From Paenibacillus stellifer (GTDB taxonomy: Bacteria; Bacillota; Bacilli; Paenibacillales; Paenibacillaceae), in the NCBI RefSeq assembly GCF_000758685.1, contig NZ_CP009286.1:2758501-2822500 (forward strand): a DNA stretch of 64,000 bases. The letters run 5' to 3'. The notes under the pieces were generated by a model. The model saw nothing but the letters and a program-made list of their open reading frames with translations. It was not told the origin of the DNA and searched no databases. Of this stretch, positions 1-64,000 are shown in pieces (positions within the stretch are counted from its first letter, which is position 1; every line of letters starts with the position of its first letter). Position numbers and translations under genes: made by a program.

Positions 1-148
1 AAGCAGCTCGTCATTGAGGCGTTGCAGTTACGTTTTAACTAAAGATTCACTACTGGCTTCTTGATCCAAGGAATTATTCATTCAATGCTCGTCAACTCGT
101 AATTTGTATTTAAGAACATACAAAACGGGAATGAAAGGAGGAACTGAG

Positions 149-439
149 ATGCATTCAAACGAGGAAAAAGAAACAACATGTGTTTTCGATTTTGTGAGTA
201 ACAGCTGGGAGGTTTACAGCTGCGTTCCGCGTCACATGTCTAAGCTTCGCAAGATCGTTGCTCCCCATTGGGAGGAAATGACTGATGGCAAGGTAACTGC
301 GGCGAAGTTTCGGCTTAGCGGCAAACAGGTCAGTTTTGTAATGGGTAGAACATCGAATATCACGGAAGAACAACGGGAAGCTATTAGCTCCCGGATGAAA
401 GGTATGCACCAAAAACGTAATCAAGAAGTTACAAAATAG
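149..439 (+). CDS. hypothetical phage-region protein (96 aa)
   Basis: A 96-residue protein of unknown function. The frame is open from position 104, but the ATG at 149 is preceded by AAAGGAGG at good spacing, so this start is preferred. The product is soluble, mildly basic and has no membrane segment or recognisable motif. It lies 34 bases upstream of the excisionase-like gene on the same strand and opens the visible run of early-type phage genes. Family not recognised. Confidence 0.6.
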   Translation: MHSNEEKETTCVFDFVSNSWEVYSCVPRHMSKLRKIVAPHWEEMTDGKVTAAKFRLSGKQVSFVMGRTSNITEEQREAISSRMKGMHQKRNQEVTK

Positions 440-473
440 CGTTAAGAATTGAAAAGAGGAGGGAGTTATTGAT

Positions 474-824
474 ATGCGTAATCAAAGAACAAGACGCCAT
501 ACCCCGACAGTGATCATCCAGCAGGCTGTGCCGGCATACCAAGCGCCGGAGTTCGTGGAGCGGAAGCCGGAAATTGACCCGCAGCAATTCCTTCAGCAGC
601 TTGGCCAGATGGTCATGCAGCAGCAAGTCCAGCAGCCTCGGCCGGAAACACTGAATGTGAAGGAGGCAGCAGAGTATCTGAGGATCTCTGCTTGGAGCGT
701 GTACGACATGTGCCGGACCAACAGCTTGCCGTTCTTCCGCATCCGGAGCCGTATCTTTTTCCGCCGACATGAATTGGAGCGTTGGATAAGTGAGAATACC
801 AACCAATGCGGCATGGAGAGGTAG
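474..824 (+). CDS. excisionase-like helix-turn-helix DNA-binding protein
   Basis: A 116-residue protein. The C-terminal half (about residues 57 to 110) has the signature of the MerR-like helix-turn-helix of excisionase/AlpA-type proteins: LNVKEAAEYLRIS, then a recognition-helix region, then an FRIRSRIFFRRHELERW wing. The N-terminal half is Gln/Pro-rich and probably a flexible tail. Such proteins bind att or promoter DNA and control excision or early transcription in phages and phage satellites. GGAGGG lies upstream of the ATG. No integrase is visible in the window; one may lie to the left. Domain assignment is secure; the excision role is inferred. Confidence 0.8.
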   Translation: MRNQRTRRHTPTVIIQQAVPAYQAPEFVERKPEIDPQQFLQQLGQMVMQQQVQQPRPETLNVKEAAEYLRISAWSVYDMCRTNSLPFFRIRSRIFFRRHELERWISENTNQCGMER

Positions 825-834
825 GCGGGGCAGT

Positions 835-1110
835 ATGACAACAGCACAGAGATTCGTTTCCCTTCGGTTACTTGAGCTGCTCTGCAACCTGACTGCTAAG
901 CGCCATGAGATTGAGCGCGTCGGCATTCGATTTGAGGTGATGGCTGAGCTTCATGAACAGGTAGGTAACGCGCTGTTCCAGGTGAACGGCATTAATCCCG
1001 CTCAAGCAAACACGCTCTGGATTATGCTGGAAGATTACGTATCCGGACGTATTAAGGACTTCGAACTGCTGAGCCTGCTGGCTGGGTCCGGTAAGGTGCC
1101 AAACAATTGA
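835..1110 (+). CDS. hypothetical small protein (91 aa)
   Basis: A 91-residue, mostly helical protein of unknown function, starting MTTAQRFVSLRLLELL. A GTG at 790 in the same frame would overlap the preceding gene by 35 bases. The ATG at 835 follows GGCGGGG and is preferred. It sits between the excisionase-like gene and the replication gene, a position usual for small phage early proteins. Confidence 0.6.
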   Translation: MTTAQRFVSLRLLELLCNLTAKRHEIERVGIRFEVMAELHEQVGNALFQVNGINPAQANTLWIMLEDYVSGRIKDFELLSLLAGSGKVPNN

Positions 1111-1170
1111 ACAATCGGGGAAGTAATCTGTTGTTTAGCTCGCTGACGGAAAAAGAGTAGGTGGTGTTAG

Positions 1171-1920
1171 GTGCAAGGATGGATCAAGGATCATCGAAAG
1201 GAGCTGGAAAGTGATATTTGGCGGATGCCACCTCTTTATCATCGTGTGTGGCAGTGGCTAAAGTATCAAGTCAATTATGCAGATGCGGAGATACCGATGA
1301 GTGACGGCACAAAGTTCATCGTGAAAAAGGGACAGCACCTTACTTCAATACGTAACATTGCCCGGGCGATCGGATGGCACGAAGGATTGGTTTGGAAGGA
1401 GCCCAATCCGAAGACGATTTCCCAAATCATCGGTTGGCTTGAGAAAAACGGTATGATCACGGTTGAACGCGGAAGGGGTAACAGGCAATTTACGCTGATA
1501 ACCCTTGTGAAATGGGACTTTTACCAACTCGATGAAGGGCATGTGGTAACAGCGAGTACCACAGCAAGGGAACAGCTACTGGATATAAACAAGAATATAA
1601 AGAATGAGAAGAATGAAAAAGAAAGAGATCTAAAAGATTACATCAGTCTACCGACTGACGATCCCTTCCTGAAAATATATGAGATTCACTTTAGAAAATC
1701 TCGGAAAAAGGAACATCCTAGGATCACAGAGCAGCAGCTTCAGCACATCATTCATAATATTGAGATGCTTCAGGAATGGGAGATAACTGCTGAAGATTTC
1801 GAGGAACAGGTGAGAGATCACTTTGAAACCCTAGCTAAGGATAATAACGGCAGTATCCTAGCCTTTATCCCATCGTTTATGAGGAGATTTGAGATTCCAT
1901 ACACAGGATTTGAAGTCTAG
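1171..1920 (+). CDS. replisome-organizer-like phage replication protein
   Basis: A 249-residue protein with a GTG start after AGGTGGTGTTAG. The N-terminal part (about residues 1 to 120) resembles the winged-helix origin-binding domain of Firmicutes phage replication initiators. It opens with a GWIKDHRKELESDIW-like segment, has the KKGQHLTSIRNIARAIGW region and the NPKTISQIIGWLEKNGMI recognition segment followed by a basic wing. A Lys/Glu-rich linker joins it to a helical C-terminal part that may play the DnaD-like role of recruiting helicase or loader. No DnaC- or DnaB-like gene follows, so the replication module is incomplete or relies on the host. Family assignment is by pattern recognition only. 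Confidence 0.65.
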   Translation: MQGWIKDHRKELESDIWRMPPLYHRVWQWLKYQVNYADAEIPMSDGTKFIVKKGQHLTSIRNIARAIGWHEGLVWKEPNPKTISQIIGWLEKNGMITVERGRGNRQFTLITLVKWDFYQLDEGHVVTASTTAREQLLDINKNIKNEKNEKERDLKDYISLPTDDPFLKIYEIHFRKSRKKEHPRITEQQLQHIIHNIEMLQEWEITAEDFEEQVRDHFETLAKDNNGSILAFIPSFMRRFEIPYTGFEV

Positions 1921-1945
1921 TATAAGTCACTCGGGGGATGAGTAA

Positions 1946-2608
1946 ATGCTCAGTAAAGAAATTGAAAAAGAAGTTATCCAGTACCTTAAGCAGGTCCGGC
2001 TTCTACTGTTTCTTGAGAAGAGTCAGACTGAGACTGAAGAAGTAATGTCTGTAGTTGATAAGATGCCAGACCTTGAGGAAAAGGTGATTCGGAGGAAATA
2101 TCTTCATCAGGAATCTGAATACACCTTTCATCAGGTAATTTATACGGACATGAATATATCGGTACACACTTATGCAAAAGTCCGATTGAGAGGACTGTAC
2201 AAAATTGCTCTGGTTCTCGGATTCGTGGACATTTCTTTAGTTAAGCCAACGCTCTTCAACTCTAGGTTATCAGATCAGAGAGAAGAGAATTTGAAGAAAG
2301 GGGATTTCCTTTCGAAGCAGGATGAGGAACTAATGATCAGATACTTACAAAGAGCACAGATTTGTAAAACGATAGGTTCAGGGCATGAAGAGCTTAAAGA
2401 ATTGCAGGAGGCATTGAATAAGCTGGATTCTATCGGGGCAAACATCATCACTCGTAAGTATTTGTCCCGTGAAGCCGAATATACCCGTCACCAGGCAGTC
2501 TATGAAGCGTTGAGCATCAATGCCGTCACCTACAAAAAACACCGGATACAGGCGTTAACAAAGCTGGCTGCTGAACTTGGGCTGATGCATTGTACTGGCG
2601 AGAATTAG
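1946..2608 (+). CDS. tandem ArpU-type phage transcriptional regulator
   Basis: A 220-residue protein built from two related halves. Residues about 45 to 95 (LEEKVIRRKYL...EYTFHQVIY...SVHTYAKVR) and about 155 to 215 (GANIITRKYLS...EYTRHQAVYEAL...NAVTYKKHR) each match the sigma-factor-like region of ArpU/late-regulator proteins. These normally have one such unit in about 140 residues and switch on late phage genes. The duplication is clear within the protein. It lies 26 bases after the replication gene and upstream of the XRE regulator. The family call is fairly confident; the functional role is inferred. Confidence 0.7.
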   Translation: MLSKEIEKEVIQYLKQVRLLLFLEKSQTETEEVMSVVDKMPDLEEKVIRRKYLHQESEYTFHQVIYTDMNISVHTYAKVRLRGLYKIALVLGFVDISLVKPTLFNSRLSDQREENLKKGDFLSKQDEELMIRYLQRAQICKTIGSGHEELKELQEALNKLDSIGANIITRKYLSREAEYTRHQAVYEALSINAVTYKKHRIQALTKLAAELGLMHCTGEN

Positions 2609-2705
2609 GCTGCTGGCAGAAACTGTTAGATTTAACCGGCTAAGTAGAAGGTTGCAGATATATGAAAAGTATGTTCGTTAAGAATATGGATTGGGAGAGT
2701 ATGCC

Positions 2706-3194
2706 ATGAAGAATGCTATTTCATTGAACCAGGACTCAAGTAAGGCGGAACGCTCCGAGTATTTAGCCCAGGCAGCGGTATCTAAAGGCCGGCACATGAT
2801 TACACTTCGGGAAGCGCGTGAGAATGTACGGTGTTCAACGAAGGAAGCAGCTAAAGTTGCGGGTATCACTGAACGGACATTGAAGAAGTGGGAGATTGAC
2901 TGCGGGAAAGCTGACTTGTTTGCATTAGGCCGACTTTGTGTATTCTATGGCATTTCACTGTCTCATGTATATGCGGGCAAGGAAATGGATCTGTTGGCGG
3001 CAAGAAGGGAGGTGAGCGAGTTGAAAAAGATGACCATTGATGCCGAGGACAACGTTGCAGCATTGAAGCGCTTGGGTTACGATACTACGCCAATTGAGGA
3101 GTTTCTTGAAGAACTCAGTATGAGTTGGGAAGCCGAAACGAAAAACGCCTCCAGTGCGCCAACACCGGAGACGTTCAATAATTCAGCTATGTAA
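2706..3194 (+). CDS. XRE-family helix-turn-helix transcriptional regulator
   Basis: A 162-residue protein. Residues about 28 to 75 form an XRE helix-turn-helix: ITLREARENVRCSTKEAAKV, then AGITERTLKKWEID, then LGRLCVFYGISLSHVY. The remainder is an acidic helical tail. A TTG at 2691 is possible, but GGAGAG sits six bases before the ATG at 2706, which favours that start. Likely a phage-module repressor or activator; its operator is not identified. The 156 bases after it hold no further gene. Confidence 0.8.
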   Translation: MKNAISLNQDSSKAERSEYLAQAAVSKGRHMITLREARENVRCSTKEAAKVAGITERTLKKWEIDCGKADLFALGRLCVFYGISLSHVYAGKEMDLLAARREVSELKKMTIDAEDNVAALKRLGYDTTPIEEFLEELSMSWEAETKNASSAPTPETFNNSAM

Positions 3195-3350
3195 TTGTTT
3201 CCCAATGAAGCAATTATACCGCACTCACCTTATAGGCTGCAACTATTAAAATGTGTCTATTTATTGCAAATGGGGGGCTTTCCGTAAGTCGCTAGAGTTG
3301 GCTGACATGAACACTGTTTCAAGAAATCAGAAAGAAGGGGCTATGTTGAA

Positions 3351-3611
3351 ATGACACAAAAAAATGGTTTTATGGTCCCAACTCAACAGGAACTCGATTG
3401 GATATTTGAAATAACCATAGCGTGTGCTCATAAGCAAGGAATTCATGCGCTAATTGCTTTGAAACAATCATTAATGACATCAGAACAGGGTATTAGGGGC
3501 ATTTCTCTTCAAACATTCGAAATGAGCCTCATGCTTCCAAGTGGATTTATGAGCAAAAGTCTGCAGTTACTAAATGCGGTAAGTATGTCAGGTAACGCGG
3601 CGTCTGAATAA
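3351..3611 (+). CDS. hypothetical phage-region protein (86 aa)
   Basis: An 86-residue protein of unknown function with an ATG start at 3351. The sequence is helical and slightly hydrophobic at its centre (ACAHKQGIHALIALKQSLM), with no signal peptide or membrane segment. It is 22 bases upstream of the next small gene and probably co-transcribed with it. Confidence 0.55.
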   Translation: MTQKNGFMVPTQQELDWIFEITIACAHKQGIHALIALKQSLMTSEQGIRGISLQTFEMSLMLPSGFMSKSLQLLNAVSMSGNAASE

Positions 3612-3633
3612 AAAACAGAAGGAGGGGTGATGC

Positions 3634-3987
3634 ATGAACTGTGTCTGCGGGCATGGACTTCAATATCGTATACAGGCTGTTCAAGAACTTGAAGGACAGA
3701 CAGAGAGATTTAGTATTCAGTCTAAATGTAGTTATTGCAATAGAGTCAGTGAGGCCGAGATAAGCAGTGAGATCAATGAGGTATACGAGAGTATTTGTGA
3801 TCGCCTTTCGGCCATAAGTAAAGTTCAAGAAAAAACAATGAAGCCGATGACAGATCTTGTGTTCAAAGGAATAATCCGAGATATTCTCTCCCTACGGGCT
3901 GAGCCGGTTGTTCTCCCGGCCCCAAAGGCCCCGTCCAGATTTGCACGCCTGTTGGAGAAATTTAGAAGTGACAAGGTTACAAAATAA
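3634..3987 (+). CDS. hypothetical protein with zinc-ribbon-like cysteines (117 aa)
   Basis: A 117-residue protein preceded by GGAGGGG. The N-terminal third carries paired cysteines, MNCVCGHG near residue 3 and KCSYCNR near residue 32, that could form a small zinc ribbon. The centre is helical, and a Pro-rich linker leads to a basic tail. Such proteins are common orphans in Firmicutes phage modules. Family not recognised. Confidence 0.6.
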   Translation: MNCVCGHGLQYRIQAVQELEGQTERFSIQSKCSYCNRVSEAEISSEINEVYESICDRLSAISKVQEKTMKPMTDLVFKGIIRDILSLRAEPVVLPAPKAPSRFARLLEKFRSDKVTK

Positions 3988-4093
3988 AGGCTGGAATAAA
4001 TAACATGGGATGACGCATTTACGTTATAGGTCGTGCCTATTAATTCGACGTCTTATATATCAAAGGGGAATAGTGAATTGCCCAAAGTGAGCT

Positions 4094-4207
4094 ATGCAGA
4101 GAAGGCGAGGCCGCCAACAACGATTTTTAGCTGACTTTCGTGTGATCTACAGGGCGTATTGCAGGCTCTGTTATGAATCGAAGGTAAACATTCCGCCATA
4201 TCGATAA
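4094..4207 (+). CDS. small basic protein with a CxxC pair (37 aa)
   Basis: A 37-residue reading frame in the 265-base gap between two larger genes: ATG at 4094, TAA at 4205 to 4207. The product starts MQRRRGRQQRFLADF, is strongly basic, and has a single CRLC pair. The sequence before the start, AAAGTGAGCT, is only a weak ribosome binding site. It is listed because the rest of the gap has no other sensible frame. It could be non-coding. Confidence 0.35.
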   Translation: MQRRRGRQQRFLADFRVIYRAYCRLCYESKVNIPPYR

Positions 4208-4252
4208 GGTGTTCTATAGTGTGAGATTAATATTACAAGGAGTGTATCTTGA

Positions 4253-4450
4253 ATGAACAAATCTATTGAACAGAAACGAATTGCTGACCTGGAGTCGATC
4301 CGGACTAAGGAGAATACTCATATCGTGGATGCGGCAATCAATAGCGGTGCAACTGCTGAAGTGACTGCACTCCATATTATGAAGCAACGGGCAGAAGTAG
4401 ATGAAATGGTTGATCATATTGCAAAATCTGCGAACAAGTTTCGTAAATAG
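4253..4450 (+). CDS. hypothetical small helical protein (65 aa)
   Basis: A 65-residue protein starting MNKSIEQKRIADLES with AAGGAGTG upstream. It is predicted to be almost entirely helical and charged, without Cys or membrane segments. It lies 32 bases before the coiled-coil gene at 4483 and probably shares its transcript. Function unknown. Confidence 0.6.
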   Translation: MNKSIEQKRIADLESIRTKENTHIVDAAINSGATAEVTALHIMKQRAEVDEMVDHIAKSANKFRK

Positions 4451-4482
4451 CACTCATCTAAATAAAAGGGAGAGATGAATAG

Positions 4483-5289
4483 ATGTTTGAGAAAAAGAAG
4501 GTTAGTCAGCTGGTGAGTGAGTTCTTAGAGAAAGCAGCACGTCGGAATAGTAAAGTGAGCGAGAATGTTGCCAAGCTTAAGTCAAAAACTGAATCGCTCA
4601 ACAAAGAAATCTCTGAACAAACGTCCGCTATGATTGAGCTAGAAATTCAAGGTGATGAAGCTGGGGCTGAGAAATTACGTAAAACAAGCCGTCAGTTACG
4701 ACTTGAGCTCGCTGAGGCGGAGGCTTCGATTGATGCGTACGCAAATCAAGTAGGATCGGGAACAGGCCATTCTAAAGAGATCGAGGCTATCCGGGCTTCG
4801 GCAATTCGGGAAATAAAGGAAAATCAAGAACTAATTCAGGCTATTCGTGATCAGGAAGAGGACTTGGATAAAGAAATGAAGGCGATTGAATCCAAACGGA
4901 AAGAACTTAGCGCAAGAATTGAATCGATTAGTCGTTCAGGTCCGGAGAATTCGCTATCGAAGATTCTGATTTATATCGATCCGCGGACTAAGAGCCTGCC
5001 GAGCTTTCAACATGATCATTTCCTGCGTCTATGGATTCACTCAGAAGATACAGAGCATATGCTTACGGGGGAACCTGAATTTCGAGGCCCTATTTCCACC
5101 GTAAGCGAAGTAATACAAGCGAAATCTGAACCCAAGACGAGAATCCATACTGCTCATTTACAAGGCTCGGACAAGCGAAGCTTATTCGAATCTTGGAAGT
5201 TTAATCATCCTAATGTAACTATTGTGGAACACGGCAGTCTGGACTCAAGATTAGGACCGCTTGAAATCCAATATATGTTGAATGATTAG
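4483..5289 (+). CDS. coiled-coil protein of unknown function (268 aa)
   Basis: A 268-residue protein. Residues about 5 to 150 form a long charged coiled coil (runs such as KLKSKTESLNKEISEQTSAM and EEDLDKEMKAIESKRKELSA). The last 110 residues form a globular domain containing ILIYIDPRTKSLPSF, RLWIHSED and NVTIVEHGSLDSRLG. I do not recognise this domain. It is second upstream of the tape measure gene, where tail proteins or chaperones usually sit, but it does not resemble the known tail assembly chaperones. Confidence 0.65.
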   Translation: MFEKKKVSQLVSEFLEKAARRNSKVSENVAKLKSKTESLNKEISEQTSAMIELEIQGDEAGAEKLRKTSRQLRLELAEAEASIDAYANQVGSGTGHSKEIEAIRASAIREIKENQELIQAIRDQEEDLDKEMKAIESKRKELSARIESISRSGPENSLSKILIYIDPRTKSLPSFQHDHFLRLWIHSEDTEHMLTGEPEFRGPISTVSEVIQAKSEPKTRIHTAHLQGSDKRSLFESWKFNHPNVTIVEHGSLDSRLGPLEIQYMLND

Positions 5290-5326
5290 GTAGGTGAAGA
5301 GACTACTAAGAGATTGGGAGTAGGAC

Positions 5327-5470
5327 ATGGCATTGAACCAACTGACGAAGGACAAGCAACGTGAGCAGCAACAGCAATGGAAGGCCAAAAATCAAACTAA
5401 AGCATGTAAGATATATCCCTACCGCAGTACATCTCTTAAGACAAGAGGAAAAAAACGTGGCGCTCGTTGA
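5327..5470 (+). CDS. short overlapping reading frame (47 aa)
   Basis: A 47-residue frame with ATG at 5327 preceded by GGGAG at six bases, ending TGA at 5468 to 5470. The product is Gln/Lys-rich, beginning MALNQLTKDKQREQQQQ. It overlaps the start of the next gene in another frame and ends just past a run of seven A (5449 to 5455). It could be a real small protein, a leader coupled to the next gene, or one arm of a frameshift pair. Coding status is uncertain. Confidence 0.35.
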   Translation: MALNQLTKDKQREQQQQWKAKNQTKACKIYPYRSTSLKTRGKKRGAR

Positions 5471-6110
5471 AGATCAGGTTTCGAATTTAGCGTCTGGTTG
5501 GATCCAAATAAAAAGTCAAAAAGGACTCAAAGAAAGCTCCCGGGCTGCTTTGGGTCCTTCCAGACTTTCGACTTATGCGGAGGTGAGAGAGATTAGTATC
5601 GAAAAAACGATGAAGATGGTCGCCTTCGCCGAATCGAAAAGTCAGTTTGTCCATGAAAAACTCAGCTCTTTATGCGACCAGGGCAAGCGAATATTGATTG
5701 AGTATGAAATGCCGACAGTTATCGCGTTAAACTTTCTGACCATTTGGCAGTTATCACTCCTACTCAAAAGATTCAAATGGGGCGCCGAATCAGATCAGGT
5801 TAGTGATTCTATGCAGCATGAGTTCATATCAATTCTTCCTAGGATCGAGGATATGCTGCAACTGCGGATCGCTACAGCGTTGAACTGGGAGTTCCTTTGT
5901 CACCAGTGCGAAATGAACATAATGCCTGTTCAATTAATAAAGAGTTTGCTTGAGCCGTATATATCAGGACTCGTGAACCAAAAGGATCTGTTCATTTTCG
6001 GTCTGCTTCCTTCTGATAAAGCGGTCACAGTCGAGTCTTATACCGAAACGATTGACAAAATACTTCGGATGGAATCATCCAATACAGAAGAAGAACGAGG
6101 TGAACAATAA
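5361..6110 (+). CDS. hypothetical protein upstream of the tape measure
   Basis: Up to 249 residues from a GTG at 5361, which has AAGGA eight bases upstream. An alternative GTG at 5457, with AAGAGGAA six bases upstream, would give 217 residues and would be coupled to the 47-residue frame that ends at 5470. The protein is helical, with a hydrophobic patch near the middle (IALNFLTIWQLSLLLKRFKW). It ends two bases before the tape measure start, so the two are translationally linked. Position suggests a tail-associated or chaperone role, but there is no family match I can name. Confidence 0.6.
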   Translation: MSSNSNGRPKIKLKHVRYIPTAVHLLRQEEKNVALVEDQVSNLASGWIQIKSQKGLKESSRAALGPSRLSTYAEVREISIEKTMKMVAFAESKSQFVHEKLSSLCDQGKRILIEYEMPTVIALNFLTIWQLSLLLKRFKWGAESDQVSDSMQHEFISILPRIEDMLQLRIATALNWEFLCHQCEMNIMPVQLIKSLLEPYISGLVNQKDLFIFGLLPSDKAVTVESYTETIDKILRMESSNTEEERGEQ

Positions 6111-6112
6111 CT

Positions 6113-9022
6113 ATGGCTGGTAGAAGTAGAGAGTACGATATCGCATTTCAATTACGCGGACTTGTGGACCCCTCCTTCCGGCGGACGACCGACAACGCGG
6201 AGCAGCAAATCCAGGAGCTTGAGCGAGCCATACGGGAAATGAGCCGAAACGGTGGGTTTGATGACCTCAGACGGGATGCCAGGCAGACCGAGGGAGCATT
6301 TGACAGCCTGCGAGAGCGGGCCGAGAGCTTCAAGGACACTTTGGCTAAGGTGGCGGAGTTCACCGGCGCCAAAAAGCTGATTGATATGGCTACCGGCTCC
6401 CTGGAGGATGTAGTCGGAACGATCGGCGACCAGAATGATGCAATGGCGCAGCTGCAAGCCTCCACGGGCATGACTGCGGAGCAAATGGAGCAGATGAACG
6501 TCATCGCCAAGGACCTGTATAAGCAGAACTACGGCGAGGGTTTTGACGACCTGGGCGAAGCCATGGCTACCGTGAAGCAGGTCACGAACCAAACCGGTAG
6601 TGAACTGGAAAACACGACGAAGACAGCGATCGCATTCCGAGACGTGTTCAAGGAGGATATCCCCGAGTCGCTGAAAGCTTCGGACACGTTGGTCAAAAAG
6701 TTCGGTATCACCTCGGATCAGGCCTATAATCTGATGGCTCAAGGTGCTCAAAAGGGCCTAAATAAATCCGGAGATTTGCTGGATACCACGAACGAATATG
6801 CTGTCTACTTTAAGACGATGGGTTACAACGCCAATGAAATGTTCGATATTTTCAGCGCCGGCATGGAGAATGGGGCATTTTCGCTTGATAAGGTGGCGGA
6901 TTCAGTCAAGGAATTCGGTATCCGAATTAAAGATGGATCGGACACAACTGGCGACGCACTATTCACGCTCTTCCAGGCTGCAGATGTCAGTGATTTTGCA
7001 AAAGCGCTGAAAAAGGGCGGGGAAAAGACCAAAGAGTTCGCCCAATTGGTGAAGCTATCCGGTAAGGATACAGCCAATGTGATCAAAGATCAACTTAAAA
7101 AAGGCGGCGCAGTAGAGCAATCTGCCATCAATCGGCTCAAGCAGGTACTTGGTAGCGGTCAGCAAGTAATGGACGGTATATCTAAAGGGTCGATCTCCGG
7201 CAAAAAAGCGATGGAAATGGTCATCGAAAAGCTTAAGCTAATCAAGGACCCTGTGGAACAAAGCTCTCTGGCTGTAGCTCTTTTTGGTACACAGTGGGAA
7301 GACATGGAATCTAATGTCGTCCTCGCACTCGGCAACGCTCGGCAGCAATTCGACGCCACTAAGCAGACCATGGAAGAGGTCGCAAAGGTCAAATATGACA
7401 CGCTGACTCAACAATTCCAGACGATCGGCCGAGAAATCATGACCGACTTGATTATCCCGATTGGCGAGGATTTGATGCCGGTTTTGTCCGATCTGGCTAA
7501 TTGGATGAGTGATCATAAAAATATGGTCGAATTTCTGGCTTTGGGCGCTCCAGCTGCCCTGATTGGCAAGAATGCGGTCAAGATTATCGGCAAACTTGGT
7601 AAAATCGGGCGAGCTGCCGAAGGGGCTACGGGAGCGGCTGGAGGATTTAACACTGCTCTTGGGTTATTAACGAACCCTGTAGGGTTAGCTATAACTGGCG
7701 TTGGTTTATTAACAACCGGAGTCATTGCTTATAAGCAACATCAAAAAGAAGCACGGAAAGAGCTTCTTAATATGGGCGGTTCTCTTGAAAGGGCATACTC
7801 AGGATATAAGGAAGTTGATCAGGCCTCAAAACATACCCAGAATTTAATTGCTGAATACGATCGGCTAACCGGGAAAATCAATAATGCCAAGACGCCAGCA
7901 GCTGAGTTGACCGAAGCTAGGCGAAAATTAAAAAAAGTGGAGCAAGAACTCATTGACATGAATCCGGATATTCTCAGTGCAGAGGGATCGAAGAATGAAA
8001 AATTCCGTGATCAATTGGGCCTTGTTCAGAAAATTAACTCTGCACAATCCGAAATGAGTAAGCGCGATTTTGAGCATGCTCTTATGGATGCTGAAGGAAA
8101 GATGCCTGAACTGGAGAGCACTTATAAAGATCTTGTTGCTGACCTGGACAAGCAAAATGCTGCTTATGAAAAAGCGAAAAAACAATATGCAGATTACATG
8201 GAATATAAGAAACAGTACCTGAAGATAAACGACAGCAATTCAAGCGATGAAGAGAAGAGCAAACAGCGTGATGAGCTAGCTTCGAAAATTCAGGCAGCTA
8301 CCGGAATGGATTACAGAAACAACTGGGCTAATATGATGTACGATGTGTCTAAGATTGAAAAGTCGTTCGATAACTATCACGAAAAAATCAAGACTACCGA
8401 AAATGAAATGGCAGATGCGCAAAACAGCATTTCACAGTATTACGAAATGCAGTCTAAAGCGATCGAGGAGAAGCTCGGCGGATCGATCGAGAGTATGGCA
8501 GGTAAATACCAAAACATGTCTGACGCCGAAAAGAAAAGGTTTGATCAGGCGATGCGCGATATCGCTGACCTTAATCGAGAAATGGACCTGCTTCCAACCG
8601 ATAAGAAGATCAATATTGACGTCATCTATAAACAAGCGGGTCTATACATGCCTAAAGCTCCGAAAACAGTACAAGACATAACCACGTCTCTATTCCCAAA
8701 GCAGCAACAGAAAATGATGGGTTACGCCGATGGCGGTATAGCGACGGAGGCATCCATCTTCGGTGAGGCTGGACCCGAAATCGCGATCCCGTTGAATAAT
8801 AAATCCCGGTCGCACTCGCTGCTGGACACAGCTAATGATTTGATGGGCCATAGCAGCACTGGTGATATTAACGCCAGCTTTAGTTTTAAAATAACTGTTA
8901 ATGGCGGCGGGACGGATGTAGCGGTTCAAGTCAAAAAGGCTATCCAGGACATTCAGCCAACTTTGGAACGCCAACTAGCAGCATTATCGGAACGAAGAGG
9001 AAGAGTTTCGATGAGAGGTTAA
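6113..9022 (+). CDS. phage tail tape measure protein
   Basis: A 969-residue protein that sets tail length in long-tailed phages. The N-terminal 450 residues are the conserved tape-measure core (GMTAEQMEQMNVIAKDLY, NEMFDIFSAGMENGAF, PVEQSSLAVALFG). A hydrophobic stretch lies at about 470 to 545, long charged coiled coils at about 550 to 830. The C-terminal segment YADGGIATEASIFGEAGPEI is the motif typical of tape measures of Firmicutes phages. GAGGTGA precedes the ATG. At about 1.5 angstrom per residue the length would fit a tail near 145 nm if functional. The gene is intact, yet no tail tube, sheath, distal tail or baseplate gene follows, which is abnormal for a working phage. Confidence 0.9.
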   Translation: MAGRSREYDIAFQLRGLVDPSFRRTTDNAEQQIQELERAIREMSRNGGFDDLRRDARQTEGAFDSLRERAESFKDTLAKVAEFTGAKKLIDMATGSLEDVVGTIGDQNDAMAQLQASTGMTAEQMEQMNVIAKDLYKQNYGEGFDDLGEAMATVKQVTNQTGSELENTTKTAIAFRDVFKEDIPESLKASDTLVKKFGITSDQAYNLMAQGAQKGLNKSGDLLDTTNEYAVYFKTMGYNANEMFDIFSAGMENGAFSLDKVADSVKEFGIRIKDGSDTTGDALFTLFQAADVSDFAKALKKGGEKTKEFAQLVKLSGKDTANVIKDQLKKGGAVEQSAINRLKQVLGSGQQVMDGISKGSISGKKAMEMVIEKLKLIKDPVEQSSLAVALFGTQWEDMESNVVLALGNARQQFDATKQTMEEVAKVKYDTLTQQFQTIGREIMTDLIIPIGEDLMPVLSDLANWMSDHKNMVEFLALGAPAALIGKNAVKIIGKLGKIGRAAEGATGAAGGFNTALGLLTNPVGLAITGVGLLTTGVIAYKQHQKEARKELLNMGGSLERAYSGYKEVDQASKHTQNLIAEYDRLTGKINNAKTPAAELTEARRKLKKVEQELIDMNPDILSAEGSKNEKFRDQLGLVQKINSAQSEMSKRDFEHALMDAEGKMPELESTYKDLVADLDKQNAAYEKAKKQYADYMEYKKQYLKINDSNSSDEEKSKQRDELASKIQAATGMDYRNNWANMMYDVSKIEKSFDNYHEKIKTTENEMADAQNSISQYYEMQSKAIEEKLGGSIESMAGKYQNMSDAEKKRFDQAMRDIADLNREMDLLPTDKKINIDVIYKQAGLYMPKAPKTVQDITTSLFPKQQQKMMGYADGGIATEASIFGEAGPEIAIPLNNKSRSHSLLDTANDLMGHSSTGDINASFSFKITVNGGGTDVAVQVKKAIQDIQPTLERQLAALSERRGRVSMRG

Positions 9023-9063
9023 TTAGGAGTCCAAGTTATTCGGGCAGGGTATAAGATAATGAC

Positions 9064-9110
9064 AAATTAAGGAGTGTATGTTATGAGCAAAGAACAGCAA
9101 GGAACGACAT
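9064..9110 (+). pseudogene. orphan ribosome binding site and 5' stub of a lost gene
   Basis: AAGGAGTG at 9068 to 9075 followed by ATG at 9083 and MSKEQQGTT looks like a genuine gene start just after the tape measure. The downstream frame then runs antisense through the DUF3102 fragment, so only about nine codons appear original. It marks where the downstream phage genes were lost. Confidence 0.4.
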
Positions 9111-9393
9111 GCTCCTGCTCAATGAATTCTGTGCGGTCAACCGACTCGGGTAGGGAGAGCATTTCGAAAATCTTCCCTGCCGGTAGATGCGACGTCGCAT
9201 CTCCAAATTGTTCATACGCTTGGATGAACCGTGATGCTGTTGACGCATCAAAATCACAGAACTCTGTAGCCCATTGCTTGAAATCACCAGCAGCAAGGTC
9301 ATTCTCTTTCACATGCTTCAGCCGTTTGCCGATCTCAAAGAGCGACTGCCCGGCAACCTGCTTGTAACTATTGATCTTGGCTGTGCAATTGAG
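9067..9393 (-). pseudogene. inverted 3' fragment of a DUF3102-type phage gene
   Basis: The minus strand reads, without a start codon, through SYKQVAGQSLFEIGKRLKHV and LAAGDFKQWATEFCDFDAST to SLPESVDRTEFIEQEHVVP. This is the pattern of DUF3102 proteins of Firmicutes phages. The 5' end is missing and the 3' end runs into the start of a plus-strand gene at about 9083 to 9110, so this is a broken fragment. It lies inverted directly behind the tape measure. Confidence 0.6.
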
Positions 9394-9521
9394 AATAGGA
9401 GTAAGTATTTTTATAGTTCCATAGTCACGAAATAATATATGTCAATCATAATTAGATAGTATCGAATGTTTGTAGTAACTTGTATTGACTTGTGATACGC
9501 TCTTGACATGGTTCAACTTAG

Positions 9522-9578
9522 AAGTATGTGCTTTAAGGCAAAGTCCGTTCGCGGAAGCCTTTTGGTACATACTTTTTT
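9522..9578 (+). terminator. three-tier hairpin followed by six T
   Basis: AAGTATGT (9522 to 9529) pairs with ACATACTT (9567 to 9574). AAGGC (9535 to 9539) pairs with GCCTT (9557 to 9561). TCCG TTCG CGGA forms the tip. A run of T follows. It lies 24 bases upstream of the gene at 9602, so it may be a terminator of the remnant region or an attenuator in that gene's leader. Confidence 0.6.
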
Positions 9579-9601
9579 CATATGAAAGGATTGTGAAGAG
9601 A

Positions 9602-9979
9602 ATGGCATCAAGTAATTATCACACACTGGTAAAGAGAATGGATGAGTTAGAGCGTAGATTGAATGAGATCCAGAGGCCTGAATGTCCACCCGTATACAAT
9701 GAGGATGGGAGACCTTGGAGATTGTTGAGAGCTCAACTGCAAGAGCAGCTTAGCCACATCGAGGATCAGAAGAAACAGTTGATTATTAATGCAGTGGCTT
9801 CACTCATAAGATGCGCTACTGGTGTACCTCGCGTGCAGCAACTTCCATGGGAGCAGATGGAATATGCAAAAACAATCATCCATGCTGTACTCACAACTTT
9901 AGTCACTGATTATGATAAGGACTTATTTAGTCATAAATTCGTGAATAAGGCTATTCTCCAACTGAAGCCAATAATTTGA
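9602..9979 (+). CDS. hypothetical phage-region protein (125 aa)
   Basis: A 125-residue protein starting MASSNYHTLVKRMDELERR. The frame is open from 9485, but that part crosses the hairpin terminator, and GAAGAG lies just before the ATG at 9602. The N-terminal 30 residues are a charged coiled coil; the rest is helical and unremarkable. Function unknown. Confidence 0.6.
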   Translation: MASSNYHTLVKRMDELERRLNEIQRPECPPVYNEDGRPWRLLRAQLQEQLSHIEDQKKQLIINAVASLIRCATGVPRVQQLPWEQMEYAKTIIHAVLTTLVTDYDKDLFSHKFVNKAILQLKPII

Positions 9980-9980
9980 A

Positions 9981-10032
9981 TAGCAGGATTTATCTATTAA
10001 ACATCGAACTATGGAGCTGGGAGGTGATTTTT
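9981..10032 (+). repeat. duplicated 5' leader, copy 1
   Basis: This stretch and 10791 to 10844 share GCAGGATTTATCT at the start and GCTGGGAGGTGA at the ribosome binding site, with partial identity between. Each copy sits directly before a different small gene (10033 and 10845). It looks like a modular leader moved with accessory genes. Confidence 0.55.
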
Positions 10033-10272
10033 ATGCCGAAGGTAAAGATCTTCTATTCGGAAAGCCCTGAGAGGCTTGAGGACGATATTAATGAATTCCT
10101 TAATGGCGGAGAAGTAAGTGATGTTATTGATATCAAATTCAGTACAAGCGCGGTCGCATTACCCGATGAGCGCCATGGCACTGCTGATCCAATGGGGCTG
10201 TTCTCTGCTCTTGTATTCTACCGGGAAAAAATTGAACCTGTAGATCCCGGATCGTTTTTTTCTTTTGGTTAA
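10033..10272 (+). CDS. Cse60-like small protein (79 aa)
   Basis: A 79-residue protein with GGGAGGTGA upstream of the ATG at 10033. The start MPKVKIFYSE, the LEDDINEFL helix and the VIDIKFSTS strand match the pattern of the Cse60 family, small proteins first described in Bacillus sporulation and often found in phage regions. The C-terminal part ends with a strand containing ALVFYREK. The family call rests on pattern memory and needs a profile search; the function of the family is not known. Confidence 0.55.
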   Translation: MPKVKIFYSESPERLEDDINEFLNGGEVSDVIDIKFSTSAVALPDERHGTADPMGLFSALVFYREKIEPVDPGSFFSFG

Positions 10273-10321
10273 TTGTCGAAAGGGATAAAAGAAAGATGCA
10301 TATTCTTTATATCGGAGAACG

Positions 10322-10501
10322 ATGCCTATGAAGGAAAGGCCTAAGGAACTGAATGTGAAGATTAGTTTCGTGGACAGGGAAGGAAACGTGGTTTTTAACA
10401 GCATGGAAGAGGCCTTTTCTAAGCTAAGTCAAAAAGAGCAAAATAAGCTTTTATCCAGAATCTTATGGGCAACCACTGGGATCAAGCATAAGCCATTATA
10501 A
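10322..10501 (+). CDS. small paralogous protein, copy 1 (59 aa)
   Basis: A 59-residue protein, ATG at 10322 after GGAGAACG. Its core VKISFVDREGNVVFNSMEEA continues into FSKL, a Gln/Lys helix and a TTGIKHKPL end. It is clearly related to the protein at 12150 (VRFVDKDGNVIYNSMEEAFS and TGIKHVPVK), and 20 or more consecutive bases are identical around the NSMEEAFSK codons. Unknown function; the strand-turn-helix shape suggests a small folded domain. Confidence 0.6.
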   Translation: MPMKERPKELNVKISFVDREGNVVFNSMEEAFSKLSQKEQNKLLSRILWATTGIKHKPL

Positions 10502-10509
10502 CCTACAAG

Positions 10510-10536
10510 GACCGCGTAAATAGTGCGGTCTTATTT
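10510..10536 (+). terminator. intrinsic terminator
   Basis: GACCGC (10510 to 10515) and GCGGTC (10525 to 10530) form a six-pair stem with a nine-base loop, followed by TTATTTCTT. It lies just behind the 59-residue gene. Confidence 0.65.
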
Positions 10537-10599
10537 CTTGCTATTAGGTGTTTCTATAAATACTCTAGTCCAGCTGTCAACCGACGGACGACATGCCAC

Positions 10600-10717
10600 G
10601 CGGGCAGATTACACTCCACACCTGTCCTTAGTCATTGGGCATCAAGCTGTGACCGCAGCAGCCGAAGGTGTGGATCGCGGAGGCCGCCGGCCGCCTCAGT
10701 AAGTGCCGGCATTTCAT
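10600..10717 (+). other. GC-rich structured non-coding stretch
   Basis: This gap has no plausible gene. TCCACACCT (10615 to 10623) pairs perfectly with AGGTGTGGA (10666 to 10674), and GCCGGC (10686 to 10691) pairs with GCCGGC (10705 to 10710). It leads straight into the tRNA-like sequence at 10718. The composition is richer in GC than the surrounding phage genes. It may be part of a structured RNA or a piece of foreign chromosome. Confidence 0.4.
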
Positions 10718-10790
10718 GCGGGGTTAGTGTAATGGATAGCACTCCGGCCGTAAGCGACCGGCAGTGGCGGTTCGAGTCCGCTTCTCCGCT
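10718..10790 (+). tRNA. tRNA-like sequence with an abnormal anticodon arm
   Basis: Seventy-three bases with an acceptor stem GCGGGGT / TCTCCGC (six pairs including one G-T), a D arm GTGTAATGGATAGCAC, and a canonical T arm GGCGG TTCGAGT CCGCT. The anticodon arm is wrong: CCGGC and ACCGG pair over only four bases and enclose eight or more bases (CGTAAGCG) with no clear U33 context. CCA is not encoded. Likely a tRNA pseudogene, an integration-site relic or a tRNA mimic; no amino acid can be assigned. Confidence 0.45.
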
Positions 10791-10844
10791 ATTGCAGGAT
10801 TTATCTTCCAGACACCGAATTATTGGTGCTGGGAGGTGAATATA
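10791..10844 (+). repeat. duplicated 5' leader, copy 2
   Basis: Second copy of the leader found at 9981 to 10032, again beginning GCAGGATTTATCT and ending GCTGGGAGGTGA before an ATG. In this copy CACCGAATTATTGGTG can form a short hairpin just before the ribosome binding site. Confidence 0.55.
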
Positions 10845-11117
10845 ATGACCAATGATACAAACGACTATCTGGAATTAAGCCGTGAAGAATTAACAGAATT
10901 GCTTAGCTCTTTCCAAAACAATGAGACAGAGTTTAGACAATTACATTCAGACTTTCTTGTACAACTGAAGAAATATCAGTCAGGAAAACATTTGTACACA
11001 GAAGAAGAATATCGATTTTACATTGATAGCATCGAGAAGTCGATTTCGAGTACAAAGTCTTCGTATGAGAATATGAATCGGCAGATTCAGATCATCAAAA
11101 ACCTTCTTCAGAAATAA
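10845..11117 (+). CDS. hypothetical helical protein (90 aa)
   Basis: A 90-residue protein starting MTNDTNDYLELSREELTELL, with GGGAGGTGA upstream of the ATG at 10845. It is predicted to be all helical and strongly charged, with a coiled-coil character throughout. It is followed immediately by an intrinsic terminator, so it is the last gene of its transcript. Function unknown. Confidence 0.65.
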   Translation: MTNDTNDYLELSREELTELLSSFQNNETEFRQLHSDFLVQLKKYQSGKHLYTEEEYRFYIDSIEKSISSTKSSYENMNRQIQIIKNLLQK

Positions 11118-11139
11118 GCACCCTAACCGGTGCTTTTTT
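11118..11139 (+). terminator. intrinsic terminator
   Basis: GCACC (11118 to 11122) pairs with GGTGC (11129 to 11133), followed by six T. It lies directly after the stop codon of the gene ending at 11117. Confidence 0.75.
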
Positions 11140-11188
11140 CTTTTGTCCTACTTTGAATATTTATACGCATTATACATACATCATGAAT

Positions 11189-11300
11189 GCTAGGGGTGGT
11201 GTTTTACTCACCCCCTGTTTTGATGTTTAGGGGTGGTGTTTTCCCCACCTCTCTTGGTGGGCAATTCATCACCTCTCTTGGGGGGCAATTCCCCACCCAA
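11189..11300. repeat. iteron-like direct repeats, probable relic of a phage replication gene
   Basis: Two copies of AGGGGTGGTGTTTT followed by a C-rich arm (near 11191 and 11230) and two copies of CACCTCTCTTGG followed by GGGCAATT (near 11248 and 11270). On the plus strand the frame through the second pair reads SLGGQFITSLGGQF and then a Lys/Glu-rich tail. This is the pattern of the repeat segment often seen in Firmicutes phage replication initiators, where it can double as origin iterons. No intact start lies upstream, so it is a relic or an origin. Confidence 0.45.
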
Positions 11301-11446
11301 GAAAGAAAGAAAGAAAAATATAAAGAAATATATAAAGATATATAGGAGACACATCCCGTCTCTGAATATATACAAACGAATATGCAATGCATGAAGCCAT
11401 CCAATAACCGGGTGGCTTTTCCTATTTCAAAGAAAGGGTGAAGAGG

Positions 11447-11665
11447 ATGAGGGAATTAAGAGAGAGGTTTATGAGCGAGACAGAGAGCACCAATAACCTG
11501 AGCATATTGGTCACAGCTGTCATGCTTCCAACCGGAGCGATCGAGATCATCACCAACAGCTTCAGACTGGACGAGAAGATCAAGTATCTGCGTGAAGCAT
11601 ATGACGATGACTTCAAGCTGAAGGCGAATGCCGCTGTGAAGATCGTCGGTTACATGCTGGTGTAG
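11447..11665 (+). CDS. hypothetical phage-region protein (72 aa)
   Basis: A 72-residue protein starting MRELRERFMSETES; a GTG at 11438 would add three residues. The core NNLSILVTAVMLPTGAIEII followed by a KIKYLREAYDDDFKLK helix and the VKIVGYMLV end resembles a conserved small protein of Bacillales phage early regions, although I cannot name the family. It lies 13 bases before the next small gene. Confidence 0.6.
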   Translation: MRELRERFMSETESTNNLSILVTAVMLPTGAIEIITNSFRLDEKIKYLREAYDDDFKLKANAAVKIVGYMLV

Positions 11666-11678
11666 AGAGGGTGGAGAT

Positions 11679-11903
11679 ATGAGCCGACATGAATGCAGTG
11701 ATCGTTTATATCCGTGGTCCAGCATAAGAGATCATCCTACCTGGACGGACAATGAGTCTATCACCTTGATCAAGACGAGCGCTGTAGGGCAGACAGAGAG
11801 CCTGCCACCTTATCCGCTCTCGACGGAAGATGTTTATGGAGAACGGGTGAGGAGATTACAGCAGCAGATGATCGGATATTCATGTCGTAAATGCGTAATT
11901 TAG
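11679..11903 (+). CDS. hypothetical small protein (74 aa)
   Basis: A 74-residue protein with GGGTGGAG upstream of the ATG. It is polar, with few hydrophobic residues, and ends with a CRKCVI pair of cysteines. It is probably co-transcribed with the preceding 72-residue gene. No family recognised. Confidence 0.5.
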   Translation: MSRHECSDRLYPWSSIRDHPTWTDNESITLIKTSAVGQTESLPPYPLSTEDVYGERVRRLQQQMIGYSCRKCVI

Positions 11904-12149
11904 TGACGAAAATCCGGCATTTTGGGTCCTTCTGGAGAAAAAAATGAATGCGGGTGCGCGTGAGCCCGATTTCATGCTAGATTTTATTTTCAAAATTCAC
12001 TTCCGTTTCCGTTTCTAACATGGCTGTGATGGCGTTATGAAAAATTCACTACCGAATAATGGCATTTGTATGATGTAATAAGTGAGATGGGTGGAAAGCG
12101 GAAGCAAGCTTTTAAATAATGCGGAAATCATCCGAGATATTTATGGCTC
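11904..12149. other. non-coding stretch with cos/terminase-adjacent character
   Basis: No gene of reasonable length. TTTTGGGTCCTTCTGGAG near 11920 followed by GAATGCGGGTGCGCGTGAGC near 11945 resembles sequence often seen beside small terminase genes and cos sites of Firmicutes phages, but this is memory-based and unproven. The far end is AT-rich. Confidence 0.3.
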
Positions 12150-12344
12150 ATGGTAGGAGGAGTTAGGATTAAAAAATTACAAAAAGAACTTATTGTTACT
12201 GTCCGATTCGTTGATAAAGATGGAAATGTGATTTATAACAGCATGGAAGAGGCCTTTTCTAAGATGAAACAAACACAGCAAAACAATCTTCTGGCACTAA
12301 TAAAAACAGCTGTTACTGGCATAAAGCACGTACCAGTAAAATGA
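12150..12344 (+). CDS. small paralogous protein, copy 2 (about 58 to 64 aa)
   Basis: Paralogue of the protein at 10322, sharing the FVD.DGNV.YNSMEEAFSK core and the TGIKH end. The ATG at 12150 has no ribosome binding site before it. TAGGAGG (12154 to 12160) lies inside the frame and points to a start at ATT 12168, next to the homologous start of copy 1. So the start may be a rare ATT, or the original ATG is mutated and the gene is decaying. Confidence 0.5.
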   Translation: MVGGVRIKKLQKELIVTVRFVDKDGNVIYNSMEEAFSKMKQTQQNNLLALIKTAVTGIKHVPVK

Positions 12345-12459
12345 TGGAGCTTTACGAAATCCGCACCCAATCCGCACCCAACTCATGATTTCTTAGAAAA
12401 CAATCCGGAAGTAAAAGGCCGAAAATCCTTGATAATAAAGGGGATATAGACAAAAAATC
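12345..12459. other. right edge of the phage-derived segment
   Basis: No gene. Two copies of ATCCGCACCCA stand side by side near 12359 to 12380. The next recognisable feature downstream is the core gene rsmD, so the boundary of the element lies in about 12345 to 12690. No attachment core can be proven without the left end. Confidence 0.3.
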
Positions 12460-12485
12460 GGGGCCCTCTTTCGAGGACCCCTTTC
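12460..12485 (+). terminator. intrinsic terminator
   Basis: GGGGCCCTC (12460 to 12468) pairs with GAGGACCCC (12473 to 12481) over eight pairs with one mismatch and a TTTC loop, followed by TTTC. It insulates the phage-derived segment from the core operon. Confidence 0.7.
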
Positions 12486-12703
12486 ATGGGAGAGGAGAAA
12501 CCGGACGAAGAGCTTATGGGGAAGCGTAAGCTTGCTTCGCGGTTGTCTACGGCACTTCTCAATGCCGATAATGTAAGGATGGCCCTGTGTTTCCGGTTTT
12601 ATACATCGCTTCGAAACCTTTTTTCATTCACGGCTCGAATGTGGTACTATAGGCGTGAAATGCTGTCGTAATAGACGTAATCAAATACAGAGAAACAGAG
12701 CAG

Positions 12704-13306
12704 GTGAAGCAGGCAGTGAGAGTGGTGTCGGGCACAGCGAAAGGAAGGCCGCTGAAGAGTGTCCCCGGAACCGGGACGCGTCCTACGACCGATAAGGTCA
12801 AGGAAGCGATATTCAGCATGATCGGCCCTTATTTTGACGGAGGCAGCGTCCTTGATTTATTCGCCGGAACGGGCGGCCTCGGGATTGAGGCGCTTAGCCG
12901 TGGTATGGAGAGCGCCGTTTTTATCGATATGGAGAACAAGGCAATTGATACGGTCCGCAGTAACTTACAGGCAGCCGGATTGGCCGCACAGGCAGAGGTC
13001 TTTAGAAATGATGCCAAAAAAGCGCTGGGCGCCTTGGAGAAGAGAGGCCGCAGTTTTGATCTCGTTTTTTTGGACCCGCCATATCGTCATAAATTCGGAG
13101 ATGAGCTGATGGTCTCCATGGCGGACAAAGGGCTTCTACAGAACGAAGCCGTTATCGTGTTGGAACACGAATCGGGATATGAATATCCCGAGCATATAGA
13201 GGGTTTCAGTCGGCTGCGCCATTCCGTTTATGGTGAAACAGCGGTGTCTATTTATCGTTATGGCAGCGGCGATGAGCCGGGCGCCGATCAGGAAGAGGGG
13301 ATTTGA
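12704..13306 (+). CDS. rsmD: 16S rRNA (guanine(966)-N(2))-methyltransferase RsmD
   Basis: A 200-residue class I methyltransferase that methylates G966 of 16S rRNA in the assembled small subunit using S-adenosylmethionine. Visible are the RPTTDKVKEAIFSMI N-terminal motif, the cofactor loop DLFAGTGGLGIEALSRG (about residues 50 to 66) and the catalytic FLDPPY motif (about residue 123). Length is normal for the family. The GTG at 12704 is the likely start; a GTG at 12716 is possible. coaD begins three bases after its stop, the same order as ylbH-ylbI in Bacillus subtilis. Confidence 0.95.
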   Translation: MKQAVRVVSGTAKGRPLKSVPGTGTRPTTDKVKEAIFSMIGPYFDGGSVLDLFAGTGGLGIEALSRGMESAVFIDMENKAIDTVRSNLQAAGLAAQAEVFRNDAKKALGALEKRGRSFDLVFLDPPYRHKFGDELMVSMADKGLLQNEAVIVLEHESGYEYPEHIEGFSRLRHSVYGETAVSIYRYGSGDEPGADQEEGI

Positions 13307-13309
13307 ACG

Positions 13310-13831
13310 ATGAGTTTGCAGATCAGAGAGGAACGAATCGCTATTTATCCCGGAAGCTTTGATCCGGTGACACTGGGACATATCGATATTATTGAACGCG
13401 CCGCCAAGCAGTTTGACCGGCTGATCGTGGCCGTGCTGAACAATTATAGTAAAAATCCGCTGTTCACGGTGGACGAGCGTACGGAGCTTCTCAGGCAGGT
13501 CACATCACATTTACCAAATGTAGAAGTCGACAGCTTCCGGGATTTGCTCGCCAATTATGCGAGGCAAAAGAACGCCCGTGTTATCGTGCGGGGCATCCGG
13601 ACCGTCACCGACTTCGAATACGAGCTGCAGATCGCTACGACCAACAGCAAGCTCAATCCCGAAGCGGAGACGATCTTCATGATGACCAACCCCAAATACT
13701 CCTATTTGAGCTCCAGCGTCGTGAAGGAGATTGGACATTTTGGAGGCGATGTCTCGGATTTCGTAACGCCAGAAGTCGAACGAGCACTGAAAGCGAAATT
13801 CAGCGGGAGCGCAGATAGCGGCGCGAAATGA
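13310..13831 (+). CDS. coaD: phosphopantetheine adenylyltransferase CoaD
   Basis: A 173-residue nucleotidyltransferase that joins ATP and 4'-phosphopantetheine to dephospho-CoA, the penultimate step of coenzyme A synthesis. The [17 protein letters not shown] segment carries the TxGH nucleotide-binding motif (about residues 20 to 23). [15 protein letters not shown] binds phosphopantetheine, and [13 protein letters not shown] is the second nucleotide motif. It is transcribed with rsmD. Its last 32 bases overlap the convergent ylbJ gene. Confidence 0.97.
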
Positions 13832-15056
13832 TTAAAGCAGCACCCGAGCATGCGATCAGACCGCACAGGAGTGCAAGAAATGCTAGAAGCAGCTCGGGAG
13901 TGAAGCTCCAGACCGCCATAGTCTCTCCACCATCTGCTGCCGGAAGGTATGCGGGTCCGAATGCGGGCAGCGCAGCCTGACGCATCGCCATAAGCGGACG
14001 GTAAAACGCGAGCGCAAGCAGGAAGGCGTATAGGCCGTGCAGCAGCCTGCCTCCTGCAAATGAAAGAAACTTGACGCCAGCCGGCTTCAGTGCGGCAAGC
14101 GCCAGCAGCTGGGAGCAGAGTCCGCCCCAGCCGAGAAGCGCCGAGAGGAGCGCCAGTCCAAGCGGTCCCGTAATTCCGCCGGGCAGCGCGCCTCCGGCGG
14201 AGACGAGCGCTTGCGCTCCGAGGTGCACCTCGAGCAGCCCGGCGCGCAGAGAGCCGGGCAGCTGGGGCAGCAGGCGGCCGGCGATATGGGCCGCCACGGC
14301 GAACGCAATGATGCAGCCTCCGGCCAGCATCAGATTCTGCACGGCGGACGCGACCGAGTCGCCGAGCAGCCTGCCGAAGCCGCGGCCGTCCCGTGCCCGC
14401 GCCTCGGCAGCGGCGGCCATCGCCCGCCGCGTCAAGGACGAGCGCCGCTGCGGGCTGCCCTGCCCGGCAGCGGCGCTCACCGGCTGCGGCGGCGTAGGAG
14501 CCGCAGCCGGTGCAGTGTCCCGGCGCGGTGCCCGCCGGGACAGCGTAATGCCCGCGGCAAGCCCCGCGAGCCAGTGGATCGCCAGCAGCCCGTAGCCGAT
14601 GGCGGGGCTGTGCAGCATGGCCGAACCGATCACGATGAGGATCGTGACCGGGCTGGCGAAGTGGGCCAGCGAAGCAAGCCGGCCCGCTTCTTCGCCGCTT
14701 AGCCGCTCCTGCTTGTGCAGCAGGGCGGCGCTGTGGGCACCTCCGGGGAAGCCGGAGGTCATCCCGAGCGCAAGCGCCCAGCCCGCGCTGCCCGGAAGCC
14801 GGAAGAGGGGGCGGATCAGAGGCTCCATCAGTACGCCTGCGGCATGAACGAAGCCGGAGGCGTTCAGCATTTCCGAGAGCATCAGAAAGGGCATCAGAGC
14901 CGGAAAGACCAGCGTCCACCACAGCTTCAGACCCTGCAGAGACGCAGCGAAGGAGCTTTCGGGCGATTGGATGATCGCTCCGGCGAGCAGCAGGGCGATG
15001 CCACCGGACAGGAAAGGGGCCGTTCTTCGTAATACGGCGGCCGGATATCGGCTCAT
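13800..15056 (-). CDS. ylbJ: sporulation integral membrane protein YlbJ
   Basis: A 418-residue polytopic membrane protein of the nucleoside-recognition (Gate) domain family needed for spore development in Bacillus. About eight hydrophobic segments are visible, beginning [15 protein letters not shown], with the typical [20 protein letters not shown] loop. The middle of the gene is very GC-rich and encodes an Ala/Pro/Arg-rich cytoplasmic linker (about residues 175 to 215) that looks poorly conserved. It is convergent with coaD and divergent from sepM. The longer minus-strand frame over the same bases is a shadow. Confidence 0.88.
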
Positions 15057-15221
15057 GGTTCAAATCACCTCAATTATCAATCGCTTGGGACAATCCCGTT
15101 AATAATACTTGTATGCGGCTGTCGTGCCTGGCATGACGAAGCGGCGAAGCCGCATAGAAATGGAAGCAGTCATCAATCCGGGGAACAGACCGGGTGCATA
15201 CGTGGAAAGAGGGGATTAAGC

Positions 15222-16259
15222 TTGAACCGGATGAGAACCAAGACGGGGGTCCGCGCGGCGGCCTATTTGTTCACCCTGATCATTCTGGTGTATGTGATCG
15301 TCTTCATGGCAACGCCTTATGTCGTGTACCAGCCGGGAGGAGCCAACGAAGTGGCTCCCATGATCAAGGTGGAGAATGAAGACAAGAGCGAATCCGGAAC
15401 CTTCATGATGACGACCGTGTCGGCCAGCTATGCGAATGTGGCCCTTCTGATCTATTCCGCGCTGAATCCGAATGCGGAGATTGATAAAAAGTCCAAACGG
15501 CTGGGCAACCAGACCGAAGAGGAATACGCGGCCACCCAGGTGTACTATATGAGCAGCTCACAGTCCAATGCGGTGGAAGCGGCCTACAACGCGGCGAGAA
15601 TCCCATACGAGGACAAAACGGAATATCTCTTTGTCTTCTCGGTACCGGGCGAGACTGGCACGAAGCAGCTGCAGCCGGGCGACAAAATCATCAGCGTCGC
15701 TGGACAGCATGTGACGGACACGGAAGCGCTGAGCAAGCTGCTGTCCGCCCGCAAAATCGGAGACCAGGTGGAAGTTGTCTTGAACCGGAGCGGCAAGGAC
15801 ATGACGGAGAAGATTACATTGGTCCCGATCCAGGATAAAGGCAAGACGGAGCCTCGGCCGGGCCTTGGCGTCGTAATCGGAGCGATGCAAAAGGTGGAAC
15901 CATCGGAAAAGGGAAGGGGAGTCAGCTTCACGGATACGGATGTCGGCGGTCCTTCTGCCGGGCTGATGTTCACGATGGAGATTTATAATCGGCTTACTCC
16001 TGGCGATCTGACAAAAGGATACATGGTTGCGGGGACCGGCACGATCGATCCTGACGGTAAAGTCGGGGCGATCGGAGGCGTTCAGTTTAAAATCGTTGCC
16101 GCCGACCGGAAAGGCGCCGAAATCTTCTTCGTACCGGCTGCCAATTATGACACCGCCAAGGCCAAGGCCGACAAAATCGGCAGCCAAATGAAGCTTGTCA
16201 AGGTAACAAGCCTGAAGGATGCGCTCGACTATATGAACAAGCTGCCGGTCAAATCATGA
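15222..16259 (+). CDS. SepM/YlbL-family membrane-anchored serine protease (PDZ + Lon S16)
   Basis: A 345-residue protein with a TTG start seven bases after AAGAGGGG. One N-terminal membrane segment (about 11 to 31) anchors it outside the cell. A PDZ domain follows (about 130 to 205, with LQPGDKIISVAGQHV), then a Lon-type protease domain with catalytic Ser245 in GGPSAGLMF and Lys290 in VGAIGGVQFK. Streptococcal SepM trims competence peptide, and Bacillus YlbL belongs to the same family. The substrate here is unknown. The end overlaps the convergent tmcAL gene by 11 bases. Confidence 0.92.
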   Translation: MNRMRTKTGVRAAAYLFTLIILVYVIVFMATPYVVYQPGGANEVAPMIKVENEDKSESGTFMMTTVSASYANVALLIYSALNPNAEIDKKSKRLGNQTEEEYAATQVYYMSSSQSNAVEAAYNAARIPYEDKTEYLFVFSVPGETGTKQLQPGDKIISVAGQHVTDTEALSKLLSARKIGDQVEVVLNRSGKDMTEKITLVPIQDKGKTEPRPGLGVVIGAMQKVEPSEKGRGVSFTDTDVGGPSAGLMFTMEIYNRLTPGDLTKGYMVAGTGTIDPDGKVGAIGGVQFKIVAADRKGAEIFFVPAANYDTAKAKADKIGSQMKLVKVTSLKDALDYMNKLPVKS

Positions 16260-17514
16260 CCGGCGGCTTCAAATAATCACCGTAGAGTTCGCCGCGATCA
16301 GGCGAAGCGAAGGCAGCCGCGTATACGGAAGCGGCCTGGATGTCCCGGCTGAGCTGGGGGTGCTGCAGCCTGGAGGGGGAGAGGACGACGGGCAGTGAGG
16401 CTTTCTGTTTCATCTCCTTCAGGAGCTCCCGTCCGCTGCTGCGGAAGCCCAGCACCCGGATGTAACCCGGCCCTTGTGCGAGTTTACCTGAAGTATTTTC
16501 ATCTTTGCTGTGCCCGAGCAATATATGGGCCAGCATGCGCTGCAGCCGGGTATAGGTATAGCGCTTGCTCTTGAGACCGGCAAGCAGTCCGCTTACTGTA
16601 AAGACGTCGAGTCCGGCGATAACTTTTGCGAGCCGGTGCTCGAGTCCTTCGTCCACTCCCAGCAGCAGGGACAACTCTTCCGGAGGGCGGCTCAGCAGCA
16701 GATGGAGAAGAGGGCTCTTGAAGCTGTCCCAGCTCAGCGGCCCTCTGCCTGCTGCCTGCTCGCGCTTCAAAATGTCCAGGGCGTAACCCGGCATATAATC
16801 TGCCGGAGAAGCGCCCTCCTGCAGCAGCGCCCGGATGGCGGTTGCGCTTGCGATCGTCGCTCCAGGCGCCGCTGGATCATGGAATCCCGCTCCAAGGCGC
16901 GGAACGGTCAGCGGCTTGATGCCGCTGCCGAGCCGGCGGAGCGCGATGAGATAGTGCAGCCCGAGGCTGTTGTTCGGGCCGCGAAGAGCGGACTCCGCCG
17001 CTTCCCAAGCCAGGACTGGGAGAGCCGCGTCCGTCTCCGGCGCGCCTTCGGCTTCGCGCCGGAAGGCCTGGGCCGCCGCCGCGCTGTAGGCGGCGGGGAA
17101 GGGCTCGCCGAGCGCCAGGCGGCGCCGGAGCTCGGCTTTCAGGCTGCCGCTCTCATCAGCGAGCAGCCTGGACAGCGGCAGCAGCTCGTCTAGGCTGCCT
17201 GCCTCGCTGCCGAAGATCAGGCTGTCCACGACGCCTGACGCTTCCAGGAGGGCCACGGCGCCGTAAGCGAACCATTCGGCGGGCTGGAGCGCGTAGCCGA
17301 CGGGCAGCTCAAGGACGAGATCGGCGCCCATCATGAGCGCCATTTCTGTACGGGCGCGCTTGCTAATGAGCGCCGGCTCACCGCGCTGGGTGAATGGGCC
17401 GCTCATGACGACGACGGCCCGCTCCGCGCCGGACAGCCGCTTGGCTTCCAAAAAATGATGCACATGTCCGTTATGCAACGGGTTGTACTCGGCAATAATT
17501 CCTACTGTCGGCAA
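16249..17514 (-). CDS. tmcAL: tRNA(Met) cytidine acetate ligase TmcAL
   Basis: A 421-residue enzyme (YlbM in Bacillus subtilis) that activates acetate with ATP and forms N4-acetylcytidine at the wobble position of elongator tRNA(Met). The N-terminal nucleotidyltransferase motif VGIIAEYNPLHNGHVHH (HxGH type) is intact, as is the MSGPFTQRGEPALISK segment. Length matches the family. It is transcribed opposite to its neighbours; the upstream 160 bases are shared with the divergent yceD promoter. Confidence 0.95.
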   Translation of the reverse strand: MPTVGIIAEYNPLHNGHVHHFLEAKRLSGAERAVVVMSGPFTQRGEPALISKRARTEMALMMGADLVLELPVGYALQPAEWFAYGAVALLEASGVVDSLIFGSEAGSLDELLPLSRLLADESGSLKAELRRRLALGEPFPAAYSAAAAQAFRREAEGAPETDAALPVLAWEAAESALRGPNNSLGLHYLIALRRLGSGIKPLTVPRLGAGFHDPAAPGATIASATAIRALLQEGASPADYMPGYALDILKREQAAGRGPLSWDSFKSPLLHLLLSRPPEELSLLLGVDEGLEHRLAKVIAGLDVFTVSGLLAGLKSKRYTYTRLQRMLAHILLGHSKDENTSGKLAQGPGYIRVLGFRSSGRELLKEMKQKASLPVVLSPSRLQHPQLSRDIQAASVYAAAFASPDRGELYGDYLKPPVMI

Positions 17515-17616
17515 CCAGGCTCACTCCGTTCTCTCATAGGTATAGCTATAAATCCTGATGTTTATAGTTATAACATATTTCAGTCTTGCTTAAGCAGCAA
17601 TATAAAGGGAAAATGG

Positions 17617-17646
17617 TTGACAAAGGTCATACATGGTAGGTATAAT
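17617..17646 (+). promoter_or_regulatory. strong sigma-A-type promoter for yceD-rpmF
   Basis: TTGACA at 17617 to 17622, an 18-base spacer, and TATAAT at 17641 to 17646: both hexamers match the consensus exactly. It lies 29 bases before the yceD start, fitting the high expression needed for a ribosomal protein. Confidence 0.85.
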
Positions 17647-17674
17647 AAATTTTGTTTGTTTGGAGTGATAATGC

Positions 17675-18187
17675 ATGAAATTTCACTTTCGCAAAATTGC
17701 AAATGCCGACGGGCCGCTTCATTTCCATGAAACTGTGGACGTGAGCGAAGCCGTTAAAGGGCGCAAGGATATTTTGAACGTATCGCCGTTATCGGCCGAG
17801 CTCGATGCGCTGCCCGCGGGCACGGATATCGTGGCCGTGGAGGGTAAGCTGAGCGGGGATGCAGACATGCTATGTGCGCGTTGCTTGAATTTAGTCAAGA
17901 CCCATATGGATATTCCTTTTGCCGAAGCGTTCAAATGGGGCAAGGAACCGGCAGTACCGGATGAAGACGAGGATGAGGATTTGATCTATGTGTCCGATGA
18001 GACAGTGGATTTGAAGCCTTATGTCGAGGAGAACTATTTGCTCCATCTTCCGCTGTCCGTGCTTTGCGCTGATGATTGCAAGGGACTATGTCCCACTTGC
18101 GGTCATAATTTGAATGAAGGCCCCTGCAGTTGCGACAACACCGTGATCGACCCGCGTCTTGCCGGGTTGAAGGATTTTTTTAAATGA
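17675..18187 (+). CDS. yceD: YceD/DUF177 family protein
   Basis: A 170-residue protein of the YceD (DUF177) family, found beside rpmF in most bacteria and linked to large-subunit rRNA metabolism. The N-terminal part is a beta-rich domain with the CARCLN cysteine pair (about residue 67). The acidic [14 protein letters not shown] stretch and the C-terminal [13 protein letters not shown] and CSC motif can bind zinc. rpmF starts 61 bases downstream in the same transcript. The molecular role is not settled. Confidence 0.92.
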
Positions 18188-18248
18188 GAAATGCATGAGT
18201 AAGAAGCTGCCCGATGAGCGGGTTGACTTGAATAAGGAGGTGGAACAC

Positions 18249-18422
18249 ATGGCAGTACCTCAACGTAGAACGTCCAAGACACGCCGTGACAAGCGTCGTA
18301 CGCACTTTAAGCTGGTTGTCCCGGGCATGGTGAAATGTGAACAATGCGGTGAACTGAAGCTTGCTCACCACGTTTGCAAAGTATGCGGAACGTACAAGGC
18401 AAGAGAGATCATCAAGCAATAA
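18249..18422 (+). CDS. rpmF: 50S ribosomal protein L32
   Basis: A 57-residue ribosomal protein of the large subunit, starting [19 protein letters not shown]. It has the zinc-binding CEQCG and CKVCG pairs of the zinc-containing form. The ATG at 18249 follows AAGGAGGTGG at ideal spacing, so the longer frame from 18195 is discarded. A good terminator follows at 18442. Confidence 0.98.
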
Positions 18423-18441
18423 TCGATCTGCCAAACAAAGT

Positions 18442-18475
18442 AGTACTTCATCTAATGGTGAGGTGCTATTTTTTT
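18442..18475 (+). terminator. intrinsic terminator after rpmF
   Basis: AGTACTTCA (18442 to 18450) pairs with TGAGGTGCT (18459 to 18467), with two G-T pairs, followed by A and seven T. It ends the yceD-rpmF transcript. Confidence 0.8.
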
Positions 18476-18665
18476 GTGCCGATAACCGGGAAGTAATGAC
18501 GGGAGAAGAGGTATGAGGCCCCGGCAGTCATGAGCATTTTGAGAAGAGGAAGTATGAATAGGGAATGGCGCGGTGAGGATAAAGGAGACTAGGCTGGAAG
18601 CCTGCAGCATTACTGCGATGTTGAGCGCTGTGAACGTCGCTCTTTCTTTTTACGGGACTATGCTT

Positions 18666-18695
18666 TATACTACATATTAGTACCAGGTTCTAAAT
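18666..18695 (+). promoter_or_regulatory. FapR operator over the fapR-plsX promoter
   Basis: TTAGTACCAGGTTCTAA at 18678 to 18694 is a near-perfect 8+1+8 dyad (seven of eight half-site pairs) and matches the known FapR box pattern. TATACT at 18666 to 18671 is a likely -10, so the operator would cover the start of transcription. FapR bound here would repress the operon until malonyl-CoA rises. Confidence 0.8.
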
Positions 18696-18763
18696 TATAC
18701 GGCCGGGCTGTTTTCCGGCGCGAATTTTAAGCCGATCGTGGCGAACGCGGGACAAGACGGGAG

Positions 18764-19378
18764 GTGGCCGCCATCGAACGCATATCGAAGAAAGAACGCC
18801 AGCGGCAGCTGCTGCTAATTATAGACGATAATCCTTTTGTGACCGACCGGGAATTAACCCGGCAGCTGAAGGTCAGTATTCAGACGATTCGGCTGGACCG
18901 GATGGAGCTGGGCATTCCCGAGCTGAGAGAGCGCATGAAGCAGATGGCGGAGCACAGCTACGATCAAGTAAGATCCCTGCCGGCCGACGAGGTGGTAGGC
19001 GATATTGTCGATCTTCAGCTGGACAAGAGCGGGATTTCCATATTCGAGATCCGTGAGGAGCATGTCTTCTCCCGTAACGGAATCGCCCGCGGCCACTACG
19101 TGTTCGCTCAGGCCAATTCCCTGGCGGTCGCTGTTATCAATGATGAAATTGCACTTACAGCGTCGGCGGATATACGCTTCGTCCGTATGGTCCGTCTTGG
19201 AGAGAAATGCATTTCCAAAGCTTATGTCCGCTCATTGGCAGGGCGCAAGGGAAAAGCCGAGGTCGAAGTGTATACGTATGTAGGCGAGGAAATGGTTTTT
19301 CAAGGCCATTTTGTCGTGTATCGGTCGGCTGGGGAAGAATACAGCGAAGGGGGAAGCCGACATGCAGATCGCCATTGA
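18764..19378 (+). CDS. fapR: fatty acid and phospholipid synthesis repressor FapR
   Basis: A 204-residue repressor of lipid synthesis genes that releases DNA on binding malonyl-CoA. The N-terminal helix-turn-helix (about 8 to 55: [37 protein letters not shown]) leads to a hot-dog-fold effector domain (about 70 to 195) with the [18 protein letters not shown] strand. The start is GTG 18764; the ribosome binding site is close. plsX begins inside the last 17 bases. A FapR box lies 70 bases upstream, so the gene is autoregulated. Confidence 0.96.
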
Positions 19379-20351
19379 CGCCATGGGCGGGGATCATGCG
19401 CCGGAGAGCAATGTAGAGGGCGCTTTATCCGCCGCCGCGGAATGGAAGGATACGCAGATCGTGCTTGTAGGCGATGAAGCAAAGCTGGCGCCGCTTCTCA
19501 AGGACAAGCCGTCCAATGTGACGGTCCGGCATGCCAGTGAAGTGATCGGTCCTGACGATGAGCCAGTCAAGGCCGTCAGAAGGAAGAAGGATTCGTCAAT
19601 GGTCGTCGCCGGCCGCATGGTGAAGGAAGGCGAAGCCGAGGCGATGATCTCGGCGGGCAACACAGGCGCGCTGATGACGACCGGTCTGCTGGTCGTAGGT
19701 AGAATGCAGGGGATTGAACGCCCGGCTCTGGCGCCCATGATCCCCACACTGGATGACGTCGGTGTGCTTGCGCTGGACCTGGGCGCGAATATGGACGCCG
19801 AACCGCAGCATCTTGTACAGTATGCCATGATGGGCAGTATTTACCGCAATAAGGTGCACGGTTTGGCGAACCCCCGTGTAGGTCTGCTGAACGTCGGGAC
19901 GGAAGCCGGAAAAGGCAGCAAGCTGACGAAGGAAGCTTTCCCTCTGCTGGAGCAGCTTCCCGGAATCAACTTTGTCGGGAATGTGGAAGCCCGGGATGTT
20001 CTGACCGGAAACTGCGACGTTCTGGTGTGCGACGGTTTTGCCGGCAATATTCTGCTGAAGACGCTTGAGGGCACGGCGGGGGCGATGTTCTCGCTGCTGA
20101 AAGAGCAGTTCTCCAAGTCACTTAAGACGAAGCTGGCAGCTGCGATGCTGATGTCCGAGCTGCGCAGCCTCAAAGGCAAGCTGGATTACAAGGAGCATGG
20201 CGGCGCTCCGCTGCTGGGATTAAGCGGCCTAGTCGTCAAAGGACACGGCTCGTCGGACGGCAATGCGATCAAGAACGCGGTCCGTCAGGCGCGGCTTGCA
20301 TTGTCTTCGGGTCTAGTGCCCGGCATATCCAAGGAAATTAGCGGGAAGTGA
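19362..20351 (+). CDS. plsX: phosphate acyltransferase PlsX
   Basis: A 329-residue enzyme that turns acyl-ACP into acyl-phosphate, the donor for the first glycerol-3-phosphate acylation. The start [15 protein letters not shown], the [14 protein letters not shown] motif and the [12 protein letters not shown] segment are typical. AAGGGGGAA precedes the ATG at 19362, which overlaps fapR by 17 bases; the frame from 19311 is too long. The enzyme works at the membrane face in complex with the fatty acid machinery. Confidence 0.97.
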
Positions 20352-21350
20352 GTGACCAATATGAACAGCTTACGGCCGGTCGGCATTATCGGAACGGGTA
20401 AATATGTTCCGGAGCGTATTTTGACCAACAGCGATCTTGAGAAAATAGTAGAAACGAACGATGAGTGGATTGTAAGCCGCACAGGCATCCGGGAACGGCA
20501 TATTGCTGCACCGGAGGAAGCGACCTCCGATCTTGCGTACCAGGCTGCGATCCGGGCCCTCGACTCGGCGGGCATGAAGGCGGAGGACTTGGACCTGATT
20601 ATCGTGGCCACGATTACGCCGGATACGACCTTTCCTTCAACCGCCTGCATTCTTCAGGACAAGCTTGGCGCTAAAGGCGCTGCGGCGTTCGATCTGTCGG
20701 CGGCCTGCTCGGGCTTTGTATACAGCCTGGCGACTGCGGTCGGATTCATCCAGAACGGCATGTATAACAACGCCCTGATTATCGGCGCGGATACGCTGTC
20801 GCGGATCACCGACTACACCGATCGCAACACCTGCGTGCTCTTCGGCGACGGCGCCGGAGCCGTCATCCTCGGCGAAGTGCCGGAGGGAAGAGGCTTCAAG
20901 TCGTTTGACCTCGGAGCGGAGGGTGCGGGCGGATCGCTTCTCAAGCTTGAAGGCGGCGGCTCTCGTCTTCCGGCCTCGGCCGAGACGGTGGAAGGCAAGA
21001 AGCATTATATCTACATGAACGGACGCGAGGTATTCAAATTCGCGGTCCGGGTTATGGGTACGGCGACCGAGAAGGTGCTGGAGAAAGCGGGTCTGACCAA
21101 AGAGAGTATCGATCTCTTTGTACCGCATCAGGCCAATATCCGCATCATCCAGTCCGCCATGCAGCGGCTGGAGCTTCCGCCTGAGAAGGTTGTTATTAAT
21201 GTAGATAAATACGCGAATACCTCCGCAGCGTCGATTCCGCTTGCGCTTGTCGAAGCCGCTGAGGAAGGCCGGATGAAGCAAGGCGACGCGGTTCTGATGG
21301 TCGGCTTCGGCGGCGGCCTGACATGGGGCGCTTCCGTATTGATCTGGTAG
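20352..21350 (+). CDS. fabH: beta-ketoacyl-ACP synthase III FabH
   Basis: A 332-residue initiating condensing enzyme joining acetyl- or branched acyl-CoA to malonyl-ACP. The full triad is present: Cys119 in SAACSGF, His259 in VPHQANIRII and Asn289 in KYANTSAAS, counted from the GTG at 20352. An ATG at 20361 is an alternative start. It begins directly after the plsX stop. It is the canonical copy; a divergent homologue lies at 25879. Confidence 0.97.
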   Translation: MTNMNSLRPVGIIGTGKYVPERILTNSDLEKIVETNDEWIVSRTGIRERHIAAPEEATSDLAYQAAIRALDSAGMKAEDLDLIIVATITPDTTFPSTACILQDKLGAKGAAAFDLSAACSGFVYSLATAVGFIQNGMYNNALIIGADTLSRITDYTDRNTCVLFGDGAGAVILGEVPEGRGFKSFDLGAEGAGGSLLKLEGGGSRLPASAETVEGKKHYIYMNGREVFKFAVRVMGTATEKVLEKAGLTKESIDLFVPHQANIRIIQSAMQRLELPPEKVVINVDKYANTSAASIPLALVEAAEEGRMKQGDAVLMVGFGGGLTWGASVLIW

Positions 21351-21371
21351 GCTGAAGGGAGAATTTCAGTA

Positions 21372-22295
21372 ATGGGCAAAACAGCTTTTGTATTTCCCGG
21401 TCAGGGAGCGCAGGCGGTCGGCATGGCCAAGGATGTGTATGACGCTATCCCCGCTTCCCGCGCGATATTTGAACAAGGCGACGAGGCGCTGGGCTTTGCG
21501 CTGAGCAGCCTTGTGTTTGAAGGTCCGGACAGCGAGCTCAAGATGACGGTCAACACCCAGCCGGCGCTTCTTACAGCCAGCACGGCGCTGCTTGAAGCGC
21601 TGAAAGGAAAAGGGCTTGAAGCCGACTATGTCGCAGGCCACAGCCTGGGCGAGTACAGCGCACTTGTTGCTGCCGGTGTGCTGTCCTATACCGATGCCGT
21701 CAAGCTGGTTCGCCTTCGCGGGCGTTTCATGGAAGAGGCCGTACCGAACGGTCAAGGTGCTATGGCAGCCGTTCTTGGTGCGGAGCGAGACAATCTGGCC
21801 GCGCTGTGCGCCAGCATCTCCGAGACGGACGGTCCGGTAGAGCTGGCCAATGTCAATTGCCCCGGACAAATTGTCGTCTCGGGTTCGCAGGCAGGCGTCA
21901 ACGCAGTTGTCCAGCGCGCGAAAGAAGCCGGCGCGAAACGGGCGATTCCGCTTGAAGTAAGCGGGCCTTTCCATTCATCGATGATGAAGGAAGCGGCGGA
22001 GCGGCTGGAGGCCGAACTGCTGAAGACCGAATTCAAGGCACCGGCTGTTCCGGTCGTTGTGAACGTCACAGCGCTTCCGGTTACCGACCCGGAGGAACTC
22101 CGGCAGCTTCTGGTGCGCCAGGTATACTCGCCGGTGCTGTGGCAGGACTCCGTTGAGCGTCTGATCGCCGAAGGCGTAGATACTTTCGTGGAGATCGGTT
22201 CCGGCAGCGTGCTGGCCGGTCTGATCCGTAAGATCGACAAGAACGTCAAGGTAGTGAGCATCAATAGTCTAGCCAGCATCGAAGCGCTGGGTTAA
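21372..22295 (+). CDS. fabD: malonyl-CoA:ACP transacylase FabD
   Basis: A 307-residue enzyme that loads malonyl groups onto acyl carrier protein. The start FVFPGQGAQAVGMAKD, the nucleophile motif GHSLGEYSAL (catalytic Ser about residue 90), and the conserved His in VSGPFHSSMM are all present. It follows fabH by 21 bases in the same operon. Confidence 0.97.
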   Translation: MGKTAFVFPGQGAQAVGMAKDVYDAIPASRAIFEQGDEALGFALSSLVFEGPDSELKMTVNTQPALLTASTALLEALKGKGLEADYVAGHSLGEYSALVAAGVLSYTDAVKLVRLRGRFMEEAVPNGQGAMAAVLGAERDNLAALCASISETDGPVELANVNCPGQIVVSGSQAGVNAVVQRAKEAGAKRAIPLEVSGPFHSSMMKEAAERLEAELLKTEFKAPAVPVVVNVTALPVTDPEELRQLLVRQVYSPVLWQDSVERLIAEGVDTFVEIGSGSVLAGLIRKIDKNVKVVSINSLASIEALG

Positions 22296-22364
22296 CTACT
22301 CGGGGATTCAGCACCCGAAGTAACGTTGTTCAACATGTGATCCAATAGGAAAGGGGACTCATCC

Positions 22365-23114
22365 ATGTTCTCAGCACTACGTGGCCAGACAGCCCTTGTT
22401 ACCGGCGCATCGCGCGGCATTGGACGCAGCATTGCGCTCGCGCTGGCGGAGCACGGCGTCAAGGTCGCCGTGAACTATTCCGGCAGTGAGGAAGCGGCGC
22501 GGGACACCGTCGCCCGCATTGCAGAGCTTGGCTCGGAGGGCATCGCGCTGCGCGGCAATGTCGGCAGCACCGAAGAGGCCGAAGGCCTTGTCAAGGAAGT
22601 GCTCGGCGCCTGGGGCAAGGTTGATATTCTGGTCAACAATGCAGGCATTACCCGCGACAATCTCATTATGCGGATGAAAGAAGAAGAGTTCGATCAGGTC
22701 ATCGAGACGAATCTGAAGGGCGTGTTCAACTGCCTGAAGGCGGTCACCCGTCCGATGATGAAGCAGCGCTATGGCCGGATCATCAATATTTCTTCCGTAG
22801 TTGGCGTGACCGGTAATCCCGGTCAGGCTAATTATTCCGCCGCCAAGGCCGGAATTATCGGCCTGACCAAATCTGCGGCCCGTGAGCTTGCTTCGCGCGG
22901 CATTACGGTGAACTGCATCGCCCCGGGCTTCATCGACACCGATATGACCCGTGCCCTGTCCGAGGAAGTCCGCGCCGACCTGGCGAAGGGCATTCCGCTG
23001 GCGCGCCTGGGACTGCCGGAGGAGATCGCGTCCGCGGTCCTGTTCCTGGCGTCCGAAGGAGCTGCTTACATGACGGGCCAGACGCTGCATGTGGATGGCG
23101 GCATGTACATGTAA
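22365..23114 (+). CDS. fabG: 3-oxoacyl-ACP reductase FabG
   Basis: A 249-residue NADPH-dependent short-chain reductase for the first reduction in each elongation cycle. It shows [12 protein letters not shown] (cofactor loop), [14 protein letters not shown], catalytic Ser in NISSVVG and [10 protein letters not shown], and the [12 protein letters not shown] end. Length is typical. AAAGGGGAC lies upstream of the ATG. Confidence 0.97.
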
Positions 23115-23123
23115 GCAATTAAC

Positions 23124-23144
23124 CGGCCCCGCGAATAGGGGCCG
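23124..23144 (+). terminator. hairpin between fabG and acpP, without a T run
   Basis: CGGCCCC (23124 to 23130) pairs with GGGGCCG (23138 to 23144). It is followed by AAAACGG rather than T, so it may slow or process the transcript rather than end it. A TATAAT-like -10 at about 23220 suggests acpP also has its own promoter. Confidence 0.45.
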
Positions 23145-23248
23145 AAAACGGTGAAATGAGCGCCAAAAGCGCGCCGTAAAGCGTTTTTTTCGCTCTATGG
23201 TATTTTGTAGTCATTTCTCGTATAATACCCTAAGAGGAGGTGAACCGG

Positions 23249-23482
23249 ATGTCCGATGTACTGGAGCGTGTAAAGCGCATTGTCGTCGACCGCTTAGGCG
23301 CTGACGAAGCCGAGGTCACACTTGAAGCATCTTTCAAAGACGATTTGGGAGCAGATTCTCTCGACGTTGTAGAATTGGTTATGGAATTGGAAGATGAATT
23401 CGATATGGAAATCTCTGATGAAGACGCAGAGAAAATTACGACCGTGGGTGAAGTTGTAAACTACATACAATCTCATACCTAG
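23249..23482 (+). CDS. acpP: acyl carrier protein
   Basis: A 77-residue acidic helical protein that carries growing acyl chains on a phosphopantetheine arm attached to Ser in [15 protein letters not shown] (about residue 36). AGAGGAGGTGAACCGG before the ATG at 23249 is a strong ribosome binding site. A TATAAT lies about 25 bases upstream, and the gene is probably expressed above its neighbours. Confidence 0.98.
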
Positions 23483-23495
23483 AGTCATTGCTTGA

Positions 23496-23530
23496 AAGTC
23501 CCGTACCTGCTTAAGGCGGGACTTCTCCTC
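23496..23530 (+). terminator. terminator or attenuator between acpP and fabF
   Basis: AAGTCCCG (23496 to 23503) and CGGGACTT (23517 to 23524) form an eight-pair stem, followed by CTCCTCATTTTT. It fits partial termination that keeps acpP mRNA higher than fabF. The short reading frame crossing it is not considered a gene. Confidence 0.65.
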
Positions 23531-23693
23531 ATTTTTATGGCGATTGCATCCTTGAGCCTCAGCTCTTCCGGGGAGCATTTCCTGAGCATATACCAACCGC
23601 CGCCGATATTCGCGGCGTTTGCGATTTATAGAGTGATTAACCTGAATGCTGACTTAGTTGCAGCTATACAGCAAACTGATGAGGTGAGTGCGT

Positions 23694-24932
23694 TTGAGTC
23701 ATAGAGTAGTTGTTACCGGTATGGGCGTGATTACTGCGCTTGGAAAAGATCTGGAGACGTTCTGGGACAGTCTGATGAGCGGTAAATCCGGCGTTTCCAA
23801 AGTCGAAGCTTTCGATGTAAGCGAATATCCGACACAGATCGCGGCGTCGGTCAAGGATTTTGACCCCGAAGAGCTGTTCGGGCGCAAGGAATCCCGCAAG
23901 ATGGACCGTTTCGTCCAATTCGCTCTGGCGGCGGGACAGAAGGCGCTGGATGACAGCGGCCTGAAGATCGGCGAGAATATCGAGGCGGAACGGATCGGGG
24001 TATCCGTTGGCTCCGGTATCGGCGGTCTCGGTACTTGGGAAGACCAGCATAATCTGCTGCTCGAGAAAGGACCCAAACGCGTCAGCCCTTTCTTCATCCC
24101 GATGATGATCGCCAATATGGGCTCGGGCCAGCTGTCGATCAGCTTGGGAGCCAAGGGTCCTAACACGACTCAGGTTACGGCCTGCGCTACAGGCAGCCAT
24201 GCCATCGGCGATTCGATGCGCATGATCCAGCGCGGCGATGCCGATGCGATGATCTGCGGCGGTGCGGAAGCGACCATCCGTCCGACGGGAATGGCGGGCT
24301 TCTGTGCGATGAGAGCCATGTCGACAAGAAACGACGAGCCTGAGAAGGCGAGCCGGCCGTTCGACACGGACCGCGACGGATTTGTCATGGGCGAAGGGGC
24401 AGGCATTCTGGTGCTGGAATCCCTGGAACATGCCCAGGCGCGCGGAGCGAAGATCTATGCCGAAGTCATCGGCTACGGCCTGAGCGGCGACGCGCATCAT
24501 ATGACCGAGCCTGATCCGGATGGTGCGGCACGCTGCATGAAGATGGCGATCCGCGATGCCGGCATTGCGCCTGAGGATATCGATTATATCAATGCGCACG
24601 GTACATCGACGCCGGTAGGCGACAAATCGGAGACGACCGCGATCAAGATGGCGCTGGGCGATCATGCGTACAAGGTGGCGGTAAGCTCCACCAAGTCGAT
24701 GACGGGGCATCTCCTTGGAGCTGCTGGCGGCGTTGAAGCGATCATATGCGGGCTTTCCCTGAACAAGGGCAAGATTGCGCCTACCATTAACCTGGACAAC
24801 CAGGACCCGGAATGCGATCTGGATTATGTGCCGAATACGCCGCGTGAAGCGGATTTGAATATTGTCATGTCCAACTCTTTCGGATTTGGAGGCCATAACG
24901 CGACCGTTATCTTGAAAAAATACAACCAGTAA
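23694..24932 (+). CDS. fabF: beta-ketoacyl-ACP synthase II FabF
   Basis: A 412-residue elongating condensing enzyme. The TTG at 23694 lies seven bases after GAGGTGAG and gives [17 protein letters not shown], the usual start. The catalytic Cys is in [12 protein letters not shown] (about residue 164), the two histidines in [11 protein letters not shown] and [12 protein letters not shown], and the [11 protein letters not shown] end is intact. Confidence 0.97.
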
Positions 24933-24944
24933 GGAGAGCGTGCG

Positions 24945-25649
24945 GTGAATGGGGACCTGAAGCAATTACAAAGTCAACTTCATATTCAATTCCACGATTC
25001 TCAACTGCTGAAGCAGGCGTTTACCCATGCCTCTTATGTCAATGAACACCGTTTCAATCAGCACCAGGACAACGAGCGCCTTGAATTTCTGGGCGACGCG
25101 GTTCTGGAGCTAACGGTGTCCGAATATTTGTACCACCTCCTTCCGGACCGTCCGGAAGGCGAATTGACCAAGCTGCGCGCGGCGATTGTCTGCGAGCCAT
25201 CGCTGGTCAAGTTCGCCGAGAAACTGGACTTCGGACGTTATGTCCTGCTCGGTAAAGGAGAGGAATTGACAGGAGGACGCACCCGGCCGGCATTGCTGGC
25301 CGATGTGTTCGAATCCTTCGTGGGAGCGCTTTACTTGGATCAGGGCCTGGACGCTGTCCGGCGGTTTCTGGATGAGTATGTGCTGCCGCTTGTGGAGAAC
25401 GACGGTAAGCTGCAGCTTGGCGTAAGTGATTTCAAGACCGAGCTGCAGGAGCTGATCCAGCATCACGGGATGGGAGTTCTGGAATACCGGATTGTTGAGG
25501 AGCGGGGCCCGGCGCATGAGCGTGAGTTTGTATCCGAGGTCAGCATGAGCAGCCGCCTTCTCGGCCGTGGAAGCGGCCGTTCCAAGAAGGAAGCGGAGCA
25601 GCAGGCCGCTGCGGCCGCACTTAAGCGCCTGAACGAAGACAGCGTCTGA
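24945..25649 (+). CDS. rnc: ribonuclease III
   Basis: A 234-residue double-strand-specific endoribonuclease that matures rRNA and trims structured mRNAs. The N-terminal catalytic domain has the signature [14 protein letters not shown] (about residues 42 to 55) and the second acidic motif [14 protein letters not shown]. The C-terminal double-stranded RNA-binding domain includes [11 protein letters not shown] and [20 protein letters not shown]. The GTG start follows GGAGAG. In Bacillus subtilis smc follows directly; here 16.5 kb intervene. Confidence 0.97.
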
Positions 25650-25674
25650 GATAGAGTGATTGACATGATCGTGG

Positions 25675-25725
25675 GCGGCAAGGATTGATCTTTCAGGAGA
25701 GAGATCAGTCTTTGCCGCTCTTTTT
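25675..25725 (+). terminator. intrinsic terminator after rnc
   Basis: GCGGCAA at 25675 pairs with TTGCCGC ending at 25718 within a longer imperfect stem that includes TGATCT/AGATCA, followed by TCTTTTT. It ends the fapR-to-rnc operon. Confidence 0.85.
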
Positions 25726-25769
25726 CATACGCTGTAAGGGTTGTGAGGACAGGGGAATAGAGAACTTAA

Positions 25770-25820
25770 AACGGGCTGACTCCCAAGTAGTATGTTCCAC
25801 TACTTGGGAGTCAGCCCGTT
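25770..25820 (-). terminator. long perfect palindrome, terminator of the minus-strand KAS III-like operon
   Basis: Bases 25770 to 25791 are the exact reverse complement of 25799 to 25820: 22 perfect pairs around a seven-base loop. On the minus strand it is followed by TTTTAAGTT, fitting an intrinsic terminator for the genes at 25879 and 26886. It could also block readthrough from rnc. Confidence 0.75.
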
Positions 25821-25878
25821 GTGACGTTATGCCGTGATCGGCATAGCTGAGAAATGAAATGTTTTTGACGGATCAGGT

Positions 25879-26874
25879 CTAATAGCGCAGCAGCATTGTC
25901 GGAATTTGCCAGCCTGCGCCTACCGACCAAAAAATGAGATGGTCGCCGCGCTTGATGTTTCCCTGCTCTACACCGCGCTGGAAGGCGATGAACGGGCTGC
26001 TGGTTGCGGTATAGCCGAACTCGTCACCGACATAGATGAATTTCTCCTCGGGCTGCCCGAGTCCATTCCGGATCAGTTCGATATTCTTCAGCGAGAACTG
26101 GGACAGGCAGAACGCACAGATGTCGTCAAGCTCCAGGCCGTTCCGGCTTACAAGTTCCTTGATATCCTCTATCGCCGCGTCCACACAGACGGTTCCGTCG
26201 AAAGGAAGCCAGCGGATATAAATGTCTTCCGGCCGAACGTCTGCTCGGTATACATTCGACAATCCGCAGGCCGGGAAAGTGATGCTCTCGTGGATGTCCG
26301 AATCGGTGTAGTACAGGGAGTCGATCAAGCCTTGTCCCTGGCCGCCCCGCTCCAGAATAACAGCGGCAGCAGCATCACCGAAGTTGGCGTAGGTTATCTC
26401 ATCTTCGGGGTTGCAATTGACCGTGCTGAAATCGCAGCCAACGATCAAGGCGTAACGGACTTGCGGATTGCTGCGCATATAGCGGCTGCTCTGCTCCACA
26501 GCGGTGACCATACCGGCGCAGTTAGCGTTCGAGTCCATCGTAACGGCCCGATGTTTGCCTTTAAGCCGATTATGAAGCAAAAGCGCGTTGGTGGGGTAGG
26601 TGTATTCCGGTGTCTGGGTAGCGAACACGAACATGTCGATATCCTCTCCGGATAGACCGGCATCCTTCAGCGCTTTTTCTGCGGCCTTTACGCCCATCGT
26701 CAAAGCATTCTCCTCGGCGCGATCGGCTACGTAGCGATTTTTACGTCCCATTGCAGCCAGAAAGTTGCGAATATCCTTACCCTGGCGATCAAAATGCTCG
26801 AAATAGAAATCGTTATGGACAACCTGATCGGGATGATAATATGCGGCTTGAAGAATGGAAATAGGCGTATCCAT
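25879..26874 (-). CDS. KAS III-like protein with altered active site
   Basis: A 331-residue thiolase-fold protein of the FabH family. Cys119 (SNANCAGMVTAV) is kept, but the usual His position (HQAN in FabH) reads SQFS with Ser258. The usual Asn (NTSAAS) reads YTATSS with Tyr288. It is thus unlikely to decarboxylate malonyl-ACP and may instead be an acyltransferase or an odd condensing enzyme, as known for other KAS III-like proteins that lost the triad. It is downstream of, and 11 bases from, a STAS-domain gene on the same strand. The substrate is unknown. Confidence 0.85.
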   Translation of the reverse strand: MDTPISILQAAYYHPDQVVHNDFYFEHFDRQGKDIRNFLAAMGRKNRYVADRAEENALTMGVKAAEKALKDAGLSGEDIDMFVFATQTPEYTYPTNALLLHNRLKGKHRAVTMDSNANCAGMVTAVEQSSRYMRSNPQVRYALIVGCDFSTVNCNPEDEITYANFGDAAAAVILERGGQGQGLIDSLYYTDSDIHESITFPACGLSNVYRADVRPEDIYIRWLPFDGTVCVDAAIEDIKELVSRNGLELDDICAFCLSQFSLKNIELIRNGLGQPEEKFIYVGDEFGYTATSSPFIAFQRGVEQGNIKRGDHLIFWSVGAGWQIPTMLLRY

Positions 26875-26885
26875 GACCCGCCTCC

Positions 26886-27227
26886 TTAAACTTCCCGGAT
26901 TTCGTAGTTCTCAAGTTTCGTTGAGCGTGCGACCCGGGCGAGCTGCATCTTGAGAATCGGATTGGACTTGATCGTGAAGATGACTTTTTTGAAGCCTGAG
27001 TCTTTGTACAGGATGAAGCATTGCTCTAGCATAGGCAGCACATCGGGAGAAGACACATTCAGCCCCGTGCAATCGAGCACGATCTCATACTGTTTCGGAT
27101 CGAATGTGGCTACCGTACTGTTATATTCGTTGATGAAGCGACCGGCATCGTCATTGGAGAACGTTCCTCCGACACTGACTTGCAGGGATTGTGCAGCTTT
27201 GTCTGTCCTGAGATTGAAAGTACCCAT
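26886..27227 (-). CDS. STAS-like domain protein
   Basis: A 113-residue protein with the strand-helix pattern of STAS (SpoIIAA-like) domains: YEIVLDCTGLNVSSPDVLPM, a helix, then FKKVIFTIKSNPIL. The phosphorylatable Ser of anti-anti-sigma factors is not clearly placed, so a binding or scaffolding role is as likely as sigma-factor control. It is the first gene of a two-gene operon with the KAS III-like protein, which suggests they work together. Confidence 0.65.
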   Translation of the reverse strand: MGTFNLRTDKAAQSLQVSVGGTFSNDDAGRFINEYNSTVATFDPKQYEIVLDCTGLNVSSPDVLPMLEQCFILYKDSGFKKVIFTIKSNPILKMQLARVARSTKLENYEIREV

Positions 27228-27282
27228 TAACTAATTTCTCCTCTCCAAATCCAATTTGTAACTTCTGTAAAAAAGACAGAGA

Positions 27283-27313
27283 AATAAAGTGGCAATTGTA
27301 GAGCCACTTTATT
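27283..27313 (-). promoter_or_regulatory. hairpin in the leader of the STAS/KAS III-like operon
   Basis: AATAAAGTGGC (27283 to 27293) pairs with GCCACTTTATT (27303 to 27313). Read on the minus strand it lies 56 bases upstream of the STAS gene start and is followed a few bases later by a T-rich run, so it could be an attenuator. On the plus strand it is also followed by T, but no gene precedes it. Confidence 0.45.
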
Positions 27314-27458
27314 TTTATCGGTTCAATTCGAAGAAAAAATTAGACTTCTAATCCTGATTCTATAGAAAATACAATAAAACAAAATAATATCCTTGAATTT
27401 GGAATTACCATATTTGAAGCAAGACCGCTCGTTCGGCGGAAATCTGGATTTTTATCGT

Positions 27459-27488
27459 TTGACAAGGGAAAGTGGAAGGGTTTAACAT
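27459..27488 (+). promoter_or_regulatory. candidate promoter for the DUF2294 gene and hydrogenase cluster
   Basis: TTGACA at 27459 to 27464 and TAACAT at 27483 to 27488 with an 18-base spacer, about 50 bases before the ATG at 27541. The -35 is consensus, the -10 is weak, which would fit a regulated promoter. No clear FNR-type box is seen. Confidence 0.5.
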
Positions 27489-27540
27489 GTAATTAATTCT
27501 TATTTATACCAAAAAATATAGGATGAACAGAGGTGTTTGA

Positions 27541-27891
27541 ATGACTGAGTCGGAATTCGAATGCCAGGAGAAGATTAGAAGATTAGCTGTGAAGATTGTG
27601 AAGCATTACAGAGGCAGAGGGCCCGACAACGTGAAGGTGAGGTTGGAGAATTCTCCGGTTATAACAGTTGAAATTAAGGGGATTCTCTCGAACTTATCCG
27701 AAATTTTAATGGAAGAAGGCGCGGAGAAGCTGGTTGCTGAATACTGGAAAATACTGAAATCCCACTTGGAGAAAGAGTATATGAGCGAATTGAAGGAAGC
27801 GCTCGGCGGCGCTTTTACCTACACATGGAGGATCTTGAATCTATCTCCGGCAGACAGGCGAATTGTGGTGCAGCTGAATACATCGGTTTGA
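27541..27891 (+). CDS. DUF2294 family protein
   Basis: A 116-residue protein matching the DUF2294 pattern: KHYRGRGPDNVKVRLENSPVIT, a LSEILMEEGAEKLV helix, and the ALGGAFTYTWRILNLSPADRRI end. The family has no settled function. It lies 125 bases before fdhA on the same strand with a terminator-like hairpin between, so it may be transcribed separately and feed the fdhA operon by readthrough. Confidence 0.75.
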   Translation: MTESEFECQEKIRRLAVKIVKHYRGRGPDNVKVRLENSPVITVEIKGILSNLSEILMEEGAEKLVAEYWKILKSHLEKEYMSELKEALGGAFTYTWRILNLSPADRRIVVQLNTSV

Positions 27892-27934
27892 TTGAAGAGA
27901 AAGAGCAGATCATATGCTTCTTCGCTTTTTAATA

Positions 27935-27984
27935 AGCCATTACACGGACTGGGTCTGAGCTCAGCTGTGTATTGGCTTTTTTTA
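27935..27984 (+). terminator. terminator/attenuator hairpin in the fdhA leader
   Basis: AAGCCATTACAC (27935 to 27946) pairs with GTGTATTGGCTT (27967 to 27978) over 11 of 12 positions, with the palindrome CTGAGCTCAG in the loop, followed by a T run. It ends 33 bases before the fdhA start, so transcripts from the DUF2294 promoter must read through it to reach the hydrogenase operon. Confidence 0.75.
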
Positions 27985-28016
27985 TTGTGTTGGTAAATGA
28001 TCAAAGGGATGAAAGG

Positions 28017-30176
28017 ATGATTCCATCAATGGTAGACAAAATCTTAACCGTCTGTCCATACTGCGGAAGCGGCTGCAATCTGAACCTGATCGTCGAGGAA
28101 GGAAAGGTCGTAGGCGCTGAGCCGGCGAACGGCAGGACGAATGAAGGTACTTTATGCCTGAAAGGCCATTATGGCTGGGACTTCTTGAATGATCCTAAGA
28201 TTTTGACGGCCCGACTCAGACAGCCCATGATCCGCAAAGAAGGTGAGCTTCGGGAAGCCTCCTGGGAAGAAGCCATTCGCTATACAGCCGATAGACTGCT
28301 GGCGATCAAGGAGAAATACGGCCCGGATGCCATCATGGGAACGGGTTCGGCGAGAGGACCGGGGAATGAGGCCAACTATGTGATGCAGAAGTTCATGCGC
28401 GCCGCCGTCGGCACCAACAACATCGATCACTGTGCCAGAGTCTGCCATGGCCCCTCTGTGGCGGGGCTAAGCTATTCGCTTGGCGACGGTGCCATGTCCA
28501 ATTCGATTCCGGAGATTGAGGATGCCGATCTGCTCCTTATTTTCGGATACAACGCTCCTGTGACCCATCCGATTGTGGCCGGAAGAATCGTAAAAGCGAA
28601 GCAGAAAGGCGCCACAATTATCGTATGCGATCCCCGGAAGACGGAGTCGGCGCGGCTTGCGGATACCTGGCTTCCTCTTAAAGGCGGAACGAATATGGCG
28701 CTTGTCAATGCTTTTGGGCATGTGCTGATCGAGGAGCAGTTATACGATAAGGATTTTGTTGCCAAGCATGTGGAAGGTCTGTCCGAATATATTGAAAATG
28801 TGCGATCGTACACGCCTGAAAATGCGGAGGGCATCACCGGGGTCAAAGCCGCCGATATCCGAAAGGCGATGCGGCAGTACGCCGGATCGAAGAAGGCGAT
28901 GATTCTGTACGGCATGGGAGTATGCCAGTTCTCGCAGGCAGTTGATGTCGTGAAGGGCCTGGCCTCGATAGCTCTCCTGACAGGCAACTTCGGAAGACCC
29001 TCGGTCGGCATCGGGCCGGTCCGTGGTCAGAACAACGTGCAGGGCTCCTGCGACATGGGGGCGCTGCCCAATGTGTATCCGGGTTACCAGCCGGTCACGG
29101 ATGCCAAAGCCCGCGCCAAGTTCGAGAAAGCTTGGGGAGTCAAGCTGCCCGACAAGACGGGGTATCATTTGACGGAAATCCCGCATCTGGTGCTTAAGGA
29201 AGATAAGGTTAAAGCTTATTACATTTTTGGCGAGGATCCGGTGCAGAGCGATCCCAATGCGGCCGAAGTGAGAGAGACGCTGGATAAAATGGAGTTCGTC
29301 GTCGTGCAGGATATTTTCATGAACAAAACAGCGCTGCATGCGGATGTCATTCTGCCGGCCACCTCCTGGGGCGAACATGACGGCGTGTACTCCTCTGCAG
29401 ACCGCGGGTTTCAACGTATCCGAAAAGCTGTGGAGCCGCCGAAGGGAACGAAACCCGATTGGCAGATTATATGCGAGGTTGCTACCGCGATGGGCTATCC
29501 GATGAGCTACAAGTCGACGGAGGAAATCTGGGATGAGATGAGAGGACTATGTCCGAAATTCGCCGGGGCCAGCTATAAAAAGATGGAGGAGCAGGGAAGC
29601 GTTCAATGGCCCTGCCTGACAGAGGATCATCCGGGAACGCCCTACTTGTATGAGGGCAATCGGTTCTCGACGCCGAACGGCAAGGGCCGGCTGTTCGCTT
29701 GCGAATGGAGAGCGCCGCTGGAGCAGCCTGACCGGGATTATCCATTGACTCTCTCTACCGTCCGCGAAGTCGGGCACTATTCCGTCCGCACGATGACAGG
29801 GAACTGCCGGGCATTAAGCCAGCTGTCCGATGAACCCGGGTTTATTCAGATCAGTCCTGAGGACGCCCGGCAATACGGGATTGAGGACGGTCATCTTCTT
29901 AAGGTCATATCGCGCCGCGGAAAAATAACTGCCAGAGCGCAAGTCAGCGAACGGGTTAAGGCCGGCGCGACTTACATGACCTACCACTTCTGGATTGGTG
30001 CTTGCAATGAGCTGACCGTCGATGTCCTCGATCCGATATCGAAGACGCCTGAGTTCAAATACTGCGCGATTCGCTTGGAGAGAATCCATGACCAGCAGCA
30101 GGCCGAGCTTCAGATTCGGGAGCAGTACGAGTCCCTTAGACAGCAAATGCTGGCAGGAGCGGGAGCGCATGAATAA
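28017..30176 (+). CDS. fdhA: formate dehydrogenase catalytic subunit, Cys type (FdhF/HDCR-like)
   Basis: A 719-residue molybdenum or tungsten bis-MGD enzyme interconverting formate and CO2. An N-terminal [4Fe-4S] site is formed by Cys13, Cys16, Cys20 and Cys47 (CPYCGSGC and CLKG). The catalytic metal ligand is Cys143 in DHCARVCHGPSVAGL, where Escherichia coli FdhH has selenocysteine; His144 follows as required. Length equals FdhH (715). The ATG at 28017 follows AAAGGG. It has no twin-arginine signal, so it is cytoplasmic. It overlaps the hycB-like gene by eight bases, opening the formate/hydrogen operon. Confidence 0.95.
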   Translation: MIPSMVDKILTVCPYCGSGCNLNLIVEEGKVVGAEPANGRTNEGTLCLKGHYGWDFLNDPKILTARLRQPMIRKEGELREASWEEAIRYTADRLLAIKEKYGPDAIMGTGSARGPGNEANYVMQKFMRAAVGTNNIDHCARVCHGPSVAGLSYSLGDGAMSNSIPEIEDADLLLIFGYNAPVTHPIVAGRIVKAKQKGATIIVCDPRKTESARLADTWLPLKGGTNMALVNAFGHVLIEEQLYDKDFVAKHVEGLSEYIENVRSYTPENAEGITGVKAADIRKAMRQYAGSKKAMILYGMGVCQFSQAVDVVKGLASIALLTGNFGRPSVGIGPVRGQNNVQGSCDMGALPNVYPGYQPVTDAKARAKFEKAWGVKLPDKTGYHLTEIPHLVLKEDKVKAYYIFGEDPVQSDPNAAEVRETLDKMEFVVVQDIFMNKTALHADVILPATSWGEHDGVYSSADRGFQRIRKAVEPPKGTKPDWQIICEVATAMGYPMSYKSTEEIWDEMRGLCPKFAGASYKKMEEQGSVQWPCLTEDHPGTPYLYEGNRFSTPNGKGRLFACEWRAPLEQPDRDYPLTLSTVREVGHYSVRTMTGNCRALSQLSDEPGFIQISPEDARQYGIEDGHLLKVISRRGKITARAQVSERVKAGATYMTYHFWIGACNELTVDVLDPISKTPEFKYCAIRLERIHDQQQAELQIREQYESLRQQMLAGAGAHE

Positions 30177-30789
30177 CGGTCAGGCCAATTCGTTCGTACT
30201 CGCCGATCCGGAGAAATGTATTGGCTGTAAAGCTTGTGAAGTCGCCTGCTTCGCCGTCCACAACCGGGAGAACGGGGTTGGCGCTGCGGCTGGCACAGTA
30301 AGTGTGCCGGTCATCCCCAGGCTGTATGTAATCCGGACGGACAGCTTCATGATGCCGGTTCAGTGCAGGCATTGCGAGAACGCGCCTTGCGCAGAGGCGT
30401 GTCCGGTAAGCGCGATCCGACAGAAGGACGGGGCGATTCAGGTGGACGAAGCCAGGTGCATCGGCTGTAAATCATGTGCGATTGCCTGTCCTTTTGGCGC
30501 GATCAGTCTGTTCCGGGCTTACAGCGGGGGCTCCGAGTACAAGAATCGGCATCTGAAAAAGCGCCAAGACACTACATTGGAGCGGAAGACGAGAATCATT
30601 GCGTATAAATGTGATTTATGCCGAGGAGCAACACCTCCTGAAGAGCGTGAAGAGTCGGGTGATAAGTCAGGTGATGAGTCGGGAGAGAGAACACCCTGGT
30701 GTGTATCGGTATGTCCCGAAGAGGCGCTAACGCTTATGACTCCCGTTAAGGAAATGAACGCAAGGCTTGCGGCTGTTCGGCGGCTGTGA
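30169..30789 (+). CDS. HycB/HydN-like polyferredoxin subunit 1
   Basis: A 206-residue electron-transfer subunit with cysteine groups for four [4Fe-4S] clusters: CIGCKACEVAC, CRHCENAPCAEACP, CIGCKSCAIACP and CDLC with a late CVSVCP. It would wire formate dehydrogenase to hydrogenase, like HycB3 of hydrogen-dependent CO2 reductase. A hydrophilic insert (EEREESGDKSGDESGER) separates the two halves of the last group and is absent from the second copy. The ATG at 30169 overlaps the fdhA stop; the longer frame from 30022 is rejected. hydA starts 34 bases later. Confidence 0.9.
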   Translation: MNNGQANSFVLADPEKCIGCKACEVACFAVHNRENGVGAAAGTVSVPVIPRLYVIRTDSFMMPVQCRHCENAPCAEACPVSAIRQKDGAIQVDEARCIGCKSCAIACPFGAISLFRAYSGGSEYKNRHLKKRQDTTLERKTRIIAYKCDLCRGATPPEEREESGDKSGDESGERTPWCVSVCPEEALTLMTPVKEMNARLAAVRRL

Positions 30790-30822
30790 CCAATCCATGA
30801 TGAAAAGAAGGGTAATTCCAAT

Positions 30823-32235
30823 ATGCCATCATCCATCGAACCGATCATTCATATCGACCAGGAACTGTGCACCGGCTGCAGACGCTGCGCGACTGTATGC
30901 CCGGTCGATGCTATTATAGGCGAACGGAGAAGTCCTCAATCGGTTGATCCTCAGCGCTGCGTCATTTGCGGACAATGCGTGCAGGTATGCAGCGCTTATG
31001 CTGCGGAAGGCGATTCCAGGCTAACAAGACGCAGCGACAAGCTGCGGGAGAGAGGCCAGCTCTCAAGCGTACATGAGCCTTTATTCGCCGCATATTCAAC
31101 CGGTCATGCGTCTGAACTGCGCGAAGCGCTGGATGATCCAAAACGCTTCAATATCGTGCAGTGCGCACCCGTCATCCGTGTGTCGCTTGCAGAGGAGTTC
31201 GGCATGCCGTTTGGAACGCTGACACCGGGCAAGATGGCCTCAGCCTTAAGACGAGTGGGCTTTGACCGGATCTATGATACCAATTTCGGAGCGGACGTTA
31301 CGATTATGGAGGAGGGTACCGAGCTGATCAGCCGGGTGATGTCCGGGGAGGCACTGCCGATGTTCACCTCCTGCTGCCCGGCCTGGGTGAAGCATGCCGA
31401 GACTGCGGCACCTCATCTCCTGCATCATCTCTCCAGCTGCAAGTCCCCCATGCAGATGGTTGGTGCATTGGCTAAGACCTATGGCGCCAAGGCCGAGGGC
31501 GTCTCTCCGGGTGATATATTCAGCGTGGCGGTCATGCCCTGTACCTGCAAGAAATTCGAATCAAGCCGGGAGGAGATGACGGTTGACGGATACCGTGAGG
31601 TCGATTTGGTCATCACGACAAGAGAACTGGCACAGCTCATCAAGGCTAAAGGCATAGACTTCAACAGCCTGCCCGACGAGCCGTTCGATTCACCGCTTGG
31701 CTTGTATTCGGGTGCGGGAACGATCTTCGGGGCAACAGGAGGTGTAATGGAAGCCGCAATCCGTACCGGATATGAGCTGGTGACGCATGAGGCCCTACCT
31801 GATCTGCAGCTTGAATTTATCAGAGGTGCTGAAGGAATCCGCACGGCGACGGTGCAGCTTGGGGATCTGGAACTGAGAGTCGCCATTGTTGCAGGGCTTA
31901 AATATGTCCACGGCATTCTTGAGCAGGTGTCAAAAGGCGAATGTCCTTATCATTTTATTGAGGTAATGGCATGTCCGGAAGGCTGCGTCAGCGGCGGAGG
32001 CCAGCCGAAGCTGCTGCTGGAGCGAGATCGCACGGCCGCTTATGCGGCCAGAAAAGCATCGATCTATAATCATGATTCCACACTGAAAATACGCAAATCG
32101 CATGAGAATCCGGCCATTATCCAATTGTATAAGGATTATTTGGGCGAGCCGTTAGGCGAGGTGTCCCATCATCTGCTGCATACGAAGTTCAACTCAAGAA
32201 GCCCTAAGTCCAGCGGTATGATGTCAAGTCCCTGA
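30823..32235 (+). CDS. hydA: [FeFe]-hydrogenase catalytic subunit (HydA2-like)
   Basis: A 470-residue soluble hydrogenase. Two N-terminal [4Fe-4S] clusters: Cys16, 19, 22, 26 and Cys46, 49, 52, 56. The H-cluster motifs are complete: L1 MFTSCCPAWVK (Cys184, the likely proton-relay residue Cys185), L2 MPCTCKKFE (Cys240) and L3 MACPEGCVSGGGQP (Cys384, Cys388). L2 has Cys where many enzymes have Ala, and the upstream motif is QCAPVIRV rather than APAVRV. Domain content and size match HydA2 of HDCR, without the longer N-terminal [2Fe-2S] region. Its stop is followed by the IS110 element. Confidence 0.95.
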   Translation: MPSSIEPIIHIDQELCTGCRRCATVCPVDAIIGERRSPQSVDPQRCVICGQCVQVCSAYAAEGDSRLTRRSDKLRERGQLSSVHEPLFAAYSTGHASELREALDDPKRFNIVQCAPVIRVSLAEEFGMPFGTLTPGKMASALRRVGFDRIYDTNFGADVTIMEEGTELISRVMSGEALPMFTSCCPAWVKHAETAAPHLLHHLSSCKSPMQMVGALAKTYGAKAEGVSPGDIFSVAVMPCTCKKFESSREEMTVDGYREVDLVITTRELAQLIKAKGIDFNSLPDEPFDSPLGLYSGAGTIFGATGGVMEAAIRTGYELVTHEALPDLQLEFIRGAEGIRTATVQLGDLELRVAIVAGLKYVHGILEQVSKGECPYHFIEVMACPEGCVSGGGQPKLLLERDRTAAYAARKASIYNHDSTLKIRKSHENPAIIQLYKDYLGEPLGEVSHHLLHTKFNSRSPKSSGMMSSP

Positions 32236-32374
32236 GTTGTGCGAATTGGAAATTTCCCAGGCTCATCAAGGAAGAAGTCACGAAAAAAGGCGCATCGAAA
32301 CAAACCCAGCCGAAAATTCAATCATATACCAGAATTTTACTGGGAATTTGGTGAAGGACTTGGCAAAGAAGGCG

Positions 32375-33619
32375 TTAATTCTTCGCGCTATTCACCTTCC
32401 TTCGAGGCGTATAGAGTTGGCCGTTGCGTAGCAGCACATCGACCAGACGCACGAGTTTTCTTGCCGTTAAGACGAGGGCGCGTTTGTGTTGATTTCTGGG
32501 CACTTCGTTATATTTCTTCCGGTAGTACTCACCGAATTCCTCATCGCGCAATCGAACGGAGTTGGCAGCTTCAACCAGGTAGTAGCGCAGGAATCGATTG
32601 CCGGATTTGATGCGCGCGGTGTGTTCGGCTTCGAAGGCGCCGGACTGATGCTTTCGCCATGTAAGGCCGGCATACTTGGCCACGGCGGCCTGATCCTTGA
32701 ACCGTTCGATGTCGCCGAGTTCACCGAGCAGGCCGGCGGCGTAGACCTTGCCGATGCCGGGCACCGACAGGAGGCACTGCGCGCCCGGGATGCCGTCCAG
32801 AATGCGTTCAATGGCCTTGTCCAGATCCTTGAGTTGCTTCTGGATGCTGCGGATGGACTCGATGGACGTGCCGAGCACAAGGTCAATGGAATCTTCCACG
32901 ACCTTCGACAACCGGTAGGAGGCGCGGGCGGCTTGCTGGATGCAGCGAGCCACACGTTCAGGGTCGGGGAAGCGATTCCGCCCCTTGTCCCGCAGATAGT
33001 CAGCCAGGTCGGTAACATTCATCTCGGCAATGTCATCGAGGCTGAACTTCTCCGAGAGCATTTCCATGAGGGCGTGGCCGAATACTGAACTGTCCACTTC
33101 GGTGGTGAAGGCATTGCACTTGTAGAACAGGTTCTGCAAGAAGTATTGCTTCTCCCGGGCGAGGTTGTGCACCAAGTGGAAACGCATGCGCGTAAGGCGC
33201 TGGAGCGCGATATACTGCTCCTGCATGACGAGGGTGGTCGTCAGGCGGCCGAAGCGAAGGCGATCCGCAATGACCCAGGCATCCAGACGGTCGGTCTTGT
33301 CCATGTCGGCGTAAGCTTCGCGGAACTTGCAGATGAGCTTGGGGTTCAGCGTAAACACCTTGGTCTTGCGCTCACGAAGTGCCGGGTCCTGGTGGAAATA
33401 CATGGCCGGGTGCCAGCTGTAGACGGAAGTGGCCTCAAGGCCGATGTGAATCTCAGATACGGCAAGCTTGTCCGCTGCGACCACGATACGATCGCGAAGG
33501 TGAGAAGCGCCGTGAAGGTTATTCGGGACGGTGAACGATTCGAAGTTGTCGCCGTCCGCGTTCATGAAACACGCTTCGAGCTCTTGGGAGCTCACGTCAA
33601 TTCCGACAAAAAGCTTCAA
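32375..33619 (-). CDS. IS110-family DEDD transposase
   Basis: A 414-residue recombinase. The N-terminal RuvC-like DEDD domain shows KLFVGIDVSSQELEACF (first Asp), IGLEATSVYSW (Glu) and DKTDRLDAWVIADRL (Asp pair). The C-terminal Transposase_20 domain shows LLSVPGIGKVYAAGLLGEL and the catalytic-serine region around KYAGLTWRKHQSGAF. It appears intact. AGGAGGAATTCCCC precedes the ATG. Members of this family are guided by a bridge RNA encoded in a non-coding end of the element. Confidence 0.95.
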   Translation of the reverse strand: MKLFVGIDVSSQELEACFMNADGDNFESFTVPNNLHGASHLRDRIVVAADKLAVSEIHIGLEATSVYSWHPAMYFHQDPALRERKTKVFTLNPKLICKFREAYADMDKTDRLDAWVIADRLRFGRLTTTLVMQEQYIALQRLTRMRFHLVHNLAREKQYFLQNLFYKCNAFTTEVDSSVFGHALMEMLSEKFSLDDIAEMNVTDLADYLRDKGRNRFPDPERVARCIQQAARASYRLSKVVEDSIDLVLGTSIESIRSIQKQLKDLDKAIERILDGIPGAQCLLSVPGIGKVYAAGLLGELGDIERFKDQAAVAKYAGLTWRKHQSGAFEAEHTARIKSGNRFLRYYLVEAANSVRLRDEEFGEYYRKKYNEVPRNQHKRALVLTARKLVRLVDVLLRNGQLYTPRRKVNSAKN

Positions 33620-33639
33620 GGGGAATTCCTCCTTTCATT

Positions 33640-33985
33640 TAGGGATTCAGGGAATGGACGCTCCGGGATGCCTCCGGCGCACGCGCCCAACCTCACCCTC
33701 GCGTATGAGAACACGCTTCGGTCCATGAGCTGCCCTGGGTCTGCTAAAGCCAGGCATGGGCTGCCGAAGGGAACAGCCAGCGGGTAAGAAGTTCGGACGC
33801 GTACCGGAGAAACAGACTTAGGGAGTAGATGAGACTACGGGAGGCGTAAGAATATCCCCGAATGAACCCTAAGATTCATTGTCCAGAAGCACGCCGGAAA
33901 GTCCAGTCCCTGTTCGATGTTCAAGGAGCAAGTGACTGGTAAATCTTCGAGTGGCCGCTAGTCCCCTCTGGGACTGGAAACTAGC
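33640..33985 (-). ncRNA. candidate bridge-RNA region of the IS110 element
   Basis: A gene-free, GC-rich stretch upstream of the transposase start, the position of the bridge RNA in the IS110 subgroup. Structure is visible: CTAGTCCC/GGGACTGG form a tight hairpin at 33958 to 33977, and CCAGTCCC at 33903 to 33910 can pair with the same GGGACTGG, giving two competing folds. The exact RNA ends and guide loops are not determined. Confidence 0.45.
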
Positions 33986-34027
33986 TTATATAAGGCTTTT
34001 GAAAATACTATACGAGGAGGAGTCGAA

Positions 34028-34612
34028 ATGAACAGCTTTGTGCTGGCTGATCCGGGCAAGTGTATCGGATGTCATACTTGCGAGGCGGCTTGTATTGTCG
34101 CTCATTCGGATCAGCGGATCTTTGAAGCGGGTGGCGATGAAGCGGTCTATTACCCGCGCCTGACTGTCGTGGAGACGGAGGATGTGACCGCACCTGTTCA
34201 ATGCAGACACTGTGAGGATGCCCCCTGCGCCAATGTCTGTCCGAATGGATCAATCACGAACAGGGAGCACAGCATTTTTATTAATCAGGATACCTGCATT
34301 GGCTGCAAGACTTGCGCCGTCGTCTGTCCCTATGGAGCTATCACCATGGTTGCCGCCTACAGTAAAGGACGGAAGCAGCTGCAGCGCGGCCTTCGCGTTC
34401 AATCCGGGAATGCCTGGAGCCCGAAGCCAAGAATGGTCGCGAACAAATGCGATCTATGCGAAGATACCGGAGGCGGGCCGGAATGTGTGCGGGTGTGCCC
34501 GACTCATGCGCTGCAGTTCATTGCTTCCCCGCATCTCGATGAGTCGATCGCACGGAAGAGAACGGGTACGGTTCAGATGCTGCAGTCGTATGGAGGATTT
34601 GGCGATTATTAA
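34028..34612 (+). CDS. HycB/HydN-like polyferredoxin subunit 2
   Basis: A 194-residue relative of the subunit at 30169, with four [4Fe-4S] groups: CIGCHTCEAACIVAH, CRHCEDAPCANVCP, CIGCKTCAVVCP and CDLC with CVRVCP. Two different HycB proteins beside one FdhA and one HydA is the subunit composition of HDCR (HycB3 and HycB4). ACGAGGAGGAG precedes the ATG, so translation is strong, but the transcript must pass the IS110 element or start anew near 33990. moaA follows 29 bases later. Confidence 0.92.
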   Translation: MNSFVLADPGKCIGCHTCEAACIVAHSDQRIFEAGGDEAVYYPRLTVVETEDVTAPVQCRHCEDAPCANVCPNGSITNREHSIFINQDTCIGCKTCAVVCPYGAITMVAAYSKGRKQLQRGLRVQSGNAWSPKPRMVANKCDLCEDTGGGPECVRVCPTHALQFIASPHLDESIARKRTGTVQMLQSYGGFGDY

Positions 34613-34641
34613 GACAGCGGGGGTACTAAGCGGAAAGCAAG

Positions 34642-35685
34642 GTGAATGATGTGACCGATCGGCTGGTCGATTCTTTTGGCCGTGTGCATAACTATGTCCG
34701 CATTTCCGTTACGGATCTCTGTAATCTGGGCTGTCAGTACTGCAGACCGGGGAGCGCTCTAAGCTGCAAGGTGAAATCGGAGCTGCTTAGTTTTGACCAA
34801 TTGACAGCGGTTGTTGAAGCTCTGGCTCACATGGGAGTTACGAAGGTTAGGCTGACTGGCGGCGAACCGCTGCTGCGTCCCCGGCTGGAATCGCTAATTG
34901 GAAGATTGAGCGGGATCAAGGGGATCAGCCGAATCGGGTTGACCACGAACGGGATGCTGCTGGGGCCAAGAGCCTCCCTCCTTCGGCAGGCCGGATTAAC
35001 CGACGTAAATATCAGCATCGATTCTCTGGTGCCGGAACGCTATGCCGGAATAACGGGCGGCGGAGATTTCAACAGGGTGATCAAGTCGATTGAAAGCTCC
35101 TGCAAGGCGGGATTTGACAAGGTCAAGCTTAACGTTGTGCTGATGCATGGAGTGAACGATGATGAGATTGAAGCTTTCTTAAAGCTCACGATCAACTATC
35201 CGCTCTTTATCCGCTTCATTGAATACATGCCGATTGGAGACCGGATTCAGGCCTGGAGATCGGAGTATATGCCGGCGGAGAGTATTCTGGCACGTTGTGA
35301 GGAAAAAGGATGGCAGATTGAACCGGTCGGAAACACCGGACAGCTAATCGATTCTCTTCATGGGGAAAATGACATCTCAGGCCCGGCAAGGTACTACCGG
35401 ATCGCTGGGGCAGCGGGGGAGTTCGGATTGATCAGTCCGGTCAGCCGGCATTTCTGCGAGAGCTGCAATCGCCTTAGAATTACAGCGAACGGCTGCGTCA
35501 AGCCATGCCTGTATTGGAACGAGGAATGGGATCTGAAGCCATATATTGATGATGAAGAGAAGCTGCGGCACGTATTTCTGCAGTCGCTGGCGGGCAAGCC
35601 GCTGCGCCATGAAATGACGATCGCTAAGGAAGAGACTTCCTCCAAGCCGCACACGCTGCGCCAAATGTCGCAGATCGGAGGATGA
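34642..35685 (+). CDS. moaA: GTP 3',8-cyclase MoaA
   Basis: A 347-residue radical SAM enzyme for the first step of molybdenum cofactor synthesis. The N-terminal cluster motif is CNLGCQYC (about residues 27 to 34). The C-terminal second cluster is FCESCNRLRI with a later CVKPCLY, and the essential Gly-Gly end is present (MSQIGG). Starts are GTG 34642 or GTG 34651; AAGGTG favours the latter. Its place inside the formate operon fits a dedicated cofactor supply for fdhA. aspA starts eight bases later. Confidence 0.93.
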   Translation: MNDVTDRLVDSFGRVHNYVRISVTDLCNLGCQYCRPGSALSCKVKSELLSFDQLTAVVEALAHMGVTKVRLTGGEPLLRPRLESLIGRLSGIKGISRIGLTTNGMLLGPRASLLRQAGLTDVNISIDSLVPERYAGITGGGDFNRVIKSIESSCKAGFDKVKLNVVLMHGVNDDEIEAFLKLTINYPLFIRFIEYMPIGDRIQAWRSEYMPAESILARCEEKGWQIEPVGNTGQLIDSLHGENDISGPARYYRIAGAAGEFGLISPVSRHFCESCNRLRITANGCVKPCLYWNEEWDLKPYIDDEEKLRHVFLQSLAGKPLRHEMTIAKEETSSKPHTLRQMSQIGG

Positions 35686-35692
35686 TGCGCAC

Positions 35693-37210
35693 ATGAGCGA
35701 AATGAACGGCGTGAACAACATGGATGACATGGATTACATTAACGAAATTAACGACATCAACGACATCAACGACATGATCGAGATAAGCGGGGAATCATTG
35801 TTCCGTATGGAGCAAGACGCTTTAGGCTCCGCTGCCGTGCCGAAAGACGCCTATTACGGTATTCATACCTTAAGGGCCAAAGACAACTTTCCAATCAGCG
35901 GCCGGCCGGTCAACCGCCGGATCATTGAGGCGCTGCTGCTTGTCAAGAAAGCTGCTGCCACAGTGAACGGCAAGCTCGGATTTTTGGCGGCATCCGTCTC
36001 AAGCGGAATTCAAATCGCCTGCGATGAGCTGTTGTCAGGCGAGCTGGATGACCAGTTCGTGACAGACGCTTATCAGGGCGGGGCTGGGACGAGTACCAAT
36101 ATGAATGTGAATGAGGTGATCGCCAACCTCGCGATTGAGCATCTGGGAGGGACCAAGGGCGATTATCGGCTTATTCATCCGATCGATCACGTCAATCTTC
36201 ACCAATCGACAAATGATGTGTATCCGACCGCGCTCCGGATTGCGGCAATCCCGCTGCTGCGGACGCTAAGCGGGCAGATGGCGCTGTTGCAGGAAGGGCT
36301 TCAGGCGAAGGAAAAGGAATTCGCCGACATCGTAAGGCTTGGACGGACTCAGCTGATGGACGCGCTGCCGATTATGGCCGGCCAGAGCTTCGGCGCATAC
36401 GCAAAAGCGGCCGCGCGGGACCGCTGGCGGCTCTATAAGGCGGAGGAACGGCTGCGCGAAATCAATCTCGGCGGGACGGCGGTAGGAACCGGCATGAATG
36501 CCCCGCCAGGTTATGTGTACGCAGTTGCCGAAGAGCTTCGGGAAATAAGCGGTCTCGGATTAAGCCGCAGCGATTTCCCTATGGATGTTACACAAAATAT
36601 GGATGTGTTCGTTGAGGTATCCGGGCTGCTCAAAGCTGCCGCCGTGAATCTTCTAAAGATTTCGGGCGACTTCAGGCTGCTGAACTCCGGTCCGGACGGA
36701 GGGATCGGTGAATACAAGCTCCCTCCTGTACAAGCAGGTTCCTCCATCATGCCCGGCAAGGTCAATCCCGTCATCGCTGAGATGATAGGGAGTGTCTCTA
36801 TGAGAGTTATAGCCAATGATACGGCCATAACGCTTGCTGCGGCATCCGGACAGTTGGAGCTGAATGCGTTCATTCCGTTGATCGCCGAGTCGCTGCTGGA
36901 ATCGCTGGAGCTGATGATCCATGCCGTGCCGGTTTTTCATGAACGCTGTGTTGGGGGACTTAAGCTGGATAGGGAACGATGCAGCGATCATCTGGAGCGC
37001 TGTGGTGTAATGGCTGCCGCCGCCGTGCCATATATCGGATACGATGCGGCAGCTGAACTGCACAAGGAAGCTGCGGCAACGGGCAGGACGTTTGCCGATC
37101 TGCTGGAGGAACGGGGGTTAATGACGGAGATGCAGGGCTCTGCGGCTATTCAGCAGCTTCGATCAGTTCAAGCGGGCATTCCAGGGCATACAGAACGAGA
37201 CCCATTATAA
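35693..37210 (+). CDS. aspA: aspartate ammonia-lyase-like enzyme, hydrogenase-cluster type
   Basis: A 505-residue fumarase/aspartase superfamily protein. The signature GSSIMPGKVNPV and the YYGIHTLRAKDNFPISG start of the aspartase core are clear. An unusual N-terminal extension of about 40 residues is built from repeated Asn/Asp/Ile units (NEINDINDIND), encoded by a short tandem repeat at about 35735 to 35775. An aspA-like gene beside hydE, hydF and hydG is known in other [FeFe]-hydrogenase clusters, where it may supply ammonia or fumarate during H-cluster assembly. Its stop overlaps the hydF start by one base. Confidence 0.9.
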   Translation: MSEMNGVNNMDDMDYINEINDINDINDMIEISGESLFRMEQDALGSAAVPKDAYYGIHTLRAKDNFPISGRPVNRRIIEALLLVKKAAATVNGKLGFLAASVSSGIQIACDELLSGELDDQFVTDAYQGGAGTSTNMNVNEVIANLAIEHLGGTKGDYRLIHPIDHVNLHQSTNDVYPTALRIAAIPLLRTLSGQMALLQEGLQAKEKEFADIVRLGRTQLMDALPIMAGQSFGAYAKAAARDRWRLYKAEERLREINLGGTAVGTGMNAPPGYVYAVAEELREISGLGLSRSDFPMDVTQNMDVFVEVSGLLKAAAVNLLKISGDFRLLNSGPDGGIGEYKLPPVQAGSSIMPGKVNPVIAEMIGSVSMRVIANDTAITLAAASGQLELNAFIPLIAESLLESLELMIHAVPVFHERCVGGLKLDRERCSDHLERCGVMAAAAVPYIGYDAAAELHKEAAATGRTFADLLEERGLMTEMQGSAAIQQLRSVQAGIPGHTERDPL

Positions 37211-38487
37211 TGAAGGAAGCGGAAGGGCGAAGTCCGATGAATATGAACAGCACTCCCCGGGGAGAGCGGCCGCATATCGCTGTATTCGGCCGGTGCAATG
37301 CCGGCAAATCCAGCATCATCAATGCGCTCGCCGGACAGAGCATTTCTATTGTCTCTCAAGTAAGCGGAACAACGACCGATCCGGTCTATCATCCAATGGA
37401 GCTGCTGCCGGCGGGACCTGTCGTACTGATTGATACGGCGGGATTGGACGATACGGGGGATTTGGGGGCGCAGCGAGTCCGCCGTACAAAATCGATTTTG
37501 GATCGAACCGATTTGGCGCTGCTGGTTGTCGATGCCGAGAGTGAGTCCTGGGAATTCGAACAGGAATTGATGAAGACACTAACTGACAAGGGAACTCCGG
37601 TAATCGTACTGCTCAACAAGACCGATCTGCTGGAAGGGGAAAGCGCCGGGGCGGCGGCAATTTTGGCAGCCGCGGGCGTCGCAGCCCAGCTTGGCACACC
37701 CCCGGTACCGCTCAGTGCTTCGAATGGCGAAGGCATCGGGGAACTGAAGAAGAGAATGATATCGGTGTTATCGTCGGAAGAAGACCGGTACCGGATAGTA
37801 GGCGACCTGCTTCAACCCGGAGATACGGCGGTTCTGGTCATTCCCATCGACAAAGCGGCGCCCAAGGGACGCCTTATCCTCCCGCAGCAGCAGACGATAC
37901 GCGATATCCTGGAATGCGATGCTAGCGCTGTTGTCACGAAAGAACAAGAGCTGCGCCATACGCTCGATTGTCTCGGTAAGAAGCCTAACCTTGTCATAAC
38001 AGACTCCCAGGCATTCCTGAAGGCCGAAGCGGATACGCCAAGGGATGTGCCGCTTACTTCATTCTCGATCTTGTTCGCCCGCTATAAGGGCGACCTTCCC
38101 AGCCTGGTCGGCGGAGTCAAGACGATCGCCCGGCTGCGGGACGGCGACAAAGTGCTTATCGCGGAAGCTTGCAGTCATCACCGGCAGTCCGACGATATCG
38201 GCACTGTCAAAATCCCCCGCTGGCTGAGAGAGAAGACCGGGAAGCAGCTTGCGATTGAGCATGCTGCGGGCCATGATTTCCCTGCGGATCTTGAGCAGTA
38301 CGCTCTGATTATTCATTGCGGCGCATGTATGCTGAACCGCAGGGCGATGCAGGGGCGGATCGCAGAAGCGCAGGCTGCGGGCGTACCAATAGTGAATTAC
38401 GGTGTGTTAATTGCTTATGTTCAGGGAGTGTTTCCAAGGGCAATTGAAATGTTCCCCTCCGCGATGATGGCATGGGAGCAGGGATAA
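37210..38487 (+). CDS. hydF: [FeFe]-hydrogenase maturation GTPase HydF
   Basis: A 425-residue scaffold on which the two-iron part of the H-cluster is assembled before transfer to HydA. The GTPase domain has HIAVFGRCNAGKSSIINAL (P-loop), TTTDPVY, DTAGLDDTGD and LNKTDLL. The C-terminal cluster-binding motif is present as CSHH (about 318) and HCGAC (about 373). It shares a TAATGA overlap with aspA. The operon ends at the bidirectional terminator at 38524. Confidence 0.95.
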   Translation: MKEAEGRSPMNMNSTPRGERPHIAVFGRCNAGKSSIINALAGQSISIVSQVSGTTTDPVYHPMELLPAGPVVLIDTAGLDDTGDLGAQRVRRTKSILDRTDLALLVVDAESESWEFEQELMKTLTDKGTPVIVLLNKTDLLEGESAGAAAILAAAGVAAQLGTPPVPLSASNGEGIGELKKRMISVLSSEEDRYRIVGDLLQPGDTAVLVIPIDKAAPKGRLILPQQQTIRDILECDASAVVTKEQELRHTLDCLGKKPNLVITDSQAFLKAEADTPRDVPLTSFSILFARYKGDLPSLVGGVKTIARLRDGDKVLIAEACSHHRQSDDIGTVKIPRWLREKTGKQLAIEHAAGHDFPADLEQYALIIHCGACMLNRRAMQGRIAEAQAAGVPIVNYGVLIAYVQGVFPRAIEMFPSAMMAWEQG

Positions 38488-38523
38488 TACTTGCGGATTT
38501 GCTTTGGACCAACGCGGTTCACC

Positions 38524-38573
38524 AAAAGGGACGTGCCCGATGCTGTGCATATACAGCGGGGAACGTCCCTTTT
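38524..38573. terminator. bidirectional terminator between hydF and hydG
   Basis: AAAAGGGACGT (38524 to 38534) pairs with ACGTCCCTTTT (38563 to 38573), with an inner GCTGT/ACAGC stem. The A and T flanks suit both strands. It serves the convergent fdhA-to-hydF and fdhD-hydE-hydG transcripts. Confidence 0.85.
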
Positions 38574-38614
38574 GCTCATATCCGTATACGTATACTCGTA
38601 AAACCGTACAAAAT

Positions 38615-40030
38615 CTAGAACCGGAGATCCCGTTCCCCTGCCTCGATCCGCCGCAGCTGCTTGATTGTGGCTTGTCTAACGGATTCCAGAGGAATGCGTT
38701 CGAGGTTGTCGCGAATCAGCTGCTCCCCGATGGAGCGGGTCTCCTCGTCCGCATAGTCCAGCAGGAACTCTTTGAAGGTCATGAGAGAATTCGGCTGGCA
38801 TACATTATGAATTTGTCCGGATTTGGCCAGCTGCATGAAGCGGTCGCCGGTTCGTCCTTCCCGGTAGCATGCAGTGCAGTAGCTGGGAACGTAGCCGTCG
38901 CGGCAAAGCGTCTGAATAATCTCCATAGGAGACCGGTGGTCGCCGACCTCGAACTGGGGCTTGTCGTTCCGGTTCTTGTTGACGCTGTAGGCGCCGACGC
39001 CTGTAGCAGAACCCGCACTGATCTGCGAAATGCCGAGCTTGATAATTTGATCGCGGAATACCGTGTCCTCTCTTGTGGAGAGGATCATTCCCGTATAAGG
39101 CACGGCGATCCGCAGAACGGCAACGATTTTGGCAAAATCATGATCGCTTACAAGGTAGGGGTAGCTGTCCAGGCTGACATTTTCGGCTTCACGAAGACGG
39201 GGGACCGAGATCGTGTGGGGACCGCAGCCGAAGGCCTGCTCCAGATGCCCAGCGTGCAGCAGCATGGCGATCGTCTCGTATTTATAATCATACAGGCCGT
39301 ACAGGACGCCGATGCCAACATCGTCGATTCCGCCCTCCATTGCACGGTCCATGGCGGTCGTATGCCAGTCATAATCGCTCTTCGGTCCTTGTGGATGATA
39401 ATTGCGATAGGTGGGGCGGTGATAGGTTTCCTGGAATAAAATGTAGGTTCCAATTCCGGCCTCGGCAAGCCGCCGATAATCATCTACGGTGGTGGCCGCG
39501 ATGTTCACGTTGACCCTCCGGATACTTCCATTGCCCGAAGTCGTCGCGTAAATCGTCCGGATACACTCCAGAATGTAATCGATGGAGCAGTTCACCGGGT
39601 CCTCGCCCGCTTCAATCACAAGGCGTTTGTGACCCATAGCCTGCAGCGCCGTTGCCTCCAGTGCAATCTCCTCCTGGCTAAGCCGGGTGCGGATGAAGTC
39701 TGAATTGGAATGCTTGTAGCCGCAGTAGACACAGTTGTTGACACAGTGGTTGCTGACATATAAAGGGGCGAACAAAACAATCCGGTTCCCGTATATCCGC
39801 TCCTTGATTTCCCTTGAGATCCGGAATACTTGTTCAAGCGTGTCCGGGTCCTCAATATTCAGCAGCACAGCCGCCTCGTAAGCGGTCAGCCCTTTGGCTT
39901 CCCTGCCCTTGCTCAGAATCGAGTCGATAAGCTCCCGGTCACTGACCCCGTTCTCCCCATATCTTATAGCTTCCCGAATAACATCGTCCTGAATAAAATC
40001 AGCACGGTTAATCTTCTTAAGCTTGTTCAC
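38615..40030 (-). CDS. hydG: [FeFe]-hydrogenase maturase HydG (tyrosine lyase)
   Basis: A 471-residue radical SAM enzyme that splits tyrosine to make the CO and cyanide ligands of the H-cluster. The SAM cluster motif is CVNNCVYCGY (about residues 96 to 105). The C-terminal second cluster motif begins CTACYREGRTGDRFM, with a third Cys about 22 residues on in HNVCQPNS. Length is typical. It lies 55 bases after hydE on the same strand. Confidence 0.96.
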   Translation of the reverse strand: MNKLKKINRADFIQDDVIREAIRYGENGVSDRELIDSILSKGREAKGLTAYEAAVLLNIEDPDTLEQVFRISREIKERIYGNRIVLFAPLYVSNHCVNNCVYCGYKHSNSDFIRTRLSQEEIALEATALQAMGHKRLVIEAGEDPVNCSIDYILECIRTIYATTSGNGSIRRVNVNIAATTVDDYRRLAEAGIGTYILFQETYHRPTYRNYHPQGPKSDYDWHTTAMDRAMEGGIDDVGIGVLYGLYDYKYETIAMLLHAGHLEQAFGCGPHTISVPRLREAENVSLDSYPYLVSDHDFAKIVAVLRIAVPYTGMILSTREDTVFRDQIIKLGISQISAGSATGVGAYSVNKNRNDKPQFEVGDHRSPMEIIQTLCRDGYVPSYCTACYREGRTGDRFMQLAKSGQIHNVCQPNSLMTFKEFLLDYADEETRSIGEQLIRDNLERIPLESVRQATIKQLRRIEAGERDLRF

Positions 40031-40085
40031 GGCTATTCACTTCTTTCATGGGTTTGGAATTTCTTCACTTGCATCTTCAATCCGG

Positions 40086-41135
40086 CTAAACATGAGGATG
40101 CGTTGAACGGTTTATCCGCTTCAGACTGTCGCCTCGTCCCATATCCATATCAAATCCCGCCTCACGGATTCGCAGCTCCAGACAGAACCTGCATTGAGCC
40201 GATTCGTCTCCGGTGCAGATTTTGCCGTTATATAGCGTATATTTCGGCCGGACCGCTACGGGAGACAGATTCGGCATCACAACATTGGCGCCGGCTTGCA
40301 GCGCAAGCTCGCGTCCGTACGGGTGAGCGGTGCCCATGGCGGTTGTAGCAGGGATGAGGGCGCCGGGTATTATAAGCCTGGTCAGCGCAATCATATCGAG
40401 CGTCGTCTCCAGAGAGCCTGCGGGCTCATGCCTAAGCGGGGTTCCCTCATGCGGAATAAAAGGGCCGATGCCGATCATGTCCGGGTCCAGCTCCTGCAAA
40501 TACAGCAGATCCTCGGCCAAGTCCTCCAGGCTCTGACCGGGCAGCCCGACCATGAATCCGGCCCCGACTTGGTAACCGATCTCCTTGAGCGCGCGCAGGC
40601 GGTCCCGGCGGTTGTCGAAGGTCATGGTCGGGTGCAGGCTTTGGTACAAGCTGGCGGATGCCGTTTCATGTCTGAGCAAAAAGCGGTCCGCTCCCGCCTG
40701 GAACAGCCGCGTATAGCATTCGTTATCCCGCTCTCCGATCGAGAGCGTAACTGCGGCGTCCGGACATTTTCGCTTGATTTCCATTATTAAAGACACCAGC
40801 ATGTCGGTCGTGTACCAGTCGTCTTCACCGCTCTGCAGAACAAAGGTCCGGTAGCCAAGCTCATACCCTTCCTTGCAGCACTCCAAAATTTCATCCGGAT
40901 GAAGCCGGTAGCGCTGTGCCCTCCGGTTAGAGGAACGTATCCCGCAGTACATACAGTTTTGTTTGCAAATATTTGAGAATTCGATCAGTCCCCGCACGTA
41001 GACGCCGAGGCCGTACATTTCCCGCCTTTTACGGCCGGCTGTGGCACGAAGGGCCGCTCGAAGCTCCTGATCCTGTTCCAGCCTGCCCAGGAGAGCGACT
41101 AATTCTTCACGATTCCAATATCCCTGTTCGTACAA
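40086..41135 (-). CDS. hydE: [FeFe]-hydrogenase maturase HydE
   Basis: A 349-residue radical SAM enzyme acting on the HydG-made iron synthon during H-cluster assembly. The SAM cluster motif is CKQNCMYCGIR (about residues 57 to 67). The LQSGEDDWYTTDML and FMVGLPGQSLEDLAEDL segments are typical. The only usable start in frame is TTG at 41135, with no ribosome binding site. The AAGGAG at the fdhD end lies 35 bases upstream, so translation probably depends on coupling to fdhD, or an unusual codon upstream is used. Confidence 0.95.
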   Translation of the reverse strand: MYEQGYWNREELVALLGRLEQDQELRAALRATAGRKRREMYGLGVYVRGLIEFSNICKQNCMYCGIRSSNRRAQRYRLHPDEILECCKEGYELGYRTFVLQSGEDDWYTTDMLVSLIMEIKRKCPDAAVTLSIGERDNECYTRLFQAGADRFLLRHETASASLYQSLHPTMTFDNRRDRLRALKEIGYQVGAGFMVGLPGQSLEDLAEDLLYLQELDPDMIGIGPFIPHEGTPLRHEPAGSLETTLDMIALTRLIIPGALIPATTAMGTAHPYGRELALQAGANVVMPNLSPVAVRPKYTLYNGKICTGDESAQCRFCLELRIREAGFDMDMGRGDSLKRINRSTHPHV

Positions 41136-41163
41136 GCGATTGATCAGCTGATCCGTTTGTTTC

Positions 41164-42009
41164 TCACTCCTTCAATAGATTGTTAAGCCGAGCTGTCATG
41201 ACCTGGGCCGGCTCACAATCGGTAATGCGTTCCGCCCCGGTATACACATTGCATGAGTCCTGGCGTATGAATCCGACCGTCGTCATGTTGAGCTGCCTTG
41301 CAAGCTCCAGCGCAAGCGCCGTAGGCGCCGATTTGGATAAAATGATTTCGCAGCCGATCTTGGCTGCCTTCAGCAGAATTTCCGAGGAGATTCGGCCGGT
41401 GAACGCGATGATTTTGTCGCTTAGAACCATCTGCCGCCTCAGGCAGTGGCCGTATATTTTATCAAGAGCATTGTGACGCCCGATGTCGCACCTGGCCAGT
41501 ACAATATCCCGGGAATCGCATACCGCTGCGGAATGTACCCCGCCTGTCCGATGGAACAGCTCCGAGCCGTCCTGCATTTTGTCCATAAGCCGAAAGATAT
41601 CCGCAAAGGATAGGGATACGTGAATCCCGTCTTTGATTTTGGCCGTACGGGCATCATTGACATAGACGTAACCCAGGCGTCCGCCGCCGCAGCATGAGGT
41701 GCTGTAGCGCTTCGCATACAGTGACCGTTGAAGGTCGTTCCAGCGGTCTGTGGAGACGTGGATATAGCCCTCGTCCTCCTGAATCCACAAGTCGCGGATG
41801 TCGCCGGCTTCCCGTATGATCCCTTCAGAAGCCAGAAAGCCAACGGCCAGATCCTCCAGATATTCGGGCGTGCATACCAGCGTAACAAACTCCTCGCCGT
41901 TAATGACCAGTGTGACCGGTCGCTCCGTAACGATTGAATCCTGTTCATAAGTGATGCTGCCCTGCCTATAACGAATAACCGGTTCCTGACATTCCGTCTG
42001 CAGCTTCAT
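41164..42009 (-). CDS. fdhD: formate dehydrogenase accessory sulfurtransferase FdhD
   Basis: A 281-residue protein that passes sulfur from cysteine desulfurase to the bis-MGD cofactor of formate dehydrogenase. The sulfur-carrying cysteines are in YSTSCCGGGRLG (about residue 111). The TGGVHSAAVCD and DIGRHNALDKI motifs are intact. It heads the minus-strand operon fdhD-hydE-hydG and so ties formate dehydrogenase and hydrogenase maturation together. GAGGTGACGG precedes the ATG. A TTGACA lies upstream at about 42090 on the minus strand. Confidence 0.95.
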   Translation of the reverse strand: MKLQTECQEPVIRYRQGSITYEQDSIVTERPVTLVINGEEFVTLVCTPEYLEDLAVGFLASEGIIREAGDIRDLWIQEDEGYIHVSTDRWNDLQRSLYAKRYSTSCCGGGRLGYVYVNDARTAKIKDGIHVSLSFADIFRLMDKMQDGSELFHRTGGVHSAAVCDSRDIVLARCDIGRHNALDKIYGHCLRRQMVLSDKIIAFTGRISSEILLKAAKIGCEIILSKSAPTALALELARQLNMTTVGFIRQDSCNVYTGAERITDCEPAQVMTARLNNLLKE

Positions 42010-42163
42010 TCCGTCACCTCTGTCCAGAGTTGATAATATATGGAAATGATATCCACTTAACTACATCACGAATTCCAATCTCTGTCAATTTTATATCTCA
42101 TAGCTGCGCCAGAATGCTTGTGCATCGAGCGTTCGAAGGCTAGTGTTAGGTCGTGAAACGCTA

Positions 42164-42172
42164 TGGTATAAT
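42164..42172 (+). promoter_or_regulatory. extended -10 promoter of smc
   Basis: TGGTATAAT at 42164 to 42172 is an extended -10 with a consensus hexamer, 24 bases before the smc ATG. The -35 is weak. It gives smc its own promoter, as expected after separation from rnc. Confidence 0.6.
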
Positions 42173-42195
42173 GGTTGGGAGGTGAATAGTCGAGT

Positions 42196-45100
42196 ATGTT
42201 TTTAAAGCGGATAGAGTTAGCGGGCTTCAAATCGTTTGCCGACAAAACGGAGATGGAGTTCGTTCGAGGCATCACGGCTGTCGTCGGCCCGAACGGGAGC
42301 GGCAAGAGCAATATTTCCGACGGCATCCGCTGGGTGCTGGGCGAGCAAAGCGCCAAATCGCTGCGCGGGGGCAAGATGGAGGATATCATATTCGCCGGAA
42401 GCGATGCCCGCAAAGCGGTTAACATCGGCGAGGTGTCTCTGACACTGGACAACGAGGATCACGCTCTGCCGCTGGACTTCAGCGAAGTGACGGTAACGCG
42501 GCGGGTCCACCGCAGCGGAGACAGCGAGTACATGATCAACAAACAATCCTGCCGGCTGAAGGATATCACCGAATTGTTCATGGATACGGGTATCGGCCGT
42601 GAGGCTTACTCCATTATCGGGCAGGGGCGGATCGAGGAGATTCTCAGCACCCGGTCGGAGGACCGTCGCGGTATTTTCGAAGAAGCTTCAGGCATTGTCA
42701 AATACAAATCCCGCAAGAAAGAAGCGGGGCGAAAGCTGGATGAAACAGAGCAGAACCTGCTTCGCATCCATGACCTGATCAGCGAGCTGGAGGACCAGAT
42801 CGGCCCGCTCAAGGAGCAGTCCGAGAAGGCGATCCGCTTCAAGGAATTGAAGGAAGAGCTGAAGAACCGGGAAATCTCGGTCTACGTGCACCAGATCGAA
42901 GGCATACATACCGCCTGGAAGGAAGGCAGCGCCAAGCTTGAGGTACTGAAGGACGAGCAGCTGCAGCTCTCCACGGTTGTTACGGCGCACGATGCGAAGC
43001 TGGAGAGCGGAAGAGCCGCTCTGCGGCAGCTTGAAGAGAAGATCGAGAAGCTGCAGGAGCAGCTACTGCGATATAGCGAAGCCTATGAGAAATGCGAGGG
43101 CTACGGGGAGCTGCTGAGAGAACGCCGAAGACATCTGGAGAACAACAAGGAGCAGCTTCTTACGTCCATCGGCTCGGTCGGCGAGCGGTCGGAGGACCGT
43201 CTGCGGGAGCTGGCTGCGCTGGAACAGAATCTGGTGTTGACACGCAGCAAGCTTGCGGCGCTGCGGGAGGAAATCCGGGATGAGGAGGCCAAGCTGACAG
43301 GGGTTACCGACGGGCTTAGCCAGAGCAAGGAAGAGAGCCTGAAGAGCGAGCTTCTGGAGCTAATGAACCGGATGGCTCAGGCCCGCAATGAAATCCGGTA
43401 TGCCGACCAGCAGAAGGAGACGCTGGAGCGCCGGATGAGCCGGAGCCAGGAGGAGAGCGGGAAGTGGACTGCCCGCTACGAGGAGCTGCTGCGCGAGCAG
43501 AGCAAGCTGAAGAGCGGGATTGAAGCGCTCAGCAAGGAGCTCGGCAAGCTGCGCGGCGAATATATAACCGAGAGCGAGCGCTCGGTTGCCCGCCAGAAGC
43601 TGCTCGACGAAGCCCATTCCGGGCTTCGCAAGTGGGAGCAGAAGCGGGAGGCCCAGGTGTCCCGGCATGAGACGATGAAGGAAATGCAGGATGACTTCGA
43701 CGGCTTCATGCTGGGCGTCAAGGAAGTGCTGAAGGGCGCACGCAAGGGCCAGCTAAGCGGCGTGCACGGCGCAGTTGCCGAACTGATCTCCGTGCCGGAG
43801 AAGCTTGAGACGGCGGTGGAGACGGCGCTCGGCGCTTCGCTTCAGCATATCGTTATGGATAATGAGTCCGTGTCACGCCAGGCAATCGCCTTTCTGAAGC
43901 AGCGTCAGCTGGGCCGGGCGACCTTCCTGCCTCTCGATGTCATCCGTCCCCGCCAGATCGGCGGAAGCGACCGGGGCATGATCGAGGGAGCGGACGGCTT
44001 CGTGGGCATAGGCTCCGAGCTGGTAGGCTATGAAGACCGGTATGGAAGTATTGTCGGAAGCCTGCTGGGCAACGTCGTCATTGCGGAGAATCTGGAGCAG
44101 GCGAACCGAATCGCCGCCAGATGCCAATACCGCTACCGTGTCGTAACGCTGGAAGGCGACGTCGTTAATGCAGGCGGTTCCATGACCGGGGGCAGCCAGC
44201 ACAAGAAGAATTCAAGCCTCCTTGGACGCAAGCGCCAGCTGGATCAGCTTCAGGAGGAGATCGGAGAGACCGAGCGCCAGATCGCGAAGCTGAAAGCTAA
44301 CATTACCCAGCTGGCGAAGGAGCAGGAGGATTCGAATGTGAAGCTGGAGAAGCTGCGTCACGGCGGTGATGAGAAGCGCCTGGAGGAGCAGCGGATCGCC
44401 GGCGATCTAAGGCAGCTGGAGCAGGAGCTCCGGCATGTGAAGGAGCAGGTCGAAAGCGCCGGAGCGGAGCATTCCGGCTTCGAGAGCGAAGTGAAGCAGC
44501 TGGAACAAGCCCGTGAACACGCGGTGGCTGAACTGGCGCGCCTGGAAGCGGAAGAGCGTGCGGCGCATGAAGCGATCCGAAGCGCAGAATCCGATCGGAA
44601 GGCCAGCGAGAACGCCAAAGAAGAGCTTCAAGGCAAGCTGACTTCGATGAAGGTGGCGGAAGGCAAGCTGGATCAGGAAATATTCTCGCTGGAGGAGAGC
44701 CTCCGGCGAATGAAAGCCGATGCGGGTTCACAGGAGAAAGAGATGCGCCAGAACCGCAACCTGCTGGGTACCATTGAGCAGGATCTAGCGACGAATGAGA
44801 CCGAGTCACTGAAGCAGCGCGAGGATCTGAACAACTACAAGCTAAAGAAGGAAGAAACGGCTGAAAATCTGGACTATGCGAGAGCGGAACGTACTTCCCT
44901 GACACGCAAGCTGGAAATGGAGGAAGGCGAGACGAAGGAGCAGCGCCAGGCCCTCAAAGCGGTGGACGACCTTCTCCGGTCAACCGAAGTGTCGGTCGGC
45001 AGGCTGGATGTGGAGCTGGACAATATTCTCCGGAAGCTGAGCGACGAATATGAGCTCAGCTACGAGCTTGCGAAGCAGCGTTATCCGGTCCCGGATGATG

Positions 45101-45765
45101 TGCCAGCGGCGCAGGCCGAGGTTCAAAGACTTCGCCGGGCCATTTCGGCGCTAGGCGAGGTCAATTTAGGTGCGGTAGATGAGTATCAGCGGATTCATGA
45201 GCGGTATACCTTCCTCAGCGAGCAGAAGGACGACCTGGTGGAAGCCAAGACAACGCTGTACCAGGTTATCGGCGAAATGGAGGAGGAAATGTCGAAGCGC
45301 TTCAAACAGACGTTCGACGCCATTCGCCGGGAATTCGGCACGGTCTTCACGAAGCTGTTCGGAGGCGGCAGAGCTGACCTGCTCCTGCTGGAGCCGGATC
45401 ATCTCCTCACGACCGGCATCGATATCGTGGCCCAGCCTCCGGGCAAGAAGCTGCAGAACCTGCAGCTGCTCTCCGGGGGAGAGCGGGCATTGACCGCGAT
45501 GGCGCTGCTGTTCGCCATTTTGCAGGTCAAGCCGGTTCCATTCTGTGTGCTGGACGAAGTCGAGGCGGCGCTCGACGAAGCGAACGTCGTCCGATTTGCC
45601 GAATATCTCCGCGAGTTCTCCGAGCAGACCCAGTTCATTGTGGTCACGCACCGGAAGGGCACGATGGAAGAGGCGGATGTGCTCTATGGGGTAACCATGG
45701 AGGAGGGCGGCGTCTCCAAGATGGTCTCCGTGAAGCTGGAGGACGAAGCAGCCGAGATTGCCTAG
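42196..45765 (+). CDS. smc: chromosome segregation ATPase SMC
   Basis: A 1189-residue condensin subunit. The N-terminal head has Walker A GPNGSGKSNISDGI (about 32 to 45). Two long coiled-coil arms flank the hinge (about 515 to 650, with MTGGSQHKKNSSLLGR near its end). The C-terminal head has the signature LLSGGERALTAMALL and Walker B CVLDEVEAALDEAN. Full length and intact. It works with ScpA and ScpB in chromosome folding. A GNAT gene lies between it and ftsY. Confidence 0.97.
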   Translation: MFLKRIELAGFKSFADKTEMEFVRGITAVVGPNGSGKSNISDGIRWVLGEQSAKSLRGGKMEDIIFAGSDARKAVNIGEVSLTLDNEDHALPLDFSEVTVTRRVHRSGDSEYMINKQSCRLKDITELFMDTGIGREAYSIIGQGRIEEILSTRSEDRRGIFEEASGIVKYKSRKKEAGRKLDETEQNLLRIHDLISELEDQIGPLKEQSEKAIRFKELKEELKNREISVYVHQIEGIHTAWKEGSAKLEVLKDEQLQLSTVVTAHDAKLESGRAALRQLEEKIEKLQEQLLRYSEAYEKCEGYGELLRERRRHLENNKEQLLTSIGSVGERSEDRLRELAALEQNLVLTRSKLAALREEIRDEEAKLTGVTDGLSQSKEESLKSELLELMNRMAQARNEIRYADQQKETLERRMSRSQEESGKWTARYEELLREQSKLKSGIEALSKELGKLRGEYITESERSVARQKLLDEAHSGLRKWEQKREAQVSRHETMKEMQDDFDGFMLGVKEVLKGARKGQLSGVHGAVAELISVPEKLETAVETALGASLQHIVMDNESVSRQAIAFLKQRQLGRATFLPLDVIRPRQIGGSDRGMIEGADGFVGIGSELVGYEDRYGSIVGSLLGNVVIAENLEQANRIAARCQYRYRVVTLEGDVVNAGGSMTGGSQHKKNSSLLGRKRQLDQLQEEIGETERQIAKLKANITQLAKEQEDSNVKLEKLRHGGDEKRLEEQRIAGDLRQLEQELRHVKEQVESAGAEHSGFESEVKQLEQAREHAVAELARLEAEERAAHEAIRSAESDRKASENAKEELQGKLTSMKVAEGKLDQEIFSLEESLRRMKADAGSQEKEMRQNRNLLGTIEQDLATNETESLKQREDLNNYKLKKEETAENLDYARAERTSLTRKLEMEEGETKEQRQALKAVDDLLRSTEVSVGRLDVELDNILRKLSDEYELSYELAKQRYPVPDDVPAAQAEVQRLRRAISALGEVNLGAVDEYQRIHERYTFLSEQKDDLVEAKTTLYQVIGEMEEEMSKRFKQTFDAIRREFGTVFTKLFGGGRADLLLLEPDHLLTTGIDIVAQPPGKKLQNLQLLSGGERALTAMALLFAILQVKPVPFCVLDEVEAALDEANVVRFAEYLREFSEQTQFIVVTHRKGTMEEADVLYGVTMEEGGVSKMVSVKLEDEAAEIA

Positions 45766-45835
45766 AAGGAAGGTTCAGGACTGGAACGAGATTGCTTGAG
45801 CCTCCTGACCTCTGGAAGTGGAGGAATCATACAGC

Positions 45836-46393
45836 ATGAACGAAGTCATCATTCGCAGACCCGTCATCGAAGATTCGGATGAACTGAACCGTTTTTTTGA
45901 GACGGTAATCGGAGATGCCTTCCGCAGGGAAGGGCTGGGGGAGCTTGCCCAGGAGATTGAGGGAGAGATCGCGGCGAAGGTACAGGCGCTGCAGGCTGAT
46001 CTGGACACTGATGGTACAGCCGGAACTTTTTATATCGCGCTGCAAGAGGGCCGGATACGGGGTACCATTGAGATCGGACCAGTAACCGGGCTGATTCTAT
46101 CCTGTACGCAGGGACAGTTTGAGGGAATGACCGAAGTGAAGTCCGTACTGGTGCATCCGGATGTTCAGGGCAGGGGACTTGGCAGTCTGCTGTGGAGCGT
46201 TGCCGGTGTAGCGATGGCGAGCCGGGGCATCACCGATTTTTGCTTTGACAGCGGGTATCGGGAAGCACAGCGGGTGTGGACACGGAAATTCGGACCTCCC
46301 GATTATGTAATGAAAGACTACTGGGGTTCGGGTAACAGCCATATGATCTGGACAAGATCTGTCAGCGACATCAAGGTCCGGTTCTCGCTTTAA
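45836..46393 (+). CDS. GNAT-family N-acetyltransferase
   Basis: A 185-residue acetyltransferase. The acetyl-CoA motif is VLVHPDVQGRGLGSLLWSVA (about residues 112 to 130), preceded by the GTIEIGPVTG strand. GGAGG lies 11 bases before the ATG at 45836. The substrate is unknown. It is inserted between smc and ftsY, neighbours in Bacillus subtilis, and is probably co-transcribed with smc. Confidence 0.88.
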   Translation: MNEVIIRRPVIEDSDELNRFFETVIGDAFRREGLGELAQEIEGEIAAKVQALQADLDTDGTAGTFYIALQEGRIRGTIEIGPVTGLILSCTQGQFEGMTEVKSVLVHPDVQGRGLGSLLWSVAGVAMASRGITDFCFDSGYREAQRVWTRKFGPPDYVMKDYWGSGNSHMIWTRSVSDIKVRFSL

Positions 46394-46476
46394 GGCAATG
46401 AACGGGACTTGCCATCATGAAGCGGGGTGCCGTCCGGGCATACTACTCATCGCCATTTAGAAACAGGAGGGAATAT

Positions 46477-47484
46477 ATGAGTTTTTTTCGCAAGCTGAAG
46501 GAGAGCATTGCCGGCAAGACCGAGAGCGTCACGAAGCAGTTCCGGGAAGGTCTGGAGAAGACCCGCAAGGGCTTTGTGGAGAAGGTCTCGGACCTGATTA
46601 TCCGGCGCAAAAAAATCGACGAGGAATTCTACGAGGAGCTTGAAGAGATTCTGATCGGGGCTGACGTAGGCGTGAATACAGTCATGACACTGGTCGAGGA
46701 TCTGCGCGCAGAGGTGAAGAAGCAGCGGATTGAGGATGCAGCCGAGCTGCAGCCGATTCTCTCCCGCAAGCTGATGGAGCTTCTTCGGGGCGACGACAAC
46801 AACGCGCTGAAGGAGAATCCGGACGGAATCACGGTAATTCTGTTCGTCGGCGTGAACGGCGTCGGCAAGACGACGACCATCGGCAAGCTGGCTCACCGCT
46901 ACAAGTCCGAGGGCAAAAAAGTGCTGCTTGCGGCGGGAGACACCTTCCGTGCCGGAGCCATCGAGCAGCTGGAGGTATGGGGACAGCGCGCCGGCGTGGA
47001 TGTGATCAAGCAGAGCGCTGGCTCCGATCCTGCCGCAGTCATGTTCGATGCGGTGCAGGCGGCGAAGCAGCGGAATGTGGACGTCCTGATCTGCGACACG
47101 GCGGGGCGGCTGCAGAACAAGAGCAATCTGATGGAAGAGCTGAACAAAATCTTCCGCGTCATCCAGCGGGAAATTCCCGGCGCTCCGCATGAGGTTCTGA
47201 TGGTGCTGGACGCAACGACCGGCCAGAATGCACTCGCGCAGGCGAAGCTGTTCGGCGAGAAGAGCGGGGTGACAGGACTCGTCCTCACCAAGCTCGACGG
47301 AACGGCGAAGGGCGGCATTGTTGTCGCCATCCGCCAGGAGCTGAACATTCCGGTCAAACTCGTCGGCCTTGGCGAGAAGATGGAGGATCTGCAGCCGTTC
47401 GATTCGGAGCAGTTCGTACATGCTCTCTTTGCAGGGCTTGTCATTGAAGATAACGAGGGGAAAGACAATCACGAAGAGGTCTAA
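46477..47484 (+). CDS. ftsY: signal recognition particle receptor FtsY
   Basis: A 335-residue SRP GTPase that brings ribosome-nascent-chain complexes to the membrane translocase. The N domain (about 25 to 110) is followed by the G domain with GVNGVGKTTTIGKLAHR, DTFRAGAIEQL, DTAGRLQNKSNLM and LTKLDGTAKGG. CAGGAGGG precedes the ATG at 46477; the frame from 46417 is too long. The acidic N-terminal extension of the enterobacterial protein is absent, as usual in Gram-positives. Confidence 0.97.
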   Translation: MSFFRKLKESIAGKTESVTKQFREGLEKTRKGFVEKVSDLIIRRKKIDEEFYEELEEILIGADVGVNTVMTLVEDLRAEVKKQRIEDAAELQPILSRKLMELLRGDDNNALKENPDGITVILFVGVNGVGKTTTIGKLAHRYKSEGKKVLLAAGDTFRAGAIEQLEVWGQRAGVDVIKQSAGSDPAAVMFDAVQAAKQRNVDVLICDTAGRLQNKSNLMEELNKIFRVIQREIPGAPHEVLMVLDATTGQNALAQAKLFGEKSGVTGLVLTKLDGTAKGGIVVAIRQELNIPVKLVGLGEKMEDLQPFDSEQFVHALFAGLVIEDNEGKDNHEEV

Positions 47485-47571
47485 ATTAGAATAACAAGAA
47501 TAACTGAAATGGCGGTTTTCTACGAATGAGGACGCCGGTGCTATTGTCCGGACACCAATAGGCGTACAATA

Positions 47572-47731
47572 AGCACACGAGCACACGAGCACACGAGCAC
47601 ACGAGCACACGAGCACACGAGCACACGAGCACACGAGCAAACGAACATACGAGCGCATGAGCACACGAGCGTATGAGCAACGAACACACGAGCACACGAG
47701 CACACGAGCGTACGATCACACGAGCATACAT
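47572..47731. repeat. 8-bp tandem repeat (unit AGCACACG), about 20 units
   Basis: Eight perfect copies of AGCACACG run from 47572 to 47635, followed by about a dozen degenerate copies (AGCAAACG, AACATACG, AGCGCATG and others) up to 47731. It lies between the ftsY stop and a terminator, so it would be in the 3' untranslated part of the mRNA. Because 8 is not a multiple of 3, the minus strand gives a repeating VLVCSCAR-like frame, which is not considered a gene. Confidence 0.95.
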
Positions 47732-47770
47732 GCCTGCCAAGCCTGCCGAACCATTGGCAGGCTCTTTTTT
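47732..47770 (+). terminator. intrinsic terminator after ftsY
   Basis: GCCTGCC (47741 to 47747) or the upstream copy GCCTGCCAA (47732 to 47740) can pair with TTGGCAGGC (47754 to 47762), followed by TCTTTTTT. Two alternative stems share the same right arm. Confidence 0.85.
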
Positions 47771-47814
47771 GCGTAATAAAAGCTTCGAACACTGAAACAG
47801 ATTCATCTATCATC

Positions 47815-47831
47815 ATATGAAAAATTCATAT
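47815..47831. promoter_or_regulatory. 17-bp dyad ATATGAAAAATTCATAT
   Basis: A perfect 7+3+7 dyad. A nearly identical element (one base different in the dyad, with similar flanks) is at 58744 to 58760. It is 258 bases upstream of the ATP-grasp operon. Possibly an operator; the binding protein is unknown. Confidence 0.45.
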
Positions 47832-47933
47832 TAGAAAAAAATCGCTCCGCTCCCCCTACTTTTTTCGGAATATTCCACATATTCTGTTCAATGAAAACCT
47901 TCTGGATTAAGGAAACGCATACATTTCATCATG

Positions 47934-47962
47934 TTGACATGGTTCTTCAATTTACCTGTTAT
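47934..47962 (+). promoter_or_regulatory. candidate promoter of the ATP-grasp operon
   Basis: TTGACA at 47934 to 47939 with a TGTTAT -10 at 17 bases (or the adjoining TATATA at a longer spacing), about 125 bases before the gene at 48089. The remaining leader is AT-rich and shows no further gene. Confidence 0.5.
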
Positions 47963-48088
47963 ATATATTGACATGAAAAGGGGGATGTTCGTAAAATGAA
48001 AGAAGATTATATACGATTTACGAGATTCACCTTAATAAAAGGGTTGATTTGTTAATAAACATTACTTTCATTGAAAGGAGTCGGGCTT

Positions 48089-49552
48089 ATGTCCAAACTT
48101 GATCCACTGCCCGGTCTGTCTCCGTATCCCCTGCACCACTTTTTCGATGAAATGTTCGAAGGCGAACGCATCGTCCGTCCCCACTACAGTCATGTGAACC
48201 GCATGTTCGCCGGAATGAGTCCGGGAGAGCTTCAGGCCAAACAGGTACTGATGCAGCGCCGGATGATGGAGGAGGGCATTACGTTCACGCTGTACAATCC
48301 TTCACAAATTCAGCCGATGGAGCGGACGATTCCCTTCGACATGATTCCTCGGATCATACCGAGAGAAGAATGGGAGAAGCTTGAAGCGGGCATTATCCAG
48401 CGTGTGACGGCGCTGAATCTGTTCGTTCACGACATTTACCATGAGCAGTACATCGTAAAGGATGGTATTGTTCCCCGCAAACTGATTATCGCGAACCGTT
48501 ATTTCCGTCCCGAGATGGCGGGTCTCCGGGTTCCGGGCGGCGCCTACATTACGACTTCCGGTATTGATCTGATCCGTCATAGTGACGGCCAATACTATGT
48601 GCTGGAAGACAATCTGCGCACGCCTTCGGGCTTTTCCTACCTATTTAAAGGACGATCCCTGATGAATCAGCTGTTCCCCGAGCTGACCTTCCAGAATGCC
48701 ATCCGGGATGTGGATCATAGCATCAACCGTTTTCTTTCCGTGCTTCGCAGTCTTTCTCCTTCTCACACTTCTGACCCTGTAATCGCCCTGCTTACACCTG
48801 GTGAATATAATTCGGCTTATTATGAGCATGCCTTCCTGGCTCAGCAGATGGGCATTCACCTTGTGGAAGGGAGAGATTTGGTCGTCCAGGATCACAAGCT
48901 GTACCTCCGCCAGATGAACGGCCTTAAGCGGGTGGACGTGCTGTATCGGCGGCTGGACGATGATTTTATCGATCCGCTTGCCTTTGAGCCCAATTCGCTG
49001 CTCGGTGTTGCAGGTCTCATGAACGCTTATCGCGCAGGGAATGTTGCGATCGCGAATGCGCCCGGCACCGGAGTTGCAGATGACAAGGCCATGTATGCAT
49101 TTGTTCCAGACATGATCCGTTACTACCTCAAGGAAGAACCCATTCTGAATAATGTGCCTACCTATTTGCTCTCCAAATCCGATGATCGTCAGTATGTGCT
49201 GGATAATCTGAGTGATATGGTCGTGAAGGAGACATCCCTCTCTGGCGGCTATGGTATGCTGATCGGCAGTGAAGCCACCCGTCAGGAAATGGATGAATTC
49301 CGGCTCAAAATCCTTACCGAGCCCGAGCGCTATATCGCCCAGCCGATCATGTCGCTGTCCAGAGCACCGATTCTGTCGGAAGGAATCATGAGTCCGCGGC
49401 ATATCGACCTTCGGGCGTTCGTCCTGACCGGGTCGGACCGGAGGCCGCATGTCATCCCTGGAGGACTGACGCGCGTTGCGATGAAAGAAGGCTCGCTGGT
49501 CGTCAATTCATCTCAGGGAGGCGGCGTCAAGGATACCTGGGTGATGTCCTGA
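48089..49552 (+). CDS. circularly permuted ATP-grasp protein (DUF404/DUF407 type)
   Basis: A 487-residue protein of the circularly permuted ATP-grasp family. Typical are the HYSHVNRMFAGMSPGEL start region, the VPGGAYITTSGIDLIRHSDG and YVLEDNLRTPSGFSYLF segments, and the VVKETSLSGGYGMLIG ATP-binding part, ending VVNSSQGGGVKDTWV. GAAAGGAG precedes the ATG at 48089. The family always travels with an alpha-E protein and a transglutaminase-like protein, as here, and is predicted to form or modify peptide bonds. The substrate is unknown. Confidence 0.9.
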   Translation: MSKLDPLPGLSPYPLHHFFDEMFEGERIVRPHYSHVNRMFAGMSPGELQAKQVLMQRRMMEEGITFTLYNPSQIQPMERTIPFDMIPRIIPREEWEKLEAGIIQRVTALNLFVHDIYHEQYIVKDGIVPRKLIIANRYFRPEMAGLRVPGGAYITTSGIDLIRHSDGQYYVLEDNLRTPSGFSYLFKGRSLMNQLFPELTFQNAIRDVDHSINRFLSVLRSLSPSHTSDPVIALLTPGEYNSAYYEHAFLAQQMGIHLVEGRDLVVQDHKLYLRQMNGLKRVDVLYRRLDDDFIDPLAFEPNSLLGVAGLMNAYRAGNVAIANAPGTGVADDKAMYAFVPDMIRYYLKEEPILNNVPTYLLSKSDDRQYVLDNLSDMVVKETSLSGGYGMLIGSEATRQEMDEFRLKILTEPERYIAQPIMSLSRAPILSEGIMSPRHIDLRAFVLTGSDRRPHVIPGGLTRVAMKEGSLVVNSSQGGGVKDTWVMS

Positions 49553-49613
49553 AATATTGCTCTTCAACCTGCAAGACCTGAACATCAATATGAGGACGAG
49601 GGAGTGACCGTAG

Positions 49614-50567
49614 ATGTTAAATCGCTGCGCGGAGGCTTTATTCTGGATCGGACGCTACATGGAACGGGCCGAGAACCATGCCAGACTAATTGATGTGCAT
49701 TACCATATTCAGCAGGAAGATGATTTCCGGGAGGAAGGACATAAGTGGTCCAGACTGATCGACGCGATCGGCGCCCGCGAGGAATATCTGCGGCAGTACG
49801 ACAGCTTTAACGAGCAGGATGTTCTCTCCTTCATTACACTGGAGCTTGGCAATACGAATTCGCTGTTCTCCTGCGTGCATCAGGCGCGCAATAATCTGCG
49901 CACGCTGCGGCAGCAGCTTCCGAGCGAGCTGTGGGATATCGTGAACAGCTTCAATCTCTGGCTGGGCGACTGCACAATCGCGGATATTATGAAGAGCCCG
50001 CACCAGTTCTACCAACAGATCAAGGAACGGGCCTCCATGTTCCTCGGCGCAGAGGAGTCGGTCATGCTCCGCGGCAATGAATGGCGGTTCATTGAGAGCG
50101 GACGCTATCTGGAAAGAGCGGAGAATACCGTGCGCATTCTTCAATCCGTTATACTGTCCTGCAGAAACAAGGAGCAGGCTTCCATTTATACGCAGCTTCA
50201 GGCTGTACTGAAATCGGTAAGCGGCTATCAAGCCTTCCGCAAATACTATGCCGATGCCGTATCGCCGGAGTGCATTCTGGAATTTCTGATCGGCAGCGCC
50301 GCCTTCCCGAGATCAGTGCGTTTCTCGGCCCAGCAGCTGGAGGAGCATTTGTCCCGGATTGAAATGGAGTTTGCCGACCGCGGCGAGGGTTATGAACGGG
50401 TGCTTCGGCAAGCAGGCAAAATCCGCTCAGAGCTGGACTATATGGAGAAGGAAGACATGGAAGGCGATGGAGTGGATGATGTGCTGAACGAGCTCAAGAA
50501 CGCCTGCTTGAAGCTGGGCAGAACGATGAGCTCCGCCTTTTTTCAGCAGGAAGGAATTCGGATATGA
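49614..50567 (+). CDS. alpha-E domain protein (DUF403)
   Basis: A 317-residue all-helical protein with the diagnostic start MLNRCAEALFWIGRYMERAENHARLID and a second half repeating the pattern (FIESGRYLERAENTVRIL). It is the standard partner of the permuted ATP-grasp protein. No catalytic residues are established. Its stop overlaps the start of the transglutaminase-like gene (ATGA), so the three are translated together. Confidence 0.9.
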   Translation: MLNRCAEALFWIGRYMERAENHARLIDVHYHIQQEDDFREEGHKWSRLIDAIGAREEYLRQYDSFNEQDVLSFITLELGNTNSLFSCVHQARNNLRTLRQQLPSELWDIVNSFNLWLGDCTIADIMKSPHQFYQQIKERASMFLGAEESVMLRGNEWRFIESGRYLERAENTVRILQSVILSCRNKEQASIYTQLQAVLKSVSGYQAFRKYYADAVSPECILEFLIGSAAFPRSVRFSAQQLEEHLSRIEMEFADRGEGYERVLRQAGKIRSELDYMEKEDMEGDGVDDVLNELKNACLKLGRTMSSAFFQQEGIRI

Positions 50568-51427
50568 AAATACAAATCGATCATACGACCAAATATACGT
50601 ATCCCGAGCCTGTGACGGACAGTGTCAATGAAATCCGGCTGACGCCGCGGACTAACTACAGACAGGCTTGTTTTCATCATGAGGTGGAGATCTTTCCGCC
50701 AGCCAACCTGATGACCTACGAGGATTTCTTCGGCAACCGGGTGCACGCCTATTCGGTCAACAAGCCGCACACGGAGATGGTGATTCATACCCGGGCTACC
50801 GTCGTTACGTTGGACAAGGAGCAGGGGGCCGACCGGCAAAGACTGGACCTTGAGAGCCAGATCAAGCTGCTTCAGGATGAGGCTTTTCAGAACCGGTATA
50901 TCGAGTTCATTCTGCCGACCCGGTATACGGAAGTCACGCCGGAGCTGATGGAATTCGCTGACCAGCATCCGTTTGATGAAGCCAATGACCTGTACGACTG
51001 GGCGAGAAAGCTGTCGGCCACCATCTACGAGCAGTTCACCTATGATCCCGAAGCGACGAGCGTCAACACGACCGTCAAAAAAGCGCTGAAGCTCAAACGC
51101 GGAGTCTGCCAGGATTATGCCCATTTAATGATTGCCGTATGCCGGAGCGTCGGACTACCGTCCCGATACGTCAGCGGCTATCATTTTGTAGGCGATCTGC
51201 AGGGAGGCAACGCGGATTTCGAGCAGGCGTCCCATGCCTGGGTGGAGACGCATATTCCGGGTACGGGCTGGCTCGGCTTCGACCCCACCAATAATGTGGA
51301 GGTTAACTGGCGGTATGTGAAGCTGGGACATGGACGGGATTATAAAGACATTGTGCCGGTCAAAGGCGTCTACAGGGGAACCCAGGGCAGTCTGGAGGTA
51401 AAGGTAGACGTGCGAAGACTGGACTAA
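50564..51427 (+). CDS. transglutaminase-like cysteine protease family protein
   Basis: A 287-residue protein with an N-terminal beta domain and a C-terminal transglutaminase core. The catalytic triad is visible: Cys182 in KRGVCQDYAHLM, His224 in ASHAWVETHIPG and Asp240 in WLGFDPTNN. No signal peptide, so it is cytoplasmic like its partners. Bacterial relatives usually hydrolyse rather than cross-link peptides. Third gene of the ATP-grasp/alpha-E operon. Confidence 0.92.
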   Translation: MKIQIDHTTKYTYPEPVTDSVNEIRLTPRTNYRQACFHHEVEIFPPANLMTYEDFFGNRVHAYSVNKPHTEMVIHTRATVVTLDKEQGADRQRLDLESQIKLLQDEAFQNRYIEFILPTRYTEVTPELMEFADQHPFDEANDLYDWARKLSATIYEQFTYDPEATSVNTTVKKALKLKRGVCQDYAHLMIAVCRSVGLPSRYVSGYHFVGDLQGGNADFEQASHAWVETHIPGTGWLGFDPTNNVEVNWRYVKLGHGRDYKDIVPVKGVYRGTQGSLEVKVDVRRLD

Positions 51428-51577
51428 TCGGCTCAAGTAGCCGGGAACGAGGCAGCTGAACTGCGAACGGCGGGACGGCTGTCTTTTTTTGACCGGAATG
51501 ATTATAACCTGTGCCAGTTTGGGTAATCTTGAGACAGAGCAATCAAAACTTACAAGAACGGAAGGTGAGCCTGTTCA

Positions 51578-52387
51578 ATGACCCCAACCAACGGAAACAG
51601 ACAGCGATTTGCCGGGAAGACAGCGATAATTACCGGTGCGGGCTCGGGAATAGGCAGAGCAACCGCCATTCAGATGGCACGCGAAGGAGCGAACGTCGCC
51701 TTATTCGACCTGATTAATGACCGGACCTCGCAGGTGGAGAGCAAGCTGAATAAGATGAGGGAGGGCTGCGCGCTGGCGGTAGATGTGGATACCTCCGATC
51801 CGGCGCGGATGGAAGCTGCGGTGCAAAAGGCGGTCAGGCATTTTGGCGGCCTCGATATCGTCTTCGCTAATGCCGGTATCAACGGCTCGATCGGACCGAT
51901 TGAGGAGTTGAATGTCGAGGACTGGCAGCGCACCCTGAATATCAATCTGAACGGGACGTTTCTCTCCCTGAAATATACGATCCCTCATTTGAAAAAGAAG
52001 GGAAAGGGCAGCATCATTATCACCAGCTCCATTAACGGCAACCGGAGATTTACCAGCTTTGGCTGGTCGGCTTACAGCACAACCAAAGCCGGTCAGGTGG
52101 CGCTGGCGAAGATGGCGGCGCTGGAGCTTGCCAAATTCAAAATCCGCGTGAATGTCATCTCGCCGGGGGCGATATCCACGAACATTGACCAGAGCACCGA
52201 AGCCAGCGACGATTTGGGCTCCATTGTGATTCCGATCCAGTTCCCGGAAGGGCAGCAGCCCTTGGCCGATGGTCCCGGCAAGCCGGAAGATGTCGGCAAT
52301 CTCGTCTGCTTCCTGGCATCCGATGAGTCGGCACATATCACCGGAGCGCAGATCGTAATCGATGGTGCAGAGTCTCTGCTAACCTAA
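51578..52387 (+). CDS. short-chain dehydrogenase/reductase
   Basis: A 269-residue NAD(P)-dependent oxidoreductase. The cofactor motif is TGAGSGIGRATA (about residues 19 to 30), followed by NAGINGSIGPIE, the catalytic Ser in ITSSINGNR and YSTTKAGQVAL. It ends GAQIVIDGAESLLT. The substrate cannot be told. GAAGGTGAG lies upstream of the ATG, and the gene ends at its own terminator, so it is monocistronic. Confidence 0.92.
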   Translation: MTPTNGNRQRFAGKTAIITGAGSGIGRATAIQMAREGANVALFDLINDRTSQVESKLNKMREGCALAVDVDTSDPARMEAAVQKAVRHFGGLDIVFANAGINGSIGPIEELNVEDWQRTLNINLNGTFLSLKYTIPHLKKKGKGSIIITSSINGNRRFTSFGWSAYSTTKAGQVALAKMAALELAKFKIRVNVISPGAISTNIDQSTEASDDLGSIVIPIQFPEGQQPLADGPGKPEDVGNLVCFLASDESAHITGAQIVIDGAESLLT

Positions 52388-52437
52388 TGTGACTACCAAA
52401 GTCTGCTTGATCATCGCTCAGAATCGAACCAACGAAC

Positions 52438-52475
52438 AACCGCAGATCTCGCGTATGCGTGGCTGCGGTTTTTTG
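52438..52475 (+). terminator. intrinsic terminator after the SDR gene
   Basis: AACCGCAG (52438 to 52445) pairs with CTGCGGTT (52463 to 52470), followed by a T run. Confidence 0.8.
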
Positions 52476-52520
52476 GAGTGCTGTCAGAGGGGGGGATCCA
52501 TAATTAATAAAAGATGGGGT

Positions 52521-52548
52521 TTGTCAATCGACCTTGTTACTGTACAAT
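52521..52548 (+). promoter_or_regulatory. promoter of the CPBP protease gene
   Basis: TTGTCA at 52521 to 52526 and TACAAT at 52543 to 52548 with a 16-base spacer, 60 bases before the GTG at 52608. Each hexamer differs from the consensus by one base. Confidence 0.65.
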
Positions 52549-52607
52549 ATGGAAAAATATGATAGTCTCAGACCTACAACTGTTCATTTTCTAGAGTAGG
52601 TGACAAG

Positions 52608-53312
52608 GTGATTACACGGCAAAATATCTATGCATTGAATTTGACCTCCAGCTCCAAAGTAAGACCTTCCGTTAAAGAAGGAATCACCGCGATAGCGTAT
52701 TTCATATATCTTTGCATTCTTTCCTATGGATTTGGATTGGTGAAAACATCCTGGGATCGTCAATTGGCGGCATGGATGTCCGCCGAGGAATGGAGATTAC
52801 TGGCCGTTACCCTTCCTTTCGTTGTGCTTGAGCTGCTGCCGCTTGTATTAATTTTAAGAAAAAGAAGGGAGCTGCCGGGTTCGATCGGTCTTCGAGCTTC
52901 GAAATGGAAGCTTTCGCTGATCATCGGCCTTGCCGGTGCCATTCCTTTTGCAGCAGTCACGATCTATCAAATGCGCGGATTGTATCTGGAGAGTAGTCCT
53001 CTGCCCGGGCTTCTGTATTTCACGTTTCTGATCGCACTGCCGGAGGAACTGCTGTTCCGGGGATATATCCAGACGAGGCTGACCGGTCTAATCCCTAACA
53101 AAATCGCTGCCGTGATGGTTACGGGCATACTCTTTGCTCTGTATCATATTCCTTTTCGGCTAGCTTCCTCCCATGGCTTCCACTTGCAATCGGAATACCC
53201 GTATTTGATTCGAATAGTCATCATGCATCTGTATTTCACGTACCTGTACACGAGGACGAATAATCTGGCGGGAGCTGTATTATGCCATAGCCTGATTGAT
53301 TTGATCGGTTGA
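52608..53312 (+). CDS. CPBP-family intramembrane metalloprotease
   Basis: A 234-residue membrane protein with about six hydrophobic segments. The Abi/CPBP motifs are present: EELLFRGYIQ (about 146 to 155), HIPFR (about 179) and HSLIDLIG at the end. These place the metal-binding Glu and His residues inside the membrane. GTG start after GTAGGTGACAAG. The family includes CAAX-type proteases and bacteriocin-immunity proteins; the role here is unknown. Confidence 0.88.
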   Translation: MITRQNIYALNLTSSSKVRPSVKEGITAIAYFIYLCILSYGFGLVKTSWDRQLAAWMSAEEWRLLAVTLPFVVLELLPLVLILRKRRELPGSIGLRASKWKLSLIIGLAGAIPFAAVTIYQMRGLYLESSPLPGLLYFTFLIALPEELLFRGYIQTRLTGLIPNKIAAVMVTGILFALYHIPFRLASSHGFHLQSEYPYLIRIVIMHLYFTYLYTRTNNLAGAVLCHSLIDLIG

Positions 53313-53444
53313 GTGAAGGATGCGGCAAGGTCTTGGTGTGTGTTAATATGAATCTGGCAAGGACGAACGCCTGGTGGTTACTGCATAGGCGAGTATTTGC
53401 CGGGAAGTGCAAGGATTTGATAGCTATACAAGGAGGCGGTGGCA

Positions 53445-53822
53445 ATGTCGATCATGTCCTGGCTGGCCGATCAGAGAATCGAAGAGGCCATGCGCAAAGG
53501 CGAGTTCAAGGATTTGCCGGGTCACGGCAAGCCGCTGGAGCTGGAGGATTTGTCGGGGGTGCCTGATGATCTGAGAATGTCCTTTAAAATAATGAAGAAT
53601 GCGGGTTTGCTGCCGGAAGAACTCCAGCTCAGGGCGGAATGCGCTTCTCTGGAGAATCTGCTGGCTGCCTTCCACAGCAAGGAGGAGCAGGGCAAGCTCG
53701 GCCGGAAGCTGACCGAGAAGAAGCTTCGTCTGGAGGAGCTGCTCCGTCAGCGGGGTGTTGACAGCAGTCCGGCTTTCGCCCAGTATGGGGAAATCATTCG
53801 CGGGAAACTCGACCGGGGATGA
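53445..53822 (+). CDS. DUF1992 (DnaJ-homologue C28-type) protein
   Basis: A 125-residue helical protein starting MSIMSWLADQRIEEAMRKGEF. The conserved FKDLPGHGKPLELEDLSGVP and MKNAGLLPEELQLR motifs define DUF1992. AGGAGG lies eight bases before the ATG at 53445. The family is widespread but of unknown function. It ends before a short tandem repeat and a terminator. Confidence 0.88.
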   Translation: MSIMSWLADQRIEEAMRKGEFKDLPGHGKPLELEDLSGVPDDLRMSFKIMKNAGLLPEELQLRAECASLENLLAAFHSKEEQGKLGRKLTEKKLRLEELLRQRGVDSSPAFAQYGEIIRGKLDRG

Positions 53823-53867
53823 ATGGGATTTATTGAGGAAGACACCGCTGGGATCAGAATAAAATAG

Positions 53868-53915
53868 AATAGAATACCGAAGAATAGAAATACCGAAGGA
53901 ATAGAAATACCGAAG
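53868..53915. repeat. 17-bp tandem repeat, about 2.8 copies
   Basis: The unit GAATAGAAATACCGAAG is repeated with small changes just downstream of the DUF1992 gene and just before its terminator. It is short and may vary in copy number. Confidence 0.7.
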
Positions 53916-53932
53916 TACTATTAAAGTTGGAA

Positions 53933-53962
53933 GCATACGGGCATGAGCCTGTATGCTTTTTT
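53933..53962 (+). terminator. intrinsic terminator
   Basis: GCATACGGGC (53933 to 53942) pairs with GCCTGTATGC (53947 to 53956) around ATGA, with one G-T pair, followed by six T. Confidence 0.88.
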
Positions 53963-53989
53963 GTGGTCGAGGTCTGATGGGACGTCGGG

Positions 53990-54997
53990 TTAAGCGTCTC
54001 CAAGAGAGGAATGAAGCCTGCCCAGCATGTCCGGCGTGACTACAATATCGCAAGACTTCAGCCTGGACAGCTCGAAGTGAGGGATTAAGTCCGACGCTGC
54101 TATCTCCACCGGTTCGGGAATCAGGCCTGCGGCCCAGGCGAGCCAGCCGGCAACCCCGGCGGGTGTGACGCCAGCCGTCCGCAGCTCGGACAGCGTTATG
54201 CCTCCATGCCGCTTGGCCAGACGACGTCCGTCCGGGCCCATGAGCAGAGGCACATGGGCGAACCTTGGCGCCTGCCATCCAAGCGCTTCGTACAGCAGCA
54301 GCTGTCTTGGAGTGGAATCCAATAGATCGGCGCCGCGAAGCACGTCGGTAATGCCCATCAGCGCATCGTCCACGACAACAGCCAATTGATAAGAGAAGAT
54401 GCCGTCTGCTCTTCTGATGATGAAATCGCCGCCAGAGGTAGCGTTAATGAATCGCCGTCCGGCAACGCCGTCTAAGAGGTCGAGTTCTCTGTCCTGTACT
54501 CGAAAACGCAGTGAGGGAGTCTTGGTCTGTGCCCGCCGGGCGGCCTCCTCCGGTGTCAAATTCCGGCAGGTGCCGGGATATACCGGACCTTCCGAAGATA
54601 ATCCGTGCGGCGCGGCGGCAGCGGCCAGAATGTCATGCCGGCTACAATAACAGGGATACAGCCGTCCGTCATCAAGCAACCGGTTTAAAGCTTCCTCATA
54701 TAAATCCAGCCGCTCGCTCTGGGTATAGGGGGCGAAGCGGCCTCCGATATCAGGGCCTTCATCCCAGTCCAGGCCGAGCCAGCGAAGATCGTCCAGAATG
54801 CTGATAACAAAGGCGGGACGGCAGCGCGAGACATCGATATCTTCCATCCGAAGCACGAACTCGCCGTGCTGATGGCGGATCTGGAGCCAGGCCATGAGTG
54901 CGGCCAGAGCATTGCCGATATGAATATGACCCGACGGCGACGGGGCGAAGCGGCCCCGGACAGGCGCCGGGGAATATGATGCATTTATGGATGGCAA
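53990..54997 (-). CDS. gluQRS: glutamyl-Q tRNA(Asp) synthetase
   Basis: A 335-residue paralogue of the glutamyl-tRNA synthetase catalytic core that attaches glutamate to queuosine in tRNA(Asp). The class I motifs are FAPSPSGHIHIGNALAAL (HIGH-type, about 17 to 34) and LAKRHGGITLSEL (KMSKS equivalent). The anticodon-binding domain of GluRS is absent, giving the short length. The PCYCSRHDI zinc region is present. GGAGGAGATTCACTTGCC precedes the ATG. It is convergent with the DUF1992 gene. Confidence 0.93.
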   Translation of the reverse strand: MPSINASYSPAPVRGRFAPSPSGHIHIGNALAALMAWLQIRHQHGEFVLRMEDIDVSRCRPAFVISILDDLRWLGLDWDEGPDIGGRFAPYTQSERLDLYEEALNRLLDDGRLYPCYCSRHDILAAAAAPHGLSSEGPVYPGTCRNLTPEEAARRAQTKTPSLRFRVQDRELDLLDGVAGRRFINATSGGDFIIRRADGIFSYQLAVVVDDALMGITDVLRGADLLDSTPRQLLLYEALGWQAPRFAHVPLLMGPDGRRLAKRHGGITLSELRTAGVTPAGVAGWLAWAAGLIPEPVEIAASDLIPHFELSRLKSCDIVVTPDMLGRLHSSLGDA

Positions 54998-55227
54998 GTG
55001 AATCTCCTCCCGGATTTCAGGGACTGCCCTTGAATAATGTATAAGATTCCTTCATGATTATGGAGCAGGAACATGATTATGGAGCAGGAACGCCCCAATT
55101 GGGGGCGGTTTCAGCTGAGGGATTCCGTGCAGCTCCTCCTCAGTGCCAATTATTAATTGTAGTTCAAGTGACTGTGAATATCCAGCCAGATGACGCTATT
55201 ATCTATATGCTTAACGGAGAGAACGCA

Positions 55228-57756
55228 ATGAACACACTGCCGATTATGCGGGCTATGCCCGAACTGAAGAATGCCCTCGCAGAGTCGCCTTCAGCGGTTC
55301 TGATCGCGGAGCCGGGGGCCGGGAAGACAACGATGACACCGCTTGAATTGCTAAACGAACCCTGGATGAAGGGCAAAACCATGCTCATGCTGGAGCCCCG
55401 GCGGCTGGCGGCAAGAGCTGCCGCTGTCTATATGGCCTCGCTGCTTGGCGAAAGGGCCGGACAAACCGTTGGCTACCGGATGCGCATGGATAGCCGGACA
55501 GGACCCGATACACGCATTATCGTGGTTACTGAAGGCGTGTTGACCCGGATGCTGCAGGATGATCCCTCGCTTGAGGGTACAGGATTGATTATCTTTGACG
55601 AATTTCATGAACGAAATCTGAGTGCCGATCTCGGCCTCGCGCTAGCCCTGGAATCCCAGAACGTGCTGAGAGAGGATTTGAAGCTGCTCATCATGTCGGC
55701 CACGCTGGACGGAGAGAGAGTGGCGGAACTGCTGGGCGGCGCTCCCGTTGTCCGCTGCGCTGGCCGGACTTTCCCGGTTGAGACGGAGTATGCGCCGCCG
55801 CCGAAATCCGTGCCGCTGGAGAAAGCGGCTGCCGATTCGGTAAGACGCGCGCTGGCCGCACAGCCGGGCGACATTCTTGTCTTTCTTCCCGGAGAGAGGG
55901 AGATCCGCCGGACGGAAGCCGAGCTTAAGAGCGCTCCCCTTCCTCCTGGAACCTTTATTGCGCCCCTATTCGGCCAGCTGCCTCAGGCAGAGCAGGACAG
56001 GGCCGTAGCTGCAAGCGAACCTGGAATGCGCAAAGTTGTCTTGTCCACTTCAATAGCGGAGACAAGTCTGACGATTGAAGGGGTGAGAACGGTCATTGAT
56101 GCCGGCCTTCGCCGGACTCAGGTGTTCTCCCCGCGCACCGGCATGACGCGATTGACAACGCTGCCGATTTCAAAAGCATCGGCCGAGCAGAGAAAAGGCC
56201 GGGCCGGCCGTACGGCGCCGGGCGTGTGCATCCGGCTGTGGAGCATGGAGGAGCACGGACGGCTCCCGGAGTCGGACACGCCGGAAATGCTGGAGGCCGA
56301 TCTTTCCGGCCTCGCTCTGGAGCTGGCGCTCTGGGGCGTCCGCGACCCCGCGTCGCTCGCGTGGCTCGACGCGCCGCCCGCCGCGCCTTATGCGCAGGCG
56401 GCGGGCCTGCTGCGCGCGCTCGGCGCCCTGGACGCCGCGGGCGCTGTCACGCCCCACGGCCGGCGGCTGGCCGGCCTGGGCACACACCCGCGCGCCGCGC
56501 ATATGCTGCTGCGCGCGGCAGAGCTTGGCGCAGCGCCGCTCGCCTGCCGGCTGGCGGCGCTGCTGCAGGAGCGTGACCCGCTGCGCGGTCACGGCTCGGG
56601 CAGCTGCGACCTCACGCTTCGCGTGGAGGCGCTGCTGCGGTATGAAGCCGCCGGCGGGCATGGCGATGCCGGCGGCGATCCGGCCGCGCTCCGGGCGGTG
56701 GAGCGCGGGGCCCGGGCGCTGCTGGCCCAGCTGCGCAGCGCAGTGCCGGATGCAGGCCGGCTGGAGGAATCGGCGGCCGGGGCTGCCGCCGATCCGTATC
56801 TGTGCGGCCTGCTGCTCTCCTTCGCCTATCCCGACCGGATCGGGCAGCGGCGGGGAGGCGGGGCCTTCGTGCTCTCCGGAGGCCGGGGAGCGGCGATGGG
56901 GGACAGCCAGCAGCTGGCCCGGGAGTCATACATCGTCGTTCCTGCCGTTGACGACTCGGGTACACAGAGCCGGATTCTGCTGGCTGCTCCGGTGAAGGAG
57001 CGGGATCTGCTGGACCATCACGAAGCGAATGAGAAGGCTGAGGTATATTGGGACGAGGACAGCAGCAGCGTCAAGGCAGGGCGGCGGTTGATGCTGGGTG
57101 AGATTGCCCTTAAGGAGACGGGGCACGAACGGCCAGGCCCCGGCGAAGCGGCGGTTGTCTTGCTGGAAGTTATCCGCAGGCAAGGACTGGAACTTCTGTC
57201 CTGGGATAAAGGCACTGCACAGCTGCGGGAACGGATGGCTTTCATGCATCATGCTTATCAGAATTGGCCGGATGTCTCCGATCAAGGACTGAAGGACAAG
57301 CTGGAGGAATGGCTGCTCCCCTATTTGGCGGATTGCCGCAATCTCCGCGATCTTCAGCGTCTCCCGCTGCGTGATGCGCTGGAAGGGATGCTGGACTGGG
57401 AGAGCAGACGGCGGCTGGACAGAGAGGCGCCGACTCATATTGCGGTTCCAAGCGGTTCACGGGTTGCGGTGGATTATACGAACCCGGCAGCCCCTGTGCT
57501 GGCTGTGAAGCTGCAGGAGATGTTCGGCCAGCAGGATACGCCGCGAATTGGAGGCGGACGGATACCAGTTGTCCTCCATCTATTGTCACCGGCGCGGCGT
57601 CCAGTGCAGGTTACATCCGATCTGGCGAGCTTCTGGTCCGGCACATATTTTGAAGTGAAGAAAGATCTGAAAGGGCGCTATCCGAAGCATTACTGGCCTG
57701 ATGATCCGATGCAGGCGGTACCTACGAACCGAGTGCGTCCGGTAAGAAAGGATTGA
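55228..57756 (+). CDS. hrpB: ATP-dependent helicase HrpB
   Basis: An 842-residue DEAH-type RNA helicase family protein. Motifs in order: IAEPGAGKTTMTPLELL (Walker A, about 28), DEFHERNLSADLG (DExH, about 122), MSATLDGERV, and the C-terminal helicase part with STSIAETSLTIEGVRTVID and QRKGRAGRTAPG. The HrpB-specific C-terminal region ends WPDDPMQAVPTNRVRP. GGAGAG precedes the ATG at 55228; the frame is open from 55054 but without support. The stretch 56300 to 56850 is very GC-rich. Biological role unclear in Gram-positives. Confidence 0.92.
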   Translation: MNTLPIMRAMPELKNALAESPSAVLIAEPGAGKTTMTPLELLNEPWMKGKTMLMLEPRRLAARAAAVYMASLLGERAGQTVGYRMRMDSRTGPDTRIIVVTEGVLTRMLQDDPSLEGTGLIIFDEFHERNLSADLGLALALESQNVLREDLKLLIMSATLDGERVAELLGGAPVVRCAGRTFPVETEYAPPPKSVPLEKAAADSVRRALAAQPGDILVFLPGEREIRRTEAELKSAPLPPGTFIAPLFGQLPQAEQDRAVAASEPGMRKVVLSTSIAETSLTIEGVRTVIDAGLRRTQVFSPRTGMTRLTTLPISKASAEQRKGRAGRTAPGVCIRLWSMEEHGRLPESDTPEMLEADLSGLALELALWGVRDPASLAWLDAPPAAPYAQAAGLLRALGALDAAGAVTPHGRRLAGLGTHPRAAHMLLRAAELGAAPLACRLAALLQERDPLRGHGSGSCDLTLRVEALLRYEAAGGHGDAGGDPAALRAVERGARALLAQLRSAVPDAGRLEESAAGAAADPYLCGLLLSFAYPDRIGQRRGGGAFVLSGGRGAAMGDSQQLARESYIVVPAVDDSGTQSRILLAAPVKERDLLDHHEANEKAEVYWDEDSSSVKAGRRLMLGEIALKETGHERPGPGEAAVVLLEVIRRQGLELLSWDKGTAQLRERMAFMHHAYQNWPDVSDQGLKDKLEEWLLPYLADCRNLRDLQRLPLRDALEGMLDWESRRRLDREAPTHIAVPSGSRVAVDYTNPAAPVLAVKLQEMFGQQDTPRIGGGRIPVVLHLLSPARRPVQVTSDLASFWSGTYFEVKKDLKGRYPKHYWPDDPMQAVPTNRVRPVRKD

Positions 57757-57900
57757 ACGAGCTGTTGATTCAAACTCTCTTGAAGCGGCGAATCACGCCT
57801 ATTTGCTTGCAGCGGGACCTTGCTTCCTGATGTTGCCGTGATTGGAATACCTGATGTAGGGTAATAACTAACGTAGCACAATCACGAAGGAGGGCTTCAA

Positions 57901-58521
57901 GTGACAAAGAAAATTATTGGCATTTTCGAAACGGAACGCGAGGCGACCAAAGCGATTCAGGAGCTGCAGGCAAGAGGCATCCCCAATGAAGAGATTTCAG
58001 TCGTGACGAAAGATCGCGATGAATTGAAAAACATAACGGAAGAGACGGCAACGATGGCTCCCGAAGGAGTGGCCACGGGTGCTGCGACAGGCGGTGTGGT
58101 CGGCGGTCTCGCCGGACTGCTGGCGGGAATCGGCGCGCTTGCGATCCCTGGTATTGGACCATTTATCGCCGCAGGACCGATTGCGGCGGTGTTGACCGGT
58201 GCGGCAATCGGCGCGGGTGCAGGCGGCTTGGTCGGCGGTCTGGTGGGCCTCGGGATTCCGGAGGATGAAGCGAAGGAATATGAGAAACACGTCAATGAAG
58301 GTAGAATCATGGTGCTCGTTGACGATGATGGCCATAGTTCCGACATTCACCATATCTTCCGGGGCAATCGTTCGCTGAACGCGCACCGGTATTCTTCCCC
58401 GGTTCCGGACCCTGCGCGAAGCAGCGGACAAGACGCCACGGCGGTCGGCAGCAGCGCGGGGCTCCGCGGGCCGGTGAATGAAGGTAACGCTACGGATCTT
58501 AGCGACCGGAACAAACGGTAA
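57901..58521 (+). CDS. YflT-like general stress protein with glycine zippers
   Basis: A 206-residue protein. The N-terminal part (KKIIGIFETEREATKAIQEL, then GIPNEEISVVTKD) is the general stress protein 17M fold. The middle (about 60 to 125) is a run of glycine-zipper segments (GAATGGVVGGLAGLLAGIGA) that may insert in membranes. The tail is polar and disordered. The GTG start follows GAAGGAGGG. Related proteins respond to general stress; no SigB-type promoter is seen. Confidence 0.82.
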   Translation: MTKKIIGIFETEREATKAIQELQARGIPNEEISVVTKDRDELKNITEETATMAPEGVATGAATGGVVGGLAGLLAGIGALAIPGIGPFIAAGPIAAVLTGAAIGAGAGGLVGGLVGLGIPEDEAKEYEKHVNEGRIMVLVDDDGHSSDIHHIFRGNRSLNAHRYSSPVPDPARSSGQDATAVGSSAGLRGPVNEGNATDLSDRNKR

Positions 58522-58591
58522 GACTGGCTCTTATGCCGGACAGAACCGGATTTGCGCATGAACGAAAAAGGTCATTTTGACGCATGATCAT

Positions 58592-58649
58592 AATCCTTAA
58601 GGCAATGAAGGGACCTACTTCCTTTCAACAGCCTTAAGGATTTTTTTGT
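58592..58649 (+). terminator. intrinsic terminator after the stress-protein gene
   Basis: AATCCTTAAGGC (58592 to 58603) pairs with GCCTTAAGGATT (58631 to 58642), with an inner GAAGG/CCTTT pairing, followed by TTTTT. Confidence 0.85.
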
Positions 58650-58743
58650 GAGCAGAATGACTAGATATTGGATAACTCTTTTAAATAGGGCCTCAGGTAC
58701 AATCAAAGATTCACAGGTCCCACGCTGATATAAAAAATACAAC

Positions 58744-58760
58744 ATATGAAAAATTCATAA
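58744..58760. promoter_or_regulatory. dyad ATATGAAAAATTCATAA
   Basis: Second copy of the dyad found at 47815, with similar flanks, 182 bases upstream of the rtp-like gene. The rest of the 58650 to 58941 gap is AT-rich; TTGTGA (58865) and TTATAT (58888) with a 17-base spacer form a plausible promoter for the next gene. Confidence 0.45.
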
Positions 58761-58864
58761 TAGATAACAACCTTTCCATTCTCGCTTCCTTCTCATCTAA
58801 CCCATCCTGTCTATGTGCTTGCCAGCAAAATGAGGTAAAAGAGAGAACTAAAACCAATTTCCTG

Positions 58865-58893
58865 TTGTGAAATCTTAGAAACAATGATTATAT
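58865..58893 (+). promoter_or_regulatory. candidate promoter of the rtp-like gene
   Basis: TTGTGA at 58865 to 58870, a 17-base spacer and TTATAT at 58888 to 58893, ending 48 bases before the gene start. Confidence 0.5.
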
Positions 58894-58941
58894 TAGAAAT
58901 AAGGACCTATGATTGAAAGACTTCGGAGGTGAGAGGCGAGG

Positions 58942-59301
58942 GTGGCATTTATGATTGCCCAGCGGGCTTTTATTAAGCTGTATTTGATCACGATGGTTGA
59001 GGAGAACAAAGGGTATGGTTATCAGATGCTCGAGGATCTGCGGAGAGAATTTAAAAGTCACGGCTATAACCCGCCTCAGAGCGAAATATACCGGGCTTTG
59101 CATGAGCTGGTTCAACAGGGAATCTTGTACCGGACCAAACAATTGAAGGGAAATGATCCCAAGGTAGATTTTCAGGAAATTGTGCTTTACCATTTTACAT
59201 CCGACGGAGCCGAAAAGGCCAAACTGTACAAGAAGCAGGTCAAGACCGACCTTGACCGTTGTCTGGGCATTCTGAACAAGGCGGTTACCGACAATTACTA
59301 G
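58942..59301 (+). CDS. replication terminator protein (Rtp) homologue
   Basis: A 119-residue winged-helix protein of the Rtp/PadR-like type. The sequence follows Bacillus subtilis Rtp closely along its length: QRAFIKLYLITMVEENKGYG, SEIYRALHELVQQGIL, QEIVLYHF and KLYKKQVKTDLDRC leading to ALSDNF-like AVTDNY. In Bacillus, Rtp dimers bound to Ter sites stop the replication fork in one direction and repress their own gene. Whether this protein arrests forks or has become a plain regulator cannot be told. Start is GTG 58942, or ATG 58951. No classical Ter sequence is evident nearby. Confidence 0.85.
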   Translation: MAFMIAQRAFIKLYLITMVEENKGYGYQMLEDLRREFKSHGYNPPQSEIYRALHELVQQGILYRTKQLKGNDPKVDFQEIVLYHFTSDGAEKAKLYKKQVKTDLDRCLGILNKAVTDNY

Positions 59302-59528
59302 AGGCGGGCGATATGCCCCTCTACTAAGAAAAGGCGCAGAGATACGGCCCGCCCATTACAGGATCGAGAGCTGAAACTTACATATCGTTATCGTTCGAAA
59401 CATCGCATTTGGCTGCATTACCGCGGAGTACGTCGTTCCGGATCAGCGAGAGGCGATATTTTCAGTCCGCGTTCACCCTGATATAATGGGTAGTGCCGAA
59501 GAAAGCAGTCAAAATGGAGGGTAAAACC

Positions 59529-59909
59529 ATGGATGAACACATGAAGCGCAGATTGGACAAGCAGAGAAAGCTGTTCAGTCAGCTCGGAATTGGGCTCGAT
59601 GCGCTAACCATTCACGAGAAGGAATTCAGCATGAAGCTTAGAGGCTATGACCCCGAAGAAGTGGACACCTTTCTCGATAGTGTAATTAAGGATTATGAGC
59701 GTTTCTACGCCACGATCGCGGATTTGATGGATAAATGGCAAGAGCAGCAGATCACGCTTCGCGAGCTGAAAGCAGAGAGCAAGCCTGCCCCGGCCCCGGC
59801 CCCCGTTATCCAGGGAGTTGATCCGAAGGAGATCGAGGACTCGATCACGAAATTGGAATCCGGCATCCGCCTGCTGAAGGAAAGCGTCCAGCGCAGCGAA
59901 ATGATATAG
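59529..59909 (+). CDS. DivIVA-domain protein
   Basis: A 126-residue protein with the N-terminal DivIVA signature (LTIHEKEFSMKLRGYDPEEV followed by DTFLDSVIKDYERFYATI, about 28 to 65), a coiled coil, a Pro/Ala linker and a second helix. GGAGGG precedes the ATG at 59529. DivIVA-like proteins sense membrane curvature and recruit cell-pole or division factors. It is short, closer to GpsB or an orphan paralogue than full DivIVA. The hybrid kinase follows 64 bases on. Confidence 0.85.
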   Translation: MDEHMKRRLDKQRKLFSQLGIGLDALTIHEKEFSMKLRGYDPEEVDTFLDSVIKDYERFYATIADLMDKWQEQQITLRELKAESKPAPAPAPVIQGVDPKEIEDSITKLESGIRLLKESVQRSEMI

Positions 59910-59973
59910 CTCTTTCGAATTCATTCGTCATGAGCGGACACGCACGGAGAATGTCAGGACGGAGGTTAGCGTA

Positions 59974-62673
59974 TTGTTGTGGAATCTCAAGATTCGCGGC
60001 AAGATTGCAGTGGGCTATTTCATGATTGTTCTGCTGTTGGGCCTATTTCTCCTCATCGTACAGGGACGCATCAAAGAACTGGAGAAGGAGACCGAACTGC
60101 TGAGCGGGCATGATATGCATGTGAATGAGCTTATTGACAAAATCGAGAAGAACGTCCTTGATATGGAGACAGGCCAGCGGGGCTTTGCGCTTACCGGCAA
60201 TGAGTCTTATCTGGTTCCTTATAACGAGGGGAATGAGGACTGGCAGGAGAATTTTGCCGACCTCAAGGGAATGATAACCGATGCTACTCAATTGGAGAAT
60301 CTGGAGAACATACGGGACAACATCAAGCTGTGGATTGAGGAGGCTGGCCAGCCTGTAGTCCAGAATAAACAACAGGGCCATGACGATGAAGTTGCCTCAT
60401 ACTTTCAGGCGGATACAGGCAAAGCCATCGTTGATCAAATCCGAAGCCAGTCGGACAGGTTCCGCGAAATTGAAGCCGGGAAGACCGCTGAGCGGGTAGT
60501 CGAGCTTAAAGACCGGAATCAGGAACTGTTCCTGACGATGTATGTGCTCTGGACGCTGGTCGCACTGGCTTCCATCATAGCGAGCACGATGATCTCGGGT
60601 GGAATAGTCAGGGCCATGAAGGATGTCATCGCCATGATACAGGGCATATCGGAGGGGCGCAGCTTAAAGACGCGATTGAATGTCAGCACTAAAGATGAGA
60701 TTAATGACCTTGTCGAGACGACGAACCGGCTTCTTGACAAGGTAGAAAAAGAACAGATTGCCAGTGAACGGATTACGGGCATGTCGCTTAAGCTTCAGGA
60801 GAAGACGGATATCTACTCGTTATGCGATACCTTCCTCTACCGTCTGGCGACTATGCTGGAATTCCAGTTTGGCGCCATCTATGTCGCGCGGGAGAACGAG
60901 GACGAACTGACGAAGATCAGCGCGTATGCCGGAGGCGAGGGGAGAAACGGGGTCGGACGGGAACGAATCAAATGGGGGGAAGGACTGGTTGGACAGTGTG
61001 CGCAGGATCAGCATTTGATCCATTTGTCCGATCTGCCGGATTATTATATTCCGATCCAATCAGGGCTTGGCGTCACCCCGCCCCGTCAGCTTATCATTGC
61101 GCCGGTGTTATTCGAAGGACGAACAGTCGCCGTAATCGAAACGGCATCCCTGACCCAGTGGCCGACTGCTGATCTTGAACTTCTAAGGAAACTCGTAGAG
61201 CTGTTCGGGGTGTCGGTCAATTCCGTAACGACACGTTCAAAAATTCAACAGCTGTACAATGAGGCCCAGATTATGAATGAGGAGCTTCAGACGCAGTCAG
61301 AGGAGCTTCTTGCCCAGACGCATGAGCTGATTAATTTGAACGGCAAGCTTGAGAATCAGAAACGGGTAGCCGAGAATACAGCGGCCGAACTTGAGACAAC
61401 GAACTTTGAGCTAGAACGAAGCTCAAAATACAAATCCGAATTTCTGGCCAATATGTCGCATGAACTGCGGACCCCGCTCAACAGCATGCTGCTGCTCTCC
61501 CAACTGCTGACCGAGAACCCCAGCGGCAACCTGACGGAAGAGCAGCGATCCTTCGCCTCCGTCATTCATTCTTCCGGCTCGGATCTTCTTGCCATCATCA
61601 ACGATATTCTTGACCTGTCCAAGGTTGAAGCCGGAAAAATGCAAATCGAAATGAGCGCCGTGAATTTGACGGAATTCCCTTCCGTGTTCCAGGGATATTT
61701 CGGAAAGACCGCCGAAGCCAAGCATTTGGATTTCAGCGTGATTCTGCATCCCGAGATTCCGGATCTGTTCTATACGGATGAAATGCGGCTGCATCAAATA
61801 TTGCGGAACCTGCTCTCCAATGCCTTTAAATTTACGGAGAAGGGAGAGGTTCGTCTTGAAATATCGAGACGGCAGGATTTCCGATCCGAGGAATATACCC
61901 GGGAGGGTCCGGTGCTGGCCTTCGATGTTATCGATACGGGAATCGGCATCCCGCCTGAGAAGAGCGAGCTGATCTTCGAAGCTTTTCAGCAGGCAGACGG
62001 CTCGACGGCCAGAAAATTCGGCGGTACAGGACTTGGATTGTCCATTTCACTTCAGCTCGCCCGGCTGCTCCGCGGTCATCTGTCATTGGAAGGCAGACCG
62101 GAAGGAGGCAGTATATTTACGCTGTATTTACCACTGCATGAGGAGCCTTGGGACCCTGAAGAACGGCCGGCGGCAGCAGATGGCCACAGTGAGTCTGATG
62201 AACAGGGATCAGCAGATGGGGAAAGAGAGAGCAGAAGCGACTGGAATCAAGACGCAGGGTATGAGGAGAATTCTGACGGCAGCACGTTTTTTGCGGGTGC
62301 GACTGTCCTCATCGTGGATGACGATCAGCGGAATCTGTATGCTCTCTCGCAGAGGCTCGAAGGATACGGTATGCGGGTGCTGACCGCCCAAAGCGGCTTT
62401 GAATGTCTGGAGAAGGTGAGGAGCACTTCCGCGATCGATTTGATCCTGCTCGATATCATGATGCCGGTTCTGGATGGATATGATACGTTGTCCATACTTC
62501 GTGACGAGATGCAGCTTCACGAACTGCCGATAATCGCAGTATCCGCCAAGACTATGAAAGAAGAGCGCCAGCGTTGTCTGGCCGCCGGGGCTTCGGATTT
62601 CATCAGCAAGCCCGTGCAGTTCCGGGAGCTTATACGGATTATGCGGTATTATCTTCGCGATCGCGCGGCTTGA
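59974..62673 (+). CDS. hybrid sensor histidine kinase (CHASE3-HAMP-GAF-HisKA-HATPase-REC)
   Basis: An 899-residue membrane sensor. Membrane segments at about 10 to 28 and 188 to 210 enclose a CHASE3 domain (NVLDMETGQRGFALTGNESY). HAMP (about 212 to 262) is followed by GAF (about 285 to 415), a coiled coil, and the kinase core with phospho-acceptor His496 in MSHELRTPLNS and ATP-lid motifs NAFKFTEKGE, DTGIGIPPEK and GGTGLGLSIS. A polar linker leads to a receiver with Asp827 in LLDIMMPVLDG. No separate response regulator is next to it. The TTG start has GGAGG upstream. Confidence 0.93.
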   Translation: MLWNLKIRGKIAVGYFMIVLLLGLFLLIVQGRIKELEKETELLSGHDMHVNELIDKIEKNVLDMETGQRGFALTGNESYLVPYNEGNEDWQENFADLKGMITDATQLENLENIRDNIKLWIEEAGQPVVQNKQQGHDDEVASYFQADTGKAIVDQIRSQSDRFREIEAGKTAERVVELKDRNQELFLTMYVLWTLVALASIIASTMISGGIVRAMKDVIAMIQGISEGRSLKTRLNVSTKDEINDLVETTNRLLDKVEKEQIASERITGMSLKLQEKTDIYSLCDTFLYRLATMLEFQFGAIYVARENEDELTKISAYAGGEGRNGVGRERIKWGEGLVGQCAQDQHLIHLSDLPDYYIPIQSGLGVTPPRQLIIAPVLFEGRTVAVIETASLTQWPTADLELLRKLVELFGVSVNSVTTRSKIQQLYNEAQIMNEELQTQSEELLAQTHELINLNGKLENQKRVAENTAAELETTNFELERSSKYKSEFLANMSHELRTPLNSMLLLSQLLTENPSGNLTEEQRSFASVIHSSGSDLLAIINDILDLSKVEAGKMQIEMSAVNLTEFPSVFQGYFGKTAEAKHLDFSVILHPEIPDLFYTDEMRLHQILRNLLSNAFKFTEKGEVRLEISRRQDFRSEEYTREGPVLAFDVIDTGIGIPPEKSELIFEAFQQADGSTARKFGGTGLGLSISLQLARLLRGHLSLEGRPEGGSIFTLYLPLHEEPWDPEERPAAADGHSESDEQGSADGERESRSDWNQDAGYEENSDGSTFFAGATVLIVDDDQRNLYALSQRLEGYGMRVLTAQSGFECLEKVRSTSAIDLILLDIMMPVLDGYDTLSILRDEMQLHELPIIAVSAKTMKEERQRCLAAGASDFISKPVQFRELIRIMRYYLRDRAA

Positions 62674-62720
62674 ACAACGCTGCGCAACACGGACGAATAT
62701 TGAATCTCCAAATGTAAAAA

Positions 62721-62766
62721 AAGAACCGCGCAAGCGTCGTTACCGGGTAACGCGTGCGCGGTTCTT
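62721..62766. terminator. bidirectional terminator between kinase and epimerase genes
   Basis: AAGAACCGCGC (62721 to 62731) pairs with GCGCGGTTCTT ending at 62766. The inner part GTTACC/GGTAAC pairs too. On the minus strand it runs into a T tract, so it best serves the epimerase gene. Confidence 0.8.
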
Positions 62767-62769
62767 GAT

Positions 62770-63657
62770 CTATTTGCGGAATTCAGAATCGATCGAGGCG
62801 ATAAGGGAGGGGAGGTATTCAGGCAGCTCGAGAAAAGCAAACCCTGCTGTCTGAGCGTACGTCGTATCCATATACCAGGACCCCTCAATCCCAAACGGCG
62901 ATGCATCCTCCTCTGGAGTTTCGCTTCGCACATCCGCTTTAATTCCAATCTCGCGTTCGAGCATGGCAATAACTTCACCGATTGACACGGTCCCGTCCGA
63001 GCAAGCATTGACTGGACCAGTCAATTTGCTCCGTCCGAGCCCATCCAGGAAATCGGCCGCTTCGTCCGACGTAATAAAAGAAATGCGGGCGTCCAGATTC
63101 GGTACGCCGATCGGAATACCATTTCGGATATGTTCGATATGAAAATGAAGGCGTCTAGTATAATCGTCCGTTCCAAGCACGATCGGGAACCGGACAGCCG
63201 AGACCGGGAAACCGCTCTGCTGCAGCAGAACTGCTTCGGCGAGCCGTTTGCCTTCCTGATAGGTGAAATCATCTCTGTCGCCGCGGCGTATCGGGTAACG
63301 GTATGGATCGAATACCGCTTCGGTCAACGCTTCAGGACTTGGATCATAGACGGACATGCTGGAAGTAAGTATGTATTTTGCGGTTCGATCTTTGAACAGG
63401 TTTTGCGCGGCCAACGCATCGTTCGGCGAGTAGCAAATATTGTCATACACAACATCCCAGGATGAATTGCCGAGCACATCCTCCAATTGCTGCGGATCGG
63501 ACCGGTTCGCTCGCAGCCGTCTTACCTTGTCACCGAAATCGTCAGGGGCATTCCCTCGTGTTAACAGGGTCACACGGTTATCCGGCTGCCCAATCAGCCG
63601 GCTGACCAGCTTTTTGCCGAAGAACCGGGTTCCTCCAAGCACCAATATTTCTCTCAA
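62770..63657 (-). CDS. NAD-dependent epimerase/dehydratase family protein
   Basis: A 295-residue extended short-chain dehydrogenase. The TTG at 63657 follows AAGGAGGAGATTCAAG and gives MREILVLGGTRFFGKKLVSR, the usual Rossmann start; the frame from 63687 adds ten unlikely residues. The YILTSSMSVYDPSP strand and the YQEGKRLAEAV (YxxxK) catalytic pair are present. The GGTRFFG form resembles reductases acting on nucleotide sugars or isoflavone-like compounds; the substrate is unknown. Confidence 0.88.
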   Translation of the reverse strand: MREILVLGGTRFFGKKLVSRLIGQPDNRVTLLTRGNAPDDFGDKVRRLRANRSDPQQLEDVLGNSSWDVVYDNICYSPNDALAAQNLFKDRTAKYILTSSMSVYDPSPEALTEAVFDPYRYPIRRGDRDDFTYQEGKRLAEAVLLQQSGFPVSAVRFPIVLGTDDYTRRLHFHIEHIRNGIPIGVPNLDARISFITSDEAADFLDGLGRSKLTGPVNACSDGTVSIGEVIAMLEREIGIKADVRSETPEEDASPFGIEGSWYMDTTYAQTAGFAFLELPEYLPSLIASIDSEFRK

Positions 63658-63760
63658 CTTGAATCTCCTCCTTGTTCGTATATTCATACAGTTCGCTAGT
63701 TTGGTATACTCATCATAATGGAAACGTTTGGTGGAATAAATAGGATACGGAGGCGATATT

Positions 63761-64000
63761 ATGGAAGAATCGAAAAAAGCACTAATTGTGATCGACGTTC
63801 AGGAAGGGATGTTCTCTGAACCTGATATGAAGCTCTATGATGAAGAGGGTGTGATGAACCGGATTCAGGGTTTGCTTGAACGCGCGCGACATGCGGGAGT
63901 ACCTGTCATTTACATTCAGCACACCGAAGACGAGGGAGAATATTCGAGGGGTGTGCCGACCTGGGAGATCAGCGCCAGAATCAAACCGCTGCCAGGAGAG
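63761..64000 (+). CDS. isochorismatase-family cysteine hydrolase (5' part, cut by the window end)
   Basis: The first 80 residues are visible. The frame is preceded by GGAGGCGATATT and begins MEESKKALIVIDVQEGMFSE, with the catalytic Asp in VIDVQ typical of isochorismatase-like hydrolases. The helix ARHAGVPVIYIQHTEDEGEY follows as expected. The Lys and Cys of the triad lie beyond the window. The substrate cannot be told. Confidence 0.88.
   Translation, partial: MEESKKALIVIDVQEGMFSEPDMKLYDEEGVMNRIQGLLERARHAGVPVIYIQHTEDEGEYSRGVPTWEISARIKPLPGE

Follow-up and report, generated by a model that had tools for sequence, protein, structure and literature searches.

The 64,000-nucleotide stretch of Paenibacillus stellifer DNA analysed here (the window) carries the genes of a hydrogen-dependent CO2 reductase (HDCR)-type soluble complex that, judging from its characterized relatives, most likely serves in this genome as a formate-hydrogen lyase (FHL) disposing of the formate made by pyruvate-formate lyase (PFL). 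The original prediction of such a complex is supported by sequence, phylogeny and gene set; however, the idea of a Paenibacillus HDCR-type cassette with a formate-disposal role is not new, having been proposed in a 2018 review (PMC6288185), and a transposon that the prediction had not seen interrupts the cassette. This IS110-family insertion element is the most novel part of the locus.

Each of the ten genes that had been named for the cassette is an uninterrupted open frame in its predicted place. The plus strand carries fdhA/fdhF, encoding a Cys-type molybdopterin formate dehydrogenase (28017–30176; TIGR01591, 911 bits, cut-off 666); a gene for a HycB4-like four-cluster ferredoxin (30169–30789; 213 bits to Thermoanaerobacter kivui HycB4 vs 123 to HycB3); hydA, for a HydA2-type [FeFe] hydrogenase (30823–32235); a gene for a HycB3-like four-cluster ferredoxin (34028–34612; 164 bits to T. 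kivui HycB4, 144 to HycB3); moaA (34642–35685; TIGR02666, 338 bits, cut-off 284); an aspA-like gene for aspartate ammonia-lyase (35693–37210); and hydF (37210–38487; TIGR03918, 560 bits, cut-off 326). These are followed on the minus strand by hydG (38615–40030; TIGR03955, 700 bits, cut-off 312), hydE (40086–41135; TIGR03956, 477 bits, cut-off 255) and fdhD (41164–42009; TIGR00129, 227 bits, cut-off 141). The frame of fdhA is open from 27972, its start being the ATG at 28017 or at 28029. FdhA, MoaA, HydF, HydG, HydE and FdhD were judged by curated NCBIfam equivalog cut-offs and all six exceed them, whereas AspA passes the cut-off of its subfamily (NF008909, 619 vs 510 bits) and misses that of the aspA equivalog (TIGR00839, 503 vs 681 bits). 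The cassette, said to be complete, is so in gene content but not in operon integrity: fdhF, two hycB genes and the HydA2-type hydA are clustered in the expected order, with the IS110 element lying between hydA and hycB3. The order fdhA-hycB-hydA-hycB is found again in Paenibacillus loci and in several other Bacillota loci, some of which have fdhD in between, and dN/dS of the cassette genes, measured against P. sinensis, is 0.06–0.17.

The original prediction, partly confirmed as a whole and sound as to the gene set, overlooked both the IS110 element and a small gene at 27541–27891 (plus strand), which encodes an MpsC/DUF2294-like protein of 116 aa (PF10057, 30.3 bits, cut-off 23). A gene of this kind stands 5' of fdhA in 18 of the 19 named Paenibacillus loci, the remaining one (L014) beginning within hycB4; in all 16 of the loci L071–L086, at least seven of which come from the same genomes as the named ones; and also in C. 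thailandense (L012).

HydA possesses two N-terminal ferredoxin-type Cys motifs together with TSCCPAW, MPCTCK and MACPEGC, confirming the predicted two-cluster enzyme with full H-cluster motifs. Its residues 6–459 align without gaps with HydA2 of the solved T. kivui HDCR, to which it is 64% identical and scores 704 bits, against 386 bits for the next family. In a HydA tree, midpoint-rooted and computed with long-branch warnings, it lies within an HDCR-like set of 38 rows (support 100/99), T. kivui sharing a 30-row subset with it at only 84/82. The second HydA type of Paenibacillus (L051–L070, 20 rows) forms a separate group (100/100); its frames of 584–639 aa in 19 of the 20 rows (469 aa in the other) suggest by their length that it may be bifurcating or NADH-linked. 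Since the HDCR-like set stands apart from this type, the phylogeny did not overturn the predicted kinship, and the scores and the tree together rule out that the window HydA is the other HydA of the genus.

Subunits of the T. kivui HDCR are the solved proteins nearest to HydA and to the first HycB, and the second HycB scores highest against HycB4 and HycB3, all of which favours an HDCR-type complex. What counts against it is that FdhA is nearer to Escherichia coli FdhH, its best solved match (996 bits), than to T. kivui HDCR FdhF (718 bits), and that the HycB4 tail is short. The alignment with FdhH also bears out the Cys-type assignment, a Cys standing opposite the Sec of FdhH (X in PDB 1aa6). 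FdhA proteins encoded with the same gene set in other Bacillota are 67–75% identical to that of the window, while those of L025, L033 and the second C. magnum set reach only 45–46%. The two HycB-like proteins are indeed different, each with 16 conserved Cys forming four [4Fe-4S] cluster motifs, and the HycB3-like one, despite its higher score to HycB4, continues to align through its C-terminal tail with T. kivui HycB3 only. HDCR filaments are described as being built by the C-terminal helices of HycB3 and HycB4 (PMC10413684). The HycB3 tail of the window aligns, whereas the HycB4 tail is variable and, in the window, short: a count by eye gave 23 residues after the last CP, as compared with 32 for C. 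thailandense, and other Paenibacillus reach up to 30 (L004). AlphaFold models (mean pLDDT 48.7 and 55.7) were too uncertain to place filament helices and were set aside.

In the proposed scheme, FdhA would oxidize formate, the electrons would pass via the HycB3-like and HycB4-like polyferredoxins to HydA, and HydA would form H2, the reverse direction being part of the scheme as well; HydEFG would assemble the H-cluster, and MoaA and FdhD would serve the Mo cofactor. The T. kivui HDCR (PDB 7qv7) has the same four subunit types, a colinear HydA and counterparts of both HycB proteins; unlike it, the window has an FdhH-like FdhA, a HycB4 with an insert before the last cluster and a different tail, a gene order interrupted by IS110 and, within the block itself, the genes for H-cluster maturation. 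As described in the literature, CbFdh/Hyd of C. beijerinckii likewise combines FdhF, HydA, HycB1 and HycB2 types in a non-acetogen, and performs both FHL and HDCR reactions in vitro (12 and 10 U/mg) (PMC12905484). The putative Paenibacillus HDCR clusters of the 2018 review come from the same genus with the same proposed FHL-like role, and cell-free P. polymyxa extracts evolving H2 from formate are reported there; a figure legend there states that disrupting transposases or other genes were omitted from the drawing of some clusters, and the HDCR section gives no strain-level detail on an MpsC-like gene or an IS110 target (PMC6288185). Could FdhA-HycB and HydA-HycB instead be two independent enzymes sharing nothing but ferredoxin? 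The low confidence of the structure models leaves some room for this, but the recurrence of the four-gene order across loci, together with published biochemical work on these subunit types from T. kivui and C. beijerinckii, makes it very improbable.

The rest of the genome, a single contig of 5.66 Mb, bears on which way the complex may run. HydA is the only [FeFe] hydrogenase found, a second one having no match in this genome; the NiFe hydrogenase large subunit (PF00374) has 0 matches genome-wide, nor was CdhC of CODH/ACS matched, and PFL is present, being shared by 98 of 100 genomes of the genus. These findings fit formate disposal, and in a genome without CdhC the complex would most likely act as an FHL clearing formate from PFL. 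The lack of a NiFe hydrogenase also excludes a membrane FHL of the E. coli type, and the absence of CdhC, the pathway gene tested, speaks against a role in acetogenesis or the Wood-Ljungdahl pathway; by that criterion the strain, unlike T. kivui, is not an acetogen. The E. coli FHL (FdhH, HycB and Hyd-3) shares the net reaction and, in FdhH, the closest solved relative of FdhA, but differs in its NiFe hydrogenase and in Sec in place of Cys.

As a rather improbable alternative, the complex might work mainly in H2 uptake, recycling nitrogenase-released H2 into formate (the HDCR direction) in nifH-bearing paenibacilli. Among 394 family genomes (nifH counted when over cut-off, [FeFe] hydrogenase matches counted to E 1e-60), any [FeFe] hydrogenase occurs in 53 of 74 nifH-positive and 17 of 320 nifH-negative genomes, and 29 of the 39 with an HDCR-type HydA, the present genome included, are nifH-positive; four nifH matches exceed the cut-off in the present genome itself, which lacks a NiFe hydrogenase. 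Yet nifH over cut-off is missing from the other 10 of those 39 (9 of 17 in genus g5, 1 of 5 in g3), which rules out a strict dependence of HDCR on nitrogenase, and the counts ignore kinship, either trait occurring in only 3 of 19 genera. Moreover, the same-genus genomes in which a NiFe hydrogenase was found, 7 in number, all have HDCR as well, so that HDCR is no replacement for an uptake hydrogenase. Because HDCR-type hydrogenase and nitrogenase are both O2-sensitive, a shared anaerobic habit could yield the same co-occurrence.

The element that splits the cassette is ~1.8 kb long (32209–34016, its limits being placed by comparison with copies from this genome and from relatives) and belongs to the IS110 family by the DEDD_Tnp_IS110 (PF01548, 98.6 bits) and Transposase_20 (PF02371, 79.1 bits) domains of its DEDD transposase, an open frame of 414 aa on the minus strand (32375–33619). 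Inserted into the hycB3 Shine-Dalgarno sequence, it lies between hydA and hycB3-moaA-aspA-hydF, and the last 8 codons and stop of hydA lie in its sequence; in seven relatives (L003–L009) the matched ends of HydA and HycB3 are just 11–38 nt apart. P. sinensis has an insertion at the same site, but the aligned piece of transposase differs from it by a dS of 0.074, compared with 0.30–0.70 in flanking genes, making a single ancestral insertion unlikely, though exchange between copies is possible. Owing to its position in the hycB3 ribosome-binding site, hycB3-moaA-aspA-hydF may be expressed separately from fdhA-hycB4-hydA, or poorly. Taken further, the cassette may be on its way to being silenced in this strain, the element uncoupling these four genes from their promoter so that the hydrogenase could not mature or assemble. 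An antisense transposase in a ~1.8-kb element between hydA and hycB3 would be in keeping with this, and, given the low transposase dS, the downstream genes may owe their low dN/dS to the time before the insertion; plus-strand positions 32235–34028 also showed no sigma70-like site in a consensus scan, but with 6 sites in the scanned region, below the mean of 10.7 in shuffles, the scan weighs neither way. Silencing nevertheless appears doubtful: the downstream frames are still open, GAGGAGG is left in front of hycB3, and P. sinensis, with its same-site insertion, keeps HycB3, MoaA, AspA and HydF at 87–91% identity.

Why should the element lie precisely there? From sequence comparisons it seems likely that the bridge RNA of this IS110 lineage bears a guide resembling an anti-Shine-Dalgarno sequence (CCUCC, CUCCU or variants), which would direct insertion into the ribosome-binding sites of genes. 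A purine-rich remnant similar to a Shine-Dalgarno sequence would thereby be left before the downstream start codon, the guide varying with the particular site and the kind of target remaining constant. The noncoding region of the element folds better than shuffles (z −3.5) and contains a bridge-RNA-like target loop (33817–33850, minus strand), read from its letters as CUUACGCCUCCC, a hairpin GUAGUCUCAUCUAC and UCCCUAAG; TAAGGAGG is the candidate target-site sequence for transposase and noncoding RNA. A start-like codon follows the right end by 11–12 nt in 18 of 18 related elements examined, namely 5 places in the same genome, the P. sinensis insertion at the window site, one in G029 and 11 hand-picked plasmid places (2 from the best 25 of 409 records, 9 from the best 40 of 414), a sample that leaves out Enterococcus (384 of the 414 records), Lactococcus and lactobacilli. 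In 16 of these (L002 and L229 left out), the guide-like loop matches its own target at 8.1 of 12 positions against 6.3 for shuffled targets, none of 20,000 shuffles doing as well; here related elements are counted singly, several share one guide, the core letters are fixed as CT in every target, and the loop was defined after some of the sequences had been viewed. The element at L225 mismatches its own guide (3/12), and the last letter of window-type guides is C, the core having T at that place. L225 and L229 have the same flank, and L227 and L230 precede a similar gene. On the left, TAAG flanks the genome's own copies that retain this end as well as L002 and L096, several plasmid elements sharing only AG; for the second arm of the loop the comparison was purely visual.

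Like IS621 and other bridge RNA or seekRNA IS110 elements, as they are described, the window element combines a DEDD transposase with a structured noncoding region bearing a two-sided target loop and a CT core on the transposase strand, but whereas IS621 targets REP elements (PMC11208160, PMC11187229), the window element appears to insert at the ribosome-binding sites of genes. Elements of the lineage were seen in Paenibacillus, Alicyclobacillus, Anoxybacillus, Bacillus, Priestia and Cytobacillus. No transposase relative was confirmed in viral contigs, where the 14-base right-end pattern, too short to be specific, occurs in at least 120 stretches. A literature search found no report of such start-codon spacing of IS110 combined with a guide fitting ribosome-binding sites.

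The cassette offers a well-bounded, strain-level example of the HDCR type in a nifH-bearing genome with PFL and no CdhC, and its insertion illustrates how a gene count may show a cassette as complete although the operon is broken. If RNA-guided homing to ribosome-binding sites is true, the lineage would represent a naturally occurring, RNA-guided recombinase directed at a functional site that precedes many genes. This would account for its spread without damage to most reading frames and for the insertion that two species bear in the same place.

The plus strand of the 27.5-42.0 kb block of the window (G000:C1:2758501-2822500, in a genome of one contig of 5,658,798 bases) carries, in order, an MpsC/DUF2294-like gene, fdhA, hycB, hydA, an IS110 element, a second hycB, moaA, aspA and hydF, and the minus strand carries hydG, hydE and fdhD. 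By family, MoaA and FdhD work on the Mo cofactor; AspA may supply ammonia for the H-cluster bridge. All genes named in the original prediction of a complete, soluble cassette resembling hydrogen-dependent CO2 reductase (HDCR) or formate hydrogenlyase (FHL) lie in the block, but the IS110 element between hydA and the second hycB had been overlooked. The HDCR-/FHL-like assignment itself is sound: in a search of all solved structures, HydA matched T. kivui HydA2 best (704 bits, versus 386 for the next family), and phylogeny agrees. In the 71-row HydA tree, a branch with 100/100 support separates the 20 Paenibacillus HDCR-type rows from the others; they belong to a 38-row set (100/99) that also takes in T. 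kivui, two sulfate-reducer rows and other Bacillota, and a second HydA type, 20 rows from other Paenibacillus, stands apart (100/100). The root is a midpoint root, the exact placement of T. kivui is weakly supported (84/82), and the software issued a warning about long branches joining. [FeFe] hydrogenases occur in 53 of 74 nifH-positive versus 17 of 320 nifH-negative Paenibacillaceae genomes, uncorrected for descent.

The first HycB scores 213 bits against HycB4 and 123 against HycB3; for the second, the scores are 164 and 144 bits, with its C-terminal tail covered only by the HycB3 alignment. FdhA, with Cys at the Sec position, scores 996 bits against E. coli FdhH and 718 against T. kivui FdhF. 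Among further Bacillota loci sharing the gene set, FdhA is 67-75% identical to this one, and more distant (45-46%) in loci L025 and L033 and the second set of Clostridium magnum, where two HDCR-type gene sets share one stretch (L020; FdhA 74% versus 46% identical to the window's). PMC10413684 relates second-hand that the HDCR subunits HycB3 and HycB4 build filaments through their C-terminal helices. After its last CP motif, HycB4 has 23 residues in the window and 32 in C. thailandense (counted by eye); since the tail varies among other Paenibacillus, reaching 30 in L004, its shortness is not a trait of the genus. Ahead of its last cluster motif, HycB4 carries a charged insert of variable length (30622-30699), which L002-L005, L008 and L010 also have; it is short in L006 and L007 and missing from L013, L016 and the non-Paenibacillus rows of the alignment.

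The closest named locus found is that of Paenibacillus sinensis (L002; HydA 93%), where, as in L005 and L006, the cluster is flanked by rnc and smc. Of 19 named Paenibacillus HDCR-type loci, 18 share the diverged MpsC/DUF2294 gene that precedes fdhA on the plus strand (27541-27891), the remaining one, L014, being cut off; the gene also stands ahead of fdhA in C. thailandense and in 16/16 further loci (L071-L086, of which at least seven come from genomes already represented by named loci). PF10057 copies occur in 72 of 100 genomes searched genus-wide, five of them in the genome studied here, and the gene beside fdhA is therefore one diverged paralogue that travels with the cluster. Elsewhere in the window lie a ylbH leader RNA (12450-12542; Rfam RF00516, 56.5 bits) and a tRNA gene (10718-10790; Rfam tRNA, 38 bits) to which ARAGORN assigns no anticodon.

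The IS110 element (32209-34016) sits in the Shine-Dalgarno sequence of hycB3. Four further copies are present in the same genome, three identical at 100, 100 and 99% over their full length and one at 97% over part. The left end, TAAG followed by TCCAGCGG, is the same in four copies and missing from the partial fifth; the right end, ACTATACGAG, is followed in all five by GAGG, with an ATG 11-12 nt on. Before insertion the site presumably read TA-AG-GAGG, which forms a Shine-Dalgarno sequence, and its AG (read as CT on the transposase strand) would be the shared core. The inserted element replaced the last codons of hydA, which now read SRSPKSSGMMSSP (in L005, for instance, SRSAKEELS), and left GAGGAGG ahead of hycB3. 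Within the set of loci compared, an IS110 match between HydA and HycB3 is confined to the window and P. sinensis (L002, the same locus as L078); in L003-L009 the matched ends lie 11-38 nt apart. The P. sinensis element occupies the same site and lacks two stretches. Because dS between the two is 0.074 for the aligned transposase piece (283 codons) versus 0.30-0.70 for flanking genes, parallel insertion or exchange between copies is likelier than a single ancient insertion.

Is this choice of site peculiar to one genome? Eighteen elements were compared, namely the five own places, L002, L096 (same genus, 75% identical) and 11 plasmid places from Alicyclobacillus, Anoxybacillus, Bacillus, Priestia and Cytobacillus. 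Read from the host sequence, all 18 have ATG or TTG (the latter in L228 and L231) 11-12 nt downstream of the right end. By script, 16 pass a looser check, a start codon 3-14 nt away that begins an open frame of 30 codons or more (not so in L096 and L228). Chance alone satisfies this at 19-22% of random window positions and at 21-26% of those following GAG. Under the stricter requirement of ATG at 11-12 nt and 30 open codons, 43 of 1,944 positions after GAG in the window qualify, the window not being the plasmids' own background. An annotated gene starts exactly at the downstream codon in nine of the 11 plasmid places (by subtraction of coordinates; L226 and L228 differ). Among the papers listed in literature searches, no title or abstract opening describes IS110-family or bridge RNA targeting of ribosome-binding sites or start codons.

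Upstream of the window's transposase lies a noncoding region with a better fold than its shuffles (z -3.5); it holds a loop of two arms around a hairpin, the arms being named after the IS621 scheme as given in PMC11208160. Across 16 elements, which are not independent, the 5' arm matches its own target at a mean of 8.1 of 12 positions, versus 6.3 with guides and targets shuffled, and none of 20,000 shuffles scored as high. Each loop matches at a minimum of seven of the 12 positions, apart from those of elements L225 and L229 (3/12). The guide recurs in its own target as UCAUCUCCU in L101, CCUCUCCCU in L223, UCGCCCCU in L224 and CCUGCCCCU in L228, the last two letters of each being the core, fixed as CT for every target. 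Guides and targets thus appear to change together.

What would the cassette do in vivo? Formate would be oxidized to CO2 at the Mo site of FdhA, and the HycB clusters would relay the electrons to the H-cluster, where H2 would be released. The physiological direction is probably formate removal, because pyruvate formate-lyase (PFL) is present and CdhC gave no match in this genome. PF00374 likewise gave none there, PF02906 gave one, and of three PF00384 proteins only FdhA exceeds the formate dehydrogenase equivalog cut-off (666 bits), the others scoring 525 (incomplete at the C-terminus in the fetched stretch) and 318 bits. Such a role is not new, since a 2018 review (PMC6288185) already describes putative HDCR clusters in many Paenibacillus, suggests that they do the job of formate hydrogenlyase and cites P. 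polymyxa extracts that evolve H2 from formate, and since a 2026 paper (PMC12905484) reports both directions in vitro for relatives' enzymes, the same subunit types from the non-acetogen C. beijerinckii giving 12 (FHL) and 10 (HDCR) U/mg. The main rival to formate removal is uptake of H2 from nitrogenase. Among 394 family genomes, a HydA2-type match (E below 1e-180, 66-100% identity) occurs in 39, nifH over its cut-off in 74 and both in 29, counts drawn from the result tables that ignore shared descent; by genus, nifH accompanies the cluster in 17/17 genomes of g1, 4/5 of g3 and 8/17 of g5. The HDCR-type cluster persists without nifH, as g5 shows, and a formate source, being nearly universal in the genus (PFL in 98 of 100 same-genus genomes), does not alone explain which species keep the cluster.
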